DNA from: Acrocarpospora macrocephala | Lineage (GTDB): Bacteria > Actinomycetota > Actinomycetes > Streptosporangiales > Streptosporangiaceae | Direction: 5' to 3' | DNA length: 64,000 bases | NCBI RefSeq assembly: GCF_009687865.1 | Contig: NZ_BLAE01000004.1 | Location: 186,001 to 250,000, forward strand | Part shown: positions 1 to 64,000 of the stretch, piece after piece | Layout: the number at the start of each line of letters is the position of its first letter | Numbering within the stretch: position 1 is the first letter of the stretch | The notes under the pieces: generated by a model | The model's input: only the letters and a program-made list of their open reading frames with translations | Databases searched by the model: none | Told to the model about the DNA's origin: nothing | Program-made: the position numbers and the translations under genes

Positions 1-617
1 GCGGCCGGCCAGTCCCCGCGCAGTAAAGCGATCATGAGCGCGATCGTCTCCGCCGCCGGCACGGCCGCGCCCGCCGGGCGGCACGCGCCGCAGACCACGC
101 CGCCCGCGACGATCGCGAACGCCCGGACCGCCTCCGCCCCGCAGCGGGCGCACTCGGCCAGCGCCGGGGCGTAACCGGCCACCGCGAGGGAGCGCAGGAA
201 GAACGCGTCCAGCACCAGGCGGGGTTCGTGCGAGCCGTCCACCAGCGTGCGCAGCCCGCCGACCAGCAGCAGGAACTGGCGGAGCGCGGGCTCCTTCTCG
301 CTGGGGGTGAGCCGGTCGGCGGTCTCCAGCATGGCGGTGCCCGCCGTGTAGCGGGGGTAGTCGGCGCCCAGCGCCTCGCCGTACGGCCGGAGGGTCTCGA
401 CCTGGGTGACCATGTCCAGCGAGCGGCCGGTGTGCAGCTGCACGTCCACGTGGGTGAAGGGTTCCAGCCGGGCGCCGAACCGGGATTTGGTCTTGCGCAC
501 GCCCTTGGCGACGGCTCTGACCTTGCCGGTGCGCTTGGTGAGGATCGTGATGATTCGGTCGGCTTCCCCCAGCTTGTGGGTGCGCAGCACGACGCCCTCG
601 TCACGGTAAAGACTCAC
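1..617 (-). CDS. recO: DNA repair protein RecO (3' end outside window)
   Basis: RecO acts with RecF and RecR in recombinational repair, loading RecA on SSB-coated single strands. The reading frame starts at a GTG (615-617) and begins VSLYRDEGVVLRTHKLGEAD, a typical RecO N-terminal OB fold. It continues into the helical domain and a zinc-finger region with two Cys-x-x-Cys pairs (CARC and CGAC). About 205 residues are visible of the usual 240 or so; the stop lies beyond position 1. The ATG a few bases upstream (623-625) is out of frame and meets a stop at once, so GTG is the only sensible start. No strong ribosome site is seen. In actinomycetes recO normally follows era and leuA; here about 46 kb separates it from era. 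Confidence 0.93.
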   Translation of the reverse strand, partial: MSLYRDEGVVLRTHKLGEADRIITILTKRTGKVRAVAKGVRKTKSRFGARLEPFTHVDVQLHTGRSLDMVTQVETLRPYGEALGADYPRYTAGTAMLETADRLTPSEKEPALRQFLLLVGGLRTLVDGSHEPRLVLDAFFLRSLAVAGYAPALAECARCGAEAVRAFAIVAGGVVCGACRPAGAAVPAAETIALMIALLRGDWPA

Positions 618-857
618 CCGCTCATGCTACTCCGGGTCACAAATAGGGAAATTTCGGTAAGAATTGGGGCGCTGCCTGGGGCGGAAAAGTCGTCCCTAGC
701 TTGGACATCGGGTTGACGTGGGGTAAACCTGGGGTGCTACGGCTTAACCGAAAGGTCACTAAGCTTTGGCGCGCTGGCGGGCTTTCCGTATCAGATGGTT
801 GACCGGCCACCTGGTATCCGCCGCCCTGACTGACTGACCCCCGCCTGAAAGGGTGCC

Positions 858-2453
858 ATGACCCGCGTGGTCCTGCTGGGCTCCTCGCCCGGCCCGATCG
901 GTTCCGAGGCCGGCGCGCCGCCCGTCCCCCCCACGGACCTGCCGCTGCCGTCGCTGCCCGGCGCCCCCACCGTGTACGGCAGGCTGCTCCAGCAGCTCGC
1001 CTCCCTCGACCCCGAGCCCGTCACGATCGCCAGGCCCGCCGACGCGGCGGCGTTCCGCGTCCAGCCGGCGCGGGTGGCCGAGAGCGCCGACGTGGCCGGT
1101 GACCTGCGCGCCCTGGCCGACGCGGTGGAGGGATCCACCGACAACGTGCTGATCCTGCCCGCCAACGCGCTGCTGCACGACGAGCTGATCTACCAGCTGA
1201 CCAAGGCCAAGCGCGGCGCGATCGCGCTGATCCTGCGCGAGGAGCGGGACGAGAACGCGCCAGAGCCGCCCCCGATCGAGGAGGCCGAGCCCGAGATCGG
1301 CACGGCCGTGCTGGAAGGGCTGCCGCAGCGCACCCGGGCCGGGCGCGGCCGGGTGATCTCGGTGGGCACCGCCCACCACGCGGTCACCCGCCCGAACGCG
1401 GCCCTGCTCGGGCCCATCCACGTGCAGCAGAAGCACGTGGCGACGCTGGCCGAGGTGGCCCGCGAGCTCGCCGACCTGGTCCACCTGGTGGGCCCGGAGG
1501 ACGTTAAGGATAAGGACGACGTCACCGAGCTGCTCGTGTTCGGCCTGGTCCGGCGCGGCGTCTCGGTCGGCGTGCGGGGCCGCCGCGACCTGTTCTACCG
1601 CCGCCTGCACGATCCCGCCGAGGCGGTGGCCGCGCTCGCCGAGATGGCCACATTCAACGAGGACCGGGCCCGGCTGGACAACGCGGTCAAGGGCGCCGAC
1701 GGCTTCTTCACCACGTTCTTCGTCAGCACCTACTCGCGCTTCCTGGCCCGCTGGGCGGCCCGCCGGGGTCTGACCCCCAACCAGGTCACGCTGATCTCGA
1801 TCTTCACGGGCCTGCTGGCCGCGGGCGCGTTCGCGACCGGCACCCGGCCCGGCTACGTGGCCGGCGGCGTGCTCATCTACTTCGCGTTCGTCTTCGACTG
1901 CGTGGACGGCCAGGTCGCCCGCTACGCCCGCCAGTTCGGCGTGCTCGGCGCCTGGCTGGACGCGACCTTCGACCGGTTCAAGGAGTATGCCTGCTTCGTC
2001 GGCCTGGCCATCGGCGCAACCGTGTCCGGCCAGTTCGGCGACGGTGAGGGCGTGTGGACGCTGGCCCTGGTGGCGCTGGCGCTCCAGTCGGTCAAGCACC
2101 TGCTGGACTTCTCCTTCGGGGCCGCCAACCGGCGCAAGCCGCCGGTGCCGCTGCCCACCCTGGAGCTGACGGCGGCCGACGACCGGCCGCTGCGCGAGGC
2201 GCTGGAGACCCGCAAGCTCAACCGCAGCGGCGGCGTGCACGCCATGCTCCGGTTCTGGGCCAGGGCCGGGCGGTTCCGCCCGATGCACTGGGCCCGCAAG
2301 ATGATCGTCTTCCCGATCGGCGAGCGGTTCGCCGCCATCGCCCTGGTCACCGCGTTCTTCGACCCCCGGGTGACGTTCCTCACCCTGATCGTCTGGGGCG
2401 GCGTCGCGGCCACCTACACCCTGACCGGACGTCTCCTGAGGTCGCTCGCATGA
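858..2453 (+). CDS. CDP-alcohol phosphatidyltransferase family membrane enzyme
   Basis: This is a 531-residue protein. The last 270 residues or so hold the CDP-alcohol phosphatidyltransferase domain with the complete signature D-x2-DG-x2-AR-x8-G-x3-D-x3-D (DCVDGQVAR ... GAWLDATFD) followed by several membrane segments. The first 250 residues or so are soluble, begin VVLLGSSPGPIGSEAGA, and resemble a nucleotidyltransferase-like or regulatory domain found fused to this family in actinomycetes. The enzyme probably transfers a CMP-activated head group onto an alcohol acceptor in the cytoplasmic membrane; substrates cannot be read from sequence. The start follows GAAAGGGTGCC. It overlaps the next gene by 4 bases (ATGA), so the two are translationally coupled. 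Confidence 0.88.
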   Translation: MTRVVLLGSSPGPIGSEAGAPPVPPTDLPLPSLPGAPTVYGRLLQQLASLDPEPVTIARPADAAAFRVQPARVAESADVAGDLRALADAVEGSTDNVLILPANALLHDELIYQLTKAKRGAIALILREERDENAPEPPPIEEAEPEIGTAVLEGLPQRTRAGRGRVISVGTAHHAVTRPNAALLGPIHVQQKHVATLAEVARELADLVHLVGPEDVKDKDDVTELLVFGLVRRGVSVGVRGRRDLFYRRLHDPAEAVAALAEMATFNEDRARLDNAVKGADGFFTTFFVSTYSRFLARWAARRGLTPNQVTLISIFTGLLAAGAFATGTRPGYVAGGVLIYFAFVFDCVDGQVARYARQFGVLGAWLDATFDRFKEYACFVGLAIGATVSGQFGDGEGVWTLALVALALQSVKHLLDFSFGAANRRKPPVPLPTLELTAADDRPLREALETRKLNRSGGVHAMLRFWARAGRFRPMHWARKMIVFPIGERFAAIALVTAFFDPRVTFLTLIVWGGVAATYTLTGRLLRSLA

Positions 2454-3166
2454 TCACGCACCCGCAGCAGGTCACCCCGCTCCCCGACCCGGACGAGGAG
2501 CGCCGCCGGATCCAGACCGAGCGGCTGCTCGCCTACCGCGACGACGGACCGCTGGTCGCCGTCCTGAAGAACCGCCTCGGGCCCGGCCTGCCGCCGGTTC
2601 CGGCGACCCTGGCGGCCCTGCTCGCGATCATCGCGCTGGCGGTCGCCGGCGTGCTCACCGAGGGCCCGATCCTGCTGGTCCCGGCGCTGGTGCTGGTGGC
2701 GCTGGTGGTGCCGACCGCGCCCCGGGACCATCTGGGCCGCTTCGACTGGCTGACCCCGCCGCTGCTGCGTGGCGCGGAGTTCCTCACCATCATCCTGCTC
2801 GGCCTGGCCGAGCAGACGCCCAAGTGGCTGCTCTTCGTGCTGATCTACATCGTGGGCTACCACACCTACGACACCGTCTACCGGACCAGGCAGAGCATCT
2901 GGCCGCCCGCCTGGATCTTCCAGGCGGGTCTCGGCTGGGAGGTCCGGCTGCTGGTGATCGGGGCCGGGGCCGCGTTCGGGCAGCTGACCTGGGTGGCCGG
3001 GCTGCTCACCGCGTATCTGGTGGTGCTGTTCTCGGTGGAGAGCGTGACCAGCTGGGTGCGGCTGGACAAGGCGTCCGCGCTGGACAAGGCCTCCGCCGAC
3101 CAGGACCTGGAGGCCAGCCCGGAGGAGGCCATGGAAGCCGCGACCGGCGACGCCGAACAGGGTTAG
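2450..3166 (+). CDS. DUF5941-type integral membrane protein
   Basis: This 238-residue protein starts at an ATG inside the ATGA overlap with the preceding phosphatidyltransferase. After about 45 polar residues it has four to five hydrophobic segments (for example LAALLAIIALAVAGVL and LLVIGAGAAFGQL). It carries the conserved block YHTYDTVYRTRQ...PPAWIFQAGLGWEVRLL that I associate with DUF5941. In other actinomycetes this domain is often fused to the C-terminus of the same CDP-alcohol phosphatidyltransferase, so here it is probably a split partner of the same membrane enzyme. The C-terminal tail is acidic and charged. Its stop overlaps the stop of the convergent hemerythrin gene by 4 bases. Function is unknown beyond this association. 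Confidence 0.8.
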   Translation: MITHPQQVTPLPDPDEERRRIQTERLLAYRDDGPLVAVLKNRLGPGLPPVPATLAALLAIIALAVAGVLTEGPILLVPALVLVALVVPTAPRDHLGRFDWLTPPLLRGAEFLTIILLGLAEQTPKWLLFVLIYIVGYHTYDTVYRTRQSIWPPAWIFQAGLGWEVRLLVIGAGAAFGQLTWVAGLLTAYLVVLFSVESVTSWVRLDKASALDKASADQDLEASPEEAMEAATGDAEQG

Positions 3167-3828
3167 TCTCGGATGAGTTTGATCTGCTTGGCGTAGACGC
3201 GCTTGCCGACCAGGTTCCAGATCAGCTTGACCATGACGGGCTTGTCGGCCATGAAGTGGGCGTACTCCTCCGGGGTGATCTCCTCCAGGATGGCGCCCAG
3301 GGAGATCAGCTTCTTGGTCGCGGAGTCGTTGGCCATCTCGCGGAACGCCTGCTCGCCCAGGGCGTTCCACTCGGCGACCGTGATGTGCTCGGAGATCAGC
3401 GGCAGGATGCGCTCCTCCTCCTCGCCCAGGTGCTCCACCAGCGCGTCGCGGTGCCTGCCGAGTTCGGCGATGATCTGGTCGCGCAGGTGGAGGGCGGCGG
3501 TGCGCTCCCATTCGGGTAGCAGGGCGGCGATCCGCTCCATCGTGTCGGCCACGACCTCGTGCTGGGCCTCCATCCGCAGCACCAGTTCGGCCTCCAGGTC
3601 GACCCGGGCCAGCAGCTTGGGCCAGAGCAGGTTGTCCTCGTTGGTGTGGTGGTGGTGCAGTCCCTCGGCGTACGCGCGGTAGTAGTCGGCGACCACCTTG
3701 GCGCGCGCGACATCCCCGGCGGCGACCCGGCCGACGACCTGCGGCAGCAGCCGGGACTCGCGCCGGAACACCCGGTGGATGATCACCATTTCCTGGACGT
3801 ACGGACGGTCTTGGGTGGCGGTGGACAT
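3163..3828 (-). CDS. Hemerythrin-like (DUF/HHE) domain protein
   Basis: This 221-residue protein has an HHE-type four-helix bundle. Histidines and acids expected to ligate a di-iron centre are visible: the HRVFRRES region, LHHHHTNEDNLLWP (about residues 59-72), EAQHEVV, and HRDALVEHLGEEEERILPL. Such proteins bind O2 or NO, or sense iron and redox state. A C-terminal extension of about 65 residues (AFREMANDSATKK ... YAKQIKLIRD) resembles those of actinobacterial hemerythrins. The ATG follows GGGAGCTCAGAA. The gene is divergent from the SARP regulator, and three CAAG-core 11-bp repeats lie in the shared region reading toward this gene (3874-3906), suggesting control by that regulator. Confidence 0.88.
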   Translation of the reverse strand: MSTATQDRPYVQEMVIIHRVFRRESRLLPQVVGRVAAGDVARAKVVADYYRAYAEGLHHHHTNEDNLLWPKLLARVDLEAELVLRMEAQHEVVADTMERIAALLPEWERTAALHLRDQIIAELGRHRDALVEHLGEEEERILPLISEHITVAEWNALGEQAFREMANDSATKKLISLGAILEEITPEEYAHFMADKPVMVKLIWNLVGKRVYAKQIKLIRD

Positions 3829-3873
3829 TTCTGAGCTCCCTTGTCGGTCTGTGTGCCGATAAATCTCCACCTG

Positions 3874-3906
3874 CCGTCTTGAAGCCCACTTGGGACGGTC
3901 TTGGGA
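3874..3906 (-). promoter_or_regulatory. Three 11-bp direct repeats, probable SARP operator (hemerythrin/regulator)
   Basis: Read on the minus strand, the site is TCCCAAGACCG, TCCCAAGTGGG, CTTCAAGACGG: three contiguous 11-bp units with the core CAAG in exact helical phase. SARP-family regulators bind direct heptamer repeats spaced at 11 bp, so this fits the neighbouring regulator. On the plus strand the site ends 9 bp before a possible -10 (TACTAC, 3916-3921) for the regulator gene. The repeats themselves point toward the hemerythrin gene. The third unit matches the first unit of the second array at 7279-7289 in 10 of 11 bases. Function is inferred. Confidence 0.7.
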
Positions 3907-3934
3907 TCGAGGCAGTACTACGCTTAGCCACGTG

Positions 3935-6900
3935 ATGGCTCGTGTGCCGGTGCTCCTGCGGGTGCTCGGACCGTTTGACGCCCGGGTGGGCGACAGATCC
4001 GTACCGCTGGGGGGTCCTCGGCAGCGTGCGGTGCTGGCCCTGTTGGTGGCGATGCGCGGCGACGTCGTCTCGGTCGACCGGATGATCGAGGACCTGTGGC
4101 GCGGCGAACCGCCCGCCAAGGCGACCGCCTCGCTCCAGTCCTACGTGGCGAACCTGCGCCGCCTGCTGGAACCCGACCGGCCCCCGCGCGCCCCCGCCGA
4201 AGTGATCGTCAGCGCCGCCCCCGGCTACGCCATCCGGCTGGACCCCGACGCCGTGGACGCCTGGCGGTTCGAGCGGCTGGCCGAGCGGGCCAGAACGCTC
4301 AGCGAGCGCGACCCGGCCGCGGCCAGGAAGGCGCTCGGCGAGGCGCTCGGCCTGTGGCGGGGCGAGGCGTTCGCCGAAGTGGCCGACGAGGAGTGGGCGA
4401 TCGCCGAATCCGTCCGGCTCGGCGAGATCCGGCTCGGCGCGCAGGAGTTACTGGTCGAGGTGACGCTGCACTCCGCGCCCGCGATCGAGGCGGTGCCCGG
4501 AGCCGAGCTGCTCACCCGGCGCCATCCCCTCCGGGAGGAGAGCTGGCGGCTGCTCGCGCTGGCGCTGTGGGGCAGCGGGCGGCAGGCCGACGCGCTGGCC
4601 GCGCTGCGCCGCGCCCGGCACACCCTCGCCGAGGAGCTCGGTCTCGACCCGGGCCCCGCGCTGGTCGAACTGGAACGAGCCATCCTCAACCAGGACCTGT
4701 CCGTGCTCACCGCCGCCACCCGGCCCCGCGCCCCGCAGCCGGTCGCCGCCGAGATCCGCAAACCGGCCGAGACCCGGGCGGTGGAACCGCTGTTCGTCGG
4801 GCGGGACACCGAACTGGACGTGCTGGCCAAGGCCGCGCAGGACGCGCTCGCGGGCGAGTCACGCCTGGTGCTGATCAGCGGCGAGCCGGGCGCGGGCAAG
4901 TCCACCCTGATCAACCGGCTCATCGACGGGCTCGGCCCCGAGCACTGGCGGATCGCCACCGGACGCTGCCCCGAGGACGACGGCGCGCCGCCCGCCTGGG
5001 CGTGGATCGAAGCGCTCCGCCCGCTCACCAGGGACGTGCCGCTCGGCGCCTACCAGGGCGAGCTCGCCCCGCTGCTGGGCGAAGGGCAGCACCCCACCGA
5101 GGAGAACGCGGCCATCGGCCGGTTCCGGCTGCACCGCGCGGCCTGCGCCTGGCTGCGCGGGATGACCGGCGAGAACGGGAACGGTCCCGGCCTCGCCATC
5201 GTCCTGGACGACCTGCACCGGGCCGACGCCGAGACGCTCGGCCTGCTCACCGCCGTGGCCGAGGAGCTGGCCGGGGCGCGCATCCTGCTGGTGGCCGCGT
5301 TCCGCCCGTCCGACGTGACCGAGTCGCAGGAGGACGCGTTCGCGCAGCTGGCCCGGCACTCCCCCATCCGGCTGCCGCTCGCCGGCCTGTCCGCCGCCGA
5401 CGTCGAGGCGCTGGTCTCCTCGATCTGCGCCAGGCCGGTGGACCGGGACACGCTCGCCTCGCTCGCCGAGCGGACCGGCGGCAACCCGTTCTACGTGCGG
5501 GAGAGCGCCCGGCTGCTGGATTCCGAAGGCCGGTTGGGCGCGGTCCCCGACGGGGTGCGGGACGTGCTCAGGCGGCGGCTCGCCCGGCTGCCCGCGCCGG
5601 CCGTGAGCGTGCTCAGGCTGGCCGCCGTGGTCGGCCGCGAGGCCGAGGTGGAGGTGCTGGTCGGGGCCGCCGACGCCGACGAGGACGGCGTGCTGGAGGC
5701 GCTGGAGGCCGGGGTGCTCACCGGGCTGCTCACCGAGCCCGCGCCGGGCCGGGTCAGGTTCGCCCACGCGCTGGTCCGCGACACGCTGCACCAGGACCTG
5801 TCCCAGATGCGCCGGGCCAGGACGCACGCCCGGGTGGCCGACTCGATCGCCCGGCTCCATCCGGGCGACCTGCCCGCGCTGGCCCACCACTACGCCAGGG
5901 CGGCCACCTCGGCCACCGCGGAGCGGGCCATGAGCTACTCCATCCGGGCCGGGGAGCTCGCCACCCGCCGCTATGCCCACGACACCGCCGCGGACCTGTT
6001 CGCGCAGGCGCTGGAGTGCTTCGAGCGGGTGCCGGGAGAGGTGGGCGACCGGGATGGCCGCCGGGTGGAGCTGCTGGCCCGGCTGGCCCAGGCGCACGTG
6101 CTGTCCGGGGACGTGGCCGCCGCCAGGCAGACCCGGCAGCGGGCCATCAACCTGGCCGAGGAGACCGGCCGGGACGACCTGCTGATCACTGCGCTCACCT
6201 GCTGGACCGAGGCCACGCCCTGGCAGATCAAGCCGTACGGGACGGTGGACGAGCGCACGCTGGACCTGCTGGCCCGGGTGCTGCGCCGCGACGACCTGGA
6301 GCCGCTGACGCGGTGCCGGCTGCTGGACATGGTGTACTCCGAGATGGAGGGCGAGGAGGATCCGCGGGCCACCGCCGCGGTGGCGGAGCTGGACGCGCTG
6401 GTCGCGACCATGGACGACCCCGCGGCCGAGGCCATCAACCTGGTGGTGCAGATCCGGCGCTGCCACATGGAGGCCGACCCGCGGCGGGTGGTCGAGCTGA
6501 GCGAGCGGCTGATCGAGATCGCGGTGGCCCACCACATGGTCGCCTACCGGTGGTACGGCGAGTTCCTCGCGGCCCGGGGGCGCTGCATGCTGGGCGACGT
6601 CGGGCGCATGCGGGCGCACCTGGATCGGGCGCACGAGATCGCGAAGGCGTACCAGATGGTGGAGGCAGGGGCGGTCGGGATGATCGCCGAGGGCACGCTG
6701 GCCCACATCGCCGGGCGGCTGGAGGAGGCGGAACAGCGCTACGTCGAGGCGTACCACGCGCTGTCACGGGCCGGTTCGATCCACGCCGAGGGCGGGCACG
6801 CCTTCGCCGAGTTCGGGATCCGGCTCAGCCAGGGCCGGCTGGCCGAGTACGCCCCCGTCGCCGACCTGATGTTCGAGACGTACGGGCCGACCGCGGCCGA

Positions 6901-7315
6901 CATCGTGGCACTCGTCCTGCTCGAAGCCGGCGAGGTGGAGCGAGCTCGGGCCGCGCGGGCGCAGGGGCAGGCGCTGCGGCGGGACTACTACTACTCCATG
7001 TACGCGGTGATGCGCGGCGAGGCGGTGGCGCGGCTCGGCACCCAGGCCGAGATGGCGGAGATGATCGAGGTGCTCCGCGAGATCGAGGACCTGGTGCCCG
7101 GGACCGCGTCCCTGTCGGTGGCCGCCAGGCCGGTCGCGCACACGCTCGGCGATCTCCTGCTGGCCGCCGGGCGGCCGGCGGAGGCGGTGGCGAGCTACCG
7201 GCACGCGGCCGTGATCGCGCGCGTCCACGGGGCCGCCACGTGGGCGGCGGAGGCCGAGGAGGCGGCGCGCGGAGTGGGCTCCAAGACGGCGCCAAGAGAC
7301 GGGCAAGAGGGCTGA
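3935..7315 (+). CDS. AfsR/SARP-type regulator with BTAD, AAA ATPase and TPR-like region
   Basis: This is a large (about 1126-residue) transcriptional regulator. The order is: N-terminal winged-helix OmpR-like DNA-binding domain (residues 5-95: LGPFDARVGDRSVPLGGPRQRAVLALL), bacterial transcriptional activation domain (about 95-245, ending EELGLDPGPALVELERAIL), AAA ATPase domain with Walker A GEPGAGKST near residue 316 and Walker B VLDDLHRAD, then about 450 residues of helical TPR-like repeats. This AfsR layout integrates a cytoplasmic signal with ATP hydrolysis to activate target promoters. I chose ATG 3935 because the match to SARP proteins starts there (MARVPVLLRVLGPF); the GTG at 3932 is possible. 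A -10-like TACTAC (3916-3921) would give a very short leader. The gene's 3' end contains the operator-like array for the downstream transporter. Confidence 0.9.
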   Translation: MARVPVLLRVLGPFDARVGDRSVPLGGPRQRAVLALLVAMRGDVVSVDRMIEDLWRGEPPAKATASLQSYVANLRRLLEPDRPPRAPAEVIVSAAPGYAIRLDPDAVDAWRFERLAERARTLSERDPAAARKALGEALGLWRGEAFAEVADEEWAIAESVRLGEIRLGAQELLVEVTLHSAPAIEAVPGAELLTRRHPLREESWRLLALALWGSGRQADALAALRRARHTLAEELGLDPGPALVELERAILNQDLSVLTAATRPRAPQPVAAEIRKPAETRAVEPLFVGRDTELDVLAKAAQDALAGESRLVLISGEPGAGKSTLINRLIDGLGPEHWRIATGRCPEDDGAPPAWAWIEALRPLTRDVPLGAYQGELAPLLGEGQHPTEENAAIGRFRLHRAACAWLRGMTGENGNGPGLAIVLDDLHRADAETLGLLTAVAEELAGARILLVAAFRPSDVTESQEDAFAQLARHSPIRLPLAGLSAADVEALVSSICARPVDRDTLASLAERTGGNPFYVRESARLLDSEGRLGAVPDGVRDVLRRRLARLPAPAVSVLRLAAVVGREAEVEVLVGAADADEDGVLEALEAGVLTGLLTEPAPGRVRFAHALVRDTLHQDLSQMRRARTHARVADSIARLHPGDLPALAHHYARAATSATAERAMSYSIRAGELATRRYAHDTAADLFAQALECFERVPGEVGDRDGRRVELLARLAQAHVLSGDVAAARQTRQRAINLAEETGRDDLLITALTCWTEATPWQIKPYGTVDERTLDLLARVLRRDDLEPLTRCRLLDMVYSEMEGEEDPRATAAVAELDALVATMDDPAAEAINLVVQIRRCHMEADPRRVVELSERLIEIAVAHHMVAYRWYGEFLAARGRCMLGDVGRMRAHLDRAHEIAKAYQMVEAGAVGMIAEGTLAHIAGRLEEAEQRYVEAYHALSRAGSIHAEGGHAFAEFGIRLSQGRLAEYAPVADLMFETYGPTAADIVALVLLEAGEVERARAARAQGQALRRDYYYSMYAVMRGEAVARLGTQAEMAEMIEVLREIEDLVPGTASLSVAARPVAHTLGDLLLAAGRPAEAVASYRHAAVIARVHGAATWAAEAEEAARGVGSKTAPRDGQEG
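7279..7311 (+). promoter_or_regulatory. Three 11-bp direct repeats upstream of MMPL transporter, probable SARP operator
   Basis: The last codons of the regulator gene contain CTCCAAGACGG, CGCCAAGAGAC, GGGCAAGAGGG: three contiguous 11-bp units with core CAAG. The spacing and core are the same as in the array at 3874-3906. A weak -10 candidate (TAGGGG, 7323-7328) follows, then the MMPL start at 7355. The array points toward the transporter, as the first array points toward hemerythrin. That the SARP protein binds both is an inference from repeat phase, orientation and adjacency. Confidence 0.68.
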
Positions 7316-7354
7316 CCGACTGTAGGGGTCCAATCCGATGAAAAGGACACCCCC

Positions 7355-9445
7355 ATGGCTCGTCTTCTCGGCCGCCTCGGCGGCGCGTCCGCGGCCCATC
7401 CGTGGCGCACGCTCCTCGCCTGGCTCCTCGCCCTGGTCGCCGCCGTCGGCGTGGCCGGGGTCGCGGGGGGCGACACGCACGACGACTACTCAATCCCTGG
7501 CATTCCCTATCAAGTGGGGACGGCATATCTCGCCGAACACTTCCCCGAGCTGTCCGGCGCCACCGCCCGCGTGGTCGTCCACGGCGACCGGGCCGTTCCC
7601 GAGCCGCTGCTGACCGAGCTGGCGGCCCGGCTGAAGGTCATGCGCGGCGTCGCCATGGTCGCGCCGCCCCGCCTGTCGGCGGACGGCGACACGGCGCTGG
7701 TCGCGGTTAATTACCGCATCCCGGTGACCGACTTCTCCGGTTCGGAGGGCGTGGACGCGCTTCGCGCCGCCGCCGAACCGGTCGCGAAGGCGGGCTTCAC
7801 CGTGGCGTTCGGCGGCGAGGTGCCGGAGAACTTCTCCGCGCCCAGCGGCTCCGCCGAGGCGGTCGGCGTGATCGCCGCGCTGCTGATCCTGGTGGCCGCG
7901 CTGGGCTCGCTGGTCGCGGCCGGGCTGCCCATCCTGGTCGCCCTGATGGGCCTGGGCGTCGGCACCTCGCTGATCACGCTCCTGGCCGCCGTGACCGACA
8001 TTTCGTCAACCGCCCCCACCATCGCGTCGATGGTCGGCCTGGGCGTCGGCATCGACTACGCGCTGTTCCTGGTCAGCAGGCACGTGGAGGGGCTGCGCCG
8101 GGGCCTGTCGCCGCGCGAGGCGGCGGCCGAGGCCACCGCCACCGCGGGCTCCTCGGTGCTCGTGGCGGGGCTGACCGTGCTGGTCTCGCTGTTCGGTCTC
8201 AACCTGTCCACCCTGCCGGTGTACGCCTCGTTCGCGTACGCCACGTTCGCCACCGTGGGCGCGGTCATGATCGCCTCGATCACCCTGGTCCCGGCCATGC
8301 TGGGGCTGGCCGGCCGCCGGGTGCTGCCCCGCCGCGAGCGCACCGGCGACCCGGTCCGTACGGCGGTGCGCACCGGCCCCACCCGGACCGAGCGCTGGGC
8401 GCGCTGGGTCGGCGCCAGGCCACTGCGGTCCGCGCTGGCCGCCCTGGTCGTGCTGCTCGCCCTGGCGGCCCCCGTGCTGGGCATGCGCACCTGGCCGCAG
8501 GACGCGGGCAGCCAGCCCGAGAGCAACACCACCAGGGTCGCCTACGACCTGGTCGCCACGGAGTACGGCCCCGGCGCCAACGGCCCGATCGTGCTCGCCA
8601 TGCCCGCTCCGCTGGCCGCCCAGGTGGCCGCCGCCCTGCCGGGCCAGGCCGGGGTCAAGGCGGTCACGCCCCCGCTGATCCAGGGCCAGGCGGCGGTCCT
8701 CACGGTCGAACCGGCCACGGGACCGCAGGACGAGCGCACCACGGAGCTGGTCAAGCGGCTGCGCGCCACCCTGCCCGACGGCGTGATGGTGACCGGAACC
8801 GTCGCCGGATTCGGTGATATTTCCGATCGGCTGGCCGAGCGGCTGTGGATCGTGGTCGCGTTCGTGGTCGCCCTGTCTCTGCTGCTGCTCACCGTGCTGT
8901 TCCGGGCCCCGGTGGTGGCGCTGAAGGCGGCGGTGATGAACCTGCTCTCGGTGGCGGCGGCGTACGGCGTGATCACCGTGGTCTTCCAGACCGACGCGGG
9001 CGCGCGCCTGGTCGGGCTGCCGCACGGCGGGCCCATCTCCAGCTGGGTGCCGATCCTGATGTTCACCGTGCTGTTCGGCCTGTCCATGGACTACGAGGTC
9101 TTCCTGCTCTCCCGGATCAGGGAGGACTGGCTGGCCACCGGCGACGCCCGGGGCAGCGTGGTGCGGGGACTGGCCGCCACCGGCAAGGTGATCACCAGCG
9201 CCGCGGCGATCATGGTCGCGGTCTTCGTCGGCTTCGCGCTGGACCCGGACGTGACCGTCAAGACCACGGGGGTCGGCATGGCCACCGCCGTGCTGATCGA
9301 CGCGACCGTGGTCAGGATGGTGCTGGTGCCCGCCACGATGGCCCTGCTGGGGCGGGCCAACTGGTGGCTGCCCGGCTGGCTCGACCGGCTGCTCCCGAAA
9401 ACCGCGCACGCGGCGGCTCCGGAGCGGGTATTGGCCCGACTCTAG
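7355..9445 (+). CDS. MMPL/RND-family membrane transporter
   Basis: This 696-residue MMPL-domain transporter has the duplicated RND plan. Each half is one membrane helix, an extracytoplasmic domain and a cluster of five helices. In the first half the cluster spans AVGVIAALLILVAALGSLVAAGLPI to VTLVPAMLGLAG, containing GLGVGIDYALFLVSRH. In the second half it spans LWIVVAFVVALSLLLL to the end, containing FGLSMDYEVFLLSRIRE. The Asp of the two (G/S)-x-DY motifs is the usual proton-relay position. MMPL proteins export lipids or hydrophobic compounds by proton motive force; the substrate here is unknown. The ATG follows AAAAGGACACCCCC. The gene lies 39 bp after the SARP regulator and has three operator-like repeats directly upstream. 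Confidence 0.9.
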   Translation: MARLLGRLGGASAAHPWRTLLAWLLALVAAVGVAGVAGGDTHDDYSIPGIPYQVGTAYLAEHFPELSGATARVVVHGDRAVPEPLLTELAARLKVMRGVAMVAPPRLSADGDTALVAVNYRIPVTDFSGSEGVDALRAAAEPVAKAGFTVAFGGEVPENFSAPSGSAEAVGVIAALLILVAALGSLVAAGLPILVALMGLGVGTSLITLLAAVTDISSTAPTIASMVGLGVGIDYALFLVSRHVEGLRRGLSPREAAAEATATAGSSVLVAGLTVLVSLFGLNLSTLPVYASFAYATFATVGAVMIASITLVPAMLGLAGRRVLPRRERTGDPVRTAVRTGPTRTERWARWVGARPLRSALAALVVLLALAAPVLGMRTWPQDAGSQPESNTTRVAYDLVATEYGPGANGPIVLAMPAPLAAQVAAALPGQAGVKAVTPPLIQGQAAVLTVEPATGPQDERTTELVKRLRATLPDGVMVTGTVAGFGDISDRLAERLWIVVAFVVALSLLLLTVLFRAPVVALKAAVMNLLSVAAAYGVITVVFQTDAGARLVGLPHGGPISSWVPILMFTVLFGLSMDYEVFLLSRIREDWLATGDARGSVVRGLAATGKVITSAAAIMVAVFVGFALDPDVTVKTTGVGMATAVLIDATVVRMVLVPATMALLGRANWWLPGWLDRLLPKTAHAAAPERVLARL

Positions 9446-9533
9446 TAATGAGAAAGTCGTGATCTGGACAGCCGCAGCGGTGAGTTGTCTGATCGGCGGC
9501 TATGCGGCTGGCTATGGAACGGGTTTCTCGTTA

Positions 9534-10037
9534 CTAACCGCCCGGAACGGTGAAGATCGCCCAGACGACCTTGCCGGTGCCCCGCAGGATGGTCCAGCCC
9601 CAGGTGAGGCTCAGCTCCTGGACCAGGAGCAGGCCCCGCCCGGACTCGGCGAAATCATCCTCGGGGCACATCATCGGCACCCGCTCGCTCGGGTCGCGGA
9701 CCGCGCATGCGACGTGCACGCTCTGGTTGACCAGCCGCAGCTGGACGGGGGCGCCGGACGCGCCGGAGTTCATGCCGTCGGGCAGGGCATGCCGCAGCGC
9801 GTTGGTGACCAGCTCGGATACCACCAGCTGGACATCATCGGCGACCTGCGGCAGGCCCCACTCGCGCAGGGTCTGGACGGCGAACCTCCTGGCGACCGAG
9901 GCCGAGCCCGCACCCGCTCGCAGAGCGCAGCTGGCGGGTGCGGGCCAGCTCAAGTCAGGCCCCACAACCGACTCGAACTCCGGAATGAGCCAAGAAGGCG
10001 CGGTCGCGGCTCCTAGCCCTGCCAGATGTGCGGTCAT
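9534..10037 (-). CDS. ATP-binding protein, anti-sigma regulatory (RsbW/SpoIIAB-like) type
   Basis: This 167-residue single-domain HATPase of the GHKL type is like the many stand-alone serine-kinase anti-sigma relatives in actinomycetes. The N box is LVVSELVTNALRHA, the G1 box CAVRDPS and the G2 region ESGRGLLLVQELS. The first 45 residues or so are a variable extension. I chose the ATG at 10037 because AAGGA sits 6 bases upstream; an in-frame ATG at 10091 has no such site. The gene is divergent from an XRE regulator, and a DUF397 gene follows that regulator. This three-gene set (ATPase, Scr1/WhiJ-like XRE, DUF397) is common in morphologically complex actinomycetes and is linked to developmental regulation; the exact role here is inferred. 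Confidence 0.85.
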   Translation of the reverse strand: MTAHLAGLGAATAPSWLIPEFESVVGPDLSWPAPASCALRAGAGSASVARRFAVQTLREWGLPQVADDVQLVVSELVTNALRHALPDGMNSGASGAPVQLRLVNQSVHVACAVRDPSERVPMMCPEDDFAESGRGLLLVQELSLTWGWTILRGTGKVVWAIFTVPGG

Positions 10038-10082
10038 CGCCGTCCTTGAAGGTGAACTTTCGGCCTTCCCTGTAACATCATA

Positions 10083-10106
10083 TGCAATCACGGATGCACG
10101 TGCATC
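10083..10106. promoter_or_regulatory. Operator-like element shared with 11176-11198 (ATPase/XRE divergent region)
   Basis: The divergent region holds a perfect 14-bp palindrome, GATGCACGTGCATC (10093-10106). It is preceded 12 bp upstream by TGCAATCAC, in phase with TGCACGTGC. Bases 10083-10104 match 11176-11197, in front of the DUF397 gene, in 21 of 22 positions. A shared element in front of all members of one ATPase/XRE/DUF397 module suggests it is the binding site of the module's XRE protein. Confidence 0.68.
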
Positions 10107-10249
10107 GGTACGTACATCCCCAGATTCCCGGTAAATATTCGTAACCGCGGAGTTGTCAGCTCGGGTCTAAGATCGGCTACCCGCAACGTGCCCGCAATGC
10201 GACAATGGTTCACTGTTCCGGCAATCGTCCGTCCAGCCCTGGAGTCGAC

Positions 10250-11149
10250 GTGAACGTGGCGCCTGACGCAAGCGAGGAACCTCGCGTCCTCCCGTATTCG
10301 CGCGGCGGTCCCACCGTGCTGCGCATCCTGCTGGGCGCGCAGCTCAGGCGGCTGCGCCGGGCGAAGGGGATCTCCCCGGACGACGCCGGGCACATCATCC
10401 GCGCCTCGCACGCGAAGATCAGCCGCCTGGAGCTGGGCCGCGTGAGCTTCAAGGAACGCGACGTCGCGGACCTGCTCACCATGTACGGCCTGACCGATCC
10501 CGACGAGCGGGCCGTCCTGCTCACCCTGGCCAGAGAGGCCAACACCCCCGGCTGGTGGCACAAGTACAGCGATCTGCTGCCCAGCTGGTTCGAGGTCTAC
10601 GTCGGCCTTGAGGAGGCCGCGGCGGTCATCCGCAGCTACGAGGTCCAGTTCGTGCACGGCCTGCTCCAGACGCCGGATTACGCCCGCGCGGTCATCAAAC
10701 TCGGCCACGAGGACTCCCCGGAGGACGAGATCGGCCGCCGGGTCGCATTACGCGTGGCCCGGCAGAAGCGCCTGGAGGGCCCGGACGGGGTCAAACTCTG
10801 GTCCGTGATCGACGAGGCCGCGCTGCGCCGCCCGCTCGGCGGCGTCGAAGTGATGCGCGGGCAGATCGAGCACCTGCTCGACATGACTCGTAACCCGAAT
10901 GTGACCCTGCAGATCGTGTCGTTCGACCGGGGCGGCCACGCCGCCGCCGGCGGCCCGTTCACGATCCTGCGTTTCGACGAGCGCGAGCTGCCCGACGTGG
11001 TCTACCTGGAGCAGCTCACCAGCGCCCTCTACCTGGAGAAACCCGAAGAAGTCGACCGTTACATGCAGGTCATGAACACCCTCTGCGTGGAGGCCATGCC
11101 GGTCTCCCGGACCGCCGCGTTCCTGGAGGACATCCTCAAAACTCTCTAG
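10250..11149 (+). CDS. XRE-family regulator with DUF5753 (Scr1/WhiJ-like)
   Basis: This 299-residue protein has an N-terminal helix-turn-helix (LRILLGAQLRRLRRAKGISPDDAGHIIRASHAKISRLELGR). A larger DUF5753 domain follows from about residue 100 to the end, with the landmarks YEVQFVHGLLQTPDYARAVI, LWSVIDEAALRRPLGG and VVYLEQLTSALYLE. Proteins of this type pair with small DUF397 proteins and with GHKL ATPases. I chose the GTG at 10250 because GGAG lies 5 bases upstream; an in-frame start at 10205 has no ribosome site. The gene is followed within 100 bp by the DUF397 gene, and operator-like repeats begin directly after its stop. Confidence 0.9.
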   Translation: MNVAPDASEEPRVLPYSRGGPTVLRILLGAQLRRLRRAKGISPDDAGHIIRASHAKISRLELGRVSFKERDVADLLTMYGLTDPDERAVLLTLAREANTPGWWHKYSDLLPSWFEVYVGLEEAAAVIRSYEVQFVHGLLQTPDYARAVIKLGHEDSPEDEIGRRVALRVARQKRLEGPDGVKLWSVIDEAALRRPLGGVEVMRGQIEHLLDMTRNPNVTLQIVSFDRGGHAAAGGPFTILRFDERELPDVVYLEQLTSALYLEKPEEVDRYMQVMNTLCVEAMPVSRTAAFLEDILKTL

Positions 11150-11151
11150 CG

Positions 11152-11198
11152 TGCAAACACACCTGCAAACACAACTGCAAACACGGATGCACGTGCAC
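11152..11198 (+). promoter_or_regulatory. Four 12-bp-phased operator repeats upstream of DUF397 gene
   Basis: Three exact copies of TGCAAACAC start at 11152, 11164 and 11176. TGCACGTGC starts at 11188, giving a strict 12-bp period. The last two units reproduce the element at 10083-10104 with one mismatch. A -10-like TAGTCT (11203-11208) follows directly, so a bound protein would touch the RNA polymerase site. The binding protein is probably the upstream XRE regulator (inference). Confidence 0.68.
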
Positions 11199-11212
11199 GG
11201 CATAGTCTTGCT

Positions 11213-11234
11213 CTCCAGAACGAGAAATCTGGAG
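11213..11234 (+). promoter_or_regulatory. 5'UTR hairpin covering the DUF397 ribosome site
   Basis: CTCCAG (11213-11218) can pair with CTGGAG (11229-11234). The right arm overlaps the GGAGGG ribosome site (11231-11236) of the DUF397 gene. A 6-bp stem with a 10-base A-rich loop could reduce translation initiation. This is a sequence observation only. Confidence 0.4.
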
Positions 11235-11240
11235 GGCACG

Positions 11241-11474
11241 ATGGACCACGTCCCCAACGCGAACGACCTGAGCGGCACCACGTGGCGCAAGAGCACCCAT
11301 AGCAATCCCAGCGGCAGCTGCGTCGAGGTGGCCCGCCTCGCCGACAACAAGGTCGCCTTCCGCAACTCCCGCTTCGCGACAGGTCCCGCGCTGGTCTTCG
11401 GCCGCGCGGACATCGCCGCGTTCCTGCGGGCGGTGAAGTCGGGCGAGTTCGACGATCTGGTCGCGCGGACCTGA
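11241..11474 (+). CDS. DUF397 protein
   Basis: This small 77-residue protein has the DUF397 signature TWRKSTHSNPSGSCVEVARLADNKVAFRNSR...LVFGRADIAAFLRAVKSGEFD. These proteins are encoded next to XRE/DUF5753 regulators and are thought to modulate them as a cognate partner. The ATG follows GGAGGGCACG. The operator-like repeats 11152-11198 and a possible ribosome-site hairpin lie upstream, so the gene appears to be controlled at two levels. Its function in this strain is inferred from the pairing. Confidence 0.88.
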   Translation: MDHVPNANDLSGTTWRKSTHSNPSGSCVEVARLADNKVAFRNSRFATGPALVFGRADIAAFLRAVKSGEFDDLVART

Positions 11475-11593
11475 TCTCGGCTGGAACGTTCTTGAGCGCC
11501 GCGTTCCGGGAGCGGCGCTCACGTTCCGTTCACGACTTTTGATCATGGCTGCCCGCCGCGCCTGGTCGCCCGCCAGGGCGATATACAGGGGGC

Positions 11594-12037
11594 GTGAAGT
11601 TGGACGAGCTGGATCGTGCCATCATCGGGGCCCTCGTCGAGGACGCCCGATCGACATATGCGGAGATCGGCGGCCAGGTCGGGCTGTCGGCTCCGGCGGT
11701 GAAGCGGCGGGTGGATCGGCTGGTGCAGACGGGGGCGATCACCGGATTCACCGCGCAGGTCGAGCCGTCGGCGCTGGGGTGGACCACCGAGGCCTACGTG
11801 GAACTGTTCTGCCAGGGGAAGACCTCGCCGAGCGCCATCGCGCTGGCGGTGTCGCGGCTGCCCGAGGTCGTCTCGGCCTGTACGGTCACCGGGGAGGCCG
11901 ACGCGTTGTTGCACATCAGGGCCACCGACGTGCGCCATGTCGAGCAGGTCATCGAGCGCATCGCCGCCGAGCCTTTCGTGGTGCGGACCAAGAGCGCGAT
12001 CGTGCTCACCCGCCTGATCACATCCCGTCCGGCGTAA
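11594..12037 (+). CDS. Lrp/AsnC-family transcriptional regulator
   Basis: This 147-residue protein has an N-terminal winged helix (LDELDRAIIGALVEDARSTYAEIGGQVGLSAPAVKRRVDRLVQTGAITGF) and a C-terminal RAM ligand-binding domain (VSACTVTGEADALLHIRATDVRHVEQVIERI). Such regulators sense amino acids. The gene starts at GTG after AGGGGGC. It precedes the DDAH-like and ornithine aminotransferase genes on the same strand by 128 bp, so arginine or ornithine is a likely effector (inference). Confidence 0.9.
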   Translation: MKLDELDRAIIGALVEDARSTYAEIGGQVGLSAPAVKRRVDRLVQTGAITGFTAQVEPSALGWTTEAYVELFCQGKTSPSAIALAVSRLPEVVSACTVTGEADALLHIRATDVRHVEQVIERIAAEPFVVRTKSAIVLTRLITSRPA

Positions 12038-12165
12038 CGAATCGCCGGTCGGGCCCCGGAAAACGCAATCGATCACCGCTGAGGCGCAATGTCGCCGCAT
12101 TGGCGGGAAGTCGCGGCATTTCTACCCTGAAGACAGCAACCCAGCCCTCTTTGTGGAGAAATTTC

Positions 12166-13005
12166 GTGATTCCTGCGCACATGACCGTGGGTCTTCCTGA
12201 CCATCGGGTCGCGACCACCCGGCATTTCCTGATGTGCCGACCCGAGTTCTTCGGAGTCACGTACCGGATCAATCCGTGGATGGATCCGACGTTGGGAGCC
12301 AGCGCGGCGACAGCCGTACGGCAATGGGAGGCCTTGAAGAGCGCGTACGAGTCGCTCGGGCACAAGGTGAGCGCGATCGATCCCATCGACGGGCTGCCGG
12401 ACATGGTGTTCGCGGCCAACGGCGCGCTGGTCGTGGACGGCAAGGTCTACGGCGCGCGGTTCGCGCACCCGGAGCGGGCCGCGGAGGGCCCGGCCTACCT
12501 GGACTGGTTCACCCAGCGGGGCTATCCGGTCAAGGAGGCGGCCTTCACGAACGAGGGCGAGGGCGACTTCCTCACCCTGGACGAGATCATCCTGGCGGGC
12601 ACCGGGTTCCGTACCGACACCGCGGCGCACATGGAGGCGCAGGAGTTCCTGGGCCGGCCGGTGATCACGCTGCGGCTGATCGACCCGCGCTTCTATCACC
12701 TGGACACCGCGCTGTTCGCGCTCGGCGACGGCAACGTGGCCTACTACCCGGGCGCGTTCTCCGAGGGCAGCCTGAAGGTGCTGCGGCGGCTCTTCCCGGA
12801 CGCGGTGATCGCCGGCGAGGCGGACGCGCTGGTGCTCGGCCTCAACGCGGTCAGCGACGGTAAGAACATCGTCATCAACGCCGAGGCGGATCGGCTCTGC
12901 CATACCCTGACCAGGCATGGTTATCAGGTCGTTCCCGTCGAACTGACCGAGCTGCGCAAAGCCGGCGGCGGGCCCAAGTGCTGCACTTTGGAGATCCGCC
13001 TGTGA
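12166..13005 (+). CDS. ddaH: Dimethylarginine dimethylaminohydrolase / amidinotransferase-family enzyme
   Basis: This 279-residue member of the pentein fold hydrolyses the guanidino group of arginine derivatives, for example N-omega-dimethylarginine to citrulline and dimethylamine. Landmarks are LPDMVFAANGALV, TNEGEGDFL, RFYHLDTALFALGDG (catalytic His) and the C-terminal GGGPKCCTLEI, where the catalytic Cys is one of C272/C273. I chose the GTG at 12166 because GGAG lies 7 bases upstream; the ATG at 12181 is in frame. The stop overlaps the GTG of rocD (GTGA), so the two are co-translated. Pairing with ornithine aminotransferase suggests arginine or ornithine catabolism. Exact substrate preference (dimethylarginine or arginine) cannot be decided from sequence. 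Confidence 0.85.
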   Translation: MIPAHMTVGLPDHRVATTRHFLMCRPEFFGVTYRINPWMDPTLGASAATAVRQWEALKSAYESLGHKVSAIDPIDGLPDMVFAANGALVVDGKVYGARFAHPERAAEGPAYLDWFTQRGYPVKEAAFTNEGEGDFLTLDEIILAGTGFRTDTAAHMEAQEFLGRPVITLRLIDPRFYHLDTALFALGDGNVAYYPGAFSEGSLKVLRRLFPDAVIAGEADALVLGLNAVSDGKNIVINAEADRLCHTLTRHGYQVVPVELTELRKAGGGPKCCTLEIRL

Positions 13006-14213
13006 ACACCCGGGATTTCATCGAACTGGCCGAGAGCCGCAGCGCGCACAACTACCACCCGCTCCCGGTCGTCATCGCCTCCGCCGAGGGCGCCTGGGTC
13101 GTCGACGTCGAGGGCAAGCGCTACCTGGACTGCCTGGCCGGATACTCCTCACTCAACTTCGGCCACGGCAATCCCGAGATCCTGGCCGCCGCCCGGGCGC
13201 AGCTCGACCGGCTCACGCTGACCAGCCGGGCTTTCTACCACGACCAGTTCGCGGCGTTCGCGGATGGGCTGACCGACTTGTGCGGCAAGGACATGATCCT
13301 GCCGATGAACACCGGCGCCGAGGCGGTGGAGACCGCGATCAAGGTGGCGCGCAAGTGGGGCCACGAGGTCAAGGGCATCCGCGAGCCCAACATCATCGTG
13401 ATGGAGGACAACTTCCACGGCCGTACCACCACGATCGTCAGCTTCTCCACCGACCCGGCCGCGCGCGAGGGCTACGGCCCCTACACGCCGGGCTTCACAA
13501 TCGTGAAGTACGGCTCCGCGGAGGCGATCCGGGAGGCCATCGACGAGAACACGGTGGCGGTGCTGATCGAGCCGGTTCAGGGCGAGGCGGGCGTGCTCCT
13601 GCCACCGGACGGCTACCTCCCGCAGGTCCGCGAGATCTGCACCTCGGCCGGCATCCTGATGATCGCCGACGAGATCCAGTCCGGCCTCGGACGCACCGGC
13701 GAGACGTTCGCGTGCGACCACGAGGGCGTCATTCCGGATATGTACGTCTTGGGGAAGGCCCTGGGTGGGGGAATCGTCCCGGTTTCCGCAGTGGCCGCGA
13801 ACGCGGACGTACTCGGCGTGATCAAGCCAGGCCAGCACGGATCAACATTCGGCGGCAACCCGCTGGCCTGCGCGGTCGGCAACGCCGTAATCGCCATCCT
13901 GAAGCGCGGCGAGTTCCAGGCCCGGGCCCGCGAACTCGGCGCCACCCTGCACGACCGCCTGCGCACCCTCCCCGGCGTAGTCGCGGTCCGCAGCCGCGGC
14001 CTATGGGCAGGCATCGACATCGACCCATCCCTGGCAAGCGGCCGCCAGGTCTGCGAGTCCCTGATGACCAAGGGCGTCCTCGCCAAAGACACCCACGGCT
14101 CCACCATCCGCCTGGCTCCCCCACTGGTCATCACCGCCGAGGACCTCTCCTGGGCAATCGACCAACTCGCCGACGTCCTCCGCGAGTTCCAAACCAACCA
14201 ACCCAGCCGATAA
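13002..14213 (+). CDS. rocD: Ornithine--oxo-acid aminotransferase
   Basis: This 403-residue class III PLP aminotransferase converts ornithine and 2-oxoglutarate to glutamate semialdehyde and glutamate. The family signature is visible: NTGAEAVETAIKVARKWG, EPVQGEAGVLLPPDGYL, ADEIQSGLGRTG and the PLP lysine K252 in VLGKALGGG. The GTG start overlaps the ddaH stop, and a GGAG ribosome site lies inside ddaH. The length equals that of typical RocD. Together with ddaH it would feed arginine-derived carbon into glutamate; the glutamate dehydrogenase at 17.9 kb could continue that route. Confidence 0.94.
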   Translation: MNTRDFIELAESRSAHNYHPLPVVIASAEGAWVVDVEGKRYLDCLAGYSSLNFGHGNPEILAAARAQLDRLTLTSRAFYHDQFAAFADGLTDLCGKDMILPMNTGAEAVETAIKVARKWGHEVKGIREPNIIVMEDNFHGRTTTIVSFSTDPAAREGYGPYTPGFTIVKYGSAEAIREAIDENTVAVLIEPVQGEAGVLLPPDGYLPQVREICTSAGILMIADEIQSGLGRTGETFACDHEGVIPDMYVLGKALGGGIVPVSAVAANADVLGVIKPGQHGSTFGGNPLACAVGNAVIAILKRGEFQARARELGATLHDRLRTLPGVVAVRSRGLWAGIDIDPSLASGRQVCESLMTKGVLAKDTHGSTIRLAPPLVITAEDLSWAIDQLADVLREFQTNQPSR

Positions 14214-14269
14214 GACCACCACCGGGGCGCCTTGCCCCAGTCGCAGCCCACATTCCCGGGTCAGGCACC

Positions 14270-14435
14270 CAGGGCCGATAAGCGCGCCAGCGTCCGGCCC
14301 TGGACGCCTTGCCCAGGGCCGATAAGCGCGCCAGCGTCCGGCCCTGGACGCCTTGCCCAGGGCCGATAGGCGCGCCACTGTCCGGCCCTGGGCACCTTGC
14401 TCAGAGCTGGTATACGCGTCACCGTCCGGCCTTCC
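14270..14435. repeat. 44-bp tandem repeat, about 3.8 units, each able to form a hairpin
   Basis: Units begin at 14270, 14314, 14358 and 14402 (exact 44-bp period). The first two are identical, the third has several changes and the fourth is more diverged. Each contains the inverted pair CAGGGCCG ... CGGCCCTG. The array fills the 338-bp convergent gap between rocD and the PhoD-like gene, which otherwise contains no gene that I can see. It could act as a multi-hairpin bidirectional terminator or be a mini-satellite. Confidence 0.85.
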
Positions 14436-14551
14436 ACGCAACTGAGCTCAGTGAGGCACTCTTGGCGCCGGTGCGGCGAGAACTACAACCGGCGTTAACG
14501 GCGCCGGATAACGGCGATCGACCCGGTGACCTGGTCTTTCTTCTTGGTACT

Positions 14552-16150
14552 CTAAGCCGGTCTCCCGGGTAGCGGTACTCGGGAGATTTCGGTGAGTTCG
14601 GGTGGGTCCGCGACGGTCGTCGGGCTGTACCAGCGGGCTTCGGGGGCGCCGTCGGGCGGGAAGGTCAGCGTGGCCAGGGCGTTGGAGAACCACGGGCCGT
14701 TGGTGATCCGCCATTTGAAGGGTGGTTTGGGGAGTTTGGCGGTTCTGGCGATCAGTCCGCCGACCAGGGTGGCGACGCCGAACTGGGCGATGATGTTGGC
14801 CAGGCGGAGGGTGCGGCTGAGGGGGTTTCTGATCGGGGAGCAGACCAGCTGGTAGAGGGGCGCGCCCTTGACCTTGGCGACATACGAGTAGTGCACGTCT
14901 CCGGACAGGAGGAGCACGGTCTTCCCGGTTCCGGCCAGCATGGTGCATAGGCGTTCGAACGAACGGCGGAATGCCGCCCAGTGCTCCAGATCGACAGCTT
15001 GGCGGATACGTTCGGACCATCGGGCCACCCGCTTGCCCCACGCGCCGTCGGCGAGCGCTTCGTTCCAGGCTTCGACGTGGTGGATTCCAGCCGGAAGCAG
15101 GACAGGAACCGACGAGCCGACCAGGAGCATGTCGTACTCGCCAGCGACCTGTTGCTCCAGCCAGGCCCACTCGGTCGCGTCCAGCACCGACCGCTCCCCC
15201 GGCACCAGATGGCGCGCGCACCGCGTGTCCAGCATGATCAGCCGGACGCCGCCATAGTCCCGCGCGTAACTCCACCGGCTGGTGGTCGGATCAGCGTCGG
15301 CCCGTTCCGCGAAAGCGTCCAGGATCTCGGCTCCGTCCTCCGCCTCCCGGATCTTCCCGTAGACCTCGTCGACGGCCCGCTCGGCCGGCGTCAGATTGCC
15401 CAGATGCTGGTAGACCCAATACGCCCCCAGCCCCGCGACCACCCGGCGCTTCCACCACGCGATCTTGGCCATCTGCTCCCGCCACGGCTGCGAGGTGTTC
15501 CAGTCATCCCGCAGATCATGATCGTCAAAGATCATCGCGGTCGGCACCGTGGACAGCACCCACCGGATCTCCGGATCCGTCCAGGCCTGCCGATACAACT
15601 CCGCGTACTCCTCGAAGTCCGCGATCTCATCCACCGGCGCGGCACTCCCCCGCCGCTCCCGGATATATCCCACCATCTCCGCCGACGGCTCATCGGCGTA
15701 CACCTGATCCCCCAGCATCAGCAACAGATCAGGCAGCTGATCGTCAACCGTCATCCCATGCCCATACGCCCGAAGCGTGTCCACCCCATGACTGACCAGA
15801 TGCGCCGCGTCATGCGGCACACTCGTCCGGCACGACCCGAACACCACCTTCTCCAGCCGCTTCACCGGCCGGACAACACTCCGCTCCATCCCCTCCTCAG
15901 GCCACACCCCCACCCCATCCAGCTCCACCCGGTACGGCACCGCCTCCCGAACCGGCACATCAACCACCGCATAGTGATGCCCGTGCACCGTGAAAGTGCG
16001 CTCAGAAACCCGCTCCTCCCCCGCCACCACGGTGACCGTGCACGACGCACTGGTCTCAACCCAAACAGTCGCCGTGAACCCATCGACATGCCGCAACAAC
16101 GGCCCGATCACCAGGTGTGCCACCCCCAAGTGATACCGCAGGCACGACAT
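14552..16150 (-). CDS. PhoD-like alkaline phosphatase D family metallophosphatase
   Basis: This protein of about 532 residues starts with a short N-terminal beta domain (HLVIGPLLRHVDGFTATVWVET). The PhoD metallophosphatase domain follows: VVFGSCRTS, LLLMLGDQVYADE, MIFDDHDLRDDWN, LIMLDTRCARH and LLLSGDVHYSYVA supply the Asp/His/Asn metal ligands. No signal peptide is visible, unlike secreted PhoD enzymes, so it may act in the cytoplasm on phosphodiesters or other esters. The ATG at 16150 lies 23 bp after the TetR stop; a GTG at 16123 is an alternative. It is probably co-transcribed with the TetR gene. Confidence 0.85.
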   Translation of the reverse strand: MSCLRYHLGVAHLVIGPLLRHVDGFTATVWVETSASCTVTVVAGEERVSERTFTVHGHHYAVVDVPVREAVPYRVELDGVGVWPEEGMERSVVRPVKRLEKVVFGSCRTSVPHDAAHLVSHGVDTLRAYGHGMTVDDQLPDLLLMLGDQVYADEPSAEMVGYIRERRGSAAPVDEIADFEEYAELYRQAWTDPEIRWVLSTVPTAMIFDDHDLRDDWNTSQPWREQMAKIAWWKRRVVAGLGAYWVYQHLGNLTPAERAVDEVYGKIREAEDGAEILDAFAERADADPTTSRWSYARDYGGVRLIMLDTRCARHLVPGERSVLDATEWAWLEQQVAGEYDMLLVGSSVPVLLPAGIHHVEAWNEALADGAWGKRVARWSERIRQAVDLEHWAAFRRSFERLCTMLAGTGKTVLLLSGDVHYSYVAKVKGAPLYQLVCSPIRNPLSRTLRLANIIAQFGVATLVGGLIARTAKLPKPPFKWRITNGPWFSNALATLTFPPDGAPEARWYSPTTVADPPELTEISRVPLPGRPA

Positions 16151-16172
16151 CGCCCGCACCCCCGCGCGACGA

Positions 16173-16742
16173 TCAGCCGGCCAACGCCCCGCGCAGGAAC
16201 ACTTCCGTGATCGCCGCAGCCGCCGGTTCGACGCCGAGACCGCCGAGGCCACCGAGCATCACCCGCACCTTGATCCCTTCCAGCAGGCTCAGATAGACCT
16301 CGACCAGCGCCTCGCGCGACAGATCGGAACGCAGCGCCCCCTCCTCGGCCGCGCGGTCGAACAGAGCCCGCAGCGGCGCCATCATCGCCGTCTCGGCCGC
16401 CTCCTTCTGGGCCTCCGTCAGCGGGAACGAGCCGAGCCCGCGATATTTCAGCATCCCGGCGAGGACGGCCCGGGTGCCCCGGGCGAACGCCTCGGAGATC
16501 GGGATGTCGTCGAGCCGGGCATCGGCCAGCCGCTGGGCCACCTCGGCGAGGCCGGCCTCGAGCAGGGCGGCCAGCAATGCCTCGCGGCTCGGGAAGTAGC
16601 GATAAAGAGTGGCGCGGCCGACGCCCGCCGCGGTGGCCACATCGGTCATGCTCACCGATTCGCCCCGCTCGGCGATGAGCGCCGCGGCCGCCTCCAGAAT
16701 GCCGCTCGCCACGTGATCTCTGAGCGCTTGTCCTCGTACCAT
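16173..16742 (-). CDS. TetR-family transcriptional regulator
   Basis: This 189-residue protein has a TetR helix-turn-helix (ILEAAAALIAERGESVSMTDVATAAGVGRATLYRYFPSREALLAALLEAG) and a helical C-terminal ligand domain. It starts at ATG 16742 preceded by GTGGGGGTG. It is divergent from an SDR gene, and a perfect 8-bp inverted repeat lies between them over the SDR start. It most likely represses the SDR gene and possibly itself. The PhoD-like gene follows on the same strand. Confidence 0.9.
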   Translation of the reverse strand: MVRGQALRDHVASGILEAAAALIAERGESVSMTDVATAAGVGRATLYRYFPSREALLAALLEAGLAEVAQRLADARLDDIPISEAFARGTRAVLAGMLKYRGLGSFPLTEAQKEAAETAMMAPLRALFDRAAEEGALRSDLSREALVEVYLSLLEGIKVRVMLGGLGGLGVEPAAAAITEVFLRGALAG

Positions 16743-16770
16743 CACCCCCACTATACATCTCCGACTCATG

Positions 16771-16789
16771 ATGAGACACTCTGTCTCAT
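16771..16789. promoter_or_regulatory. TetR operator palindrome over SDR start
   Basis: ATGAGACA-CTC-TGTCTCAT is a perfect 8-bp inverted repeat with a 3-bp spacer, overlapping the SDR start codon (16788). Overlapping divergent -10 candidates lie just left of it: TATACAT (16752-16758) for the SDR and TATAGT (minus strand, 16755-16750) for tetR. Binding here would block initiation of the SDR transcript. The size and symmetry are typical of TetR operators. Confidence 0.75.
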
Positions 16790-17636
16790 GACTAAGGATC
16801 TTCATGGGCGTACCATCGTGATCACCGGTGCCAGTTCCGGCATCGGCGCGGCCGCCGCCCTTCGGCTGGCCGAGCGGGGTGCGACCGTCGTCGCGGTCGG
16901 GCGCTCGCCCGAGCGGACGCGGGAAATCGCGGCCCGGCTCGGCACGGAGCCGCAGATCGCCGACTTCGCCAGCTTCTCCGAGGTACGCGCGCTGGCCGGC
17001 CGCCTGCTCGACCGCTACCCGCGCATCGACGTGCTGGCCAACAACGCGGGCGGGCTGGTGTCGGAGCGACGCGTCACCGCCGACGGCCACGAGCTGACCT
17101 TCCAGGCCAACCACCTCGCGCCGTTCCTGCTGACGAAGCTTCTGCTGCCCCGGCTCCGGGAGAGCCGCGCCCGGGTCGTGACGACCGCCAGCGTCGGCAA
17201 CCGGTTCGGCAAGCTGGACCTCGACGACCTGGAGTGGACGCGACGCCGCTACGGCGGCGGCTGGATCGCCTACTCGACGAGCAAGCTGATGAACATCCTG
17301 TTCACCCGGGAACTGGCCCGCCGCGAGGCCGGAGTGACGGCGGTCTGCTTCCATCCACGGCGGGTCGCCGGGGAGCGCGGAGTCGAGCAGGAGATCCGGT
17401 TCGCGTCCGGCTCCGGGCTGGTCGGAGTGGTGAGCCGGATCCCGCTCATCCGGCGGGTCGCGCTCGGCGCGGCGGACGGCGCGGGCCCCTTGATCGCCCT
17501 GGCGAGCGCGTCCGAGGTCGCCAACGGCGCCTACCACGACGGGCTGCGAGCCGGGGCGAAGGTCAACCCGCAGGCCGATGACGCCCGGCTCGCGGCACGG
17601 TTGTGGGAGCTCTCGGAGGCTTACGTCTCGGCGTAG
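16788..17636 (+). CDS. Short-chain dehydrogenase/reductase
   Basis: This 282-residue classical SDR has the cofactor motif TGASSGIG (residues 13-20), the NNAGG motif (LANNAGGLV) and a catalytic Tyr/Lys pair in YSTSK. The region after the Tyr/Lys pair is typical of retinol-dehydrogenase-like SDRs. It uses NAD(P) to oxidise or reduce an alcohol or ketone; the substrate is unknown. The start ATG lies inside the palindromic operator, so the transcript leader is short. The divergent TetR gene probably controls it. Confidence 0.88.
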   Translation: MTKDLHGRTIVITGASSGIGAAAALRLAERGATVVAVGRSPERTREIAARLGTEPQIADFASFSEVRALAGRLLDRYPRIDVLANNAGGLVSERRVTADGHELTFQANHLAPFLLTKLLLPRLRESRARVVTTASVGNRFGKLDLDDLEWTRRRYGGGWIAYSTSKLMNILFTRELARREAGVTAVCFHPRRVAGERGVEQEIRFASGSGLVGVVSRIPLIRRVALGAADGAGPLIALASASEVANGAYHDGLRAGAKVNPQADDARLAARLWELSEAYVSA

Positions 17637-17857
17637 CCGCCAGGAGACCGGTTGCGACACGCTCCAAAACGGCCAACAGGCAGACCTATTCCGCCGACTC
17701 GGCATATTCCCCCGAGGGCCGACGCCAGGATTGGATCACAGGTAGAGGCGTCGCACGGGGATCGGTGCCGGTGGGAACGTTCCGTCAATGACGACGGGAC
17801 GGGCCGGAGCCGTCCCCGTGCGGCGCACCGACACTAGATGGAGGAGAACTCTCCGAC

Positions 17858-19128
<1,271 letters not shown>

Positions 19129-19138
<10 letters not shown>

Positions 19139-20028
19139 GATCCTTCCTGAGTGACGATCTGCTCGCAGAGGAGATGGGTCTCCAGAGCGTCATCGGCATC
19201 GAGCAGCCTGCCGGCACCGACCGCGTCCAGGAAGGTGTGGCAGGCCTGCTCGATGCCGCGTTGCCGGGAGACCGGCGTCCAGTCCGGACGTCGGACGAGC
19301 GTCTCGCCAGGGGTGAAGTCGACGACGTCGCCGAGGTTGAGCACGCGGCGTTTGATGCCGCCGCCCATGGTTTCGCAGGTCTCCTCGGCGGCGCCGCTGA
19401 CCCTGCTCATGATCCCTAGCGCCGTGAATCCGTCCCCCTCGAGTTCGAGGACGACGTGTTCGAGCAGCCCGCCGACCACCCGCGTCCTGATCCGGGTCCC
19501 GGTGACCTCGCCCGGAGCCAGGAACCGCAGCGTGTCGACCACGTGGATGAAGTCATCAAATATCGCGACTCGTGGGTCTTCAGCGAGGTTTGCCCGGTTC
19601 TTTTGCATGATCACCAGGTCGCGCGGGAGTCCGGCCAGAACCACGTACGCGGGGGCGTACCGGCGATTGAACCCCACCATCAGCGAACGTTCGCGCAACC
19701 GCGCCAGCCGGACGAGTTTCTCCGCGTCCACGAAGTGATAAGCGAGCGGTTTGTCGACGAAGACGTGCACACCCGCGTCCAGCAGCCCGCTGACGATCTC
19801 CACATGCGCGGCGGTGGCCGCGTGCACGAAAGCCGCGTCGATCCCATCGGCGATCAGATCATCCACCCGCGAGAACCGGCCGGACACCCGGTAGGCGTCA
19901 CCCATCCGCCGCAATGTCCGCGGGTCACGCGTGCAGAGCCGTAAGTCCAGCCCGGGGGTGGCGGCGAGCACCGGCAGGTACGCCTTCGCGGCGATATCGC
20001 CGAGCCCGATCACTCCAATACGCAACAT
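19129..20028 (-). CDS. Gfo/Idh/MocA-family oxidoreductase
   Basis: This 299-residue protein has an N-terminal Rossmann fold (LRIGVIGLGDIAAKAYLPVLA) and the family's VDKPLAYHFVDAEKLVRLA motif with the catalytic Lys, followed by a C-terminal beta-sheet domain. It probably oxidises or reduces a sugar or cyclitol with NAD(P). Nothing nearby indicates the substrate. The 3' end overlaps the convergent glutamate dehydrogenase gene by 10 bp. Confidence 0.88.
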
Positions 20029-20052
20029 CCCCCGACCCTACATAAGACGACA

Positions 20053-20979
20053 TCACCGGGTTTGCGCGGCGAGATGCTGCATGCTCGCCTTGAGGGCCTC
20101 GTCGATGGGCGTCGGCGCGACGCCGAAGGTCTTCTGGAACGCGGAGGAGTCCAGCACGAACGGCCGGTCGAACTGGTAGCGGGTCTCGCGGAGCTCCCGC
20201 ATGAACGGCATGAACAGCCCCAGAGCCGTGACCCCCCACATGGGAATCTCCGTGATCCGGGGAGATCGCGCCCCGGCCAGGGTGGCGACACGCTCGGCGA
20301 CCTGCCGGATCGTGAGCGGCGGCACCGTCGGCACGTGCCAGGGCCGCCCCCAGGCCCGCTCATCCGTTCCCGCGATCACCAACGCCCGCGCCACATCCGG
20401 CAGGTACGTCCACGAGTGCGGAATATCGGGATCACTCAGCACGAGGGCCCGCTTGCCCGCCGCCACCGGACCGATCACCTGCATGGACAGGTACGCCTGG
20501 TCCGTGGACCCCGGACCGAAATAGTCGGACCCGCGCACTTCGGTGGCCCTGATCCGCCCGGCCTCGTGGCTGGCCAGCACCTGCCGCCACATCTCGGTCC
20601 TGACCCGTGCCTTGTGGCCCGTCGCGGCCAGCGGAAGGTCCTCGGTCATGACGTCCACGGGCCCGTACATGTACAGGTTGCCGACCGTGGCCAGCACGGC
20701 GCTGTTGGCCTCCGCGGTGCGGAGGATCGCGTTCGCGATGGGCGGCCAGTCGGTCGGCCAGCGGTGATATTTCGGGTTCACGCAGTTGTAGAGGACATCG
20801 GCTCCCCGGGCGGCGCGGCCGAGCGCGTCGGCGTCCGCGGCGTCGGCGGCGACCTTCGTGATGTGCTCGGGCCCGGAGCCCGACCGGGACACCAGGACGA
20901 CCTCGTGCCCCTGCGCGTCCAGCATTTCGGCGACCTGGCGGCCGACCTGACCCGCTCCGACGATGACGTGCTTACCCAT
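20053..20979 (-). CDS. NAD-dependent epimerase/dehydratase-family (atypical SDR) protein
   Basis: This 308-residue extended or atypical SDR has the N-terminal motif HVIVGAGQVGRQVAEML and a degenerate catalytic region (ATVGNLYMYGP); the classical YxxxK is not evident. Similar proteins act as NAD(P)-binding reductases or regulators. It lies 9 bp after the SRPBCC gene on the same strand, so the two form an operon divergent from a TetR gene. A linked role in handling a small hydrophobic ligand is plausible but unproven. Confidence 0.82.
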   Translation of the reverse strand: MGKHVIVGAGQVGRQVAEMLDAQGHEVVLVSRSGSGPEHITKVAADAADADALGRAARGADVLYNCVNPKYHRWPTDWPPIANAILRTAEANSAVLATVGNLYMYGPVDVMTEDLPLAATGHKARVRTEMWRQVLASHEAGRIRATEVRGSDYFGPGSTDQAYLSMQVIGPVAAGKRALVLSDPDIPHSWTYLPDVARALVIAGTDERAWGRPWHVPTVPPLTIRQVAERVATLAGARSPRITEIPMWGVTALGLFMPFMRELRETRYQFDRPFVLDSSAFQKTFGVAPTPIDEALKASMQHLAAQTR

Positions 20980-20988
20980 GATGTGCTC

Positions 20989-21477
20989 CTATTTCTCGGC
21001 TTCGGTCTTGAGTGCGGACAAGTAACGTTCGTGTCCTTCGCGGAGCTTGTCCGAGCCGTACAGCACGGAGGCGAAGGGCCCGGCGAGGGATTCGGACATG
21101 GTGACGCGGGTCCTGGCGTCGTCCAGGGGCTCCAGCAGGTGCCGGTCCACGGCCTTGAAGCCGAAGACGACGCCGGTCCAGGTCAGCTCGCGCCCCGGAT
21201 CGATCACGGCGAACCTGGAGGTGATCTTCATGCTGCCCAGCTGCCATCGGAAGAACGCGCCCGGGGCCGTCTCGGTCAGGTCGAGCACCCGATACTGCGG
21301 ATACCACGCCGGCCAGCCGCGAAGGTCGCTCATGACCTCCCACACCCGGTCGACCGGCGCGTTCACGACGACGCTGGAGGTGGAGACGACCGGCGCCTTC
21401 TCGTCGATCCGGCCGCGCAGCGCGTAGTCGGTGTGCAGCTTCTCGAGGGATGGCCCCCGGTAGAACAACCCATTCAT
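20989..21477 (-). CDS. SRPBCC (START-like) family protein
   Basis: This 162-residue protein has the polyketide-cyclase/START-like fold. The pattern VVVNAPVDRVWEVMSDLRGWPAWYPQYRVLDL is typical, and the C-terminal helix is SVLYGSDKLREGHERYLSALKTEAEK. These proteins bind hydrophobic ligands in a cavity. It is the first gene of the operon with the atypical SDR. Two palindromes of the TetR-operator kind lie immediately upstream. Confidence 0.88.
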   Translation of the reverse strand: MNGLFYRGPSLEKLHTDYALRGRIDEKAPVVSTSSVVVNAPVDRVWEVMSDLRGWPAWYPQYRVLDLTETAPGAFFRWQLGSMKITSRFAVIDPGRELTWTGVVFGFKAVDRHLLEPLDDARTRVTMSESLAGPFASVLYGSDKLREGHERYLSALKTEAEK

Positions 21478-21495
21478 TGGCGTCCCCTTCCTTAC

Positions 21496-21544
21496 GAGAG
21501 CAATGCTCTCTCAATAGAGCACCAATCGTCAAGAGCACTGCTCT
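21496..21544. promoter_or_regulatory. Two TetR-type palindromic operators between SRPBCC and tetR
   Basis: GAGAGCAATGCTCTC (21496-21510, 7-bp arms) and AGAGCACTGCTCT (21532-21544, 6-bp arms) share the half-site AGAGCA. A single half-site TAGAGCA lies between them. They lie between the divergent SRPBCC and TetR starts and are the likely binding sites of that TetR protein, which would then control both directions. Confidence 0.75.
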
Positions 21545-21577
21545 CGATTTATCGCGGCGCTCTGATATGGTGCCCAA

Positions 21578-22276
21578 GTGAACGCAAGCCGTACCGCACG
21601 GGAACGTGTCCGGGCCGAACTGGTCCGGGAGATCACCGACATCGCCCGAGTCCAGCTGGCCAGCGAGGGGGCGAGCGGCCTGTCGCTGCGCGCGGTCGCG
21701 CGCGAGATGGGCATGGTGTCCTCCGCCGTGCACCGCTATTTCCCGACCAAGGATGATCTGCTCACTGCCCTGATCGTGGACGGTTACAACTCCGTGGGCG
21801 CCGCCGTCGAGGACGCGGACGCCGCAGGACCGCCGGACGACTTCGGCGCGCGCTGGCTGATCGTCTGCCACGCGGTCCGGAACTGGGCGCTGGCCCGCCC
21901 ACACGAATACGCGCTGATCTACGGCTCACCGGTCCCCGGCTACCGCGCCCCCGAGGACACGATCGGCCCGGCCAGCCGCGCCACCACCGTCTACGGGCGC
22001 ATCCTCGGCGACGCCCACCGCGCCGGGCGCCTGTCGCCGCCGGACATCTGCCCCCCGGTCCCGCCCATCCTGAGCACCGACGCCGAGATCATCAGATCCC
22101 TCATGCCCGGCGTCTCCGACGACGTGATCACCCGCGCCATCACCGCCTGGACCGGCCTGTACGGCATGATCAGCTTCGAGCTCTTCGGCCAGTTCAACAA
22201 CGTGGTCACCCACCGGGCCGAACTCTTCGACCACAACATGCGGGGCCTGGCCCGCTTCCTCGGCCTCCCCGACTAG
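21578..22276 (+). CDS. TetR-family transcriptional regulator with WHG-type C-terminal domain
   Basis: This 232-residue protein starts at GTG. The helix-turn-helix is ITDIARVQLASEGASGLSLRAVAREMGMVSSAVHRYFPTKDDLLTALI. The C-terminal domain contains NWALARPHEYALIYGSPVPGY and MISFELFGQFNN, as in the WHG-domain TetR group. It is divergent from the SRPBCC/SDR operon, with two palindromic operators in between. The gene end overlaps the ArsR gene end by 4 bp. Confidence 0.9.
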   Translation: MNASRTARERVRAELVREITDIARVQLASEGASGLSLRAVAREMGMVSSAVHRYFPTKDDLLTALIVDGYNSVGAAVEDADAAGPPDDFGARWLIVCHAVRNWALARPHEYALIYGSPVPGYRAPEDTIGPASRATTVYGRILGDAHRAGRLSPPDICPPVPPILSTDAEIIRSLMPGVSDDVITRAITAWTGLYGMISFELFGQFNNVVTHRAELFDHNMRGLARFLGLPD

Positions 22277-22608
22277 TTCCGCCGGGACTGCTCCAGCTCG
22301 GCGAGCAGCTCACGCTGCCCTGCCAGCAGCTCAGTGAGGATCCCCCGGGCCGCCCGCATCAGCTCGGACACATCCGGCCCGGCCAGCTCGTAAGCGACGG
22401 TCGTCCCGTCGCGCCGGGCCGTCACCAGCCCGGCCCGGCGCAGCACCGCGAGCTGCTGGGAGAGGTTGGGCGCTTCGACCTCCATCTCGACCAGCAGGTC
22501 GCGCACGTGTTTCGGCCCTTCGCACAGGAGCTCAAGCACCCGGATGCGGAGCGGATGGCCGAGGGTTTTGAACAGTTCCGCCTTGGCCTGGTAGAGCGGC
22601 ACGGGCAT
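22273..22608 (-). CDS. ArsR-family winged-helix regulator
   Basis: This 111-residue protein has the ArsR/SmtB winged helix: LFKTLGHPLRIRVLELLCEGPKHVRDLLVEMEVEAPNLSQQLAVLRRAGLVTARRDGTTVAYEL. The classical metal-binding ELCVCDL motif of helix alpha-3 is absent (here HVRDLLVEM), so it may sense something other than arsenite. It lies 2 bp after the DUF3073 gene and is probably co-transcribed with it. Confidence 0.88.
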   Translation of the reverse strand: MPVPLYQAKAELFKTLGHPLRIRVLELLCEGPKHVRDLLVEMEVEAPNLSQQLAVLRRAGLVTARRDGTTVAYELAGPDVSELMRAARGILTELLAGQRELLAELEQSRRN

Positions 22609-22610
22609 TA

Positions 22611-22784
22611 CTAGACGCCCTGCTCCGTTTCGTACTGCTCCGTCTCGCTGTCGTCGCTCCGGTTCGCGGCGGGCGCCCCGTCGACGCCCAGTTCCCGTCG
22701 CAGCGACTCCAGGTCGCCGCCATCGCGATATTTCAGCTCGCGAGCGACCTTCACCTGCTTTGCCTTGGCCCGACCCCGTCCCAT
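22611..22784 (-). CDS. DUF3073 small protein
   Basis: This 57-residue protein begins MGRGRAKAKQVKVARELKYRDGGDLESLRRELG, the highly conserved start of DUF3073, with an acidic variable tail. The ATG follows GAGGAGAGGCC. The family is actinobacterial and its function is unknown. Directly downstream is the ArsR regulator. Confidence 0.88.
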   Translation of the reverse strand: MGRGRAKAKQVKVARELKYRDGGDLESLRRELGVDGAPAANRSDDSETEQYETEQGV

Positions 22785-22904
22785 GGCCTCTCCTCCTCGC
22801 TTGCCATGATGGGCAATTAAGCAAATCTGCAAGTGTCAGCCTAACGTGAGCCGCCGACAAAAACTCGGCTCCGGGCCACCTCGCCAGGTGGCCCGGAGCG
22901 AATG

Positions 22905-24699
<1,795 letters not shown>

Positions 24700-24718
<19 letters not shown>

Positions 24719-24744
24719 CAGCTAAGAAGCAGACCGCGCAGCAT
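24700..24744 (-). CDS. leuA leader peptide (MLRGLLLSCRGEGL)
   Basis: This 14-codon frame has five leucines, including three in a row, and ends in TAG 83 bases before the leuA start. A -10-like TACTGT lies about 10 bases upstream of the ATG, so the leader transcript may begin at or near the start codon. Ribosome stalling on the Leu codons under leucine shortage would alter pairing of the arms at 24666-24718. This is the classical attenuator layout; leucine leader peptides have been described for actinomycete leuA genes. Confidence 0.7.
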
Positions 24745-24785
24745 GTCTTGCACAGTAGCAGACGCAGGAGAACACCCGAGACCGC

Positions 24786-25607
24786 TCAGCCGGTCAGCAC
24801 CTCCAGCAGCTGCTGGACCCGCCCGGCTACCGAGGCCCGCCCATAGGCCAGGTAGTGCCGGGGATCGACCACTTTGGAATCGGTCAATCCCCCACGAATT
24901 CCAGCGGTGAACATGACGTTCAGCTGGGTCGCGATATTGATCTTTGTCATCCCATGCCGGACGGCCCGGACCAGCCCAGCGTCAGGCACCCCCGACGAAC
25001 CGTGCAGCACCAGCGGCACCTCAACCGTCTCCCGCAACCGCGTGATCAGCTCGAAGTCCAGCTCGGCGTCCTGCGTCACCATCGCGTGCGACGTCCCCAC
25101 CGCCACCGCGAGCGCGTCCACCCCCGTCGCCTCCACAAAGGCGGCGGCCTCGGCCGGATCGGTACGAACCCCCGGCGCGTGCACCCCGTCCTTCCCGCCC
25201 ACTTTCCCCAGCTCCGCCTCCACGAACACCCCGGACCGCCGCACGATCTCCGCGGTGGCCGCGACGTTCTCCTCGTACGGCAACGCCGACGCGTCGAACA
25301 TCACCGACGAGAACCCCAGCCGCACCGCCCGCTCCACCAACTCCCAGGTGGTGGCGTGATCGAGATGCACCGCGACCGGAACCCGCGCTGAGTCGGCGAC
25401 CGCCAGGCAGGCCGCCCCGATCGCGTCGATCGCCCCGTGATACGCGGCCGTGTTCTCGCTGACCTGCAGGATCACCGGCTCCCCGATCCGCTCCGCCCCT
25501 TTCACGATGCCCACGGCGTGAACGACCTCGATCACGTTGAACGCGCCCGCGCCCACCCGCCGCCGCCGGGCGCTGTCGATGATCTCGGCAGTGGTGATCA
25601 GCGTCAT
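24786..25607 (-). CDS. Class II fructose-bisphosphate/tagatose-bisphosphate aldolase family
   Basis: This 273-residue zinc-dependent ketose-bisphosphate aldolase has AGAFNVIEVVHAVGIVKGAE, the zinc motif VAVHLDHATTWELVERAVRLGFSSVMFDAS, VEAELGKVGGKDG, AVGTSHAM and LVLHGSSGVPDAGLVRAVRHGMTKINIAT. It cleaves a ketose bisphosphate to DHAP and an aldehyde. The GatY/KbaY-like size and partnership with a SIS-domain gene suggest amino-sugar or tagatose-type catabolism rather than glycolysis. Its ATG overlaps the SIS stop (ATGA). Confidence 0.85.
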   Translation of the reverse strand: MTLITTAEIIDSARRRRVGAGAFNVIEVVHAVGIVKGAERIGEPVILQVSENTAAYHGAIDAIGAACLAVADSARVPVAVHLDHATTWELVERAVRLGFSSVMFDASALPYEENVAATAEIVRRSGVFVEAELGKVGGKDGVHAPGVRTDPAEAAAFVEATGVDALAVAVGTSHAMVTQDAELDFELITRLRETVEVPLVLHGSSGVPDAGLVRAVRHGMTKINIATQLNVMFTAGIRGGLTDSKVVDPRHYLAYGRASVAGRVQQLLEVLTG

Positions 25608-26470
25608 CGCGTCACGACCGAACGGGACAGATGATCGGGACTGTCGCAGTTCAGCCCCCGATGCCGCGCGAAGTCCACCGCCAGCCGGTGCACCACGACC
25701 AGCTCCGCCTGCGGATCGGCAGTTGCCACCCTGAGCGTGGCCCCGGTCCCGGCGATCGCTTCGACGACGTCCTCGGGCAACGGCGCCAGCGACCACACCA
25801 GACTCCGCGGCCCCGCGCACGCGATCGGCCCGTGCCGGTATTCCAGCGTCGCGTACGACTCCGTCCACAACTTGGCCGCCTCCCGGCACTTGAGCGCCGC
25901 CTCCTCGGCCAGCCCCAGCGTCCACCCGGTCCCCAGGAAGACGACGTGATCGAAGTCCGCGGGATCCGGCAGCGGCTCCTGGAGGGCGTGCTCGGCCTCG
26001 GCGGGCAGCCCGCTCACGTCCTCGCCGATCGAGGCACGCAGCAGCGTGAGCGCCGAGGTGGCGAAGCGGGTCTGCACCACCGACCGCTCGTCGGCGAAGT
26101 CCAGCAGCACCTGCCGATGGGTCAGCTCGGTGATCGGCGACCCGGGCGTGCCGGTGATCGCGACCGTGGTCATACGCTCGGACAGCTGCTCCGCCAGCGG
26201 CAGCAGATCGCTGGTCGTGCCCGACCGCGACAGCAGGATCGCCATGTCGTACGGATCCTCGTCGGCGAACTCGGTGGCGATCGTTGCCCTGGTCCGCCCC
26301 CGGCCCAGGCTCTGCCGGCGTCGCGCGTACGCGTCGAGGATGTAGAACGAGGTCCCGCAGCCGACCCCGAGCACGTTCAGCCCGGCTCGGGGCAGATCCG
26401 CGTACGGGACAGCCAGGGTCCTGGTCCACATCTCCGGCTGGCTCTCGACCTCGGCTTGGGTATGGCTCAC
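25604..26470 (-). CDS. SIS-domain sugar-phosphate isomerase/deaminase (AgaS/GlmS-like)
   Basis: This 288-residue protein has two SIS domains: NVLGVGCGTSFYILDAYAR and ILLSRSGTTSDLLPLAEQL in the first, VVFLGTGWTLGLAEEAALKCREAAKLWTESYATLEYRHGPIA in the second. It probably isomerises or deaminates an amino-sugar phosphate, feeding the overlapping aldolase gene. I chose the GTG at 26470 (MSHTQAEVESQPEMW) because GGGAGA lies 6-7 bases upstream and the family starts this way; ATG 26497 is an alternative. Three 9-bp repeats with a -35-like TTTGAC lie upstream. Confidence 0.83.
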   Translation of the reverse strand: MSHTQAEVESQPEMWTRTLAVPYADLPRAGLNVLGVGCGTSFYILDAYARRRQSLGRGRTRATIATEFADEDPYDMAILLSRSGTTSDLLPLAEQLSERMTTVAITGTPGSPITELTHRQVLLDFADERSVVQTRFATSALTLLRASIGEDVSGLPAEAEHALQEPLPDPADFDHVVFLGTGWTLGLAEEAALKCREAAKLWTESYATLEYRHGPIACAGPRSLVWSLAPLPEDVVEAIAGTGATLRVATADPQAELVVVHRLAVDFARHRGLNCDSPDHLSRSVVTR

Positions 26471-26506
26471 CGCTGCGTCTCCCACTTTCGGCAACATCAC
26501 CGACAA

Positions 26507-26533
26507 CCTCTCAAAACTCTCAAATCTGTCAAA
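26507..26533 (-). repeat. Three 9-bp direct repeats upstream of SIS/aldolase operon
   Basis: On the minus strand the sequence reads TTTGACAGA, TTTGAGAGT, TTTGAGAGG with no spacer. The first unit contains a -35-like TTTGAC. The array ends about 37 bases before the SIS start chosen here, and the region is locally AT-richer than its surroundings. It may be an operator for a sugar-responsive regulator. Confidence 0.5.
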
Positions 26534-26602
26534 CCAGACCAGTAACTGGCGTGGTGATCTCCGGGACGTAGAGTGTCGGAAAAGCGAGAAGGAGGCACGG
26601 AC

Positions 26603-26848
26603 ATGCGGGACAACGAGATCCTCTCCAGGATCGGCGAACTGGTGGAGGAGGAGCGGGAGCTTCGCGAGCGGCTGGCCGCGGGCCAGGTCTCCAGCAGCGA
26701 GGAACGCTCCCGGATCAAGACCCTGGAAGAGTCCCTGGACCAGTGCTGGGACCTGCTCCGCCAGCGCCGCGCCAAACGCCAGGTCGGCGACAACCCCGAC
26801 AACGCGGAAACCCGCTCGGTGACCGAGGTCGAAGGCTACCGCCAGTAA
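26603..26848 (+). CDS. DUF2630 small protein
   Basis: This 81-residue protein begins MRDNEILSRIGELVEEERELRERLAAGQVSSSEERSRIKTLEESLDQCWDLLRQRRAKR, matching DUF2630, a helical coiled-coil-like actinobacterial family of unknown function. The ATG follows GGAGGCACGGAC. No functional link to neighbours is apparent. Confidence 0.85.
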   Translation: MRDNEILSRIGELVEEERELRERLAAGQVSSSEERSRIKTLEESLDQCWDLLRQRRAKRQVGDNPDNAETRSVTEVEGYRQ

Positions 26849-26947
26849 CGCGCGCCCCGTCCGGCTGCTTGGGGTGCGGGTGACCTCACCGCTATAAGCG
26901 GATAAATCCGGTCGCTCGGAGCCCGGGCCAGAGGGTTTGCTGGACGC

Positions 26948-27919
26948 ATGGACATCGAGCGTCTCGACTACGCCGACCCCGGCGACCGCCTGCACGCGTT
27001 CCACGCCATCGCCGCCGCCGATGAGGCTCCCGGCCCCGTCTCGTCCTTTCCACGCTTCGCCGTGGTGGCCGAACACGGCTGGACGGCCGAATACGGCGAA
27101 ACCTACGTCGCCCGCCTCGACGGCCAGGTCGTCGGCGGAGTCGCGGTGCACATCCCGGGCACCGACAACACCCACGCGGCCCTGTTACGCATCTTCCACG
27201 TCAGCTCCGCCCACCGCCGCCAAGGCATCGGCACCGCCCTGCTCGAACGTGCCATCACCCGCGCCCGAGCCCACGACCGCCAGATCCTCTTCGCCGAAGC
27301 CCGCCCCGACTCCCCCGGCGGCGCCTTCACCCGCAAACACGGCTTCGAGGCCGCCTCCGCCCAGGCCAGACGCATCCTCGACCTCACCTCCGTCGACTGG
27401 ACTGCGTACGAGAAGGGGGTAGCGAGCCTCTCCCCCGACTACACCCTCGACCGCTGGCAGGACGCGGCCCCCGACGACCTCGTCGACGACGCCGCCACCC
27501 TGATGGACGCCATGAACGACGCCCCCTCCGACGGCCTGGACACCGAACCCATGCGCTGGACCGCCGCCCGCATCCGCAGATTCGAAGCAGGCTGGGCCAA
27601 AGGCCAGCAAACCGCCTACACCACGATCGCCCGCCACCGCCCCACCGGCCGCCCCGTCGGCTTCACCCGCATCATCACCGACCACACCCCCGACGGCTGG
27701 GGCCGCCAAACCGACACCGCCGTCCTCCGCGAACACCGCGGCCACCACCTCGGCCTCATCATGAAACAGGCCAACACCACCTGGTTCCACGCCGAACAAC
27801 CCACCGCCACCAAAATCATCACCTGGAACGCAATCACCAACACCCACATGATCGCCATCAACGAACAACTCGGCTACCGCCTCCTGGACATCTGGAACGA
27901 ATGGCAGCTGTCGCTCTAG
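26948..27919 (+). CDS. Tandem GNAT-fold N-acetyltransferase
   Basis: This 323-residue protein has two GNAT domains. The first covers about residues 1-150 with VSSAHRRQGIGTALLERAITRARA as its acetyl-CoA motif. The second covers about 170-323 with DTAVLREHRGHHLGLIMKQANTTWF and the typical NAITNTHMIAINEQLGY end. It may acetylate an amine or self-protect against a toxic compound; the substrate is unknown. It is a single gene with no operon partner. Confidence 0.88.
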   Translation: MDIERLDYADPGDRLHAFHAIAAADEAPGPVSSFPRFAVVAEHGWTAEYGETYVARLDGQVVGGVAVHIPGTDNTHAALLRIFHVSSAHRRQGIGTALLERAITRARAHDRQILFAEARPDSPGGAFTRKHGFEAASAQARRILDLTSVDWTAYEKGVASLSPDYTLDRWQDAAPDDLVDDAATLMDAMNDAPSDGLDTEPMRWTAARIRRFEAGWAKGQQTAYTTIARHRPTGRPVGFTRIITDHTPDGWGRQTDTAVLREHRGHHLGLIMKQANTTWFHAEQPTATKIITWNAITNTHMIAINEQLGYRLLDIWNEWQLSL

Positions 27920-27993
27920 ATATTCAGCTTGACCTGGCAGTCCCTGAGCCAGGCATCGAGCTGCCTGCCATCGCATCCTTCACGCGGTAATCC

Positions 27994-29157
27994 TCAAGAG
28001 TTGTCGAGGCGGGGAAACGCGACCTCTCGCAGGATGAGGCGTAGGGCCGCTGCGATGGGGATGGCGAACAGGGCGCCGAGGATGCCCATCAGGGCGGCGC
28101 CGAGGGTGACGGCGATGAGGGTGACTACTCCGGGGACCTCGACGGCTTTGCCCATGACGCGCGGGACCAGGACATAGTCCTCGAAGAGCCGGTACGCCAC
28201 GACGTAACCGACGGTGGCCAGCGCGATGGGGAGGGAGATGGACAGGGCCGCCAGGGAGATCACGACGCCGCCGATGGTGGAGCCCACGACGGGGATCAGG
28301 TCCATGAGCGCGACGAACAGGGACAGGAGCAGCGCGTAGGGGACGTTGAAGAGGAACAGCCAGATGAAGGTGAGGACGCCGGCGACCAGGGAGGTGACGA
28401 GGTTGCCGAGGACAAACCAGCCGACCTTGTTCAGGATGTCATCGCCGATGAGGATCGCGCGGGGGCGCCGGGAGTTGGGTATGCAGCGGTAGGCGAAGCC
28501 CTTGATCCGGGGCAGGTCGGCGAGGAAGTAGACGGTCAGCACCAGCACGATCACCGTCGAGGCGGCCGCGCCCACCACCACCTTGCCCGCGCCCAGAAGC
28601 CCGCCGACCAGCGCGGTCTCGCTCTTCCCCGTACCCAGCTCCTGAATGACGTGCGCCAGATTGAATCGGGTGTTGAGCCGCCCGATGAACGTGTTCTGGC
28701 TCGTGGCCTCCCGGAGATAGACGGGCACCTCGTGGACGAACTGACCCACCTGGCTGACGATCACCGGAATGGCCAGCGCGAGGAACCCCCCGACCAGTGC
28801 CAGCGTCGCGACGACGATGATCAACACGCTTGCCCAGCGCGGCAACCCCCGCCGTACCAGCCAGCTGGCGGCCGGATCGAGCCCGATCGCGATGAACAAC
28901 CCCAGCCCGATGAGCACCAGCACGTCCTTGACCGCCCCCAGCAGCAGGATCACCCCATAGGTGGTGGCCACCCCCGCCGCAGCCATCATCCCCACAGAGA
29001 ACGGCGACCGCCGATCGAATGGCCGCCCCTGCTTACCGAACGGCTGCTCTTCCGTGGCGGTCGCACTGGCTGTCTCAGCCGCCCGCTCAACGGTTCCTTC
29101 AGGAGGCCGCCCCGCCTCAAGATTGGGCGACGCGGGCGGCCTTTCTCGAGACGTCAT
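27994..29157 (-). CDS. AI-2E family transporter (TqsA/PerM-like permease)
   Basis: This 387-residue polytopic membrane protein has a 60-residue polar N-terminus, then about eight hydrophobic segments. Landmarks are ILLLGAVKDVLVLIGLGLFIAIGLDPAASWLVRRGLPRW, VVGAAASTVIVLVLTVYFLADLPRIK and ALMDLIPVVGSTIGGVVISL. The PxVGxxIGG block is the AI-2E family signature. Family members include exporters and Na+/H+ antiporters, so AI-2 transport itself should not be assumed. Confidence 0.9.
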   Translation of the reverse strand: MTSRERPPASPNLEAGRPPEGTVERAAETASATATEEQPFGKQGRPFDRRSPFSVGMMAAAGVATTYGVILLLGAVKDVLVLIGLGLFIAIGLDPAASWLVRRGLPRWASVLIIVVATLALVGGFLALAIPVIVSQVGQFVHEVPVYLREATSQNTFIGRLNTRFNLAHVIQELGTGKSETALVGGLLGAGKVVVGAAASTVIVLVLTVYFLADLPRIKGFAYRCIPNSRRPRAILIGDDILNKVGWFVLGNLVTSLVAGVLTFIWLFLFNVPYALLLSLFVALMDLIPVVGSTIGGVVISLAALSISLPIALATVGYVVAYRLFEDYVLVPRVMGKAVEVPGVVTLIAVTLGAALMGILGALFAIPIAAALRLILREVAFPRLDNS

Positions 29158-29769
29158 GGCATATCAGGCCCTCCAACACCCCAGGCCATTCCCCCGCGTA
29201 CGCCCCCATGCGTGGACAACGTCGAGCTTTACCGGAAATTGAACCCGCCGGGCGGTTGACGGCCCAGCCCGGCCCGTCCGCCTGCCAGAGCTCCGCGCGG
29301 ATCCCGGTACTCGGCCGGGAGGTCATGACCGCTCCCCAAGGCAGGCAACCGGCCCAAAAACTTGCGATCGGCTCAAGGCTCGCCTCCGGCAAGGTGACCG
29401 GGTGCGGGCGGCGGGGACCGCGGCCATCTCGCCGGGCAGCTCAAGAAGGCCGAAGAATTGGAAGGGTGTCATCGTGATCTCGTCCTTGCTTTGGCCAGGC
29501 GGCTGTCGTCCGAATGTCCGGCGAGAACAGGTGAAGGGCCGAGCGCGTGTGAGGAGCGGGCTCGCCGGTCCTTCGACCGGGTCTTTGGCCGGGTTCTTGG
29601 CGAGCTAGGTAGGGGCAGAGCTTGGGGCGTCCGAGCCGAGGTGGAGAGCGGTGGCCACTAGCGTATGGCCATCGATGGTCCAGGATTCACTTCCTTCGGG
29701 GTTCGGGCATCTTGATCGGTGATGCTGAACTGCGGGAATCTCGGCAAGGGGAGGGCCTGGAGGGGCAGG
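29158..29769. other. 612-bp region without a convincing gene
   Basis: No family is recognised here. A 67-codon plus-strand frame at 29458-29661 (EGCHRDLVLALARRLSSECPAR...SFDRVFGRVLGELG) has a helix-like composition and could be the tail of a decayed gene, but it has no clear start or ribosome site. The region marks the left edge of the unusual 29.8-36.5 kb block. Confidence 0.5.
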
Positions 29770-30306
29770 ATGGTGCGCGTGATGGGTATCGGAGGCGTTG
29801 CCCCGCAGCAGGAGGGCCTGTTCGGCGATGCGGGTTCTGGTGATGTCCCCGAGCCGGTGCTGATGGCGCTCCACGCCGAGTACTACGAGCTGATCTGGCG
29901 GGGGCTGAAGAGGCACGAGTTCCGCCGCCGTTTCCTCGAAGGCCGGTCCACCCGCTGGTTCGTGTACCTGAACGCGCCGGTGTCGCGGCTGGCGGCGGTC
30001 ATCGACCTGGGTCCGGCGGTCGTCGATGCCCCTCAGCAGATCGCGGCGATCGCGGAGCAGGCCCGGACGGGGAACGGGGCCAGCGTGCTGGAGTATGTGC
30101 AGGACCTGGAACGCGCGTTCGCGATCCCGATTCTGCACGTCGCCGAGTATCCGGGCCTGTCGGCAGCCGAACTGCGCGACGAACTGGGCGCCTTTCACCC
30201 GCCACAGGGGTATGTCCGGCTCAATCAACATCCGCGGCTGCTGGCGATCTGTGAAAAGGTCTCGGCCGAGACCCCGATCCGCCGCATGTCAGTGCATCAT
30301 CGGTGA
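29770..30306 (+). CDS. ASCH/PUA-like domain protein
   Basis: This 178-residue protein, after a short N-terminus, has VLMALHAEYYELIWRGLKRHEFRRRFLEGRSTRWFVYLNAPVSRLAAVIDLGPAVV. It resembles the ASCH/PUA-like pattern (I..G.K..E.RRR, then a beta-strand core). Such domains bind RNA or modified nucleosides. The ATG follows GGAGGGGCAGG. It lies 49 bp before the XRE regulator on the same strand, so it may be the first gene of the unusual operon or a neighbour only. The family call is by pattern and is moderate. Confidence 0.6.
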   Translation: MVRVMGIGGVAPQQEGLFGDAGSGDVPEPVLMALHAEYYELIWRGLKRHEFRRRFLEGRSTRWFVYLNAPVSRLAAVIDLGPAVVDAPQQIAAIAEQARTGNGASVLEYVQDLERAFAIPILHVAEYPGLSAAELRDELGAFHPPQGYVRLNQHPRLLAICEKVSAETPIRRMSVHHR

Positions 30307-30355
30307 TGTCGGCGCTGTAGGGCGCCGTGTGCCGGACTCCGGAAGGTGATCGGGT

Positions 30356-31147
30356 ATGTCCCGCCGCCCGTCTCGATCGGCGCAGCAGGTCTCACCGTTG
30401 CGGCAGGCCAGGCTGGTTCGGAACTGGACGCTGGAGCGTCTGGTCGAGGAGATCGACCTGCGTACTCCCGGCGGCCACTCCGGGGTCACTCCGAGCATGG
30501 TGTCCGGATGGGAACTCGGAAGACACACGACCAGCATCGGGCACCGCGCGACACTATGCGACATCTACGAGCAGTCGCCGGACGTGCTGTTCGCACACCA
30601 GGACCAGGGGCTGACGGATCGAGCCGCACCCCGGCTGCTGGCCGGGTACGCCGACCTGCACAAGGCGATGCTGGCCACCGTCACCGGTGCCCGGGAATGC
30701 CTGGCGGTGATGGGGTCACGCTCGCGTGACCCCATCTACCTGGCGGCGATCGAGGCGGTACTGACCGAGCGGCCTTCGCTGGTCTACTACCGTGTGCTAT
30801 TCGGCCCGCCCCACCACCAGGTGCTCAAGGATCATCTGCTGGCGCTGTTGAGGCTGCGTGATCCACACGATCGGAGTCTGGGTGTCAAGACCCTGCATGT
30901 GGGATTGGTGGAGGACACCACGACAGCGCCTGAGCGATTCTTTTGTGCGAACGAACAGATGGCGGTCGTCCCCATTCCGTCGCTGACCTCCCATGAGGCG
31001 TTCGACTCCGGTGTTGTGCTCGGGGCGGCGCCGGCGGCACGGCTGCTGGATCATGGCAGGCAGGCCTACGCTGCTTCACGCCGGGTGGAGACCATCGAGG
31101 AGGTCACCGCGCTGGACGTGCTGCGGGAATGGAGTTCACAGATATGA
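30356..31147 (+). CDS. XRE-type helix-turn-helix regulator of the adjacent cluster
   Basis: This 263-residue protein has an N-terminal helix-turn-helix (LRQARLVRNWTLERLVEEIDLRTPGGHSGVTPSMVSGWELGRHTTSIGHRATLCDIY). A C-terminal domain of about 170 residues follows (ECLAVMGSRSRDPIYLAAIEAVLTERPSLVYYRVLFGPPHHQVLKDHLLALLRLRDP). The C-terminal part looks like the PLD-like or ligand-sensing half of some XRE regulators but lacks a clear catalytic motif. The stop overlaps the next gene by 4 bp (ATGA), so it is translated with the enzymes it presumably controls. Confidence 0.82.
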   Translation: MSRRPSRSAQQVSPLRQARLVRNWTLERLVEEIDLRTPGGHSGVTPSMVSGWELGRHTTSIGHRATLCDIYEQSPDVLFAHQDQGLTDRAAPRLLAGYADLHKAMLATVTGARECLAVMGSRSRDPIYLAAIEAVLTERPSLVYYRVLFGPPHHQVLKDHLLALLRLRDPHDRSLGVKTLHVGLVEDTTTAPERFFCANEQMAVVPIPSLTSHEAFDSGVVLGAAPAARLLDHGRQAYAASRRVETIEEVTALDVLREWSSQI

Positions 31148-32361
31148 CGAGCAAGCGCAACACTGCCATCGACGCCGCAGGCTCGTTGCGGGCCGCTCGT
31201 GATGACCATGCCGGGGTGGTGAAGCTGACCCGTGAGCTGGTGCGGATCCCCAGCCGCGGCGGCATCGACCCCTATGACCCGGTGCTGGACTATATGGAAT
31301 CCTGGTTGGTCGAACATGGTCTTGCCTGTCGGCGCCTGGCCGGGCCAGGCGGGACGACGGCCGCGTTGGCTTGCGAGGTCATCGGGGCGGGGCCGGGGCC
31401 CCGCTACGTTCTGGACGCGTGCTTGGACACCGCTCCTTTCGGGGATGAGAGCGCCTGGACCTACCCGCCGACCTCGGGAGAGATCACGGGTGAATGGCTG
31501 CACGGGCGCGGATCCTCGGACTCCAAGGCCGGGGCGGCAATCTTCGCGCACATCGTCGCCCGGCTTCAGCAAACGGCCGACCAATGGCCGGGTTGTGTCG
31601 TGCTGCTGTTCGACGTGGACGAGCACACCGGCGCTTTCGGCGGCGCGAAAGCCTTCTTCGAAGGCGAGAACGTCGGCCGGGTTGACGGGGTGATGATCGG
31701 CTACCCCGGCAAGGACCATGTGGTGACCGGCGGGCGTGGCGTCTTGCGTACCCGGATGCATGTCCATGGGGTGGCGAGCCATTCGGGCGCGAGCAAGACC
31801 ACCCCGTCGGCGATCGCCAAGGCAACCGCGCTTATCTCCCGCCTGCATGAGGCTCGGCTGCCGGGACCGTCCGGCCCGGCCTTCCCGCTGCCGGCCAAGC
31901 TCACCGTCACCGCGATCAACGGCGGCGAGGGATACTCGACCGTCCCGGATCTGTGCACGTTCAACGTTGATGTCCGCCTTACCCCCGCGCTGGACGATCA
32001 GGCCGCCCTGGAGTTGCTGCGCTCGGCCGCCGCCGACGTCGATGCGGCCTGGCCGGGAACGCAACCGTCCCACGTGGAGGTCACCACCCGCTGGCCGCCG
32101 TTCGCGCTGCCCGAACAGGCGCCGCTGCGCACGGCACTGCTCAATGCGGCCAACGCCGCCGGGCTGGCGGCGACGGCGAAGGTCGCCGGGCCGTCCAACA
32201 TCGGCAACTACCTGGCCGGGCTCGGTATCCCCGCCCTCGCCGGGTTCGGCGTCGAGTACCAGGGACTGCACGGCACCGACGAGCAGATCCTCCTGAAATC
32301 CATCCCATCCGTCCAGGCCACCTACCACCAGGCCTTGCTCACCCTCCTGACCCTGTCCTGA
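31144..32361 (+). CDS. M20-family amidohydrolase-like protein with altered metal ligands
   Basis: This 405-residue protein has the M20 (ArgE/DapE/CPG2) layout: catalytic halves flanking a dimerisation domain. Landmarks are VLDACLDTAPFGDESAW (residues 89-105), HGRGSSDSKAGAA (120-132, bridging Asp D126), VDEHTGAFGG (158-167) and GLHGTDEQ near the C-terminus. In most M20 enzymes the first motif is H-x-D and the third is DEE. Here the positions are C93-L-D95 and D159-E160-H161, so two metal ligands are replaced by Cys and His. It may bind zinc differently or act on another amide. Its ATGA overlap with the XRE gene places it first among the enzymes. Confidence 0.8.
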   Translation: MTSKRNTAIDAAGSLRAARDDHAGVVKLTRELVRIPSRGGIDPYDPVLDYMESWLVEHGLACRRLAGPGGTTAALACEVIGAGPGPRYVLDACLDTAPFGDESAWTYPPTSGEITGEWLHGRGSSDSKAGAAIFAHIVARLQQTADQWPGCVVLLFDVDEHTGAFGGAKAFFEGENVGRVDGVMIGYPGKDHVVTGGRGVLRTRMHVHGVASHSGASKTTPSAIAKATALISRLHEARLPGPSGPAFPLPAKLTVTAINGGEGYSTVPDLCTFNVDVRLTPALDDQAALELLRSAAADVDAAWPGTQPSHVEVTTRWPPFALPEQAPLRTALLNAANAAGLAATAKVAGPSNIGNYLAGLGIPALAGFGVEYQGLHGTDEQILLKSIPSVQATYHQALLTLLTLS

Positions 32362-32500
32362 CCTGCGGCGAAGATTCTGCCGTCGGCAACTGGTCGACAA
32401 ACGGGCGACAGGCGCACGCCAGCCGATGCGCTGGCTGGTGCCTTCCTGCCGGGTGATGGTGGCGGCATCGGCCATCACCTGCCCGTGGAGGACAACGGTC

Positions 32501-33607
32501 ATGGACGCTCTTCCCGCCGACCTCACCATCGGCTTCCCCCGTGAAAGCCGCATCGAACGGCGCACGGTCCTGACCCCTGCCCTGGCCCGATCCTTGATCG
32601 CGGCCGGGTTCGGTGTCGTCACCGAACCCGGAATCGGAGCAGGAGTATTCATCGGAGACGAAGAGTACGCCGCGGCCGGGGTCCGCCTCGCCGAGGCGGA
32701 ACAGGTGTGGTCAGCTCCACTGCTCCTGCGCTACAAATCACCTGACCCCGACGACCTGCTCCGGCTACGGACAGGGCAGCATATCGCTGCCTTGTTTCAT
32801 GCCGAAGGCGACGCCGAGTTGCTGACCGCGCTCCAGGACTGCGGTGCGACCGCCTGGAGCTATGAGTTCGTCATCGAAAACGGCTGCTTCCCGCTCGGTC
32901 AGCCGGGCGGGAGGATCGCGGGCGTCCAGGCCGTCCTCGCAGGAGCTCACGCCCTGCAGACCTCGGCTGGCCGGGGTGTGCTGCTGGCTGCGGTCGATGG
33001 GGCGGAGCGGGCGAACGTCGTGGTCATCGGCTCCGGCAACGTCGGTGCCGCCGCCGCTGAGACAGCGGCCATGCTCGGCGCGGATGTCACCGTGCTGACC
33101 CGGGCGGAGACATCACGCACCGACTACCTGCGGCGGGCACCGGGGGGAATAGAAGTACTGGTCAACAGCCGCGACACCCTCCTGAGGTGCCTCGGCGACG
33201 CCGATCTGGTGATCGGGGCAATCTTGGTGTCCACCTACGACACCCCACCGATGATCGGCGAAGCTGACCTGGCGGTGATGCGACCAGGTGCGGTGATCAT
33301 TGATGCCACCTGCGGCTACGGGTCTGGGTACCTGCCCACCGCCGGGCCGGTCCAAGCCCCGGGCGAGCCGCCCAGGCTGGTCGCCGGGATCTTGCACGTG
33401 AAGATCGATGTCTTTCCGGCCTTGGTCCCGGTCACCGCGACTGCGGCCTACGTGGCCAACGCTATGCCGTACTTGGTGAGGCTAGCCGAAGTCGCGCTAC
33501 TCGGCGCAGCCGATGCAGCGATCGAGGCCGCCCGCATCGCCTGCGCAGGCCATCTGGTGCACCCGGTGCTGATCCAGCACGCCAAGATCTATGGGATGCG
33601 GCCGTGA
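32501..33607 (+). CDS. Alanine dehydrogenase/PNT-family oxidoreductase
   Basis: This 368-residue protein has both AlaDH/PNT domains. The N-terminal substrate domain contains IGFPRESRIERRTVLTPALARSL, LLLRYKSPDPDDLLRLRTGQHIAALFHAEGD (the expected Lys and His). The NAD-binding domain contains VVVIGSGNVGAAAAETAAMLGADVTVLTR. It should catalyse reductive amination or oxidative deamination of an amino acid, or be a relative with another substrate. The ATG has GGAGG 9-10 bases upstream. A 139-bp gap with a GCCAGC/GCTGGC hairpin (about 32417-32434) separates it from the M20 gene, the only real gap in this operon. It overlaps the next gene by 4 bp. Confidence 0.83.
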   Translation: MDALPADLTIGFPRESRIERRTVLTPALARSLIAAGFGVVTEPGIGAGVFIGDEEYAAAGVRLAEAEQVWSAPLLLRYKSPDPDDLLRLRTGQHIAALFHAEGDAELLTALQDCGATAWSYEFVIENGCFPLGQPGGRIAGVQAVLAGAHALQTSAGRGVLLAAVDGAERANVVVIGSGNVGAAAAETAAMLGADVTVLTRAETSRTDYLRRAPGGIEVLVNSRDTLLRCLGDADLVIGAILVSTYDTPPMIGEADLAVMRPGAVIIDATCGYGSGYLPTAGPVQAPGEPPRLVAGILHVKIDVFPALVPVTATAAYVANAMPYLVRLAEVALLGAADAAIEAARIACAGHLVHPVLIQHAKIYGMRP

Positions 33608-34347
33608 CCGGCGACTATCGGGCGCGCGCCCGCCACTACGCCGCCGAGATCAGCCACATCCTGCAGCCCGCAGCGCTGGCGGGCCTGCTGCGGCCAGGGC
33701 TGAAGGTCGCGGAGATGCCCAGCGGAACCGGACACTTCCTGCCCGCCTACACCGCCGCCGGAGCCGATGTCGTCTTGATCGATGCCTGCCCCGCCATGCT
33801 GGAGGCCGCCCGCCGCCACGCACGAACCTTGAGAACTGATCCGGGTCTGGTCTGTTCGCCGATTCAGGACCTCACCCTGCGGGTAGGCCCGTTCGACCTG
33901 GTCGTGATGCCCAATGCCGCCCTCAACCAGCTCGCAGCCGACACCGCGCCAGCCGAACTGCTCGCCGCGGTCGCCCGCCCATTACGGCCCGGGGGAATAC
34001 TGCTGGTCCAAGTGCTGAACCCGGCGCAAGACGGCGCCTGCGGCTTCTACGATCCAGGCCTCAGCGACGGGACCTGGTACGCCGATCGAGAGTTCGCCGA
34101 CCAGCCCGGACAGCCACTCGTCCGCCGTCGCCGCCAGCACCACGGCGCTGGCCTGGTCGATATCGACTTCGAACTCCACCAGAACGGAGAACTCCTCTAC
34201 CGGCATCACGTCACCCTGCAGCTGCTGGATATCACGGAGCTGCGGGCTGCACTGGCGAGCAGCGGATTCACCGACGTGAGCGTCCATCCCGGCACCGGCG
34301 GGCTGGACGAACTCCTCGCGGCCCGTTCATCCGGGCACTCGCTGTGA
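33604..34347 (+). CDS. Class I SAM-dependent methyltransferase (first of two)
   Basis: This 247-residue protein has motif I KVAEMPSGTGHFLPAYTAAGADVVLIDACPAML and motif IV GPFDLVVMPNAALNQLA. The C-terminal half is beta-rich and ends in ITELRAALASSGFTDVSVHPG. The motif I stretch EMPSGTGHF is unusual, where E-x-G-x-G is expected. It starts at GTG within the AlaDH stop (GTGA) and ends with another GTGA overlap. The acceptor is unknown; an amine or carboxylate of an amino-acid derivative is plausible from context. Confidence 0.82.
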   Translation: MTGDYRARARHYAAEISHILQPAALAGLLRPGLKVAEMPSGTGHFLPAYTAAGADVVLIDACPAMLEAARRHARTLRTDPGLVCSPIQDLTLRVGPFDLVVMPNAALNQLAADTAPAELLAAVARPLRPGGILLVQVLNPAQDGACGFYDPGLSDGTWYADREFADQPGQPLVRRRRQHHGAGLVDIDFELHQNGELLYRHHVTLQLLDITELRAALASSGFTDVSVHPGTGGLDELLAARSSGHSL

Positions 34348-35018
34348 GGCCGGCAACGATCGCTGATGCCAACCAGTACTGGGAGCGGTACTACAGCGGC
34401 GAGTTCATCTTCGGTCTGGGCACCGAACACATCCTGGCCGTCCTGCAGCAGATCCCACCCGCCAGGACATGGGCGGATCTCGGCGCAGGCTCGGAATCGC
34501 TGCTGTGGTCCATTCCACTGGACGCCGGGCATCTGTTCGCCGTCGACCTCGACCCGCACCGGCTGGCCCTGCTCCGCGACTACGCGGCCGCCCGCCGCCC
34601 CCGCGGCGCTTATCAGACCGCCCTGAAGCTTTGCGGCCGGAACGCGGACGATTTCGCGCAGCGGTGCGACCGCCTGGCCGCCACCATCATCGCTGACTGC
34701 CTTGCCGGCTACCCGACACCGCTAAGGGCTGGGTGCGCCGACCTGGTCACCCAGTTCGGTCTACTCGGTCTGGCCACCAGCCATGCCCAGTTCCTGACGA
34801 GCTGGAAGGCATGCCACGAGCCCCTCGCGGCAGGTGGCTGGGCGGCCGGGGCGAACTGGAACGCCACCGCCAAGCACGGCCGCATCCAACTCTCCCAGCA
34901 GCTCTATACCGCCGCGTGCGCCGAGACTGGTATGACTCCGCTGCTGGTCACACGTGTCCCCATCACCGCCGACCCCGACTTCGACTCGGTCTGGATCTAT
35001 CTTGGGAGGAAGACGTGA
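34344..35018 (+). CDS. SAM-dependent methyltransferase-like protein (second of two)
   Basis: This 224-residue protein begins MRPATIADANQYWERYYSGEFIFGLGTEHILAVLQQI and has motif I TWADLGAGSESLLWSIPLDAGHLFAVDLDPHRL. The rest, including DLVTQFGLLGLATSHAQFLTSWKACHEPLAAGGWAAGANWN, is reminiscent of small-molecule N-methyltransferases such as the NNMT/PNMT group, but the match is loose. It is distinct in sequence from the preceding methyltransferase. GTGA overlaps on both sides tie it to its neighbours. Confidence 0.72.
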   Translation: MRPATIADANQYWERYYSGEFIFGLGTEHILAVLQQIPPARTWADLGAGSESLLWSIPLDAGHLFAVDLDPHRLALLRDYAAARRPRGAYQTALKLCGRNADDFAQRCDRLAATIIADCLAGYPTPLRAGCADLVTQFGLLGLATSHAQFLTSWKACHEPLAAGGWAAGANWNATAKHGRIQLSQQLYTAACAETGMTPLLVTRVPITADPDFDSVWIYLGRKT

Positions 35019-36148
35019 CCCCCATCTCGGCCAGCCCCAGCGACCAACTGATCTTCGCACCCGTCGGCATCACCCACCTGACCGGCGACAACGCCGACCT
35101 GATCAGAGCCGCCGCAGCAGGACGCTCCCGCATCCGCCTCACCACCGCAGCCCAGCTCAACGGCGTCCCCCACTTCGGGACGGTCGTCACCATGCTGACC
35201 GTGTTCGCCTTCGCCCAGCGCACTGGCGAGGTCCTCGACCTCCCTGTGAGCATCGTGTTCGACGCGCTGGAGAACGCCCCCGCCGAACACCTCACCATCG
35301 ACAGCGAGATCTACACCCGCAGCGTCGGCGACCTTATCGACACCGGTCATCTGGACCGCGCCGAACGCGTCGGCGGGTTCGAGCAACTGCTCACCTGGGC
35401 ACACCGCCGATCCGGCATCACCTACGAATTCCGGCCCTATAACGTCTACCAAGGGCTGCGTCCGGTCCGTGAGTGCCTCCACCACATCGCCTCCCGCCTG
35501 GAGACGTTCGCGCCGATCGTCGCCCCCCACGACGGGATCATCCGGATCCGGCCCCGCTGCCCCTCCTGCCGGCTCATGCAGAAATCCGCTAAGGACCTGC
35601 GCATCACAGCTCTATCGGGCGCGATCCGGCTCGACAGCCGCTGCCCCCGGCATGGCCCCTACGCCGAACTGGTCCACATCGACGGCGGAGGCTGGTACGA
35701 CGCCAACACCCCTGTCCGATCCGTCCAGAAGGGCTACCTGCTCGCCGCCGAACGCGACCTCTATGACGCCTGCTCGGTCTCCGTCGACGGCGCTGACTGG
35801 GGCGGAGCCTGGCACGCCCACGTTCTGGCCCCCGCTCTCGCTCACCTCGGCATCCCGCCCACCCACTGGCCAGTGTCGATCTTCACCCCGCTCATCACCG
35901 ACCGGACCGGCGGCAAACTCTCCAAGACCCTCTACGTCGCCCGCGGCACGTATGCCAACTTGCCGGAACTGTTCCTCAACCTCGACGTCCTACTCGCTCA
36001 GCACGGCGAACAGATCCTCGATCTCATCTGGGCCGAAGTAACCCGGTGGGCCGGCGAACCCCGCCGTCTGCACCGCACCTACACCGTCGACTACATCACC
36101 GCGCTACTGGAAGCCGGACGCCCCTCCGAGCAACTCCGCACCGCATGA
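35015..36148 (+). CDS. Class I aminoacyl-tRNA-synthetase-like protein without anticodon domain
   Basis: This 377-residue protein shows class I synthetase signatures: PHFGT at residues 52-56 in place of HIGH, and KLSKT (301-305) in place of KMSKS. Between them lie CPSCRLMQ...CPRHG, a probable zinc ribbon, and VDGADWGGAWHAHVLAPALAHLG before the KLSK loop, an arrangement like class I lysyl-tRNA synthetase. The C-terminal remainder is only about 75 residues, so no anticodon-binding domain is present. By analogy with MshC (a CysRS relative that joins Cys to an amine), it may activate an amino acid as its adenylate and transfer it to a small amine. The GTG follows GGGAGGA and overlaps the previous stop. 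The family call is mine by motif and needs a structure search. Confidence 0.7.
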   Translation: MTPISASPSDQLIFAPVGITHLTGDNADLIRAAAAGRSRIRLTTAAQLNGVPHFGTVVTMLTVFAFAQRTGEVLDLPVSIVFDALENAPAEHLTIDSEIYTRSVGDLIDTGHLDRAERVGGFEQLLTWAHRRSGITYEFRPYNVYQGLRPVRECLHHIASRLETFAPIVAPHDGIIRIRPRCPSCRLMQKSAKDLRITALSGAIRLDSRCPRHGPYAELVHIDGGGWYDANTPVRSVQKGYLLAAERDLYDACSVSVDGADWGGAWHAHVLAPALAHLGIPPTHWPVSIFTPLITDRTGGKLSKTLYVARGTYANLPELFLNLDVLLAQHGEQILDLIWAEVTRWAGEPRRLHRTYTVDYITALLEAGRPSEQLRTA

Positions 36149-36534
36149 GACGAGACACCGCGATGATCCACGCCGTCTTCGACGTCACCGAATGCAAGCA
36201 CAGCGACACCCCAGCCGAACAGATCATGAGCGCCATGCGCGCGACCGCTGAACTCCTCGGCTGCACCATCCGCACCCAGGTCATCGAGCCCTTCCAACCC
36301 CACGGCGCAACCTGCGTGCTCATCCTCGCCGAGTCCCACATCACCGTATCTACCTGGCCCGAACACCGACTCGCCCACATCGACGTGTTCACCTGCCGGG
36401 CCGCTATCGATCCCACGCAAGCGATCAAGCCAGTCATCGAGGTCCTGGGCGGGCAGATCACCCACGCCCAAAAGGTCACTCGGTTCTCACCAACCACGAA
36501 GCGTTCAGGTACTGGACCTGGCCGAGCATCGTGA
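36145..36534 (+). CDS. S-adenosylmethionine decarboxylase-like pyruvoyl enzyme (SpeD family)
   Basis: This 129-residue protein matches prokaryotic SpeD: FDVTECKHSD, HGATCVLILAESHITV, STWPEHRLAHIDVFTC. The predicted self-cleavage is before S64 in AESH, which becomes the pyruvoyl group; C84 matches the catalytic Cys. The usual HTWPE is STWPE here, so the His thought to assist processing is Ser (S69). SpeD homologues have been recruited as ornithine or arginine decarboxylases, so AdoMet need not be the substrate. It ends the operon; the ATG overlaps the previous stop (ATGA), and a strong hairpin terminator follows at 36681. Confidence 0.8.
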   Translation: MRRDTAMIHAVFDVTECKHSDTPAEQIMSAMRATAELLGCTIRTQVIEPFQPHGATCVLILAESHITVSTWPEHRLAHIDVFTCRAAIDPTQAIKPVIEVLGGQITHAQKVTRFSPTTKRSGTGPGRAS

Positions 36535-36680
36535 AGGTCAACGGCGGCTCAATCATGAGTCGCTGCTGGCCTCCGCCAGCATTGCCGGGACGTGAACACC
36601 GCCCTCACCAGGTCACGAGGGGCCAGTCCCGCAGTGCAGCAGCCGCTCCCCTGACTCCTACATCACGTCGTCCGCTTGAA

Positions 36681-36710
36681 GAGGAGGGACGCCCATCGGC
36701 GTCCCTCCTC
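36681..36710. terminator. Strong bidirectional hairpin terminator
   Basis: GAGGAGGGACGCC (36681-36693), loop CATC, and GGCGTCCCTCCTC (36698-36710) form a perfect 13-bp stem between the convergent speD-like and urtE genes. No T-run follows, as is common in GC-rich actinomycetes. The rest of the 256-bp gap contains nothing else recognisable. Confidence 0.85.
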
Positions 36711-36790
36711 GGCTGTCCACGAGCGAGGCCGTGCCGCGCTGGGGCCGGGATGACCCGGGCGGTCCCGCCTCGGTCCCGGGGATCGATCGT

Positions 36791-37480
36791 CTACACGGCC
36801 AGGAGGCGGCGGGCTTCCTCGCCCTGGAGGTCGGCGGCCGTGCCCGCGTGGACGACGCGGCCGGCGTCGAGGATGACATAGCGGTCGGCCAGGCGCATGG
36901 CGAGGTCGAGGTACTGCTCGACCAGGAGGATGGCGATGCCGGAGGCGTGTAGCTGCTCGATCGCCTCCTCGATCTCGATGATGATCGAGGGCTGGATGCC
37001 TTCGGTGGGCTCGTCGAGGATGAGGAGTTTGGGTTGGGTGACGAGGGCGCGGGCGATGGCGAGTTGTTGTTGCTGGCCGCCGGAGAGGAAGCCCGCGCGG
37101 CGTTTGAGGAGGGGTTTCAGGCGAGGGAAGACGTCCAGGGCCTCGTCGAGGGCGGATGGAGGGTTGCCGGAGGCGTCCAGGGTGACCTGGAGGTTGGCGT
37201 GGACGGTGAGTTGGGGGAAGGTTTCGTGGCCCTGGGGGACGTAGCCGAGGCCTAGCCGTACCCGCTCGTGGGGTTTGAGCTTGGTGATGTCGCGGTCGGC
37301 GAAGGTGACGGTGCCGGCCGTGGTGGGGAGCACGCCCATCAGCGTGTTGAGGAGGGTGGTCTTGCCGACGCCGTTGCGGCCCATCACGCAGACGAGCTGG
37401 CCGGGGGCCACCTCGAGGGAGACGCCGAACAAGACGCGGGCGCGGCCGTATCCGGATTCCAGGCGGTCAACTGACAACAT
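36791..37480 (-). CDS. urtE: Urea ABC transporter ATP-binding protein UrtE
   Basis: This 229-residue LivF-type ATPase has Walker A GRNGVGKTT, LSGGQQQQLAIARAL, Walker B LLILDEPTEGIQPSI and the family-typical VEQYLDLAMRLADRYVILDAGRVV. It energises urea import with UrtD. The chosen ATG (37480) begins MLSVDRLESGYG; GGAAGG lies 9 bases upstream. It is the last gene of urtABCDE and faces a strong terminator. Confidence 0.93.
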   Translation of the reverse strand: MLSVDRLESGYGRARVLFGVSLEVAPGQLVCVMGRNGVGKTTLLNTLMGVLPTTAGTVTFADRDITKLKPHERVRLGLGYVPQGHETFPQLTVHANLQVTLDASGNPPSALDEALDVFPRLKPLLKRRAGFLSGGQQQQLAIARALVTQPKLLILDEPTEGIQPSIIIEIEEAIEQLHASGIAILLVEQYLDLAMRLADRYVILDAGRVVHAGTAADLQGEEARRLLAV

Positions 37481-37515
37481 TGTGTGCTGCCTTCCCATGA
37501 CGGGCGTGAAGGAGG

Positions 37516-38277
37516 TCACGTGACGGCATCGTGTGCGGCCTCCTCGCGGGCGCGGCCCAGGTAGACCTCCTGGACGCGGGGGTCGGCGCGGACCTCGTCC
37601 ACCGAGCCCTCGATCAGGACCTTGCCTTCGTGCAGGACGGTCACCTGGGAGGCGTACCTGCGGAGGAACTCCATGTCGTGCTCGATCACGATGACCGTGT
37701 GGTCCTTGGCGATGGAGGTGAGGAGCTCGCCGGTGCGGGCGCGTTCTTCGGAGGACATGCCGGCCACCGGCTCGTCCAGCAGGAGCAGGCGCGGGCCCTG
37801 CGCGATGAGCATGCCGATCTCCAGCCACTGGCGCTGGCCGTGCGAGAGCACGCCCGCCTTGCGGGGCGCCAGGTCGGCCAGGCCGGTGGTCTCCAGGGCC
37901 TGCTCGACGGCGGCGATCACGCCCTTGCGCCGCCGCAGCAGCGACCAGAGCGGGCGGCGGAACGAGGCCGCCAGGTCGAGGTTCTCCAGCACGGTGAGGT
38001 CCTCGAACACCACCGAGGTCTGGAAGGTGCGGCCGATGCCGAGCCGGACCCGTTCGTGCTCGCGCTTGCCCGCCAGCGAGTTTCCGTCGAAGACGACGGT
38101 GCCGGTGGTCGGCTTGGTGAGGCCGGTGATGATGTCGATGAGCGTGGTCTTCCCGGCGCCGTTTGGGCCGATCAGGAAGCGCAGCTCGCCGCTGTCCACG
38201 GTGAAGTCCACGCCGTCGATGGCCCGGAAGCCGTCGAACACCACGGCGAGGTCACGGACCTCCAGCAGCGCCGTCAT
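37516..38277 (-). CDS. urtD: Urea ABC transporter ATP-binding protein UrtD
   Basis: This 253-residue LivG-type ATPase has Walker A GPNGAGKTT, LSHGQRQWLEIGMLIAQGPRLLLLDEPVAGMSSEERARTGELL and the VIEHDMEFLRRYASQVTVLHEGKVL tail. The LSHGQRQWLEIGM variant of the ABC signature is typical of UrtD. Its ATG overlaps the urtC stop (ATGA). Confidence 0.94.
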   Translation of the reverse strand: MTALLEVRDLAVVFDGFRAIDGVDFTVDSGELRFLIGPNGAGKTTLIDIITGLTKPTTGTVVFDGNSLAGKREHERVRLGIGRTFQTSVVFEDLTVLENLDLAASFRRPLWSLLRRRKGVIAAVEQALETTGLADLAPRKAGVLSHGQRQWLEIGMLIAQGPRLLLLDEPVAGMSSEERARTGELLTSIAKDHTVIVIEHDMEFLRRYASQVTVLHEGKVLIEGSVDEVRADPRVQEVYLGRAREEAAHDAVT

Positions 38278-39359
38278 GCCGACGCCTCCTTCCGCACCCG
38301 GGCGCGCAGCGCCGTGGCCACGCCCACGATGCCCTTCGGGGCGAGCGTCATGACCAGGATGAACAGCGCGCCCTGCAGGTAGAGCCAAGCGTCCGGCAGT
38401 TCCTCGCTGAAGTAGGTCTTGGCGTAGCCCATGACGACCGCGCCGAGCACCGCCCCGGCCAGCGCGAACCGGCCGCCGACGGCGACCGCGACCACCAGTT
38501 CGAGCGAGGGCACCACGCCGAGCAGCGCGGGCGAGATGATCCCGACGACGGGCACGAACAGCGCTCCGGCGATGCCCGCCATCACCGCCGAGATGGCGAA
38601 CGTGATCGTTTTCACGGTGGCGGGGTTGTAGCCGAGGAACCGCACCCGGTCCTCCCCGTCCCGCACGGCCAGCAGCAGCCGCCCGAACCGGCTGCGTACC
38701 AGCTGCCAGGCCGCCAGGTAGAGCACGCCCAGCACGATCGCCACCGTCAGGTAGAGCCCGCGCTGCGTGGACTCGGCCGCCACGTCGTTGCCGAAGAAGT
38801 CGAAGAAGTTGGTCAGCCCGTTGGTCCCTCCGGTCAGCCCTTGCTGGCCGACTAGAAGGATCACCATCGCGGCCGCCAGCGCCTGGGTGAGAATCGCGAA
38901 GTACGCCCCGCGCACGCGTTGCCGGAACACCAGCGTGCCCAGCAGCACCGCCACGACCAGCGGCACGACCACCACCATGGCCAGCGCGAACACCGGATTG
39001 CCGAACGGCGCCCAGAGCGCGGGCAGGTCCTCGACCCCGCTCCACACCATGAAGTCGGGCAGGTCCCCGCCGGCGTCGTTGAGCTTCAGATACATGCCCA
39101 TCGCGTAGCCGCCCAGGCCGAAGAAGACGCCCTGGCCGAGGGTGAGCATGCCGCCCTGCCCCCAGGCCAGGCCGATCCCGAGCGCGACGATGGCATAGCA
39201 GAGGTATTTGGCCAGCAGGCCAAGCCGGAAGGGTTCCAGCACCAGCGGCATGACCACCAGCGCGATGATCGCGACCGCGACGAACACGGCCGGGCCCTTC
39301 CACTGGCGCGGCTCCTTGGGCGTGAGTTGCCGGGTCGGCTTCTCCAGGACTGCGGTCAT
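38274..39359 (-). CDS. urtC: Urea ABC transporter permease UrtC
   Basis: This 361-residue LivM-type permease has about ten hydrophobic segments. GLAWGQGGMLTLGQGVFFGLGGYAMGMYLKLNDAGGDLPDFM and AVRDGEDRVRFLGYNPATVKTITFAISAVMAGIAGALFVPVVGIISP are typical UrtC blocks. It pairs with UrtB to form the membrane channel. Start and stop overlap urtB and urtD by 4 bp each. Confidence 0.94.
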   Translation of the reverse strand: MTAVLEKPTRQLTPKEPRQWKGPAVFVAVAIIALVVMPLVLEPFRLGLLAKYLCYAIVALGIGLAWGQGGMLTLGQGVFFGLGGYAMGMYLKLNDAGGDLPDFMVWSGVEDLPALWAPFGNPVFALAMVVVVPLVVAVLLGTLVFRQRVRGAYFAILTQALAAAMVILLVGQQGLTGGTNGLTNFFDFFGNDVAAESTQRGLYLTVAIVLGVLYLAAWQLVRSRFGRLLLAVRDGEDRVRFLGYNPATVKTITFAISAVMAGIAGALFVPVVGIISPALLGVVPSLELVVAVAVGGRFALAGAVLGAVVMGYAKTYFSEELPDAWLYLQGALFILVMTLAPKGIVGVATALRARVRKEASA

Positions 39360-40225
39360 GTGAGTGCCCTTGAACGGAGGACGAACAGGCCCTGCGGACG
39401 GAACTGGAGGAACGCGATGATGGCCGCGAACACGATGACCTTGGCCAGGCTGGCGTTGGTCCAGAACTCGGCGTAGGAGTTGAGCAGGCCGAGCGCCGCC
39501 GCCGCGATGACCGCGCCGCGCAGCTGGCCGAGCCCGCCCGCGACGACGACCAGGAACGCGTCCACGATGTAGTAGGTGCCGAGCGTCGGCCCGACCGGGC
39601 CGATCAGGGTCAGCGCCACCCCGGCGATACCGGCGAGCCCGGAGCCGATGAAGAACGTGCGCTGGTCGACGCGGCCGGTGTTGATGCCGCTGGTCGCGGC
39701 CAGCTGCCGGTTCTGCATGACCGCCTGCATGCGGCGGCCCTGCGCGCTGCGGTTCATGTAGAGCCAGATGGCGACCACGCTGCCGACGGCCAGGGCCAGG
39801 ATGAACAGCCGGTTGTACGGCATCGGCCCGATCGCCCCCTGCAGCCAGGTCGGCGACAGCACCTGCACGTTCGGCGCGCCGAACAGGTCCCGCGCCACCT
39901 GCTGGAGCACCAGGCTGACGCCCCAGGTGAGCAGCAGCGTGTCCAGCGGCCGTCCATAGAAGTGCCGGATCGCGAGGCGTTCCAGCAGCAGCCCCATCAG
40001 TCCGGCCACCACGAACGCGACCGGCAGCGCCACCAGCACCGCGCTGCGCCCGGCGAAGTCCTGCAGCAGGAAGGCCGTGTACGCCCCCGCCATGATGAAC
40101 TCGCCATGGGCCATGTTGATCACGCCCATCTGCCCGAACGTGAACGTCAGCCCGAGCGCGATGAGCAATAGGACCGCGCCGATCGACAATCCGATCGGCA
40201 GCTGGTTGAGGAATCCCTCCACCAT
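39356..40225 (-). CDS. urtB: Urea ABC transporter permease UrtB
   Basis: This 289-residue LivH-type permease has LLIALGLTFTFGQMGVINMAHGEFIMAGAY, RHFYGRPLDTLLLTWGVSLVLQQVARDLFGAPNVQV and MQAVMQNRQLAATSGINTGRVDQ, the UrtB pattern. The ATG at 40225 (MVEGFLNQL) follows GGAAGGGGC. A 98-bp gap with a large nested hairpin separates it from urtA. Confidence 0.94.
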   Translation of the reverse strand: MVEGFLNQLPIGLSIGAVLLLIALGLTFTFGQMGVINMAHGEFIMAGAYTAFLLQDFAGRSAVLVALPVAFVVAGLMGLLLERLAIRHFYGRPLDTLLLTWGVSLVLQQVARDLFGAPNVQVLSPTWLQGAIGPMPYNRLFILALAVGSVVAIWLYMNRSAQGRRMQAVMQNRQLAATSGINTGRVDQRTFFIGSGLAGIAGVALTLIGPVGPTLGTYYIVDAFLVVVAGGLGQLRGAVIAAAALGLLNSYAEFWTNASLAKVIVFAAIIAFLQFRPQGLFVLRSRALT

Positions 40226-40257
40226 GCCCCTTCCATAAATTTCCCGATATGTGCCTC

Positions 40258-40309
40258 GGCTCCGGAGCCGCCTGCGGTAATTTCCGCAGGTAGTGGCGGC
40301 TCCGGAGCC
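40258..40309 (-). other. Nested inverted repeat between urtA and urtB
   Basis: The outer arms GGCTCCGGAGCCGCC (40258-40272) and GGCGGCTCCGGAGCC (40295-40309) are perfectly complementary over 15 bp. Inner arms CCTGCGG (40271-40277) and CCGCAGG (40284-40290) pair within them. GGCTCCGGAGCC in each outer arm is itself a palindrome. Such an intercistronic hairpin could stabilise the urtA message or partly terminate it, giving more binding protein than permease. Confidence 0.8.
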
Positions 40310-40323
40310 CGTTTGAGGGACGG

Positions 40324-41553
40324 CTAGGAGGCCAGGCCTCCTGCCCACGGGTACGTCTTCAGGTAGGGGTCGGGCTTGATCGGCTCACCCGAGTTCCAGA
40401 CTTCCTTGATCAGTCCGTCCGGCTGGATGATGCCGATCCGGGCGGTCTTGTACATGTGCTGGGTCTCGCCGTCGATCGTGACCAGGCCCTCGGGGCGCTC
40501 CAGCGCGATGCCGCCGGCCGCCTTCTTGAGCGCTTCCACCTCGACCGTGCCGGCCTTCTTGGCGGCTTCGGCCCACAGGTAGACCGCGTTGTAGCCGGCC
40601 TCCATCGGGTCGGAGGTGACCTTGGTCGCGCCGTACTTGGCCTTGAAGGCCTCGACGAACTTGGTGTTGGCCGCGGTCTCGGTGGTCTGGTAGTAGTTCC
40701 ACGCCACCGGGTGGCCGACGATGTTGTCGACGCCGATGCCGGTGACTTCCTCCTCGGCGACGCTCACCGACAGGACCGGCATGGACTCGGCGGTGACGCC
40801 GGCGCTCTTCAGCTGCTTGAAGAAGGCCACGTTGCTGTCGCCGTTCAGCGTGTTGAACACCGCGTCCGGCTTGGCCTGCACCACCTTGTTGGTCAGCGTG
40901 GAGTATTCGGTGTGGCCGAGCGGGGTGTATTCCTCGCCAAGGATCTCCATTCCGTTGGCCGCCGCGTACGCCTTGATGATTTTGTTCGCGGTGCGCGGGA
41001 AGACATAGTCGCTGCCGACCAGGAATATCTTCTTCTTGCCCTGTTCCTTGAGATAGTCAAGGCCGGGGATGATCTGCTGGTTCGTGGTCGCGCCGGTGTA
41101 GAAGATGTACGGCGAGCTTTCCAGCCCCTCGTACTGCACCGGATACCACAGCAGCGCCTTGCGCTTTTCGAAGACCGGGAGCATCGCCTTGCGGGAGGCG
41201 GAGGTCCAGCCGCCGAACACGGTGGCCACCTTGTCCTGCGCGATCAGCTTGTTGGCCTTCTCCGCGAAGGTGGGCCAGTCGGAAGCGCCGTCCTCCACGA
41301 CGGGTTCGAGTTGCTTGCCGAGCACGCCGCCGGCCTTGTTGATCTCTTCGATCGCCAGCAGTTCGGCGTCCCTGACGGTGACCTCGCTGATCGCCATCGT
41401 GCCGCTGAGGGAGTGCAGGAGGCCCACCTTGATGGTGTCGCCGCCACCTCCGGAAGCCGTTCCCTCGGTCGTCGCCGGATCTCCGCCACAGGCGGCGATT
41501 GCGGTGACCAGAGCCGCGGCTACGGCTCCGGCACGCCAGGTTGAATTCCGCAA
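40324..41553 (-). CDS. urtA: Urea ABC transporter substrate-binding lipoprotein UrtA
   Basis: This 409-residue protein has a signal peptide and lipobox (VTAIAACGG, lipidated Cys at about 22) followed by a LivJ-like periplasmic-binding domain: [60 protein letters not shown]. This start pattern (S.TMAISE) and [19 protein letters not shown] are characteristic of urea-binding UrtA. It captures urea outside the membrane. It is divergent from the urease operon, so uptake and hydrolysis are coupled. A partial GlnR-like box (41660-41675, minus) lies in its upstream region. Confidence 0.95.
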
Positions 41554-41727
41554 TTACTTCCTCCTTGCCGATACGGCCCCCGCACCGACCCATCTGCCGA
41601 CAAGGTGATCGAGCGACATTTCGCGATAAGTTCCGCTAGGTTAAATGCGCATTACCGGGATTTCACGGAAGTCCCTTGTTCGCCCCGGTGCCGGTGGGGT
41701 GAAAGGACTCATGGCTGAAATATCTCT

Positions 41728-41765
41728 GTAACACCGGGGAAACGGCGCGTACCTATCGTCCCGTC
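41728..41765 (+). promoter_or_regulatory. GlnR-type box and leaderless promoter of ureA
   Basis: GTAAC-ACCGGG-GAAAC (41728-41743) fits the actinomycete GlnR consensus GTNAC-N6-GAAAC exactly. A -10 candidate TATCGT (41754-41759) is followed by CCCGTC and then the ureA ATG at 41766, which would make the transcript leaderless; no ribosome site is present. GlnR control of urea genes by nitrogen supply is well known in actinomycetes; binding here is predicted. Confidence 0.65.
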
Positions 41766-42068
41766 ATGCGGCTCACTCCACACGAGCAGGAACGCCTTCT
41801 CATTCATGTCGCGGCCGGCGTGGCTCGCGATCGTATGGGCCGGGGTCTTCGGCTCAATCATCCGGAAGCCACCGCGTTGATCGCCTCCTATCTGCTGGAG
41901 GGCGCGCGGGACGGGCGTACGGTGGCCGAATTGATGGACGCGGGACGCAAGGTGCTCCGCCGCCAGGACGTGATGGAGGGAGTGCCGGAGATGCTGGAGT
42001 CGGTGCAGATCGAGGCCACCTTCCCGGATGGCACCAAGCTCGTCACCGTGCACCACCCGATCTCATGA
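41766..42068 (+). CDS. ureA: Urease gamma subunit
   Basis: This 100-residue UreA has [57 protein letters not shown] and the end VTVHHPIS. It is the small structural subunit of urease. The gene appears leaderless (see 41728-41765). The stop overlaps ureB by 4 bp (ATGA). Confidence 0.96.
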
Positions 42069-42379
42069 GCGTCCCCGGCGAGATCGTGCCCGGCGAGGAG
42101 CCGGTGGAGCTGAACCCGGGGCGGGAGCGGGTGACGGTCCGGGTGGTGAATACGGCCGACCGGCCGATTCAGGTGGGTTCGCACTACCATTTCGCGGCCG
42201 CGAATCCGGGGCTGGAGTTCGATCGGGACGCCGCGTGGGGCACCCGGCTGGACGTTCCGGCGGGGACCGCGATCCGGTTTGAGCCGGGTATTGAGCGTGA
42301 TGTGACATTGGTGCCACTGGCCGGAAACAGGATTGTTCCCGGCCTTCGTTTGGAATGGGCAGGGCCTCTCGATGAATAG
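42065..42379 (+). CDS. ureB: Urease beta subunit
   Basis: This 104-residue UreB has [52 protein letters not shown] and [26 protein letters not shown]. It is a structural subunit of the urease trimer. Its stop overlaps the ureC start by 8 bp. Confidence 0.96.
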
Positions 42380-44090
42380 CCTCGACCGCGCCCGATATAT
42401 CGCCCTTTATGGCCCTACGACGGGCGATAAGATTCGGCTGGCCGATACTGATCTGTTGATTGAAGTGACCGAGGATCGTTCGATGGGTCCCTCGGGCGCC
42501 GGTGACGAGGCGGTGTTCGGCGGGGGCAAGGTGATCCGCGAGTCGATGGGCCAGGCGCGGACGACTCGCGCCGAGGGCGCCCCCGACCTGGTCATCACCG
42601 GCGCGGTCATCCTCGACCACTGGGGCGTGATAAAAGCCGATATCGGCATCAGGGACGGCCGGATCGTCGCCCTTGGCAAGGCGGGCAACCCAGACACCAT
42701 GGACGGGGTACACCCCGACCTCGTGATCGGCCCTTCGACCGAGATCCTGGCCGGGAACGGCAAGATCATCACCGCTGGCGCGGTCGACTCGCACGTGCAC
42801 CTGATCTGCCCGCAGATCGTCGACGAAGCGCTCTCCGCAGGAGTGACCACGATCATCGGCGGCGGCACCGGACCGGCCGAGGGCACCAAGGCGACCACCG
42901 TGACCGGCGTGTGGTATCTCGCGCGCATCCTGGAATCCATGGACGCCATGCCGGTCAACGTGGCCCTGCTCGGCAAGGGCAACACGGTCAGCGAGGAAGG
43001 CCTGCGCGAGCAACTGCGCGCCGGGGCGTCCGGCTTCAAGCTGCACGAGGACTGGGGCACCACCCCCGCCGCGATCGACGCCTGCCTGGCGGTCTGCGAC
43101 GCGACCGGCGTGCAGGTGGCCATCCACACCGACACGCTCAACGAGGCCGGCTTCGTGGAGTCCACGCTGGCGGCCATCGGCGGCCGGATGATCCACGCGT
43201 ATCACACCGAGGGGGCGGGCGGCGGGCACGCGCCGGACATCATCAAGGTGGCCGCGCACCACAACGTGCTGCCCTCCTCGACCAACCCGACCCGGCCGCA
43301 CACGATCAACACCCACCACGAGCATCTCGACATGCTCATGGTGTGCCATCACCTGAACCCGTCGATCCCGGAGGATCTGGCCTTTGCGGAGTCGCGGATC
43401 CGGCCGACCACCATGGCGGCGGAGGACGTGCTCCACGACCTGGGCGCGATCTCGATGATCGGCTCCGACTCGCAGGCGATGGGCCGGGTCGGTGAGACGA
43501 TCATCAGGACCTGGCAGACCGCGCATGTGATGAAGAAACGCCGGGGCGCGCTACCGGGCTCGGATCCGGCCGACAACCTCCGCGCTCGCCGATATGTCGC
43601 GAAATACACGATAAATCCGGCTATCGCGCATGGGTTGGACGGGGAGGTCGGCTCGGTCGAACCCGGCAAGCTCGCCGATCTGGTGCTGTGGAGCCCGGCC
43701 TTCTTCGGGGTCAAGCCCGACCTCGTAGTGAAGGGCGGGGTCATCGCGTACGCGCAGATGGGCGACGCCAACGCCTCCATCCCGACCCCGCAGCCGGTGC
43801 TGCCCCGCCCGATGTTCGGCGCGTACGGCGTGACCCCCGCCGCCACCTCCGTGCACTTCGTGGCCCCCCTGGCGATCGAGGACGGCCTCGCCGAGCGCCT
43901 GAACGTCAACCGGCGGCTGGTCCCGGTCGCCGACGTGCGCTCGCGCGGCAAGGACGCGATGCGCCTCAACGACGCCCTGCCCGACATCGACATCCGGCCG
44001 GACACGTTCGACGTCCGGATCGACGGCGAGCTGATCGAACCGGCTCCCGCCGAAGAACTGCCCATGGCTCAGCGGTACTTCCTGTTCTAA
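42372..44090 (+). CDS. ureC: Urease alpha (catalytic) subunit
   Basis: This 572-residue nickel hydrolase converts urea to ammonia and carbamate. Metal and catalytic residues are visible: [11 protein letters not shown], the carbamylated lysine K223 in [36 protein letters not shown], the flap [28 protein letters not shown] and [11 protein letters not shown]. The ATG at 42372 begins [19 protein letters not shown], where UreC proteins start. Genes for structural subunits and accessories follow in order ureABCFGD; ureE is not present in this operon. Confidence 0.97.
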
Positions 44091-44104
44091 CGGAAAGGAT
44101 CTGG

Positions 44105-44788
44105 ATGCACGGCGATATGGCCATGCTCCTGCTGGCCGACTCCCGGCTGCCCGCGGGCGGCCACGCCCACTCGGGCGGCGCGGAGGAGGCCGTACGCGTC
44201 GGGGCGATCACCGGCCCGGAGGACCTGGCGCGGTTCCTCCGTGGCCGGCTCGCCACGGCCGGAGTGGTCACCGCGGCCCTGGCCGCGGCCGCGTGCGAGG
44301 TCGGATCCAACCCCCAACCGGGGCGCTGGCAGCGGCTGGACGCCGAGGCCGACGCCCGGATCTCCTCTCCCGCGCAACGGGAGGCCAGCCGGACCCAGGG
44401 CCGGCTGCTGGTCAGGACCACGCGCCGGATCTGGCCGTCCGAATCGCTGGAAACGCTGGCGCAGGCCGTACCGGATGGGGCTCATCACCCCGTCGCGCTC
44501 GGTGCGGCCGCGGCGGCGGCGGGGTGTGAGCCGCGCCAGGCGGCGCTGGCCGCGGCCTACACCTCGGTGACCGCTCCGGCGACGGCGGCGGTCCGGTTGC
44601 TCGGGCTCGACCCGGTGCTCGTGCACCGGCTGCTCGCCGATCTCGCTCCCGCACTCAACGACGCGGCCCACGAGGCTTGCGTCATCCAGGCCGACGACTG
44701 GTCGGACCTGCCCGCTCATGCCGCCCCCGCTCTCGATCTGCTGGCTGAACAGCACCTACGTACGGAGGTAAGGCTCTTTGTCAGCTAA
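44105..44788 (+). CDS. ureF: Urease accessory protein UreF
   Basis: This 227-residue protein begins [30 protein letters not shown], typical of UreF, and is helical throughout. UreF with UreD and UreG forms the complex that inserts nickel and CO2 into apo-urease. The ATG follows AAAGGATCTGG. The end overlaps ureG by 11 bp. Confidence 0.92.
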
Positions 44789-45449
44789 CCATGAGGATCA
44801 CCACCACGCACCGGACGGGCACGGCCGGGCGCTGCGCCTGGGCATCGGCGGCCCGGTCGGCAGCGGCAAGACCGCCCTGGTGGCGGCGCTGTGCCGCAGC
44901 CTGGGGCCGTCGCTGCGGCTCGGTGTGGTGACCAACGACATCTACACGACCGAGGACGCCGACTTCCTGCGCCGCGCGGGCGTCATCGACGCCGACCGCA
45001 TTCTCGCGGTGCAGACCGGATGTTGCCCGCACACGGCGATCCGGGACGACATCGCCGCCAACATCGACGCGGTCGAGACGCTGGAGGAGCGGTTCGGGCC
45101 GCTCGATCTGGTGATCGTGGAGAGCGGCGGCGACAATCTGACCGCGACCTTCAGCCGCGGCCTGGCCGACCGGCAGATCTTCGTGCTGGACGTGTCCGGC
45201 GGCGACAAGGTGCCCCGCAAGGGCGGGCCGGGCGTCACCGCGGCCGACCTGCTCGTGGTCAACAAGACCGATCTGGCGCCGATGGTCGGCGCGGACCTCA
45301 CCGTGATGTCCCGCGACGCGGCCAAGGTGCGGGACGGCAAACCCGTTCTTTTCACCTCGATCAGGGAGGACAAGGGTGCCCATTCGGTCGCCGAATGGGT
45401 GGTCGGCATCGTCGACACCTGGCAGCACCAGCACGCGCACACGGTCTGA
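44778..45449 (+). CDS. ureG: Urease accessory GTPase UreG
   Basis: This 223-residue SIMIBI GTPase has a short His-rich N-terminus ([11 protein letters not shown]), the P-loop [31 protein letters not shown], the metal motif QTGCCPH (Cys-x-His), [10 protein letters not shown] and VNKTDLAP. It supplies GTP hydrolysis and nickel for urease maturation. The start is a TTG at 44778 after GGAGGTAAGG, inside the ureF end. The His-rich N-terminus may help nickel storage in the absence of ureE. Confidence 0.95.
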
Positions 45450-46164
45450 CCCGCCCGGGCTGCACGCCCGGGCGGTCATCCGCACCGAGCATGACGGCGG
45501 CACCCGGTTGGAGACCCTGCGCTCCGACCCGCCCCTGACGTTGCGTCAGACCGGCCCGGGCGTCGTGCACCTGGTCTCCACGGCGGCGGGTCCGCTCGGC
45601 GGCGACCACCTCGATCTCACCATCGACGTCGCTCCCCTCACCTCGCTGTCGGTGTTCTCGGTGGCGAGCACCCTCGCGCTGCCCGGCCGTTCCCTGCTGA
45701 CCGTGACCGCGCGGGTCGGCTCCGGCGCGTCCCTGCACTACTCCCCCGAACCCATCGTCCTGGCCGACGGCTGCGACCTCCGCGTCCAGGTCCGGCTGGA
45801 ACTCGCCCCGGACGCCAGCGTCTTCTGGCGCGAGGAACTCGTCTTCGGCCGGCACGGCGAGCCGTCCGGGCGCTGCCACACCCGCCTCGACGCCACCGTC
45901 GGCGGCGTCCCGCTGCTCCGCCAGGAGCTCGTCATCGGCGACCCCGCCACCCACGACAGCCCCGCGGTCTTCGGCACGGCCCACTGCGCCGGCAGCACCC
46001 TGCTGACCGGCGACCTACCCAGGGAACGCCATCTGGCCGACGGCTGCGCGGTGCTCCCGCTCGCCGGTCCTGGCACGCTGGTGTCCGCGCTCGCGCCCGA
46101 CACGGTGGAACTCCGGCGCCGCCTCGAATGGGGAGAGCGGCTCGCCGACAAGACTCTCCCGTAG
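45376..46164 (+). CDS. ureD: Urease accessory protein UreD (UreH)
   Basis: This 262-residue scaffold protein of the urease activation complex has [65 protein letters not shown], the UreD pattern. The best start is a GTG at 45376 with GGGAGGA upstream, which overlaps ureG by 74 bp. The real start could be a downstream non-canonical codon, because the first 25 residues ([20 protein letters not shown]) look low-complexity and are read out of frame from ureG. Confidence 0.88.
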
Positions 46165-46174
46165 GGTGGGAAAC

Positions 46175-46636
46175 GTGGCAGACGCACCCCAACCGAGCCT
46201 GATCCCCGCCCTCGGCGTCGTCGTCGCCGGACTGGCCCTCGCCGTCACGGGCGTGCTCCCGTGGGCCGGCCTGACCGCCGAGTTCGGCCTGCTGCACACC
46301 GACTTCACCTACGCCGTGCACGGCACCGAGGACGGCGCGGGCTGGTTCGTCGTGGGTTCCGGCCTGACCGCCTCGACGCTGGGCATCCTCGGCATGTCCC
46401 GGGGCTGGCTGTTCACCGGCCTGGCCATCCTGCCCGGCGCGGTGGCGGCCTTCTCCCTGGCGATGTTCCTCACCGACCCGCACACCCTCGCCAGCCGCCT
46501 CAGCTTCGGCATCTCGGGCGTGCTGAACGTGCACCCCACGATCCTGTACGGCTGGTTCGCCGCCCTGCTGGCCTCCATCGTGGTCGCGGGCTTCGCCTGC
46601 GCCGCCCTCATCAGGCGACGGCCCACTCAGTCGTAG
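46175..46636 (+). CDS. Small integral membrane protein of unknown function
   Basis: This 153-residue protein has four hydrophobic segments: IPALGVVVAGLALAVTGVLPWAG, WFVVGSGLTASTLGILGMS, WLFTGLAILPGAVAAFSLAMFL and YGWFAALLASIVVAGFACAAL. The GTG at 46175 follows AGGGTGGGAAAC. It lies 10 bp after ureD, so it may be read through from the urease operon, but no role in urea use is evident. It overlaps the convergent era end by 10 bp. Confidence 0.7.
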   Translation: MADAPQPSLIPALGVVVAGLALAVTGVLPWAGLTAEFGLLHTDFTYAVHGTEDGAGWFVVGSGLTASTLGILGMSRGWLFTGLAILPGAVAAFSLAMFLTDPHTLASRLSFGISGVLNVHPTILYGWFAALLASIVVAGFACAALIRRRPTQS

Positions 46637-47526
46637 AAACCCAGGCGGCGCAGCTGCTTGGGATCGCGCTGCCAGTCCTTGGCCACCTTGATCCGCAGGT
46701 CGAGGTAGACGCGGCTGCCGAGCAGGGCTTCGATCTGGTGGCGGGCCCGGGTCCCGACGTCCTTCAGGCGGGCGCCGCCGGGACCGATCACGATGGCCTT
46801 CTGGGTGGGGCGTTCGACGTACATGAACGCGTAGATGTCGAGCAGATCCTCGCGGCCCTCGCGCGGGCCCATCTCCTCCACGACCACGGCGATCGAGTGC
46901 GGCAGCTCGTCCCGTACTCCTTCCAGGGCCGCCTCGCGGATGAGCTCGGCGACCAGGACCTGCTCGGGCTCGTCGGTCAGCTCGCCGCCCGCGTACAGCG
47001 GCGGGGACTCCGGCAGGCGCTCGATGAGCAGGTCGGCCAGCACGTCCAGCTGGTCGTCGCCCACGGCCGAGACCGGGATGATCTCGGCGAACTCGGCGAT
47101 CGCGGAGACGGCCAGCAGCTGCTTGGCGATCTGTTCGCGGGTCGCCAGGTCGCACTTGGTGACCACGGCGATGACCGGGGTCTTCTTCACCGCGGCCAGC
47201 TTCTCGGCGATGAACCGATCGCCCTTGCCGATCTGCTCGTTGGCCGGGACGCAGAAGCCGAGCACGTCGACCTCGCTCAGCGTGGACAGCACCAGGCTGT
47301 CCAGGCGCTCCCCGAGCAGGGTGCGCGGCCGGTGCAGGCCTGGGGTGTCCACGATGACCAGCTGCGCGTCCGGCCGGTGCACGATGCCCCTGATCACGCG
47401 GCGGGTGGTCTGCGGCTTGGAGGAGGTGATCGCCACCTTGGTGCCCACCAGGGCGTTCATCAGGGTGGACTTGCCGACGTTGGGCCGTCCGACGAACGCC
47501 GCGAACCCGGCCCGGAAGTCAGACAT
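46627..47526 (-). CDS. era: GTPase Era
   Basis: This 299-residue ribosome-assembly GTPase has the G domain GRPNVGKSTLMNALVG, SSKPQTTRR, VDTPGLHRPR and TKCDLA, then a C-terminal KH domain with VERPTQKAIVIGPGGARLKDVGTRARHQIEALLGSRVYLDLRIKVAKDWQRD binding the 3' end of 16S rRNA. The ATG follows AAAGG inside the end of the upstream deaminase-like gene (8-bp overlap). Confidence 0.96.
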   Translation of the reverse strand: MSDFRAGFAAFVGRPNVGKSTLMNALVGTKVAITSSKPQTTRRVIRGIVHRPDAQLVIVDTPGLHRPRTLLGERLDSLVLSTLSEVDVLGFCVPANEQIGKGDRFIAEKLAAVKKTPVIAVVTKCDLATREQIAKQLLAVSAIAEFAEIIPVSAVGDDQLDVLADLLIERLPESPPLYAGGELTDEPEQVLVAELIREAALEGVRDELPHSIAVVVEEMGPREGREDLLDIYAFMYVERPTQKAIVIGPGGARLKDVGTRARHQIEALLGSRVYLDLRIKVAKDWQRDPKQLRRLGFYD

Positions 47527-47848
47527 ATCTGCCTTTCAGCACCCCGTCGGGACCGGCCAGGTAGAGGATCGTGTTGCCCATGTCCTCGATCACCGCGACA
47601 TCGTCGGGGGAAGGATCCTCGGCCTCGGTCACCAGGGCCGCCGCCTCCAGCGACTCGGCGCCGCTGGAGACCGCCATCGCCACCGCCACCTGCACGGCCG
47701 ACAGCTTGAGCGAGGGCAGGTCGACGTCGGTCGCCGCATACGTGCGCCCGGTCTCGTCCCGCACGGCCGCCCCTTCGGCGGAACCGCTCCGGGCACGGGC
47801 CGACCGGGCCAGGGTAATAATCTTGGTATCTTCAGCGTCCAGCGTCAC
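47519..47848 (-). CDS. Cytidine-deaminase-fold protein lacking catalytic residues
   Basis: This 109-residue protein next to era resembles the small deaminase-like proteins found at this locus in actinomycetes (DAEDTKIITLARSARARSGSAEGAAVRDETGRTYAATDVDLPSLKLSAVQVAVAMAVSSGAESLEAAAL). The usual zinc ligands (HAE/CAE and PCxxC) are missing: the protein contains no Cys and no His. It therefore cannot be a zinc deaminase as encoded and is probably a structural or regulatory relative. It overlaps the lipoprotein gene (4 bp) and era (8 bp). Confidence 0.75.
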   Translation of the reverse strand: MTLDAEDTKIITLARSARARSGSAEGAAVRDETGRTYAATDVDLPSLKLSAVQVAVAMAVSSGAESLEAAALVTEAEDPSPDDVAVIEDMGNTILYLAGPDGVLKGRYV

Positions 47849-48486
47849 AGGTCAAGGGTACCGACCTTGGCCATCAGCAAACGGCCGAGCTCTTCGGTCC
47901 GCTTGACGTCCGGATCGCGCACCCCGGCGTTCAGCAACCCCACGAGGGTACGCCCCTGCCGCGCGATCACCAGATGCATCTCGTACGGATATCCGCCCAC
48001 CCGCCCCTTCAACCGCCCCGTGACCCAGCCGTCCTCGTTCATCGACAGCGCGGACGCGGTCAGCCGGTTACTCGCGCCCGGCGTGGTGTCGTCGGCGGTC
48101 GCGCAGCCCGCCATGGCCTCCCGCATCGCGTCGAGCTGCCGCTGCGACGAATCCCCCTGGTACACCGCCAGGCTCACCGCCGCCATCGACCCGACCCCGA
48201 CCCCCTGATAGGTCACCGCCGTCGCCGCGGTCAGATCCTCCTTGGGCGGACGCCCCCCGATGAGCGCGAAAAGCGTCTGGCAGCTCCCGTTCACCGGCGT
48301 GAACGGCGGCCGCCACTGATCCCTGGCCCGATCCGAGAACCCGTCCGGCATGTCCGGCACCCGCCCCAGCAGCGCCTGCAACCGTGCCGTCTGCGGCGTG
48401 CTCCGCGGATTCGCCTGCGGACCCGACCCCCCACCACACCCCGCCACACCCAGACAACAGGCAACAGCAAGCCCAACGATCCGCAT
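47845..48486 (-). CDS. Putative lipoprotein of unknown function
   Basis: This 213-residue protein has an N-terminal signal peptide and lipobox (VACCLGVAGCGGG, lipidated Cys at about 17). A mature part with a conserved-looking Cys pair (GSCQTLF and AGCATADD) follows, and the pattern resembles small actinobacterial lipoproteins of the sensor-domain or PknH-like type. No family is named with confidence. The stop overlaps the deaminase-like gene by 4 bp (ATGA). Confidence 0.7.
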   Translation of the reverse strand: MRIVGLAVACCLGVAGCGGGSGPQANPRSTPQTARLQALLGRVPDMPDGFSDRARDQWRPPFTPVNGSCQTLFALIGGRPPKEDLTAATAVTYQGVGVGSMAAVSLAVYQGDSSQRQLDAMREAMAGCATADDTTPGASNRLTASALSMNEDGWVTGRLKGRVGGYPYEMHLVIARQGRTLVGLLNAGVRDPDVKRTEELGRLLMAKVGTLDL

Positions 48487-48949
48487 ACCGGCTCCCCCGC
48501 CACGATCCCCCCGACGGGCTCGAAATCACCCCGCCGACGGCCTTCCTTCCCCCTCACCCAAATGGCAATCTCCAGCAACCCCCGGGAACCCGGTAAACAT
48601 CACCAAGAGGGGGGTGGAGGTGTGCGCTCTCGGCGCCGGTGCGTCGAGGAGCGGCATCGGCGTGAACGGCGAGCGGCTCGTGGTCTTGGGCGGCATCGCG
48701 CCCTGGAAAACATTAGAGGGCCCCCGTTTTCACGAGAGCCCTCTAATCGATGTTTCCCCCCAAGGATCGGCCGGTGCGCCGCGAACCCCTCCCGGCGCCC
48801 CGGTTGACCCCTTCAGCGCTCCGAACCCCTCCCGAGCGCCTTGAGTAGAAGATGCACCACGGTGCTTGCAATCCGCTTAAAGAACGCTTGCGGCATTTGC
48901 CGGGATCGTCTGCAAGAGCGTTCCAACCAGCCCCCGCCACCCTGATCGT
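48487..48949. other. 463-bp intergenic region with one strong hairpin
   Basis: No gene is recognised. ATTAGAGGGC (48712-48721) and GCCCTCTAAT (48738-48747) form a perfect 10-bp stem with a 16-base loop containing GTTTT. It lies between divergent genes, so a terminator is not expected there; it could belong to a short RNA or a decayed element. The motif GAACCCCTCCCG also occurs twice (about 48779-48835). Confidence 0.6.
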
Positions 48950-49351
48950 GTGATCAGCGAACACGCGCTCAATCGGCGGCTTCTCATAGAACATGTCTCC
49001 ACGTCCCGGGTCATGCAGTTGGCCACCCTGGCCCCCGACGGCTCCCCCACCCTGTGCACGCTCACCTACCATGCCACGTTCGCCCCCGACCGCCTGCACT
49101 TCGTCGCCCACGTGGATCGCATGCACGCCCGCAACCTCCGCCACGACCCCCGCGCCGCCGGCACCATCCTCACCCCGCACGGCCAGGGCACCACCTTCAC
49201 CGGCACCGCCACGGAGACCGACTCCCCCGACCCGGTCCACCTGGCCCCGGGCGAACGCGTGTTCCACATCGACATCACCGAATGGCTCCTCTTCGACGAG
49301 TCAACCCACCCAGGCCAACCTCGCCGCGTCATCCCCGTCCGCTGGCGCTGA
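48950..49351 (+). CDS. Pyridoxamine-5'-phosphate-oxidase-fold (PPOX/F420-type) protein
   Basis: This 133-residue protein has the split-barrel flavin/F420 fold: VMQLATLAPDGSPTLCTLTYHATFAPDRLHFVAHVDRMHARNLRHDPRAAGTILTP. This is the pattern of PPOX-class proteins that bind FMN, F420 or haem; the cofactor cannot be chosen from sequence. It starts at GTG and stands alone between the lipoprotein and esterase genes. Confidence 0.82.
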   Translation: MISEHALNRRLLIEHVSTSRVMQLATLAPDGSPTLCTLTYHATFAPDRLHFVAHVDRMHARNLRHDPRAAGTILTPHGQGTTFTGTATETDSPDPVHLAPGERVFHIDITEWLLFDESTHPGQPRRVIPVRWR

Positions 49352-49489
49352 CCCGATGGCACGAGGACCCGTTGGCACGTGCCACGGGGGACGTGGGCCG
49401 ATCTCCGCCGCCCGGGCAGCGGTCTCGTAGAGGATGCGCCGCTCCTCCCTGTGACGCCGCGCCGAAGCCGGCCGAATCAAACGACGATC

Positions 49490-50479
49490 TCAGGTGAGAA
49501 GGCGGTGCCGGAAGGTGGCAGGGTCCCAGTGGGCGGTGCGGAGCCAGTCGATGACGGTGTCCTGCCAGTGTCTGGCAGGGGACCATGTTCTGGTGAGGAG
49601 CAGACCTGTGCCATGGAGCGCGCCGGGGTAGCGCTCGGCGGTGGCCAGGCCGCCGTCGGCGATGACGCGCTTGGCGTACTGCTCGCCCTCCTCGTGCAGG
49701 GGGTCGTGCTCGGCGGTGAGGACAATCGTGGGGGGCAGCCCGGCCAGGTCCGGCGCCAGGGCGGGCGACGCGTACGGGTCCAGGGCGATCGCCGGGTCGG
49801 GCAGGTAGTGCTCGACGGCCAGGACCAGGTCGGGGAGGAGGCTCGGCGCGTCCGGGGCCGTGGAGGCGCGGCGGGCGGTCTCCAGGGTCAGGTCGAGGAA
49901 CGGCACTTCCAGGAGTTGCATCGTGAGGGGCGGTTCGCCGCCGTCCCTGACCTTCAGGGCGAGCGCGGCGGCCACGTTGGCTCCGGCGGAGGAGCCGCCG
50001 ACGGAGAGGTTCGCGGCGTCGAGGCCCAGCGGGCCCGCCTCGGAACGCAGCCACCGCAGAGCGGCGTACGCGTCGTCCAAAGCCGCGGGAAAAGGGTGTT
50101 CTGGGGCCAGCCGGTAGTTCAGCGAGACCACCACGACACCGGCTTCCTCGCAGCGCCGGCGGCACAGGGCGTCGTTGACGAGGTCGTCGATCGACCCCTG
50201 CCACCAGCCGCCTCCGTGCAGGGTGAGGTGCGCGGGCAGCGGCCCGCCGGACCGGGGGCGGTAGAGACGGGCGGTGACCTGTCCGCCCGGCGTCGGCACG
50301 GCATGGTCGGCGATCTCGTGCACCTCCGGGCCCGGCAGTCCGAAGCGCAGAAAGTTGAGGTCGATCATCAGCTGCTTGTAGTGGCGCTGCCGTGCCGTGT
50401 CGAGATGGCCGATGTCCGTGGCCGGGTTGCTGCGCAGGAAGTCGAGGACCTCGGGGTCGAGGGGCATGAGGGCTCTCAT
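49490..50479 (-). CDS. Alpha/beta hydrolase (hormone-sensitive-lipase-like esterase)
   Basis: This 329-residue esterase has the oxyanion motif LHGGGWWQG, the nucleophile elbow GGSSAGANV (Ser in GxSxG), the acid in TAEHDPLHEEGEQY and the His in ALHGTGLL. The family hydrolyses short acyl esters; linkage to a sugar transporter suggests removal of acetyl or other acyl groups from an imported glycan. The chosen ATG overlaps the permease stop by 4 bp; an in-frame ATG lies at 50467. Confidence 0.88.
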   Translation of the reverse strand: MRALMPLDPEVLDFLRSNPATDIGHLDTARQRHYKQLMIDLNFLRFGLPGPEVHEIADHAVPTPGGQVTARLYRPRSGGPLPAHLTLHGGGWWQGSIDDLVNDALCRRRCEEAGVVVVSLNYRLAPEHPFPAALDDAYAALRWLRSEAGPLGLDAANLSVGGSSAGANVAAALALKVRDGGEPPLTMQLLEVPFLDLTLETARRASTAPDAPSLLPDLVLAVEHYLPDPAIALDPYASPALAPDLAGLPPTIVLTAEHDPLHEEGEQYAKRVIADGGLATAERYPGALHGTGLLLTRTWSPARHWQDTVIDWLRTAHWDPATFRHRLLT

Positions 50480-51387
50480 TTCAGGGCGCCGGCGAGGAGT
50501 CCCCGCACGAAGAACCGTTGGAGGAAGACGAAGATGAGCATCGGCAGGGACATCGATATGAACGCCGCCGCCGTGAGCAGTTCGGCGCCCTGACCGGTGG
50601 AGGTGTTGACCAGGTTGGCGATCGAGACCGTCAGCGGGGCGACGGTGGGGTCGCCACCGAGGAAGATCAGGGCGACGAGCAGGTCGTTCCAGATCCAGAT
50701 GACCTGGAAGATCGCGACCGACGCCAGCGCGGGCCGGGCCAGCGGGATCGCGATCCGGAGGAACATCTCCAGCATCGTGGCCCCGTCCAGCTCGCTCGCC
50801 TCGAACAGGTCGCGCGGCAGCGCCGCGAAGAAACTCCGCAGCAGGTAGATCGCGAACGGCAGCGCCAGGCCGACGTGGACAAGCCACACCCCGGCGAAGG
50901 TCCCGGCGAGGTGGGCGCTGTTGTACAGGCGCAGCACTGGAGCGAGGGTCACCTGGATGGGGACGACGGCCAGGGCGAGGATCACCGCCGTGACGGCGGC
51001 CCTGCCCGGGAAGCTGATCCGCGCCAGCGCGAACGCCGCGACGGATCCGACGCACATGAGCACCGTGACGGCGGGAAAGGTGACGAGCAGGCTGTTGAGG
51101 AACGCGTCCCCGAGGTGATTCGCCGTCAGGACCTGCCGGTAGTTCTCGAACGTGAGCGCGCCCCCGTCGGTGAACGCGTGCCACCAGCCGCTGCCGGCGA
51201 CGTCGTACGCCGTGCGGAAGGAGTTGACGAACAGCCCGAGGACGGGCACCGCCCACAGCCCGCAGACGAGCAGGAGCGTGACGTGCGAGGGAACCCGCCG
51301 GAGGCGTCGCAGGGCGGGCGGTTCCGCGCGGTGGACGCCGGGGACGCGGGGCGGGGTGTGCCGGGGAGCGGCTTTCACAGCCGTCAC
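50476..51387 (-). CDS. Carbohydrate ABC transporter permease (MalG type)
   Basis: This 303-residue permease has six hydrophobic segments and the EAA-like loop LFEASELDGATMLEMFLRIAIPLARPALASVAIFQVIWIWNDLLVALIF, typical of MalG/LacG. It starts at GTG within a GTGA overlap, with GGAGGAGAG directly before it. It forms the membrane channel with the preceding permease. The operon encodes no ATPase; in actinomycetes a shared MsiK-type ATPase elsewhere often serves such systems. Confidence 0.9.
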   Translation of the reverse strand: MTAVKAAPRHTPPRVPGVHRAEPPALRRLRRVPSHVTLLLVCGLWAVPVLGLFVNSFRTAYDVAGSGWWHAFTDGGALTFENYRQVLTANHLGDAFLNSLLVTFPAVTVLMCVGSVAAFALARISFPGRAAVTAVILALAVVPIQVTLAPVLRLYNSAHLAGTFAGVWLVHVGLALPFAIYLLRSFFAALPRDLFEASELDGATMLEMFLRIAIPLARPALASVAIFQVIWIWNDLLVALIFLGGDPTVAPLTVSIANLVNTSTGQGAELLTAAAFISMSLPMLIFVFLQRFFVRGLLAGALK

Positions 51388-52367
51388 CTCTCCTCCCCGG
51401 CGCGCTGGGAACGGTGATTGACCGCGATGACCGGCGATGCCAGGACGATCAGGAGAAGGGCGATGGCGCTGGCTTTCCCGTAGTCCTGGTTCACGAACAA
51501 TTGCTGGTACAGAACATTGGCGATGACATTGGTCTGGTAACTCCCGTTGGTCATGACGTAGACGATGTCGAAGGCCTTCAGCGCGGCAATGGCCACCATG
51601 ACCGACACGACGAGCAGCGCAGGCCGCAGCTGCGGCAGGGTGATGTGGCGCAGTTCCTGCCGCCACGTCGCCCCGTCTACTCGCGCGGCCTCGTACAGCT
51701 CGGCGGGGATGCCTTTCACCGCGGCGGACAGGATGACCGTGGCGAACCCCGCCGTCATCCACACCCCGACGGTGATCAGCGCGGGGTTGTTGGCCCGTTC
51801 GTCGATCAGCCAGGCCACGGGCTCGGCCTGGACGAGCGAGGTCAGCACCGCATTGAGGGTGCCGGTCTGCGGCAGCCCCGGCGGCGCGTAGTCGTACATG
51901 GACCGCCAAATGACGGCGCCGGACACGAACGATATGCTCAGCGGCGCGATCACTGCGACTTTTGCCGCCGCTTCGTACCTGACCTGGTTGCCGAGCAGTG
52001 CCACCACCAGCCCGACGACCACGCAGGCGGTGACGAGCACGACCAGCCAGAGGGCATTGTTGGCCAGCGCGGAGCGCACGTCGGGGTCGCCCGCCAGGTA
52101 GCGGAAGTTGTCCGCCCCGGCCCACCGCTTCCCCGCCGCGTCCTGGAAGCTCAGGATCACCGTCGAGACCAGCGGCCACAGCAGGTACACCCCGAGCAGG
52201 GCCAGCGCCGGGCCGAGCCAGGCCGCGAGCTGGACCACCCGGCCGGCCCGGCGCGGCAGGGCCGCGCTGATCCGCCCGGCGCTCCACAGCCAGGCGTACA
52301 GCAGGACCGGCGTCCCCAGCACGCAGCCGCAGGCCAGGACCAGCGCCGAGGTTCCCGTCAGATGCAT
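51384..52367 (-). CDS. Carbohydrate ABC transporter permease (MalF type)
   Basis: This 327-residue permease has the EAA loop AELYEAARVDGATWRQELRHITLPQLRPALLVVSVMVAIAALKAFDIVYVMTNG. Several N-terminal segments precede a conserved core. The ATG follows GGAGCGCCCG and lies 11 bp after the substrate-binding gene. It pairs with the MalG-type permease. Confidence 0.9.
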   Translation of the reverse strand: MHLTGTSALVLACGCVLGTPVLLYAWLWSAGRISAALPRRAGRVVQLAAWLGPALALLGVYLLWPLVSTVILSFQDAAGKRWAGADNFRYLAGDPDVRSALANNALWLVVLVTACVVVGLVVALLGNQVRYEAAAKVAVIAPLSISFVSGAVIWRSMYDYAPPGLPQTGTLNAVLTSLVQAEPVAWLIDERANNPALITVGVWMTAGFATVILSAAVKGIPAELYEAARVDGATWRQELRHITLPQLRPALLVVSVMVAIAALKAFDIVYVMTNGSYQTNVIANVLYQQLFVNQDYGKASAIALLLIVLASPVIAVNHRSQRAGEER

Positions 52368-52378
52368 CGGGCGCTCCG

Positions 52379-53743
52379 TCAGTACGCGGTCTGCTGGACC
52401 TGGTCGAGCCGCGTGAGCAGCTGGTCCAGGCTCGCCGGATCCTGGACGTAGGCGACGACGCTCTTGTGGAAGGCGTCGGACATGGGGGCGGGCATGCCAT
52501 CCTGCGCGCCGTAGACCACGGTGTCGGCGGAGGCGTACAGGCTCGCGGCCTTGCGGGACAGGACCGAGGTGTAGTCCGCCGGAGTCGTCCGCTTGTTGGG
52601 GCCGATCCACTGGCCGGTGCCCGCGATCAGCGAGCTGAACGCAGGGGAGGCGACGTACCGCATCAGCGCCCGGGTCTGCGGGGTGTCCCGCAGCGCCCCG
52701 AACATCTCGCCGGAGGTCACCAGCGCTGGGGGCCTGCCGGCGGTCGTGCCGGGGAAGGGGAAGAAGTCGATGTCGGTGATGGGCTGGACGTTCGGCACGG
52801 TCTGGGCCATCGAGTTGCCGAGCCAGTCGTTCTGTACGTGCAGGTAGCAGGCGGGCGGGCGACTGAAGAGGCCGACGGGGCTCTTGGCGAAGTTGGCGGT
52901 CAGCACGGCCTTCGACCCACCGCTGACCAGTTTCGCGTCGGTCGCGTACGCGCCGAACGCGGCGAACGCGGCGCGGACCTGGGGCGAGGTCCAGGCAAGC
53001 CTGCCCTGCCACCACTGGTTGTAAGCGTCGACGCCGGCCTGCTGGAGCATGAACTGCTGGATCCAGATCGCGCCCGGCCAACCGCTGGTAGGCCCGGACT
53101 CCAACCCGATGCACCAGGGGGTATGGCCGGCGGCGGCGGATTGCTTGACCCAGGCGTCGAGGTCGGCCAGGGTGCCGGAGGTGGGGCCCTTGTACGACTT
53201 GGGGTCGTACCAGACCAGGCCCGCGACGGCGGAGGTGCCGGGCAGGGCGTAGAGCTTGCCGCCCGCCGAGCCGAGCTCGACCAGCCCGGCCGGGAAGTCC
53301 TTCTTGACGGTCGGAACGTCCACGATTCCGTCGAGGGCGACCAGTTTGCCCTGAGTGGCGAGCGTGTGGACCTGGCCCGCGCTGGGATTGGACACGACGT
53401 CGGGCGGGTTGCCCCCGGCGATCCTCGTCTGCAGGACCGCGGTGAGGTCCTGCGTGCCCTCATATTTGATCGTGATTCCGGTGGCGTCCTCGAACGGCTT
53501 GAAAGTGCTGAGGTACGCCGTCAGGTAGGGCCCACTCAGCACGCCGAGGATGCTGACGGTCCCCCCGAGCCGCTTGCCTTCCGCAGCCGCCGTGGCAGCG
53601 GTGTGCGCCGCGTCGACGACCCCGGCGGCGGCGCTGGACGGTGCCTGCCGGGGCACGGCGGCACCGCATGCGGTGATGAGTACGGCGGCAAGGCCTGCGG
53701 AGACAAAGGGTGGCAGGGCGCATTGGATTCGGTGGAGGGTCAC
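52379..53743 (-). CDS. Sugar ABC transporter substrate-binding lipoprotein
   Basis: This 454-residue extracellular solute-binding family 1 protein has the lipobox VLITACGA (Cys at about 26) and a domain with VSILGVLSGPYLTAYLSTFKPFEDATGITIKYEGTQDLTAVLQTRIAGGNPPDVVSNPSAGQV. It captures a mono- or oligosaccharide for the two permeases that follow. It starts at GTG after AAGGAGCCAGA and is divergent from the LacI regulator. The sugar is unknown. Confidence 0.9.
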   Translation of the reverse strand: MTLHRIQCALPPFVSAGLAAVLITACGAAVPRQAPSSAAAGVVDAAHTAATAAAEGKRLGGTVSILGVLSGPYLTAYLSTFKPFEDATGITIKYEGTQDLTAVLQTRIAGGNPPDVVSNPSAGQVHTLATQGKLVALDGIVDVPTVKKDFPAGLVELGSAGGKLYALPGTSAVAGLVWYDPKSYKGPTSGTLADLDAWVKQSAAAGHTPWCIGLESGPTSGWPGAIWIQQFMLQQAGVDAYNQWWQGRLAWTSPQVRAAFAAFGAYATDAKLVSGGSKAVLTANFAKSPVGLFSRPPACYLHVQNDWLGNSMAQTVPNVQPITDIDFFPFPGTTAGRPPALVTSGEMFGALRDTPQTRALMRYVASPAFSSLIAGTGQWIGPNKRTTPADYTSVLSRKAASLYASADTVVYGAQDGMPAPMSDAFHKSVVAYVQDPASLDQLLTRLDQVQQTAY

Positions 53744-53779
53744 TCTGGCTCCTTATGGGCGAGCCGTGGGGCGGAGACC

Positions 53780-53834
53780 TCAGTGAAATGCCACTGAAAC
53801 GAAACTGTCAACTGCTTCTGTCGAAGCACTTCGA
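53780..53834. promoter_or_regulatory. Palindromes in the LacI/transporter divergent region
   Basis: TCAGTG-AAATGC-CACTGA (53780-53797) and TCGAAG-CA-CTTCGA (53821-53834) are perfect inverted repeats in the region between the transporter operon and the LacI gene. LacI-family operators are short palindromes with CG-containing centres, so either could be the site. Neither matches a textbook CGAAAGCGCTTTCG-like form exactly. Confidence 0.5.
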
Positions 53835-53891
53835 TGCTTAGTCTTGGAGCGGTCGAGATTGGCTGAAGCGAATGCCTGGAGGCCCCCCGAA

Positions 53892-54905
53892 GTGTCGCGG
53901 AGAATAACGATCTACGATGTCGCCGCGCGGGCGGGAGTCAGCATCTCCACCGTCTCGCTGGCGATGAACTCGCCAACGCGGGTCAGCCAGGCCATGCGCA
54001 CCCGGGTGTACGAGGCTGCCGACGCGCTCGGCTTCGAACCCAAGACCGAGGCGGTCGCCCGCGCCCGGCGCGGCGTCGGCCGGATCGGGGTGCTGGCGCC
54101 GTTCAGCTCCTATCCGTCGTTCTACGCCAGGCTCAACGGGGTGTTCGCGGCGGCGCGCGACCACCCCACGGAGATCGTGCTGTTCGACCACCGGTGGGTC
54201 GGCGCGGCCTCACCGCTGCTCAGCAGCCTGCCCAGGTCGGGCGGACGGCTGGACGGCCTGATCGTCATGGGGGTGCCGATGGAACAGGCCGTCGCCGACC
54301 GGCTGCGCGAGTCCCCGATGGCGATCGTGCTGGTCGAAGGCCGGCACGATCACTTCGACTCGGTGCGCATCGACAACGTCGCCGGGGGACGCCTGGCCGC
54401 CGACCACCTGGTGGAGCGGGGTTACGAGAGTTTCGGGTTCGTCGGCGAGGCCCAGCGCTCGCACCGCTACCGCTCGCCGTCGGAGAAACGGCTCCAGGGT
54501 TTCCGCGAGCGTCTGGAGGAACTCGGCAAGCTCCTGCACCCGCAGAACATCGCACTGATCGACCTGCACGCCGACCCCGATACCTCCACCCACGGGGTGA
54601 TGCCCCGGCTGCTCCGGCCGCCCGCGGCGCTGTTCGCCCACAGCGACACCCTCGCCGCCCGTGTCCTGCGCGAGATCCGGTCCCGGGGCATCCGCGTGCC
54701 GCACGACCTGGGCCTGATGGGCTTCGACGACAGCGAGCTGGCCACCAGCCTCGACCTCACCTCGATCCGCCAGCCCCTCCACGAATCCGGAAAGGCGGCG
54801 GTCGAACTCCTCCTCGACCGCCTCCGCAACCCCGACGCCCCCGAACGCGAGATATCCCTCAAACTCCAGTTGACCCCTCGCCTCACCACCGCGACCCACT
54901 CCTGA
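53892..54905 (+). CDS. LacI-family transcriptional regulator
   Basis: This 337-residue regulator has the DNA-binding domain RRITIYDVAARAGVSISTVSLAMNSPTRVSQAMRTRVYEAADALGF and a periplasmic-binding-like effector domain (LDGLIVMGVPM ... LMGFDDSELATSLDLTSIRQPLHESGKAAVELL). The GTG at 53892 is chosen because GGAGG lies 9 bases upstream and the helix-turn-helix begins at once; a TTG at 53844 would add 16 residues. It probably represses the divergent sugar transporter/esterase operon in the absence of its sugar. Confidence 0.9.
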   Translation: MSRRITIYDVAARAGVSISTVSLAMNSPTRVSQAMRTRVYEAADALGFEPKTEAVARARRGVGRIGVLAPFSSYPSFYARLNGVFAAARDHPTEIVLFDHRWVGAASPLLSSLPRSGGRLDGLIVMGVPMEQAVADRLRESPMAIVLVEGRHDHFDSVRIDNVAGGRLAADHLVERGYESFGFVGEAQRSHRYRSPSEKRLQGFRERLEELGKLLHPQNIALIDLHADPDTSTHGVMPRLLRPPAALFAHSDTLAARVLREIRSRGIRVPHDLGLMGFDDSELATSLDLTSIRQPLHESGKAAVELLLDRLRNPDAPEREISLKLQLTPRLTTATHS

Positions 54906-54917
54906 CCTGTCACCACA

Positions 54918-55050
54918 TCACCAGCGTTCTTGAAACGTCAGGCCGTCCCGCAGGTTGTGCCGGATCGCGTTCTCCAGGAGGTTCTGCACCAGCCGTTCGA
55001 CCAGCGCCGGGTCACCCGCGGTCGGCGCGGATCCCGGCGCGCGTACCCGT
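54918..55050 (-). pseudogene. Remnant of a sensor histidine kinase (ATPase N-box region)
   Basis: Read on the minus strand, this stretch encodes GDPALVERLVQNLLENAIRHN followed by LRDGLTFQERW and a stop. LVERLVQNLLENAIRHN is the N-box region of histidine-kinase ATPase domains. Only about 42 residues remain, with no start and no G boxes. It lies directly next to the CNNM gene stop, so the rest of a kinase gene has been lost. Confidence 0.65.
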
Positions 55051-56325
55051 TCAACCGGAGATGATGACGGATTCGTCAGTCATTCGGCGGACGACGACGG
55101 TGCTGATGCGGTTGCGGCGGCCGGCGAGGTTTTCGGCCGTTAGGCGGAGGCCTTTCACGGAGGCTTCTGAGCCGGCGATGGGGACGCGGCCGAGGGCGTG
55201 AGCGAGGAGGCCGCCGACGGTGTCGACGTCTTCGACTTCGATGTCGGTGTCGAACATTTCGGCTAGTTCGTCAACGGAGAGGCGGGCGGTGACGCGGGCG
55301 GCGCCTTCGGAGAGCCACTCGACGCGGGGGGCCTCGTGGTCGTACTCGTCGGCGATCTCTCCGACGATCTCCTCGATCACGTCTTCGATGGTGACCAGGC
55401 CCGCGGTGCCGCCGTACTCGTCGATGACGATGGCCAGGTGGATCTGGCGGGCCTGCATCTCGCGCAGGAGCTCGTCGATCGGCTTGCTCTCGGGGACGTA
55501 GGTGGCGGGGCGCATCAGCTCCTCGATGCGGATGTCGGTCTCGCCGGTGTCCTGCATGCGCAGGACGATGTCCTTGAGGTAGGCGATGCCGATGACGTCG
55601 TCCTCGTTCTCGCCGGTTACGGGCACGCGGGAGAATCCGCTCCGGAGCGCCAAGGACAGCGCCTGGGACAGGGTCTTGTTGCGTTCGATGAAGACCATGT
55701 CGGTGCGCGGGACCATGACCTCGCGGACCAGGGTGTCGCCCAGCTCGAAGACCGAGTGGATCATTTCCCGCTCGTCCGGTTCGATGACGCGGCGTTCCTC
55801 GGCCAGGTCGACCAGGTCGCGCAGCTCGGCCTCGGAGGTGAACGGGCCCTCGCGGAAGCCCTTGCCGGGCGTGACGGCGTTCCCCAGCAGGATCAGCAGC
55901 TTCGGCAGGGGGCCGAAGATGCGCGTCAAGCCGTACACGATGGGGGCGCTGGCCAGCGCGACCGGTTCGGCGTGCTGGCGGCCGAGAGTGCGCGGCGAGA
56001 CGCCGACGATCACGTAGCTGACCAGGATCATGACGGCGGCGGCCACCGCGTACGCCTGGCCGGTGTCGCCGAGCCAGTCGATGAACAGCAGGGTCGCGAT
56101 CACGGTGGCGGCCAGTTCGCAGCTGAGCCGCAGCAGCAGGAGCAGGTTCAGGTAGCGCGGCGGATCGGCCACGATCGCCTGCAGCCGCACCGCCCCCCGA
56201 CGGCCGTCCTTGACGAACTCCTCGGCGCGCACGCGCGAGATCCGCGTGAGCGCGGTCTCCGCGCTCGCGAGCAGGCCGCCGGTCACGATGAGCGCGACGG
56301 CCGAGAACAACCAGCCGTTAGTCAC
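55051..56325 (-). CDS. CNNM/CBS-domain membrane protein (HlyC/CorC type)
   Basis: This 424-residue protein has an N-terminal DUF21 membrane domain (about residues 1-190 with four hydrophobic segments), two CBS domains ([17 protein letters not shown] to LRRMQ-like region and [54 protein letters not shown]) and a C-terminal CorC_HlyC domain. It is linked to magnesium or cobalt homeostasis. The GTG at 56325 lies in a GTGA overlap with ybeY; another GTG at 56349 is possible. Confidence 0.9.
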
Positions 56326-56792
56326 GGCTTCGGGCGCACCTCCCGCCACGATTCGAGCAACTCGCCCTGGAGGCCGAACATCTCGGCGTGCTCCTCGGGC
56401 TCGGCGTGATCGTAGCCCAATAGATGCAGGATGCCATGGGTGCAGAGCATCTCCAGCTCGGCCTGCGCGCTGTGCCCGGCCTCGGCGGCCTGCTTGGCGG
56501 CCACGACGGGGCAGAGCACGACGTCGCCGAGCAGCGCCGGATCCGGCGAGGTCTCCTCCGACCTGGCCTGATGCGGGCGCAGCTCGTCCATGGGGAAGGC
56601 CAGCACGTCAGTCGGGCCGGGCTCGCCCATCCACTGCTCGTGCAGGGCGGTCATCGCCGCCTCGTCCACCACCAGGATGGACAGTTCGGCGAGCGGGTTG
56701 ATGCCCATCCGGCCCAGCACGTGCCCGGCGAGGGCGACCAGGGTGCCCTCGTCGATCTCGGTGCCGGACTCGTTGGCGACCTCGATGCTCAT
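56322..56792 (-). CDS. ybeY: Endoribonuclease YbeY (16S rRNA maturation)
   Basis: This 156-residue zinc endoribonuclease has the H-x3-H-x5-H motif [23 protein letters not shown]. The N-terminal half includes [33 protein letters not shown], typical of the family. It acts in 3' processing of 16S rRNA and ribosome quality control. It overlaps phoH and the CNNM gene by 4 bp each. Confidence 0.95.
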
Positions 56793-57808
56793 CGACGGCT
56801 CCTGGAACGGTTGCCGGTCGCGCGCGGGTCGGAGGCGATCGCCGCGTCATACTTGCCGTAGGCGTCCACGATCTCGCTGACCAGCTTGTGGCGGACCACG
56901 TCGGCGCTGGTCAACCGGCTGAAGTGGATGTCGGAGATGCCATCGAGGATACCCTGGACCACCTTCAGGCCGCTGTCCTGCCCGCCGGGAAGATCGATCT
57001 GGGTCACATCACCGGTCACCACGATCTTGGAGTTGAACCCCAGCCGGGTGAGGAACATCTTCATCTGCTCCGGCGAGGTGTTCTGCGCCTCATCCAGAAT
57101 GATGAATGCATCATTAAGGGTCCTACCACGCATATAAGCCAGCGGCGCCACCTCGATCGTCCCCGCCGCCATCAGCCGCGGGATCGAGTCGGGGTCGAGC
57201 ATGTCGTGCAACGCGTCATACAGCGGCCGCAGGTACGGATCGATCTTCTCGTACAGCGTGCCCGGCAGGAACCCGAGCCGCTCGCCCGCCTCCACGGCGG
57301 GCCGGGTCAGGATGATCCGGTTGACCTTCTTCTCCTGCAGCGCCTTCACGGCCTTGGCCATCGCCAGATAGGTCTTGCCCGTGCCGGCGGGACCGATCCC
57401 GAACACGATCGTGTGCCGGTCGATCATGTCCACATACCGCTTCTGGTTCACGGTCTTCGGCCGGATCGTACGCCCACGCGAGGAGATGATGTCCATCGAC
57501 AGCACCTCGGCGGGCTTGCCGGAGCTCATCCGGAGCATGGCGATGCTGCGTTCGACGGAGTCGGGGGTGAGTTCGGCGCCGGACTTGGCCAGCTCCACGA
57601 GCTCCTCGAAGAGGCGGACGACCACGCCGCTCTCGTCTGGCGGCCCGGTGATGGTGATTTCGTTGCCCCGCACGTGGATGTCGGCCCTGAACGACTTCTC
57701 GATGACTCTCAGCAGCTCGTCTCGCGAGCCCAGAATGCTGATCATCGCGTGCTCATCGGGGATGACCACTTTCGCGTGGGTCTTCGGTGTTTCTCGCGTC
57801 TCGGACAT
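56789..57808 (-). CDS. PhoH-family ATPase
   Basis: This 339-residue PhoH-like protein has a KH-like N-terminus and the ATPase core [25 protein letters not shown] (Walker A), [40 protein letters not shown] and [26 protein letters not shown] (Walker B). The family is linked to RNA metabolism and is regularly found upstream of ybeY. It overlaps ybeY by 4 bp. Confidence 0.94.
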
Positions 57809-57853
57809 GGGCGGCCGTTGCGGCCTGCTCGCCTCCCTAATTTCTCACCAATG

Positions 57854-58192
57854 CTAGCCGAGGCGCAGGCTGAGACCGGTGCCGCCGAGCACGTGCGCGT
57901 GCGCGTGGAAGACCGTCCGCCCGGCGTCCGGGCCGGTGTTGAAAATGACACGATATCCGGATTCGACGATGCCCTCCTGGGCGGCGACCGCCGCCGCGGC
58001 GAGGAGCACGTCGTTGGCCAGACCAGCTTGGGCGAGCGCCTCCGCGTCCTCGAGGTGCTCTTTGGGGATGACCAGAACGTGCACCGGCGCGTGCGGATTG
58101 ATGTCCCGGAAGGCCAGCGTGGTCGGGGTCTCATGGACGACCGTGGCGGGAATCCCCCCGGCCACTATCGTGCAGAACAGGCAATCACTCAC
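57854..58192 (-). CDS. HIT-family nucleotide-binding protein
   Basis: This 112-residue protein has CLFCTIVAGGIPATVVHETPTTLAFRDINPHAPVHVLVIPKEH and the catalytic triad HAHAHVLGG (H-x-H-x-H). It probably hydrolyses adenosine phosphoramidate-type nucleotides. It starts at GTG and lies 45 bp upstream of phoH on the same strand, part of the usual HIT-phoH-ybeY string. Confidence 0.93.
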   Translation of the reverse strand: MSDCLFCTIVAGGIPATVVHETPTTLAFRDINPHAPVHVLVIPKEHLEDAEALAQAGLANDVLLAAAAVAAQEGIVESGYRVIFNTGPDAGRTVFHAHAHVLGGTGLSLRLG

Positions 58193-58322
58193 AGCCGGAA
58201 GCCTAGCGTTGCCAATCGGTAATCCCGTGATGGTCCCGCGGGAAGATCCGCCCGGATAGGGTTTATGTGCGACACTGCACCGTCAACTAAACCCCCGTGT
58301 CGGGCGAGGACACAACTGGGCC

Positions 58323-58928
58323 ATGCCCCCTAAAGATTCGGAAGAGCGTAAACCCTCGGGCAAGGACGAGCGTCCTACTGATGTGACCACCGAGACCCTC
58401 GTGGCCGAAAGGTCGCTGGGAGCGGTGCCCGTCGGGTGGGATGCCGACATGGCCGTAACGGCGCTCTATAGCGCGCACTATCGGTCACTTGTGCGTCTCG
58501 CAGTGTTGCTGGTCCGCGATGTGGCCAGCGCCGAGGAGGTCGTCCAGGACGCGTTCGTCGCCCTTCATGGCGCCTGGCGCAGACTGCGCGACCCCGACAA
58601 GGCACTCGCTTACCTGCGCCAGTCGGTCGTCAACCGATCGCGCTCCGTGCTGCGTCATCGCGCCGTCGTCGAGAAGTACGCCCCCAAGGGCTTGCCGGAC
58701 GCGCCGAGCGCGGAGAACGGCGCGATCGGCGAGCTCGAACGCACCGCGGTCATCGAGGCGTTACGCGGCCTGCCCACCCGGCAGCGTGAGGCCTTGGTGC
58801 TGCGTTACTACGGCGATCTCTCCGAGGCCGACATCGCCAGCGCGATGGGCATCAGCAAGGGTGCGGTGAAGAGTCACACGGCGCGCGGCATGGCCGCACT
58901 ACGGCAGGTACTGGAGAAGTTCTCATGA
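58323..58928 (+). CDS. SigE-family (ECF) RNA polymerase sigma factor
   Basis: This 201-residue sigma factor has a 45-residue polar N-terminus, region 2 (LYSAHYRSLVRLAVLLVRDVASAEEVVQDAFVALHGAWRRLRDPDKALAYLRQSVVNRSRS) and region 4 (ALRGLPTRQREALVLRYYGDLSEADIASAMGISKGAVKSHTARGMAAL). It is of the SigE-like ECF group of actinomycetes. It overlaps the next gene by 4 bp (ATGA); that gene is a probable membrane anti-sigma partner. Confidence 0.92.
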   Translation: MPPKDSEERKPSGKDERPTDVTTETLVAERSLGAVPVGWDADMAVTALYSAHYRSLVRLAVLLVRDVASAEEVVQDAFVALHGAWRRLRDPDKALAYLRQSVVNRSRSVLRHRAVVEKYAPKGLPDAPSAENGAIGELERTAVIEALRGLPTRQREALVLRYYGDLSEADIASAMGISKGAVKSHTARGMAALRQVLEKFS

Positions 58929-59602
58929 CCATCCCCCCCGACGAGTACGGCGATCTGCTCCGCCGTGCAATGCGCGCGGAGGCGGACTCGGTCGTGCCGT
59001 CTCCGGAAGGCCTGAACATCATCAGGCAGCGCATCGAGAACCGTGGCTTCAACGGTCTGCGCAACATCTTCTGGTGGCGGATCGGCGCCTCGGTGGCCGC
59101 CGCCGCCCTGGTGGCGGGCACCGTCGTCATGGTCGTCCCCGGCCTTCGCGAGCAGGTGGAGACCAACCTGACCACCGGCAACGAATCGGGCCAGGTACCC
59201 GAGATCGGCGCCACCAACCAGCCACCGCCGCCACCGCCGACGGCTCCCCTTACCATTCTCCCGGCGACGCCCAGCGTCCCGGGCGAGGTTCCCGCGCAGT
59301 CCACCGCGACCGCTCCCCCGTCCCCGACGCCCGCGGCCGCCACACCCGACCCGTGCGCCTCCCCGACCACGACGCCCACTGTCGTGGAGCCCGAGCCCAC
59401 CAACGACGAGGACTGCCCGCCGGACGAGACGCCCGCGCCGAACACCCCCAGCCCGAAGCCGAGCCCGTCGGAGACGCCCACACCGTCGCCGAGCCCGACG
59501 CCGAGCGGCTGTTCGGGGGACGGGTGCTCGACCACACCCACCCCGCTGGTCAGCAGCGGTCCCGCCACAGAGTCGGCCTCAGGTCTGGCCTCTACCACAT
59601 AA
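58925..59602 (+). CDS. Probable membrane-bound anti-sigma partner with Pro/Thr-rich tail
   Basis: This 225-residue protein has a cytoplasmic N-terminus of about 50 residues, one membrane helix (IGASVAAAALVAGTVVMVVPGL), and an external tail of about 135 residues very rich in Pro, Thr and Ser (PSPKPSPSETPTPSPSPTPS) with four Cys. Position after a SigE-type sigma gene and translational coupling suggest it holds the sigma factor at the membrane; no classical zinc anti-sigma motif is seen. The low-complexity tail may be a cell-wall spacer. Confidence 0.72.
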   Translation: MTIPPDEYGDLLRRAMRAEADSVVPSPEGLNIIRQRIENRGFNGLRNIFWWRIGASVAAAALVAGTVVMVVPGLREQVETNLTTGNESGQVPEIGATNQPPPPPPTAPLTILPATPSVPGEVPAQSTATAPPSPTPAAATPDPCASPTTTPTVVEPEPTNDEDCPPDETPAPNTPSPKPSPSETPTPSPSPTPSGCSGDGCSTTPTPLVSSGPATESASGLASTT

Positions 59603-59662
59603 GTCAGATCCGGCCCGGCCCACAGGCCACATAAGTCCGGACTTAATCCGGAACGGCTCACT

Positions 59663-59690
59663 CCGGGGGCGGCACGCACGCTGCCCCCGG
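59663..59690. terminator. Hairpin terminator after sigma/anti-sigma operon
   Basis: CCGGGGGC (59663-59670) pairs with GCCCCCGG (59683-59690) across a 12-base loop. It lies between the convergent anti-sigma and rsmE genes. Upstream is a palindrome AAGTCCGGACTT (about 59632-59643), and downstream CTGGGCCGTCCTCGAC is repeated (59758 and 59780). Confidence 0.7.
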
Positions 59691-59807
59691 CGCCGCTCCG
59701 AGTTTCCCCTCCCGGGCTTCCCCTTCCGGCCCTCTTCGAGGCTCCCTCTCGACGCTTCTGGGCCGTCCTCGACACGCCTCTGGGCCGTCCTCGACGAGGA
59801 CGGGCTG

Positions 59808-60533
59808 TTACCAGCGCCCGGTTCGGGCCAGGAGGACGGCTGCTGCGGCGACGCCTGCCGTCGAGGTGCGCAACACTGTGGGGCCGAGCAGGGCCGGCGT
59901 CGCACCCGCCGCCCGAAATTTCGCGATTTCGTCGTCGGTGATGCCGCCCTCCGGGCCGACCACAAGAACGATGTCGCCCTTCTCCGGCAGATCCACGCGG
60001 CTCAACGGCTCCGCCGCCTCCTCGTGCAGGACGACGGCTAGGGCGGCGTCCGCGAGCAAGGCGGCGACCCGGGTGGTGCTCGCCTGGTCAGCGATCTCCG
60101 GCAGATGAAAGCGACGCGCCTGCTTGGCGGCCTCCCGCGCGGTCGAACGCCACCGCGCCAGTGTTTTCTCCCCGCGCTCACCCTTCCACTGGGTGACACA
60201 ACGCCCGGCCGCCCACGGGACGATCTCGTCCACCCCGGCCTCGGTCATCGTCTCCACCGCCAGCTCGCCCCGGTCGCCCTTGGGCAGGCCCTGCACGACG
60301 ACCAGCCGCGGCTCGGGCGCGGGCACGTCGTAGCGGCGCAGGACGTCCAGATCGAGGGCGTCCTTGCGCGCCTCCGCGACCACACATTCGGCCACGGCGC
60401 CCGCGCCATCGGTCAGGTCGACGCGTTCGCCCGCGCGCAGGCGCCGTACCGACGCGGCATGCCGCCCTTCCGGGCCGTCGAGCAGGATGCGCGAGCGGGC
60501 ACCCAGGTCGTGCAGGAACACGGGCACAGTCAT
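59808..60533 (-). CDS. rsmE: 16S rRNA (uracil1498-N3)-methyltransferase RsmE
   Basis: This 241-residue SPOUT methyltransferase has an N-terminal PUA-like domain (VFLHDLGARSRILLDGPEGRHAASVRRLRAGERVDLTDGAG) and a knot domain ending LVVGPEGGITDDEIAKFRAAGATPALLGPTVLRTSTAG, the RsmE signature. The ATG at 60533 follows GGGGGTGATGGTC. It is the third gene of the hrcA-dnaJ-rsmE string. Confidence 0.95.
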   Translation of the reverse strand: MTVPVFLHDLGARSRILLDGPEGRHAASVRRLRAGERVDLTDGAGAVAECVVAEARKDALDLDVLRRYDVPAPEPRLVVVQGLPKGDRGELAVETMTEAGVDEIVPWAAGRCVTQWKGERGEKTLARWRSTAREAAKQARRFHLPEIADQASTTRVAALLADAALAVVLHEEAAEPLSRVDLPEKGDIVLVVGPEGGITDDEIAKFRAAGATPALLGPTVLRTSTAGVAAAAVLLARTGRW

Positions 60534-60556
60534 GACCATCACCCCCGCATCGTGTC

Positions 60557-61690
60557 TCAGCGGCCGTTGAACGCGTCCTTCAGGCGGGAGAAGAAGCCCT
60601 GCTGGCCGGGGGTGAACTTGCCGGGCGGGCGTTCCTCGTTGCGCAGCCGGGACAGCTCCCGGAGCAGCTCCTCCTGCTGGGCGTCGAGTTTGAGCGGCGT
60701 CTCCACGTTGACGTGGATCAGCAGGTCGCCGCGGCCGGTCTCGTTGAGGCGCTGCACGCCCCGGCCGTACAGCGGGATGACCTGGCCGGACTGGGTGCCC
60801 GGGCGGACGTCGATCTCCTCGGTGCCGTCCAGGGTCTCCATGCTGAGCGAGGTGCCCAGGGCGGCGGCGGTCATCGGGATCTGCACCGTGCAGTGCAGGT
60901 CGTCGCCGCGCCGCTCGAAGATGGCGTGCGGCCGCTCGACGATCTCCAGGAACAGGTCTCCGGGCGGCCCGCCGCCCGGCCCGATCTCGCCTTCCCCGGC
61001 CAGCTGGATGTGGGTGCCGTCCTCCACGCCCGCCGGGATCCTGACCTTGATCGTACGGCGGGTGCGAACGCGCCCGTCGCCCGAGCACTCCTGGCACGGA
61101 TGCCGGATCACGCTGCCATACCCGCCGCACTGGGGGCACGGCCGCGAGGTCATGACCTGGCCCAGGAACGAGCGTGTCACCTGCGAGACCTCACCCCGGC
61201 CATGGCACATGTCGCACGTGTCGGGATGGGTTCCGGCGGCCGCGCCGGAGCCCTGGCAGACCTCGCAGAGCACGGCGGTGTCGACCACCAGCTCGCGGGT
61301 GGTGCCGAAGCCCGACTCGGCCAGGTCCAGTTCGACCCGGATGGTGGCGTTGCGCCCGCGGCGGGCCCGGGACCGGGGGCCGCGGGAGGCGGACGCCGTA
61401 CCGAAAAAGGCGTCCATGATGTCGCTGAAGGGGAAGCCCTGGCCGAAGCCGCCGGCGCCCGCGCCACCGCCGCCGCCGAACGGGTCGCCGCCCAGATCGT
61501 GCATCTGGCGCTTCTGCGGATCCGACAGGACCTCGTAGGCCTGCGTGATCTCCTTGAACCGCTCCTGCGTCTGCGGATCGGGGTTGACGTCCGGATGGAG
61601 CTCGCGCGCCAGCCGCCGGTAGGCTTTCTTGATCTCGTCCTGGCTGGCGTCCCGGCGCACCCCGAGGGTCGCGTAATAGTCCTTGGCCAC
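60557..61690 (-). CDS. dnaJ: Chaperone DnaJ
   Basis: This 377-residue type I J-protein has a J domain ([34 protein letters not shown] with HPD), a G/F-rich region ([20 protein letters not shown]), four CxxCxGxG-like zinc repeats ([32 protein letters not shown]) and the C-terminal substrate domains. It is the HrcA-linked DnaJ2 of actinomycetes. The GTG start directly abuts the hrcA stop, so it is likely regulated by the CIRCE/HrcA switch. Confidence 0.96.
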
Positions 61691-62704
61691 TTATGACCCC
61701 GCCAGGATCTGGCCGACATAACGCGCCACGGCGCGCACCGCACCCATCGTCACCGGATAGTCCATTCGCGTCGGGCCCAGCACTCCGAGCCGGGCCAGTT
61801 CCTTGTCGCCCGCACCGTATCCCGCGGCGACGAACGATGTGCCGCGCAGCCCCGTGTACGGATTCTCCGAGCCGATCCGGACGGTCAGCTCGGACAGGTC
61901 GCCGGTCTCGCCCAGCAGGCGCATCAGCACGACCTGTTCCTCCAAAGCCTCCAGCACGTCGCGGAGGCCCACGCTGAAGTCGGCCGCCGCGAGGTTGGCC
62001 GCCCCGGCGAAGACGATCTTCTCTTCATGCCGCTCGACCAGTGTTTCCAGGATGACCGACAGCAGCGTGACCGCGACGGGGCGGTCCTCCGCCGACAGCC
62101 GGTCGGGCAGGTCGGCCACCCTGTCCGGCACGTTGGACAGGCCGCAGCCGTCCAGCGAGGCGTTCAGCACCGCTCGCAGGTGGGCCACCCGATCGTCGCC
62201 GATCGCGTCGGGCAGGTCGACCACCCGCTGCTCGACCCGGCCGGTGTTGGTGATCAGCACCAGCATGACCCGGCGGTCGGCCAGCGGAACGATCTCCACA
62301 TGCCGGACCGTGGACCTGGTCAGCGACGGATACTGCACCACCGCGACCTGCCTGGTGAGCTGCGCCAGCAGCCGCACGGTGCGGGTCACGATCTCGTCCA
62401 GGTCGATGGCGCCGGCCAGGAACGTCTCGATCGCCCGGCGCTCGGCCCCGGTCAGCGGTTTCACCTGGGACAGCCGGTCCACGAACAGCCGATAGCCCTT
62501 GTCGGTGGGCACCCGCCCGGCGCTCGTGTGCGGCTGGTGAATGTAGCCTTGCTCCTCCAGAGCGGCCATATCGTTACGGATGGTGGCGGGCGAGACACCC
62601 AGGTTGTGGCGATCGGCCAGCGCCTTGGAGCCCACCGGCTCGTTGGTGGACACATAGTCCTCGACGATGGCGCGTAGCACCGCCAGCTTCCGGTCGTCAA
62701 CCAC
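61691..62704 (-). CDS. hrcA: Heat-inducible transcription repressor HrcA
   Basis: This 337-residue protein has the N-terminal winged helix [75 protein letters not shown] and a GAF-like C-terminal region. HrcA represses heat-shock operons at CIRCE elements. It starts at GTG after GGGGAGGTGAGCAC, 14 bp downstream of a CIRCE element, so it autoregulates. Confidence 0.96.
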
Positions 62705-62718
62705 GTGCTCACCTCCCC

Positions 62719-62743
62719 TGGCACTCGATTGTCCCGAGTGCCA
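62719..62743. promoter_or_regulatory. CIRCE operator upstream of hrcA
   Basis: TGGCACTC-N9-GAGTGCCA is a perfect 8-bp inverted repeat with a 9-bp spacer and fits the CIRCE core GCACTC-N9-GAGTGC. It is located directly before hrcA and is the expected binding site of HrcA. Confidence 0.95.
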
Positions 62744-62845
62744 AGTGTACGGCCAGCGCCTCCAGGGTGCGATAACAGCAGCCGGGCAAGAAGACCAAGT
62801 CGACTGCAAACGTCCCACAAGTGGGAACCCCCACACTTTGGTGTT

Positions 62846-63478
62846 ATGAGTTCTCCCTACAGTCAAAATTACGGCCAGCAGAACTACGGCCAGTACGGCG
62901 CTCCGCCGCCCCCGTATGCCGCCCCGCGGCCCCCGATCCGGCCCCGAGTGCTGTGGATCGTGCTCTCCTGGGTCCTGTTCCTGGTCTTACTCGTCGTGGG
63001 TATCGCCGGATTCGCCGGATCCATCTTCTCCACTATCAACGACGCCGCGCCGACGACGACCCTCTCCAGCGGAGAGACCGTCACGGTCCAGCTCAACCCG
63101 GCCGACAAGCCCGCGATCTGGGCCGCCGCCAACCAGGCCACCGATGTCGAGTGCCAGGTGCAGGGCGCCGACCCCAGCCAGAAGCCAACCCTGACCCAGC
63201 CGACCGTTTCACAAAATTTGACGGTGAATGGCGACAATTGGGAACTGCTCTTCAAGGTGGGCGTTCCGGCCGCCGGGCAGTACCAGGTCAACTGCGTCGG
63301 CGAGGGCGTCAAGTTCGGCGTCGGCAAGGAACTGGCCTCCGGGGAGGCCGCCGCGACCGTGGGCGGCGGCTTGGCGATGCTCGCGCTGCCCATCCTCGGG
63401 TTCCTGTTCGCGGTGGTGGTGACCATCGTGGTGCTGGTCAAGCGCAGCGGCGCCCGCAAGCGGCAGTCGATGTACTAG
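62846..63478 (+). CDS. Hypothetical membrane protein with Tyr/Gln/Pro-rich N-terminus
   Basis: This 210-residue protein has a low-complexity start ([28 protein letters not shown]), a membrane helix ([27 protein letters not shown]), an external part of about 120 residues with two Cys, and a second helix ([24 protein letters not shown]). No family is recognised. It is divergent from hrcA. The IR CCCACAAGTGGG lies about 35 bp before its ATG. Confidence 0.72.
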
Positions 63479-63488
63479 TTTTCTCGGC

Positions 63489-64000
63489 ATGTACGAGCGG
63501 GACGTGCTCTCCGAAGACTGGCGACGGCCACTGCGGGGCAAGATCCCGCAGATCCCCGCAGAACTCGACCTGGTCGTCGAGGACGCGGACGGGGGGTTCT
63601 GCGGGGCCGTGGTGGCCTGCGACAAGGAGGCCGTCACGCTGGAGGACCGGCACGGGCGGCGGCGGCTCTTTCCGCTCGCCCCCGCCGCGTTCCTGCTGGA
63701 CGGCAAGCCGGTGACGCTGGTGCGGCCGTCCGGCTCCTCGTCCGGCCCGCGGCGCAGCGCGTCCGGGTCGATCGCGGTCGAGGGGCTGCGGGCCCGGGTC
63801 GCGCGGGAGAGCCGGATCTACGTCGAGGGCGTGCACGACGCCTCGCTGGTCGAGAAGATCTGGGGGCACGACCTGCGGGTGGAGGGGGTGGTGGTCGAAT
63901 ACCTGGAAGGGGTCGACCACCTGCCGGAGATCGTCGCGGAGTTCGGCCCGGAGCCCGGGCGGCGGCTCGGGGTTCTGGTCGATCATCTGGTGCCGGGGTC
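63489..64000 (+). CDS. DUF3097 protein (3' end outside window)
   Basis: About 170 residues are visible: MYERDVLSEDWRRPLRGKIPQIPAELDLVVEDADGGFCGAVVACDKEAVTLEDRHGRRRLFPLAPAAFLLDGKPV, then ARESRIYVEGVHDASLVEKIWGHDLRVEGVVVEYLEGVDHL. This is the actinobacterial DUF3097 family, and the RIYVEGVHDA block resembles a TOPRIM-like pattern. It is often near the hrcA/dnaJ locus. Function is unknown. The stop lies beyond the window. Confidence 0.88.
   Translation, partial: MYERDVLSEDWRRPLRGKIPQIPAELDLVVEDADGGFCGAVVACDKEAVTLEDRHGRRRLFPLAPAAFLLDGKPVTLVRPSGSSSGPRRSASGSIAVEGLRARVARESRIYVEGVHDASLVEKIWGHDLRVEGVVVEYLEGVDHLPEIVAEFGPEPGRRLGVLVDHLVPG

What the first reader, a model, noticed from the sequence alone, without database searches (positions are those of the whole stretch)
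29770..36534. Unrecognised small-molecule pathway: XRE, M20-like, AlaDH-like, two methyltransferases, aaRS-like ligase, SpeD-like decarboxylase
Seen: seven to eight plus-strand genes, five junctions with 4-bp overlaps, one 139-bp gap, ending at a strong terminator. Known: aaRS relatives can join amino acids to amines (MshC), and SpeD relatives can decarboxylate amino acids. Inferred: an amino acid is decarboxylated to an amine, another amino acid is activated and joined to it, and the product is methylated, oxidised or reduced and trimmed by the M20-like enzyme. No known cluster with this enzyme set comes to mind.
Basis: partly seen in the sequence, partly recalled or inferred. Interest (0 to 1): 0.85.

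Follow-up and report, generated by a model that had tools for sequence, protein, structure and literature searches.

The report
Conserved eight-gene cluster, unknown actinomycete metabolite
Eight neighbouring genes that recur together in unrelated actinomycetes look like a compact recipe for an undescribed small molecule, built around a ligase descended from a protein-synthesis enzyme and controlled by a switch that also sits in front of other antibiotic-type gene clusters.

Summary
Window 29770-36534 carries eight plus-strand genes: ASCH-like protein, XRE regulator, M20 hydrolase, AlaDH-like, two methyltransferases, class I LysRS-like protein, SpeD-like protein. There are five 4-bp overlaps, a 139-bp gap and a strong hairpin (no T-run) downstream. 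The set recurs in 13 loci of 12 genomes (10 with all eight genes, 3 cut by contig ends), in two gene orders, across several actinomycete families, with largely unshared flanks. So it is one functional unit. XRE-M20 is a portable control pair that also precedes lasso-peptide, graspetide and AroB-like genes, so M20 is probably not a product trimmer. The unnamed ASCH gene belongs to the set and recurs beside distant LysRS-like relatives. SpeD has Ser in place of essential His68 in 12 of 12 members that cover it, AlaDH lacks Asp270, and M20 has altered metal-ligand positions. AlaDH, MT2, SpeD and an MT1-like gene form a second cluster without the ligase in one genome. The product is unknown. New variant of a known kind (aaRS-derived ligases such as MshC).

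The parts
29770..30306 (+). ASCH-like protein; conserved first gene of the ASCH-XRE-M20 group; start codon uncertain
   Evidence: a Nocardia homologue passes PF04266; PADLOC PDC-M11B 9.7e-14; module profile also scores ASCH proteins that lie beside distant LysRS-like genes
30356..31147 (+). XRE-type regulator with a conserved C-terminal domain of unknown fold
   Evidence: homologues beside M20 in other gene sets
31144..32361 (+). M20/DapE-ArgE-type hydrolase with altered metal-ligand positions (C98, H166, Y192 in the numbering of the ATG 31129 start)
   Evidence: 4-bp overlap with XRE
32362..32500 (+). 139-bp intergenic gap between the two gene groups that are divergent in other genomes
32501..33607 (+). 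Alanine dehydrogenase-like oxidoreductase with signature DATCGYGxGYLPTA (Asp270 position is Gly)
   Evidence: in one open frame with MT1 in two Nocardia loci
33604..34347 (+). Methyltransferase 1 (Methyltransf_25)
34344..35018 (+). Methyltransferase 2; predicted fold nearest NNMT/PNMT amine N-methyltransferases
35015..36148 (+). Class I LysRS-like protein, 377 aa, catalytic core with HIGH-like (PHxGT) and KLSK-type motifs, no anticodon-binding domain
36145..36534 (+). SpeD (AdoMet decarboxylase)-like protein with His68 replaced by Ser
36681..36710 (+). Strong hairpin (13-bp stem) 146 nt after the last stop codon; likely transcription end, no T-run

Best explanation
It is a compact, mobile biosynthetic gene cluster for an undescribed amino-acid-derived amine or amide, under a dedicated control pair. 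Shown: the eight genes are one conserved unit; the aaRS-like protein has the fold of a class I LysRS catalytic core without the anticodon-binding domain, with its HIGH- and KMSKS-type residues kept; MT2 has an NNMT/PNMT-like predicted fold; XRE-M20 also precedes other kinds of biosynthetic gene set. Inferred: the LysRS-like enzyme adenylates an amino acid and passes it to an amine or other nucleophile (MshC logic) rather than to a tRNA; AlaDH-like, MT1, MT2 and SpeD-like make and methylate the small partner, since a similar quartet occurs without the ligase; ASCH assists the ligase or acts on its product; XRE controls the cluster in response to a small ligand that M20 makes or removes.
Against: No product is known; no transporter or resistance gene is in the conserved set. 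SpeD lacks an essential processing residue, so a decarboxylation step may not exist. AlaDH lacks the Asp270 position. tRNA as acceptor is not excluded, and ASCH domains are often RNA-binding (recalled; the phage gene is annotated so). Distant relatives occur in phages and plasmids next to ASCH genes, a setting that need not be biosynthetic. All 11 distant actinomycete loci examined lie with an unknown ~305-aa gene, in an operon of unknown role. PHROG 35625 simply calls the family tRNA synthetase.
Confidence: 0.6

Rival explanations
1. The LysRS-like protein with ASCH charges or modifies an RNA (a tRNA or its fragment); aminoacyl-RNA is the amino-acid donor, or the modified RNA is the end product.
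For: ASCH is fused to the LysRS-like core in L047 (Pfam 3.7e-9), adjacent on Streptomyces and Macrococcus plasmids and in phage Mojorita; the phage gene is annotated RNA-binding.
Against: No anticodon-binding domain; no tRNA gene in 27000-39000; a similar AlaDH-MT1-MT2-SpeD quartet occurs without ligase or ASCH; NNMT-like MT2 suggests a small substrate.
Confidence: 0.2
2. Polyamine-type chemistry: SpeD still decarboxylates AdoMet, and one of the two methyltransferase-fold proteins is an aminopropyl transferase; the ligase then caps the polyamine.
For: The module SpeD passes TIGR03330 (82.3 against 75.65 bits) and is the only PF02675 protein in 7 of 10 module genomes searched, of 12. The window's genome has one spermidine-synthase-like match elsewhere.
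Against: His68 is Ser in 12 of 12 module proteins that cover it but His in 5 of 5 other copies, three from module hosts and two from G275; MT2 is nearest NNMT/PNMT; three module hosts keep a second SpeD with His68.
Confidence: 0.12
3. A conflict or defence cassette rather than a biosynthetic one.
For: ASCH matches PADLOC PDC-M11B 9.7e-14; distant phage homologues of the aaRS-ASCH pair; two copies of the module in one genome, G067.
Against: PADLOC gives no match for six of the eight window proteins, and for MT1 only a methyltransferase-domain match to mad2; the control pair stands before biosynthetic gene sets.
Confidence: 0.07
4. Unrelated pathways that happen to be neighbours.
For: None found.
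Against: Co-conservation in two gene orders with largely unshared flanks; AlaDH-MT1 in one frame in two loci.
Confidence: 0.01

Closest known systems
MshC / BshC (cysteine ligases of mycothiol and bacillithiol)
   Same: Class I aaRS-like catalytic core; both appear among the structural matches
   Different: Nearest fold is class I LysRS, not CysRS; acceptor and amino acid unknown; different gene set
MetRS-like/cupin N-N forming systems (PyrN, Spb40; PMC8664883, PMC2922099)
   Same: An aaRS paralogue in bacterial clusters joins amino acids without tRNA
   Different: MetRS-derived with cupin and lysine N-hydroxylase; none of these is among the eight module genes
Neofunctionalised SpeD (SpeDA/SpeDC; PMC10407285)
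   Same: SpeD homologues outside AdoMet decarboxylation, sometimes as an extra copy
   Different: Those authors name S63, H68 and C83 as essential for processing; here H68 is Ser in 12 of 12. Their diagnostic SpeDC/SpeDA residues were not tested here
Alanine dehydrogenase
   Same: Near full-length similarity (2eez 2.8e-61); His96 and Lys75 positions kept in the module
   Different: Asp270 position is Gly within an invariant TCGYG motif shared with G275 (which does not keep the His96 position)
NNMT/PNMT-type N-methyltransferases
   Same: Predicted fold of MT2 (Foldseek 2.2e-14, TMq 0.78)
   Different: 13-15% identity in the NNMT rows; no Pfam match above cut-off; substrate unknown

Membership tests
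Class I lysyl-tRNA synthetase | Class I catalytic core with HIGH and KMSKS motifs | tested here: met
Class I lysyl-tRNA synthetase | C-terminal anticodon-binding domain | tested here: not met
   377 aa, aligned to chain residues 7-379 of a 508-residue chain
Class I lysyl-tRNA synthetase | PF01921 match | tested here: not met
   No Pfam hit for the window protein; the distant Macrococcus relative scores 9.4e-5, 21.9 bits against cut-off 27
MshC-like aminoacyl:amine ligase | ATP-dependent amide formation without tRNA | not testable with these tools
   Needs enzyme assay
AdoMet decarboxylase SpeD | Family models TIGR03330 / PF02675 | tested here: met
   82.3 bits against 75.65; 84.5 against 25
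AdoMet decarboxylase SpeD | Processing residues S63, H68, C83 (T. maritima numbering, PMC10407285) | tested here: not met
   S63 and C83 kept, H68 is Ser in 12 of 12 module rows that cover it; L055 is cut
Alanine dehydrogenase | Catalytic His96 and Asp270 (recalled) | tested here: not met
   His position kept and Asp270 position Gly in 12 of 12 module rows
M20 DapE/ArgE deacylase | Metal ligands H67, D100, E135, E163, H349 and base E134 (H. influenzae DapE, recalled) | tested here: not met
   D100, E134, H349 positions kept; H67 is Cys, E135 His, E163 Tyr in 10 of 10 rows
ASCH domain | PF04266 above cut-off | tested here: inconclusive
   Window 13.5 bits, Nocardia homologue 22.0, S. spinosa homologue no hit; cut-off 21.2

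The most novel reading that the evidence does not exclude
A previously undescribed family of class I LysRS-derived ligases, working with ASCH partner proteins, makes amide or acyl bonds across actinomycete clusters, plasmids and phages; and XRE-M20 is a general, exchangeable signalling switch that actinomycetes place in front of chemically unrelated biosynthetic clusters.
Probability: 0.35. Interest if true: 0.82.

Novelty: new variant of a known kind. Interest (0 to 1): 0.66.

Why it matters
If right, it adds a LysRS-type enzyme to the short list of aaRS-derived ligases in specialised metabolism, gives several enzyme families with fixed changes at catalytic positions to study, and offers a genome-mining handle: the XRE-M20 pair marks lasso, graspetide and other clusters that may answer to one kind of signal.

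Tried and rejected
Unrelated-neighbours reading: rejected by co-conservation. M20 as part of the product pathway: made unlikely, since the pair XRE-M20 stands before other gene sets. Shared XRE operator: k-mers in 10 intergenic stretches were only marginally above shuffles (7-mer TCGACAA in 7 of 10, shuffle maximum 6; 8- to 10-mers no higher than the shuffle maximum), so no operator is claimed. Sigma-70 promoters: none found. PDB sequence search with the aaRS-like protein alone: no hit; with profile A7 only weak matches (best GluRS 0.31). MT2 profile against PDB: nothing below 0.019. XRE profile against PDB: best 0.11, so the C-terminal domain stays unexplained. Plasmid searches with MT2 of the window and of G275: no match. 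AlaDH of G275 in plasmids: 323 records, of which 15 were listed; those listed are 35-40% identical and mostly annotated as alanine dehydrogenase. Wider MT2 search in the class: 3 of 39 matching genomes scored strongly, all module genomes; the other 36 are weak, partial matches. ASCH in phages at 1e-5: no match.

Results against or beside the reading: the Streptosporangium plasmid L136 has ASCH, XRE, M20, AlaDH and part of MT1, with XRE and M20 over two frames each and stops in the AlaDH stretch, and without MT2, aaRS and SpeD; it looks like a decayed remnant. In S. spinosa (L059) XRE and MT1 are each split over two frames; I cannot tell decay from a draft-sequence error. In G275 the MT1 link is the weakest: not found by tblastn at 0.01, only by phmmer (4.1e-12) and profile (1.5e-20) in a search of a few proteins, and methyltransferases resemble each other. 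Of 9 of 394 genomes with XRE at 1e-20, three carry the module, one (G464) a graspetide set, one (G547) an ASCH fragment-XRE-M20 at a contig end, one (G541) two XRE-M20 loci without a clear cluster, one of them broken, one (G455) XRE-M20 followed by masked sequence, and two (G410, G017) only XRE fragments. Of 12 plasmid records with the XRE I examined 5; all 5 have M20 beside it. Of 28 genomes with any aaRS match, I fetched neighbourhoods of 18 loci in 17 genomes; of these 11 are distant relatives: 11 of 11 share fam1, 7 of 11 share fam2 by this gene caller; the ASCH fusion was tested by Pfam only for L047. These gene calls come from my own simple caller and are rough. Of 6 Streptomyces loci fetched, one (L083) has the PALP-OCD-OTCase set, four show no clear biosynthetic set and one (L085) only a remnant.
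Full report
OBSERVATION. The eight genes, five 4-bp overlaps and the 139-bp gap are in the sequence as described. The terminator is a strong hairpin without T-run; the consensus scan did not list it.

CO-CONSERVATION. The aaRS-like protein was searched in 297 genomes of the order: 28 match, 7 of them (8 loci) at 61% identity or more. A scan of genome contigs with alignment A3 gave 10 loci. Four of these (L056, L060, L062, L063) are the contigs already fetched as L037, L040, L041, L039, and the distant Pelosinus locus L064 is set aside; this leaves 13 loci in 12 genomes including the window: window, L037, L038, L039, L040, L041, L042 and L043 (two copies in G067), L055, L057, L058, L059, L061. 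Ten hold all eight genes (in L059 XRE and MT1 are each split over two frames); L055 has all eight with the first and last cut by the contig ends; L057 starts inside XRE and so lacks M20; L058, 4.4 kb, starts at AlaDH. Order: collinear in three (window, L037, L055); divergent, ASCH-XRE-M20 against AlaDH-MT1-MT2-aaRS-SpeD, in nine; unknown in L058. In the two Nocardia loci AlaDH and MT1 are one open frame. Named hosts are a Thermomonosporaceae and a Streptosporangiaceae MAG, Nocardia asiatica, N. alni, Saccharopolyspora spinosa, a Dactylosporangium MAG, two Nocardiopsis and a Nocardiopsaceae strain. Of 143 flanking ORFs within 8 kb in 11 loci, the widest shared family reaches 4 loci; the two G067 copies share none. 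MT2 searched on its own in 294 genomes matches 16, strongly only in the same seven genomes, and at 2.6e-20 in G275. Gene distances correlate in 9 loci and six genes; related species alone can give such correlation.

CORE QUARTET. G275 holds, in one 20-kb stretch, SpeD, AlaDH, a transaldolase-like protein, an MT1-like protein, a HAD hydrolase and MT2. tblastn of the eight window proteins finds AlaDH, MT2 and SpeD there and no ASCH, XRE, M20 or aaRS at 0.01; MT1 appears only with phmmer and a profile. No aaRS match was reported for G275. Its AlaDH shares the TCGYGxGYLPTA signature but not the His96 position. So the quartet probably makes a common building block that the module then ligates (inference from one genome).

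CATALYTIC CHANGES. SpeD: Ser for His68 in 12 of 12 module rows that cover it; His in 3 of 3 second copies of the two Nocardia and S. spinosa and in both G275 copies. PMC10407285 (abstract and passages seen) states that S63, H68 and C83 are essential for processing. AlaDH: Asp270 position is Gly. M20: three of five metal-ligand positions changed; the same motifs recur in M20 proteins beside other clusters (in L156 two of the four motifs matched my expressions). Residue numbers of AlaDH and DapE are recalled.

CONTROL PAIR. XRE homologues (45-66% identity) lie next to this M20 in 5 of 5 plasmid loci examined of 12 records found: three lasso-peptide sets, one AroB-like set, one decayed module. 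For the lasso sets, the cyclase of L138, L139 and L140 matches NF033561 (219-282 bits, below its cut-off of 300) and the B2 proteins of L139 and L140 pass NF033537; L138's B2 was not scanned. The AroB-like protein is below the TIGR01357 cut-off (236.5 against 305). In G464 the pair precedes a graspetide set (TIGR04186, TIGR04187, TIGR04188, all above cut-off). This makes regulation, not product trimming, the likelier role of M20.

LITERATURE. In the held library no listed title or abstract start described this enzyme set, LysRS-like/ASCH pairs, or an XRE-M20 pair in clusters; lists were capped and the library lacks most subscription journals. PMC2922099 (parts 1-3 of 6 and a term search) and PMC8664883 (passages) describe the MetRS-like precedent; PMC12945691 (passages) covers aaRS-like enzymes, and the word lysyl does not occur in its text.

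VERDICT.

Noticed in passing
L138, L139, L140, L141, L153: XRE-M20 pair directly upstream of lasso-peptide, AroB-like and graspetide gene sets in Streptomyces.
   Followed up: partly
L044-L054: Actinobacterial operon: ~305-aa protein without Pfam match (tested in two), AAA_28 protein, LysRS-like protein (ASCH-fused in L047); role unknown.
   Followed up: partly
L034 7261-11041 and L064 9267-13104: Same five-gene set in Pantoea and Pelosinus: methyltransferase, LysRS-like, TIGR00730 (LOG-type), DMT-type transporter, Ham1; perhaps a modified nucleobase product.
   Followed up: partly
L137 3893-5364: Streptomyces phage Mojorita carries a LysRS-like gene followed by a gene annotated RNA-binding (ASCH-type), next to the integrase; phage Picard also has the LysRS-like gene.
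   Followed up: no
L042 and L043: Two copies of the module on two contigs of G067, most genes at equal identity to the window, with different flanks.
   Followed up: partly
L080 8342-11807: LysRS-like gene beside a low-molecular-weight phosphatase-family gene and an ARMT1-like phosphatase gene in a Streptomyces.
   Followed up: no
L136 8998-14459: Decayed copy of the module on a Streptosporangium plasmid (ASCH intact; XRE and M20 over two frames; stops in the AlaDH stretch; MT2, aaRS and SpeD absent).
   Followed up: yes
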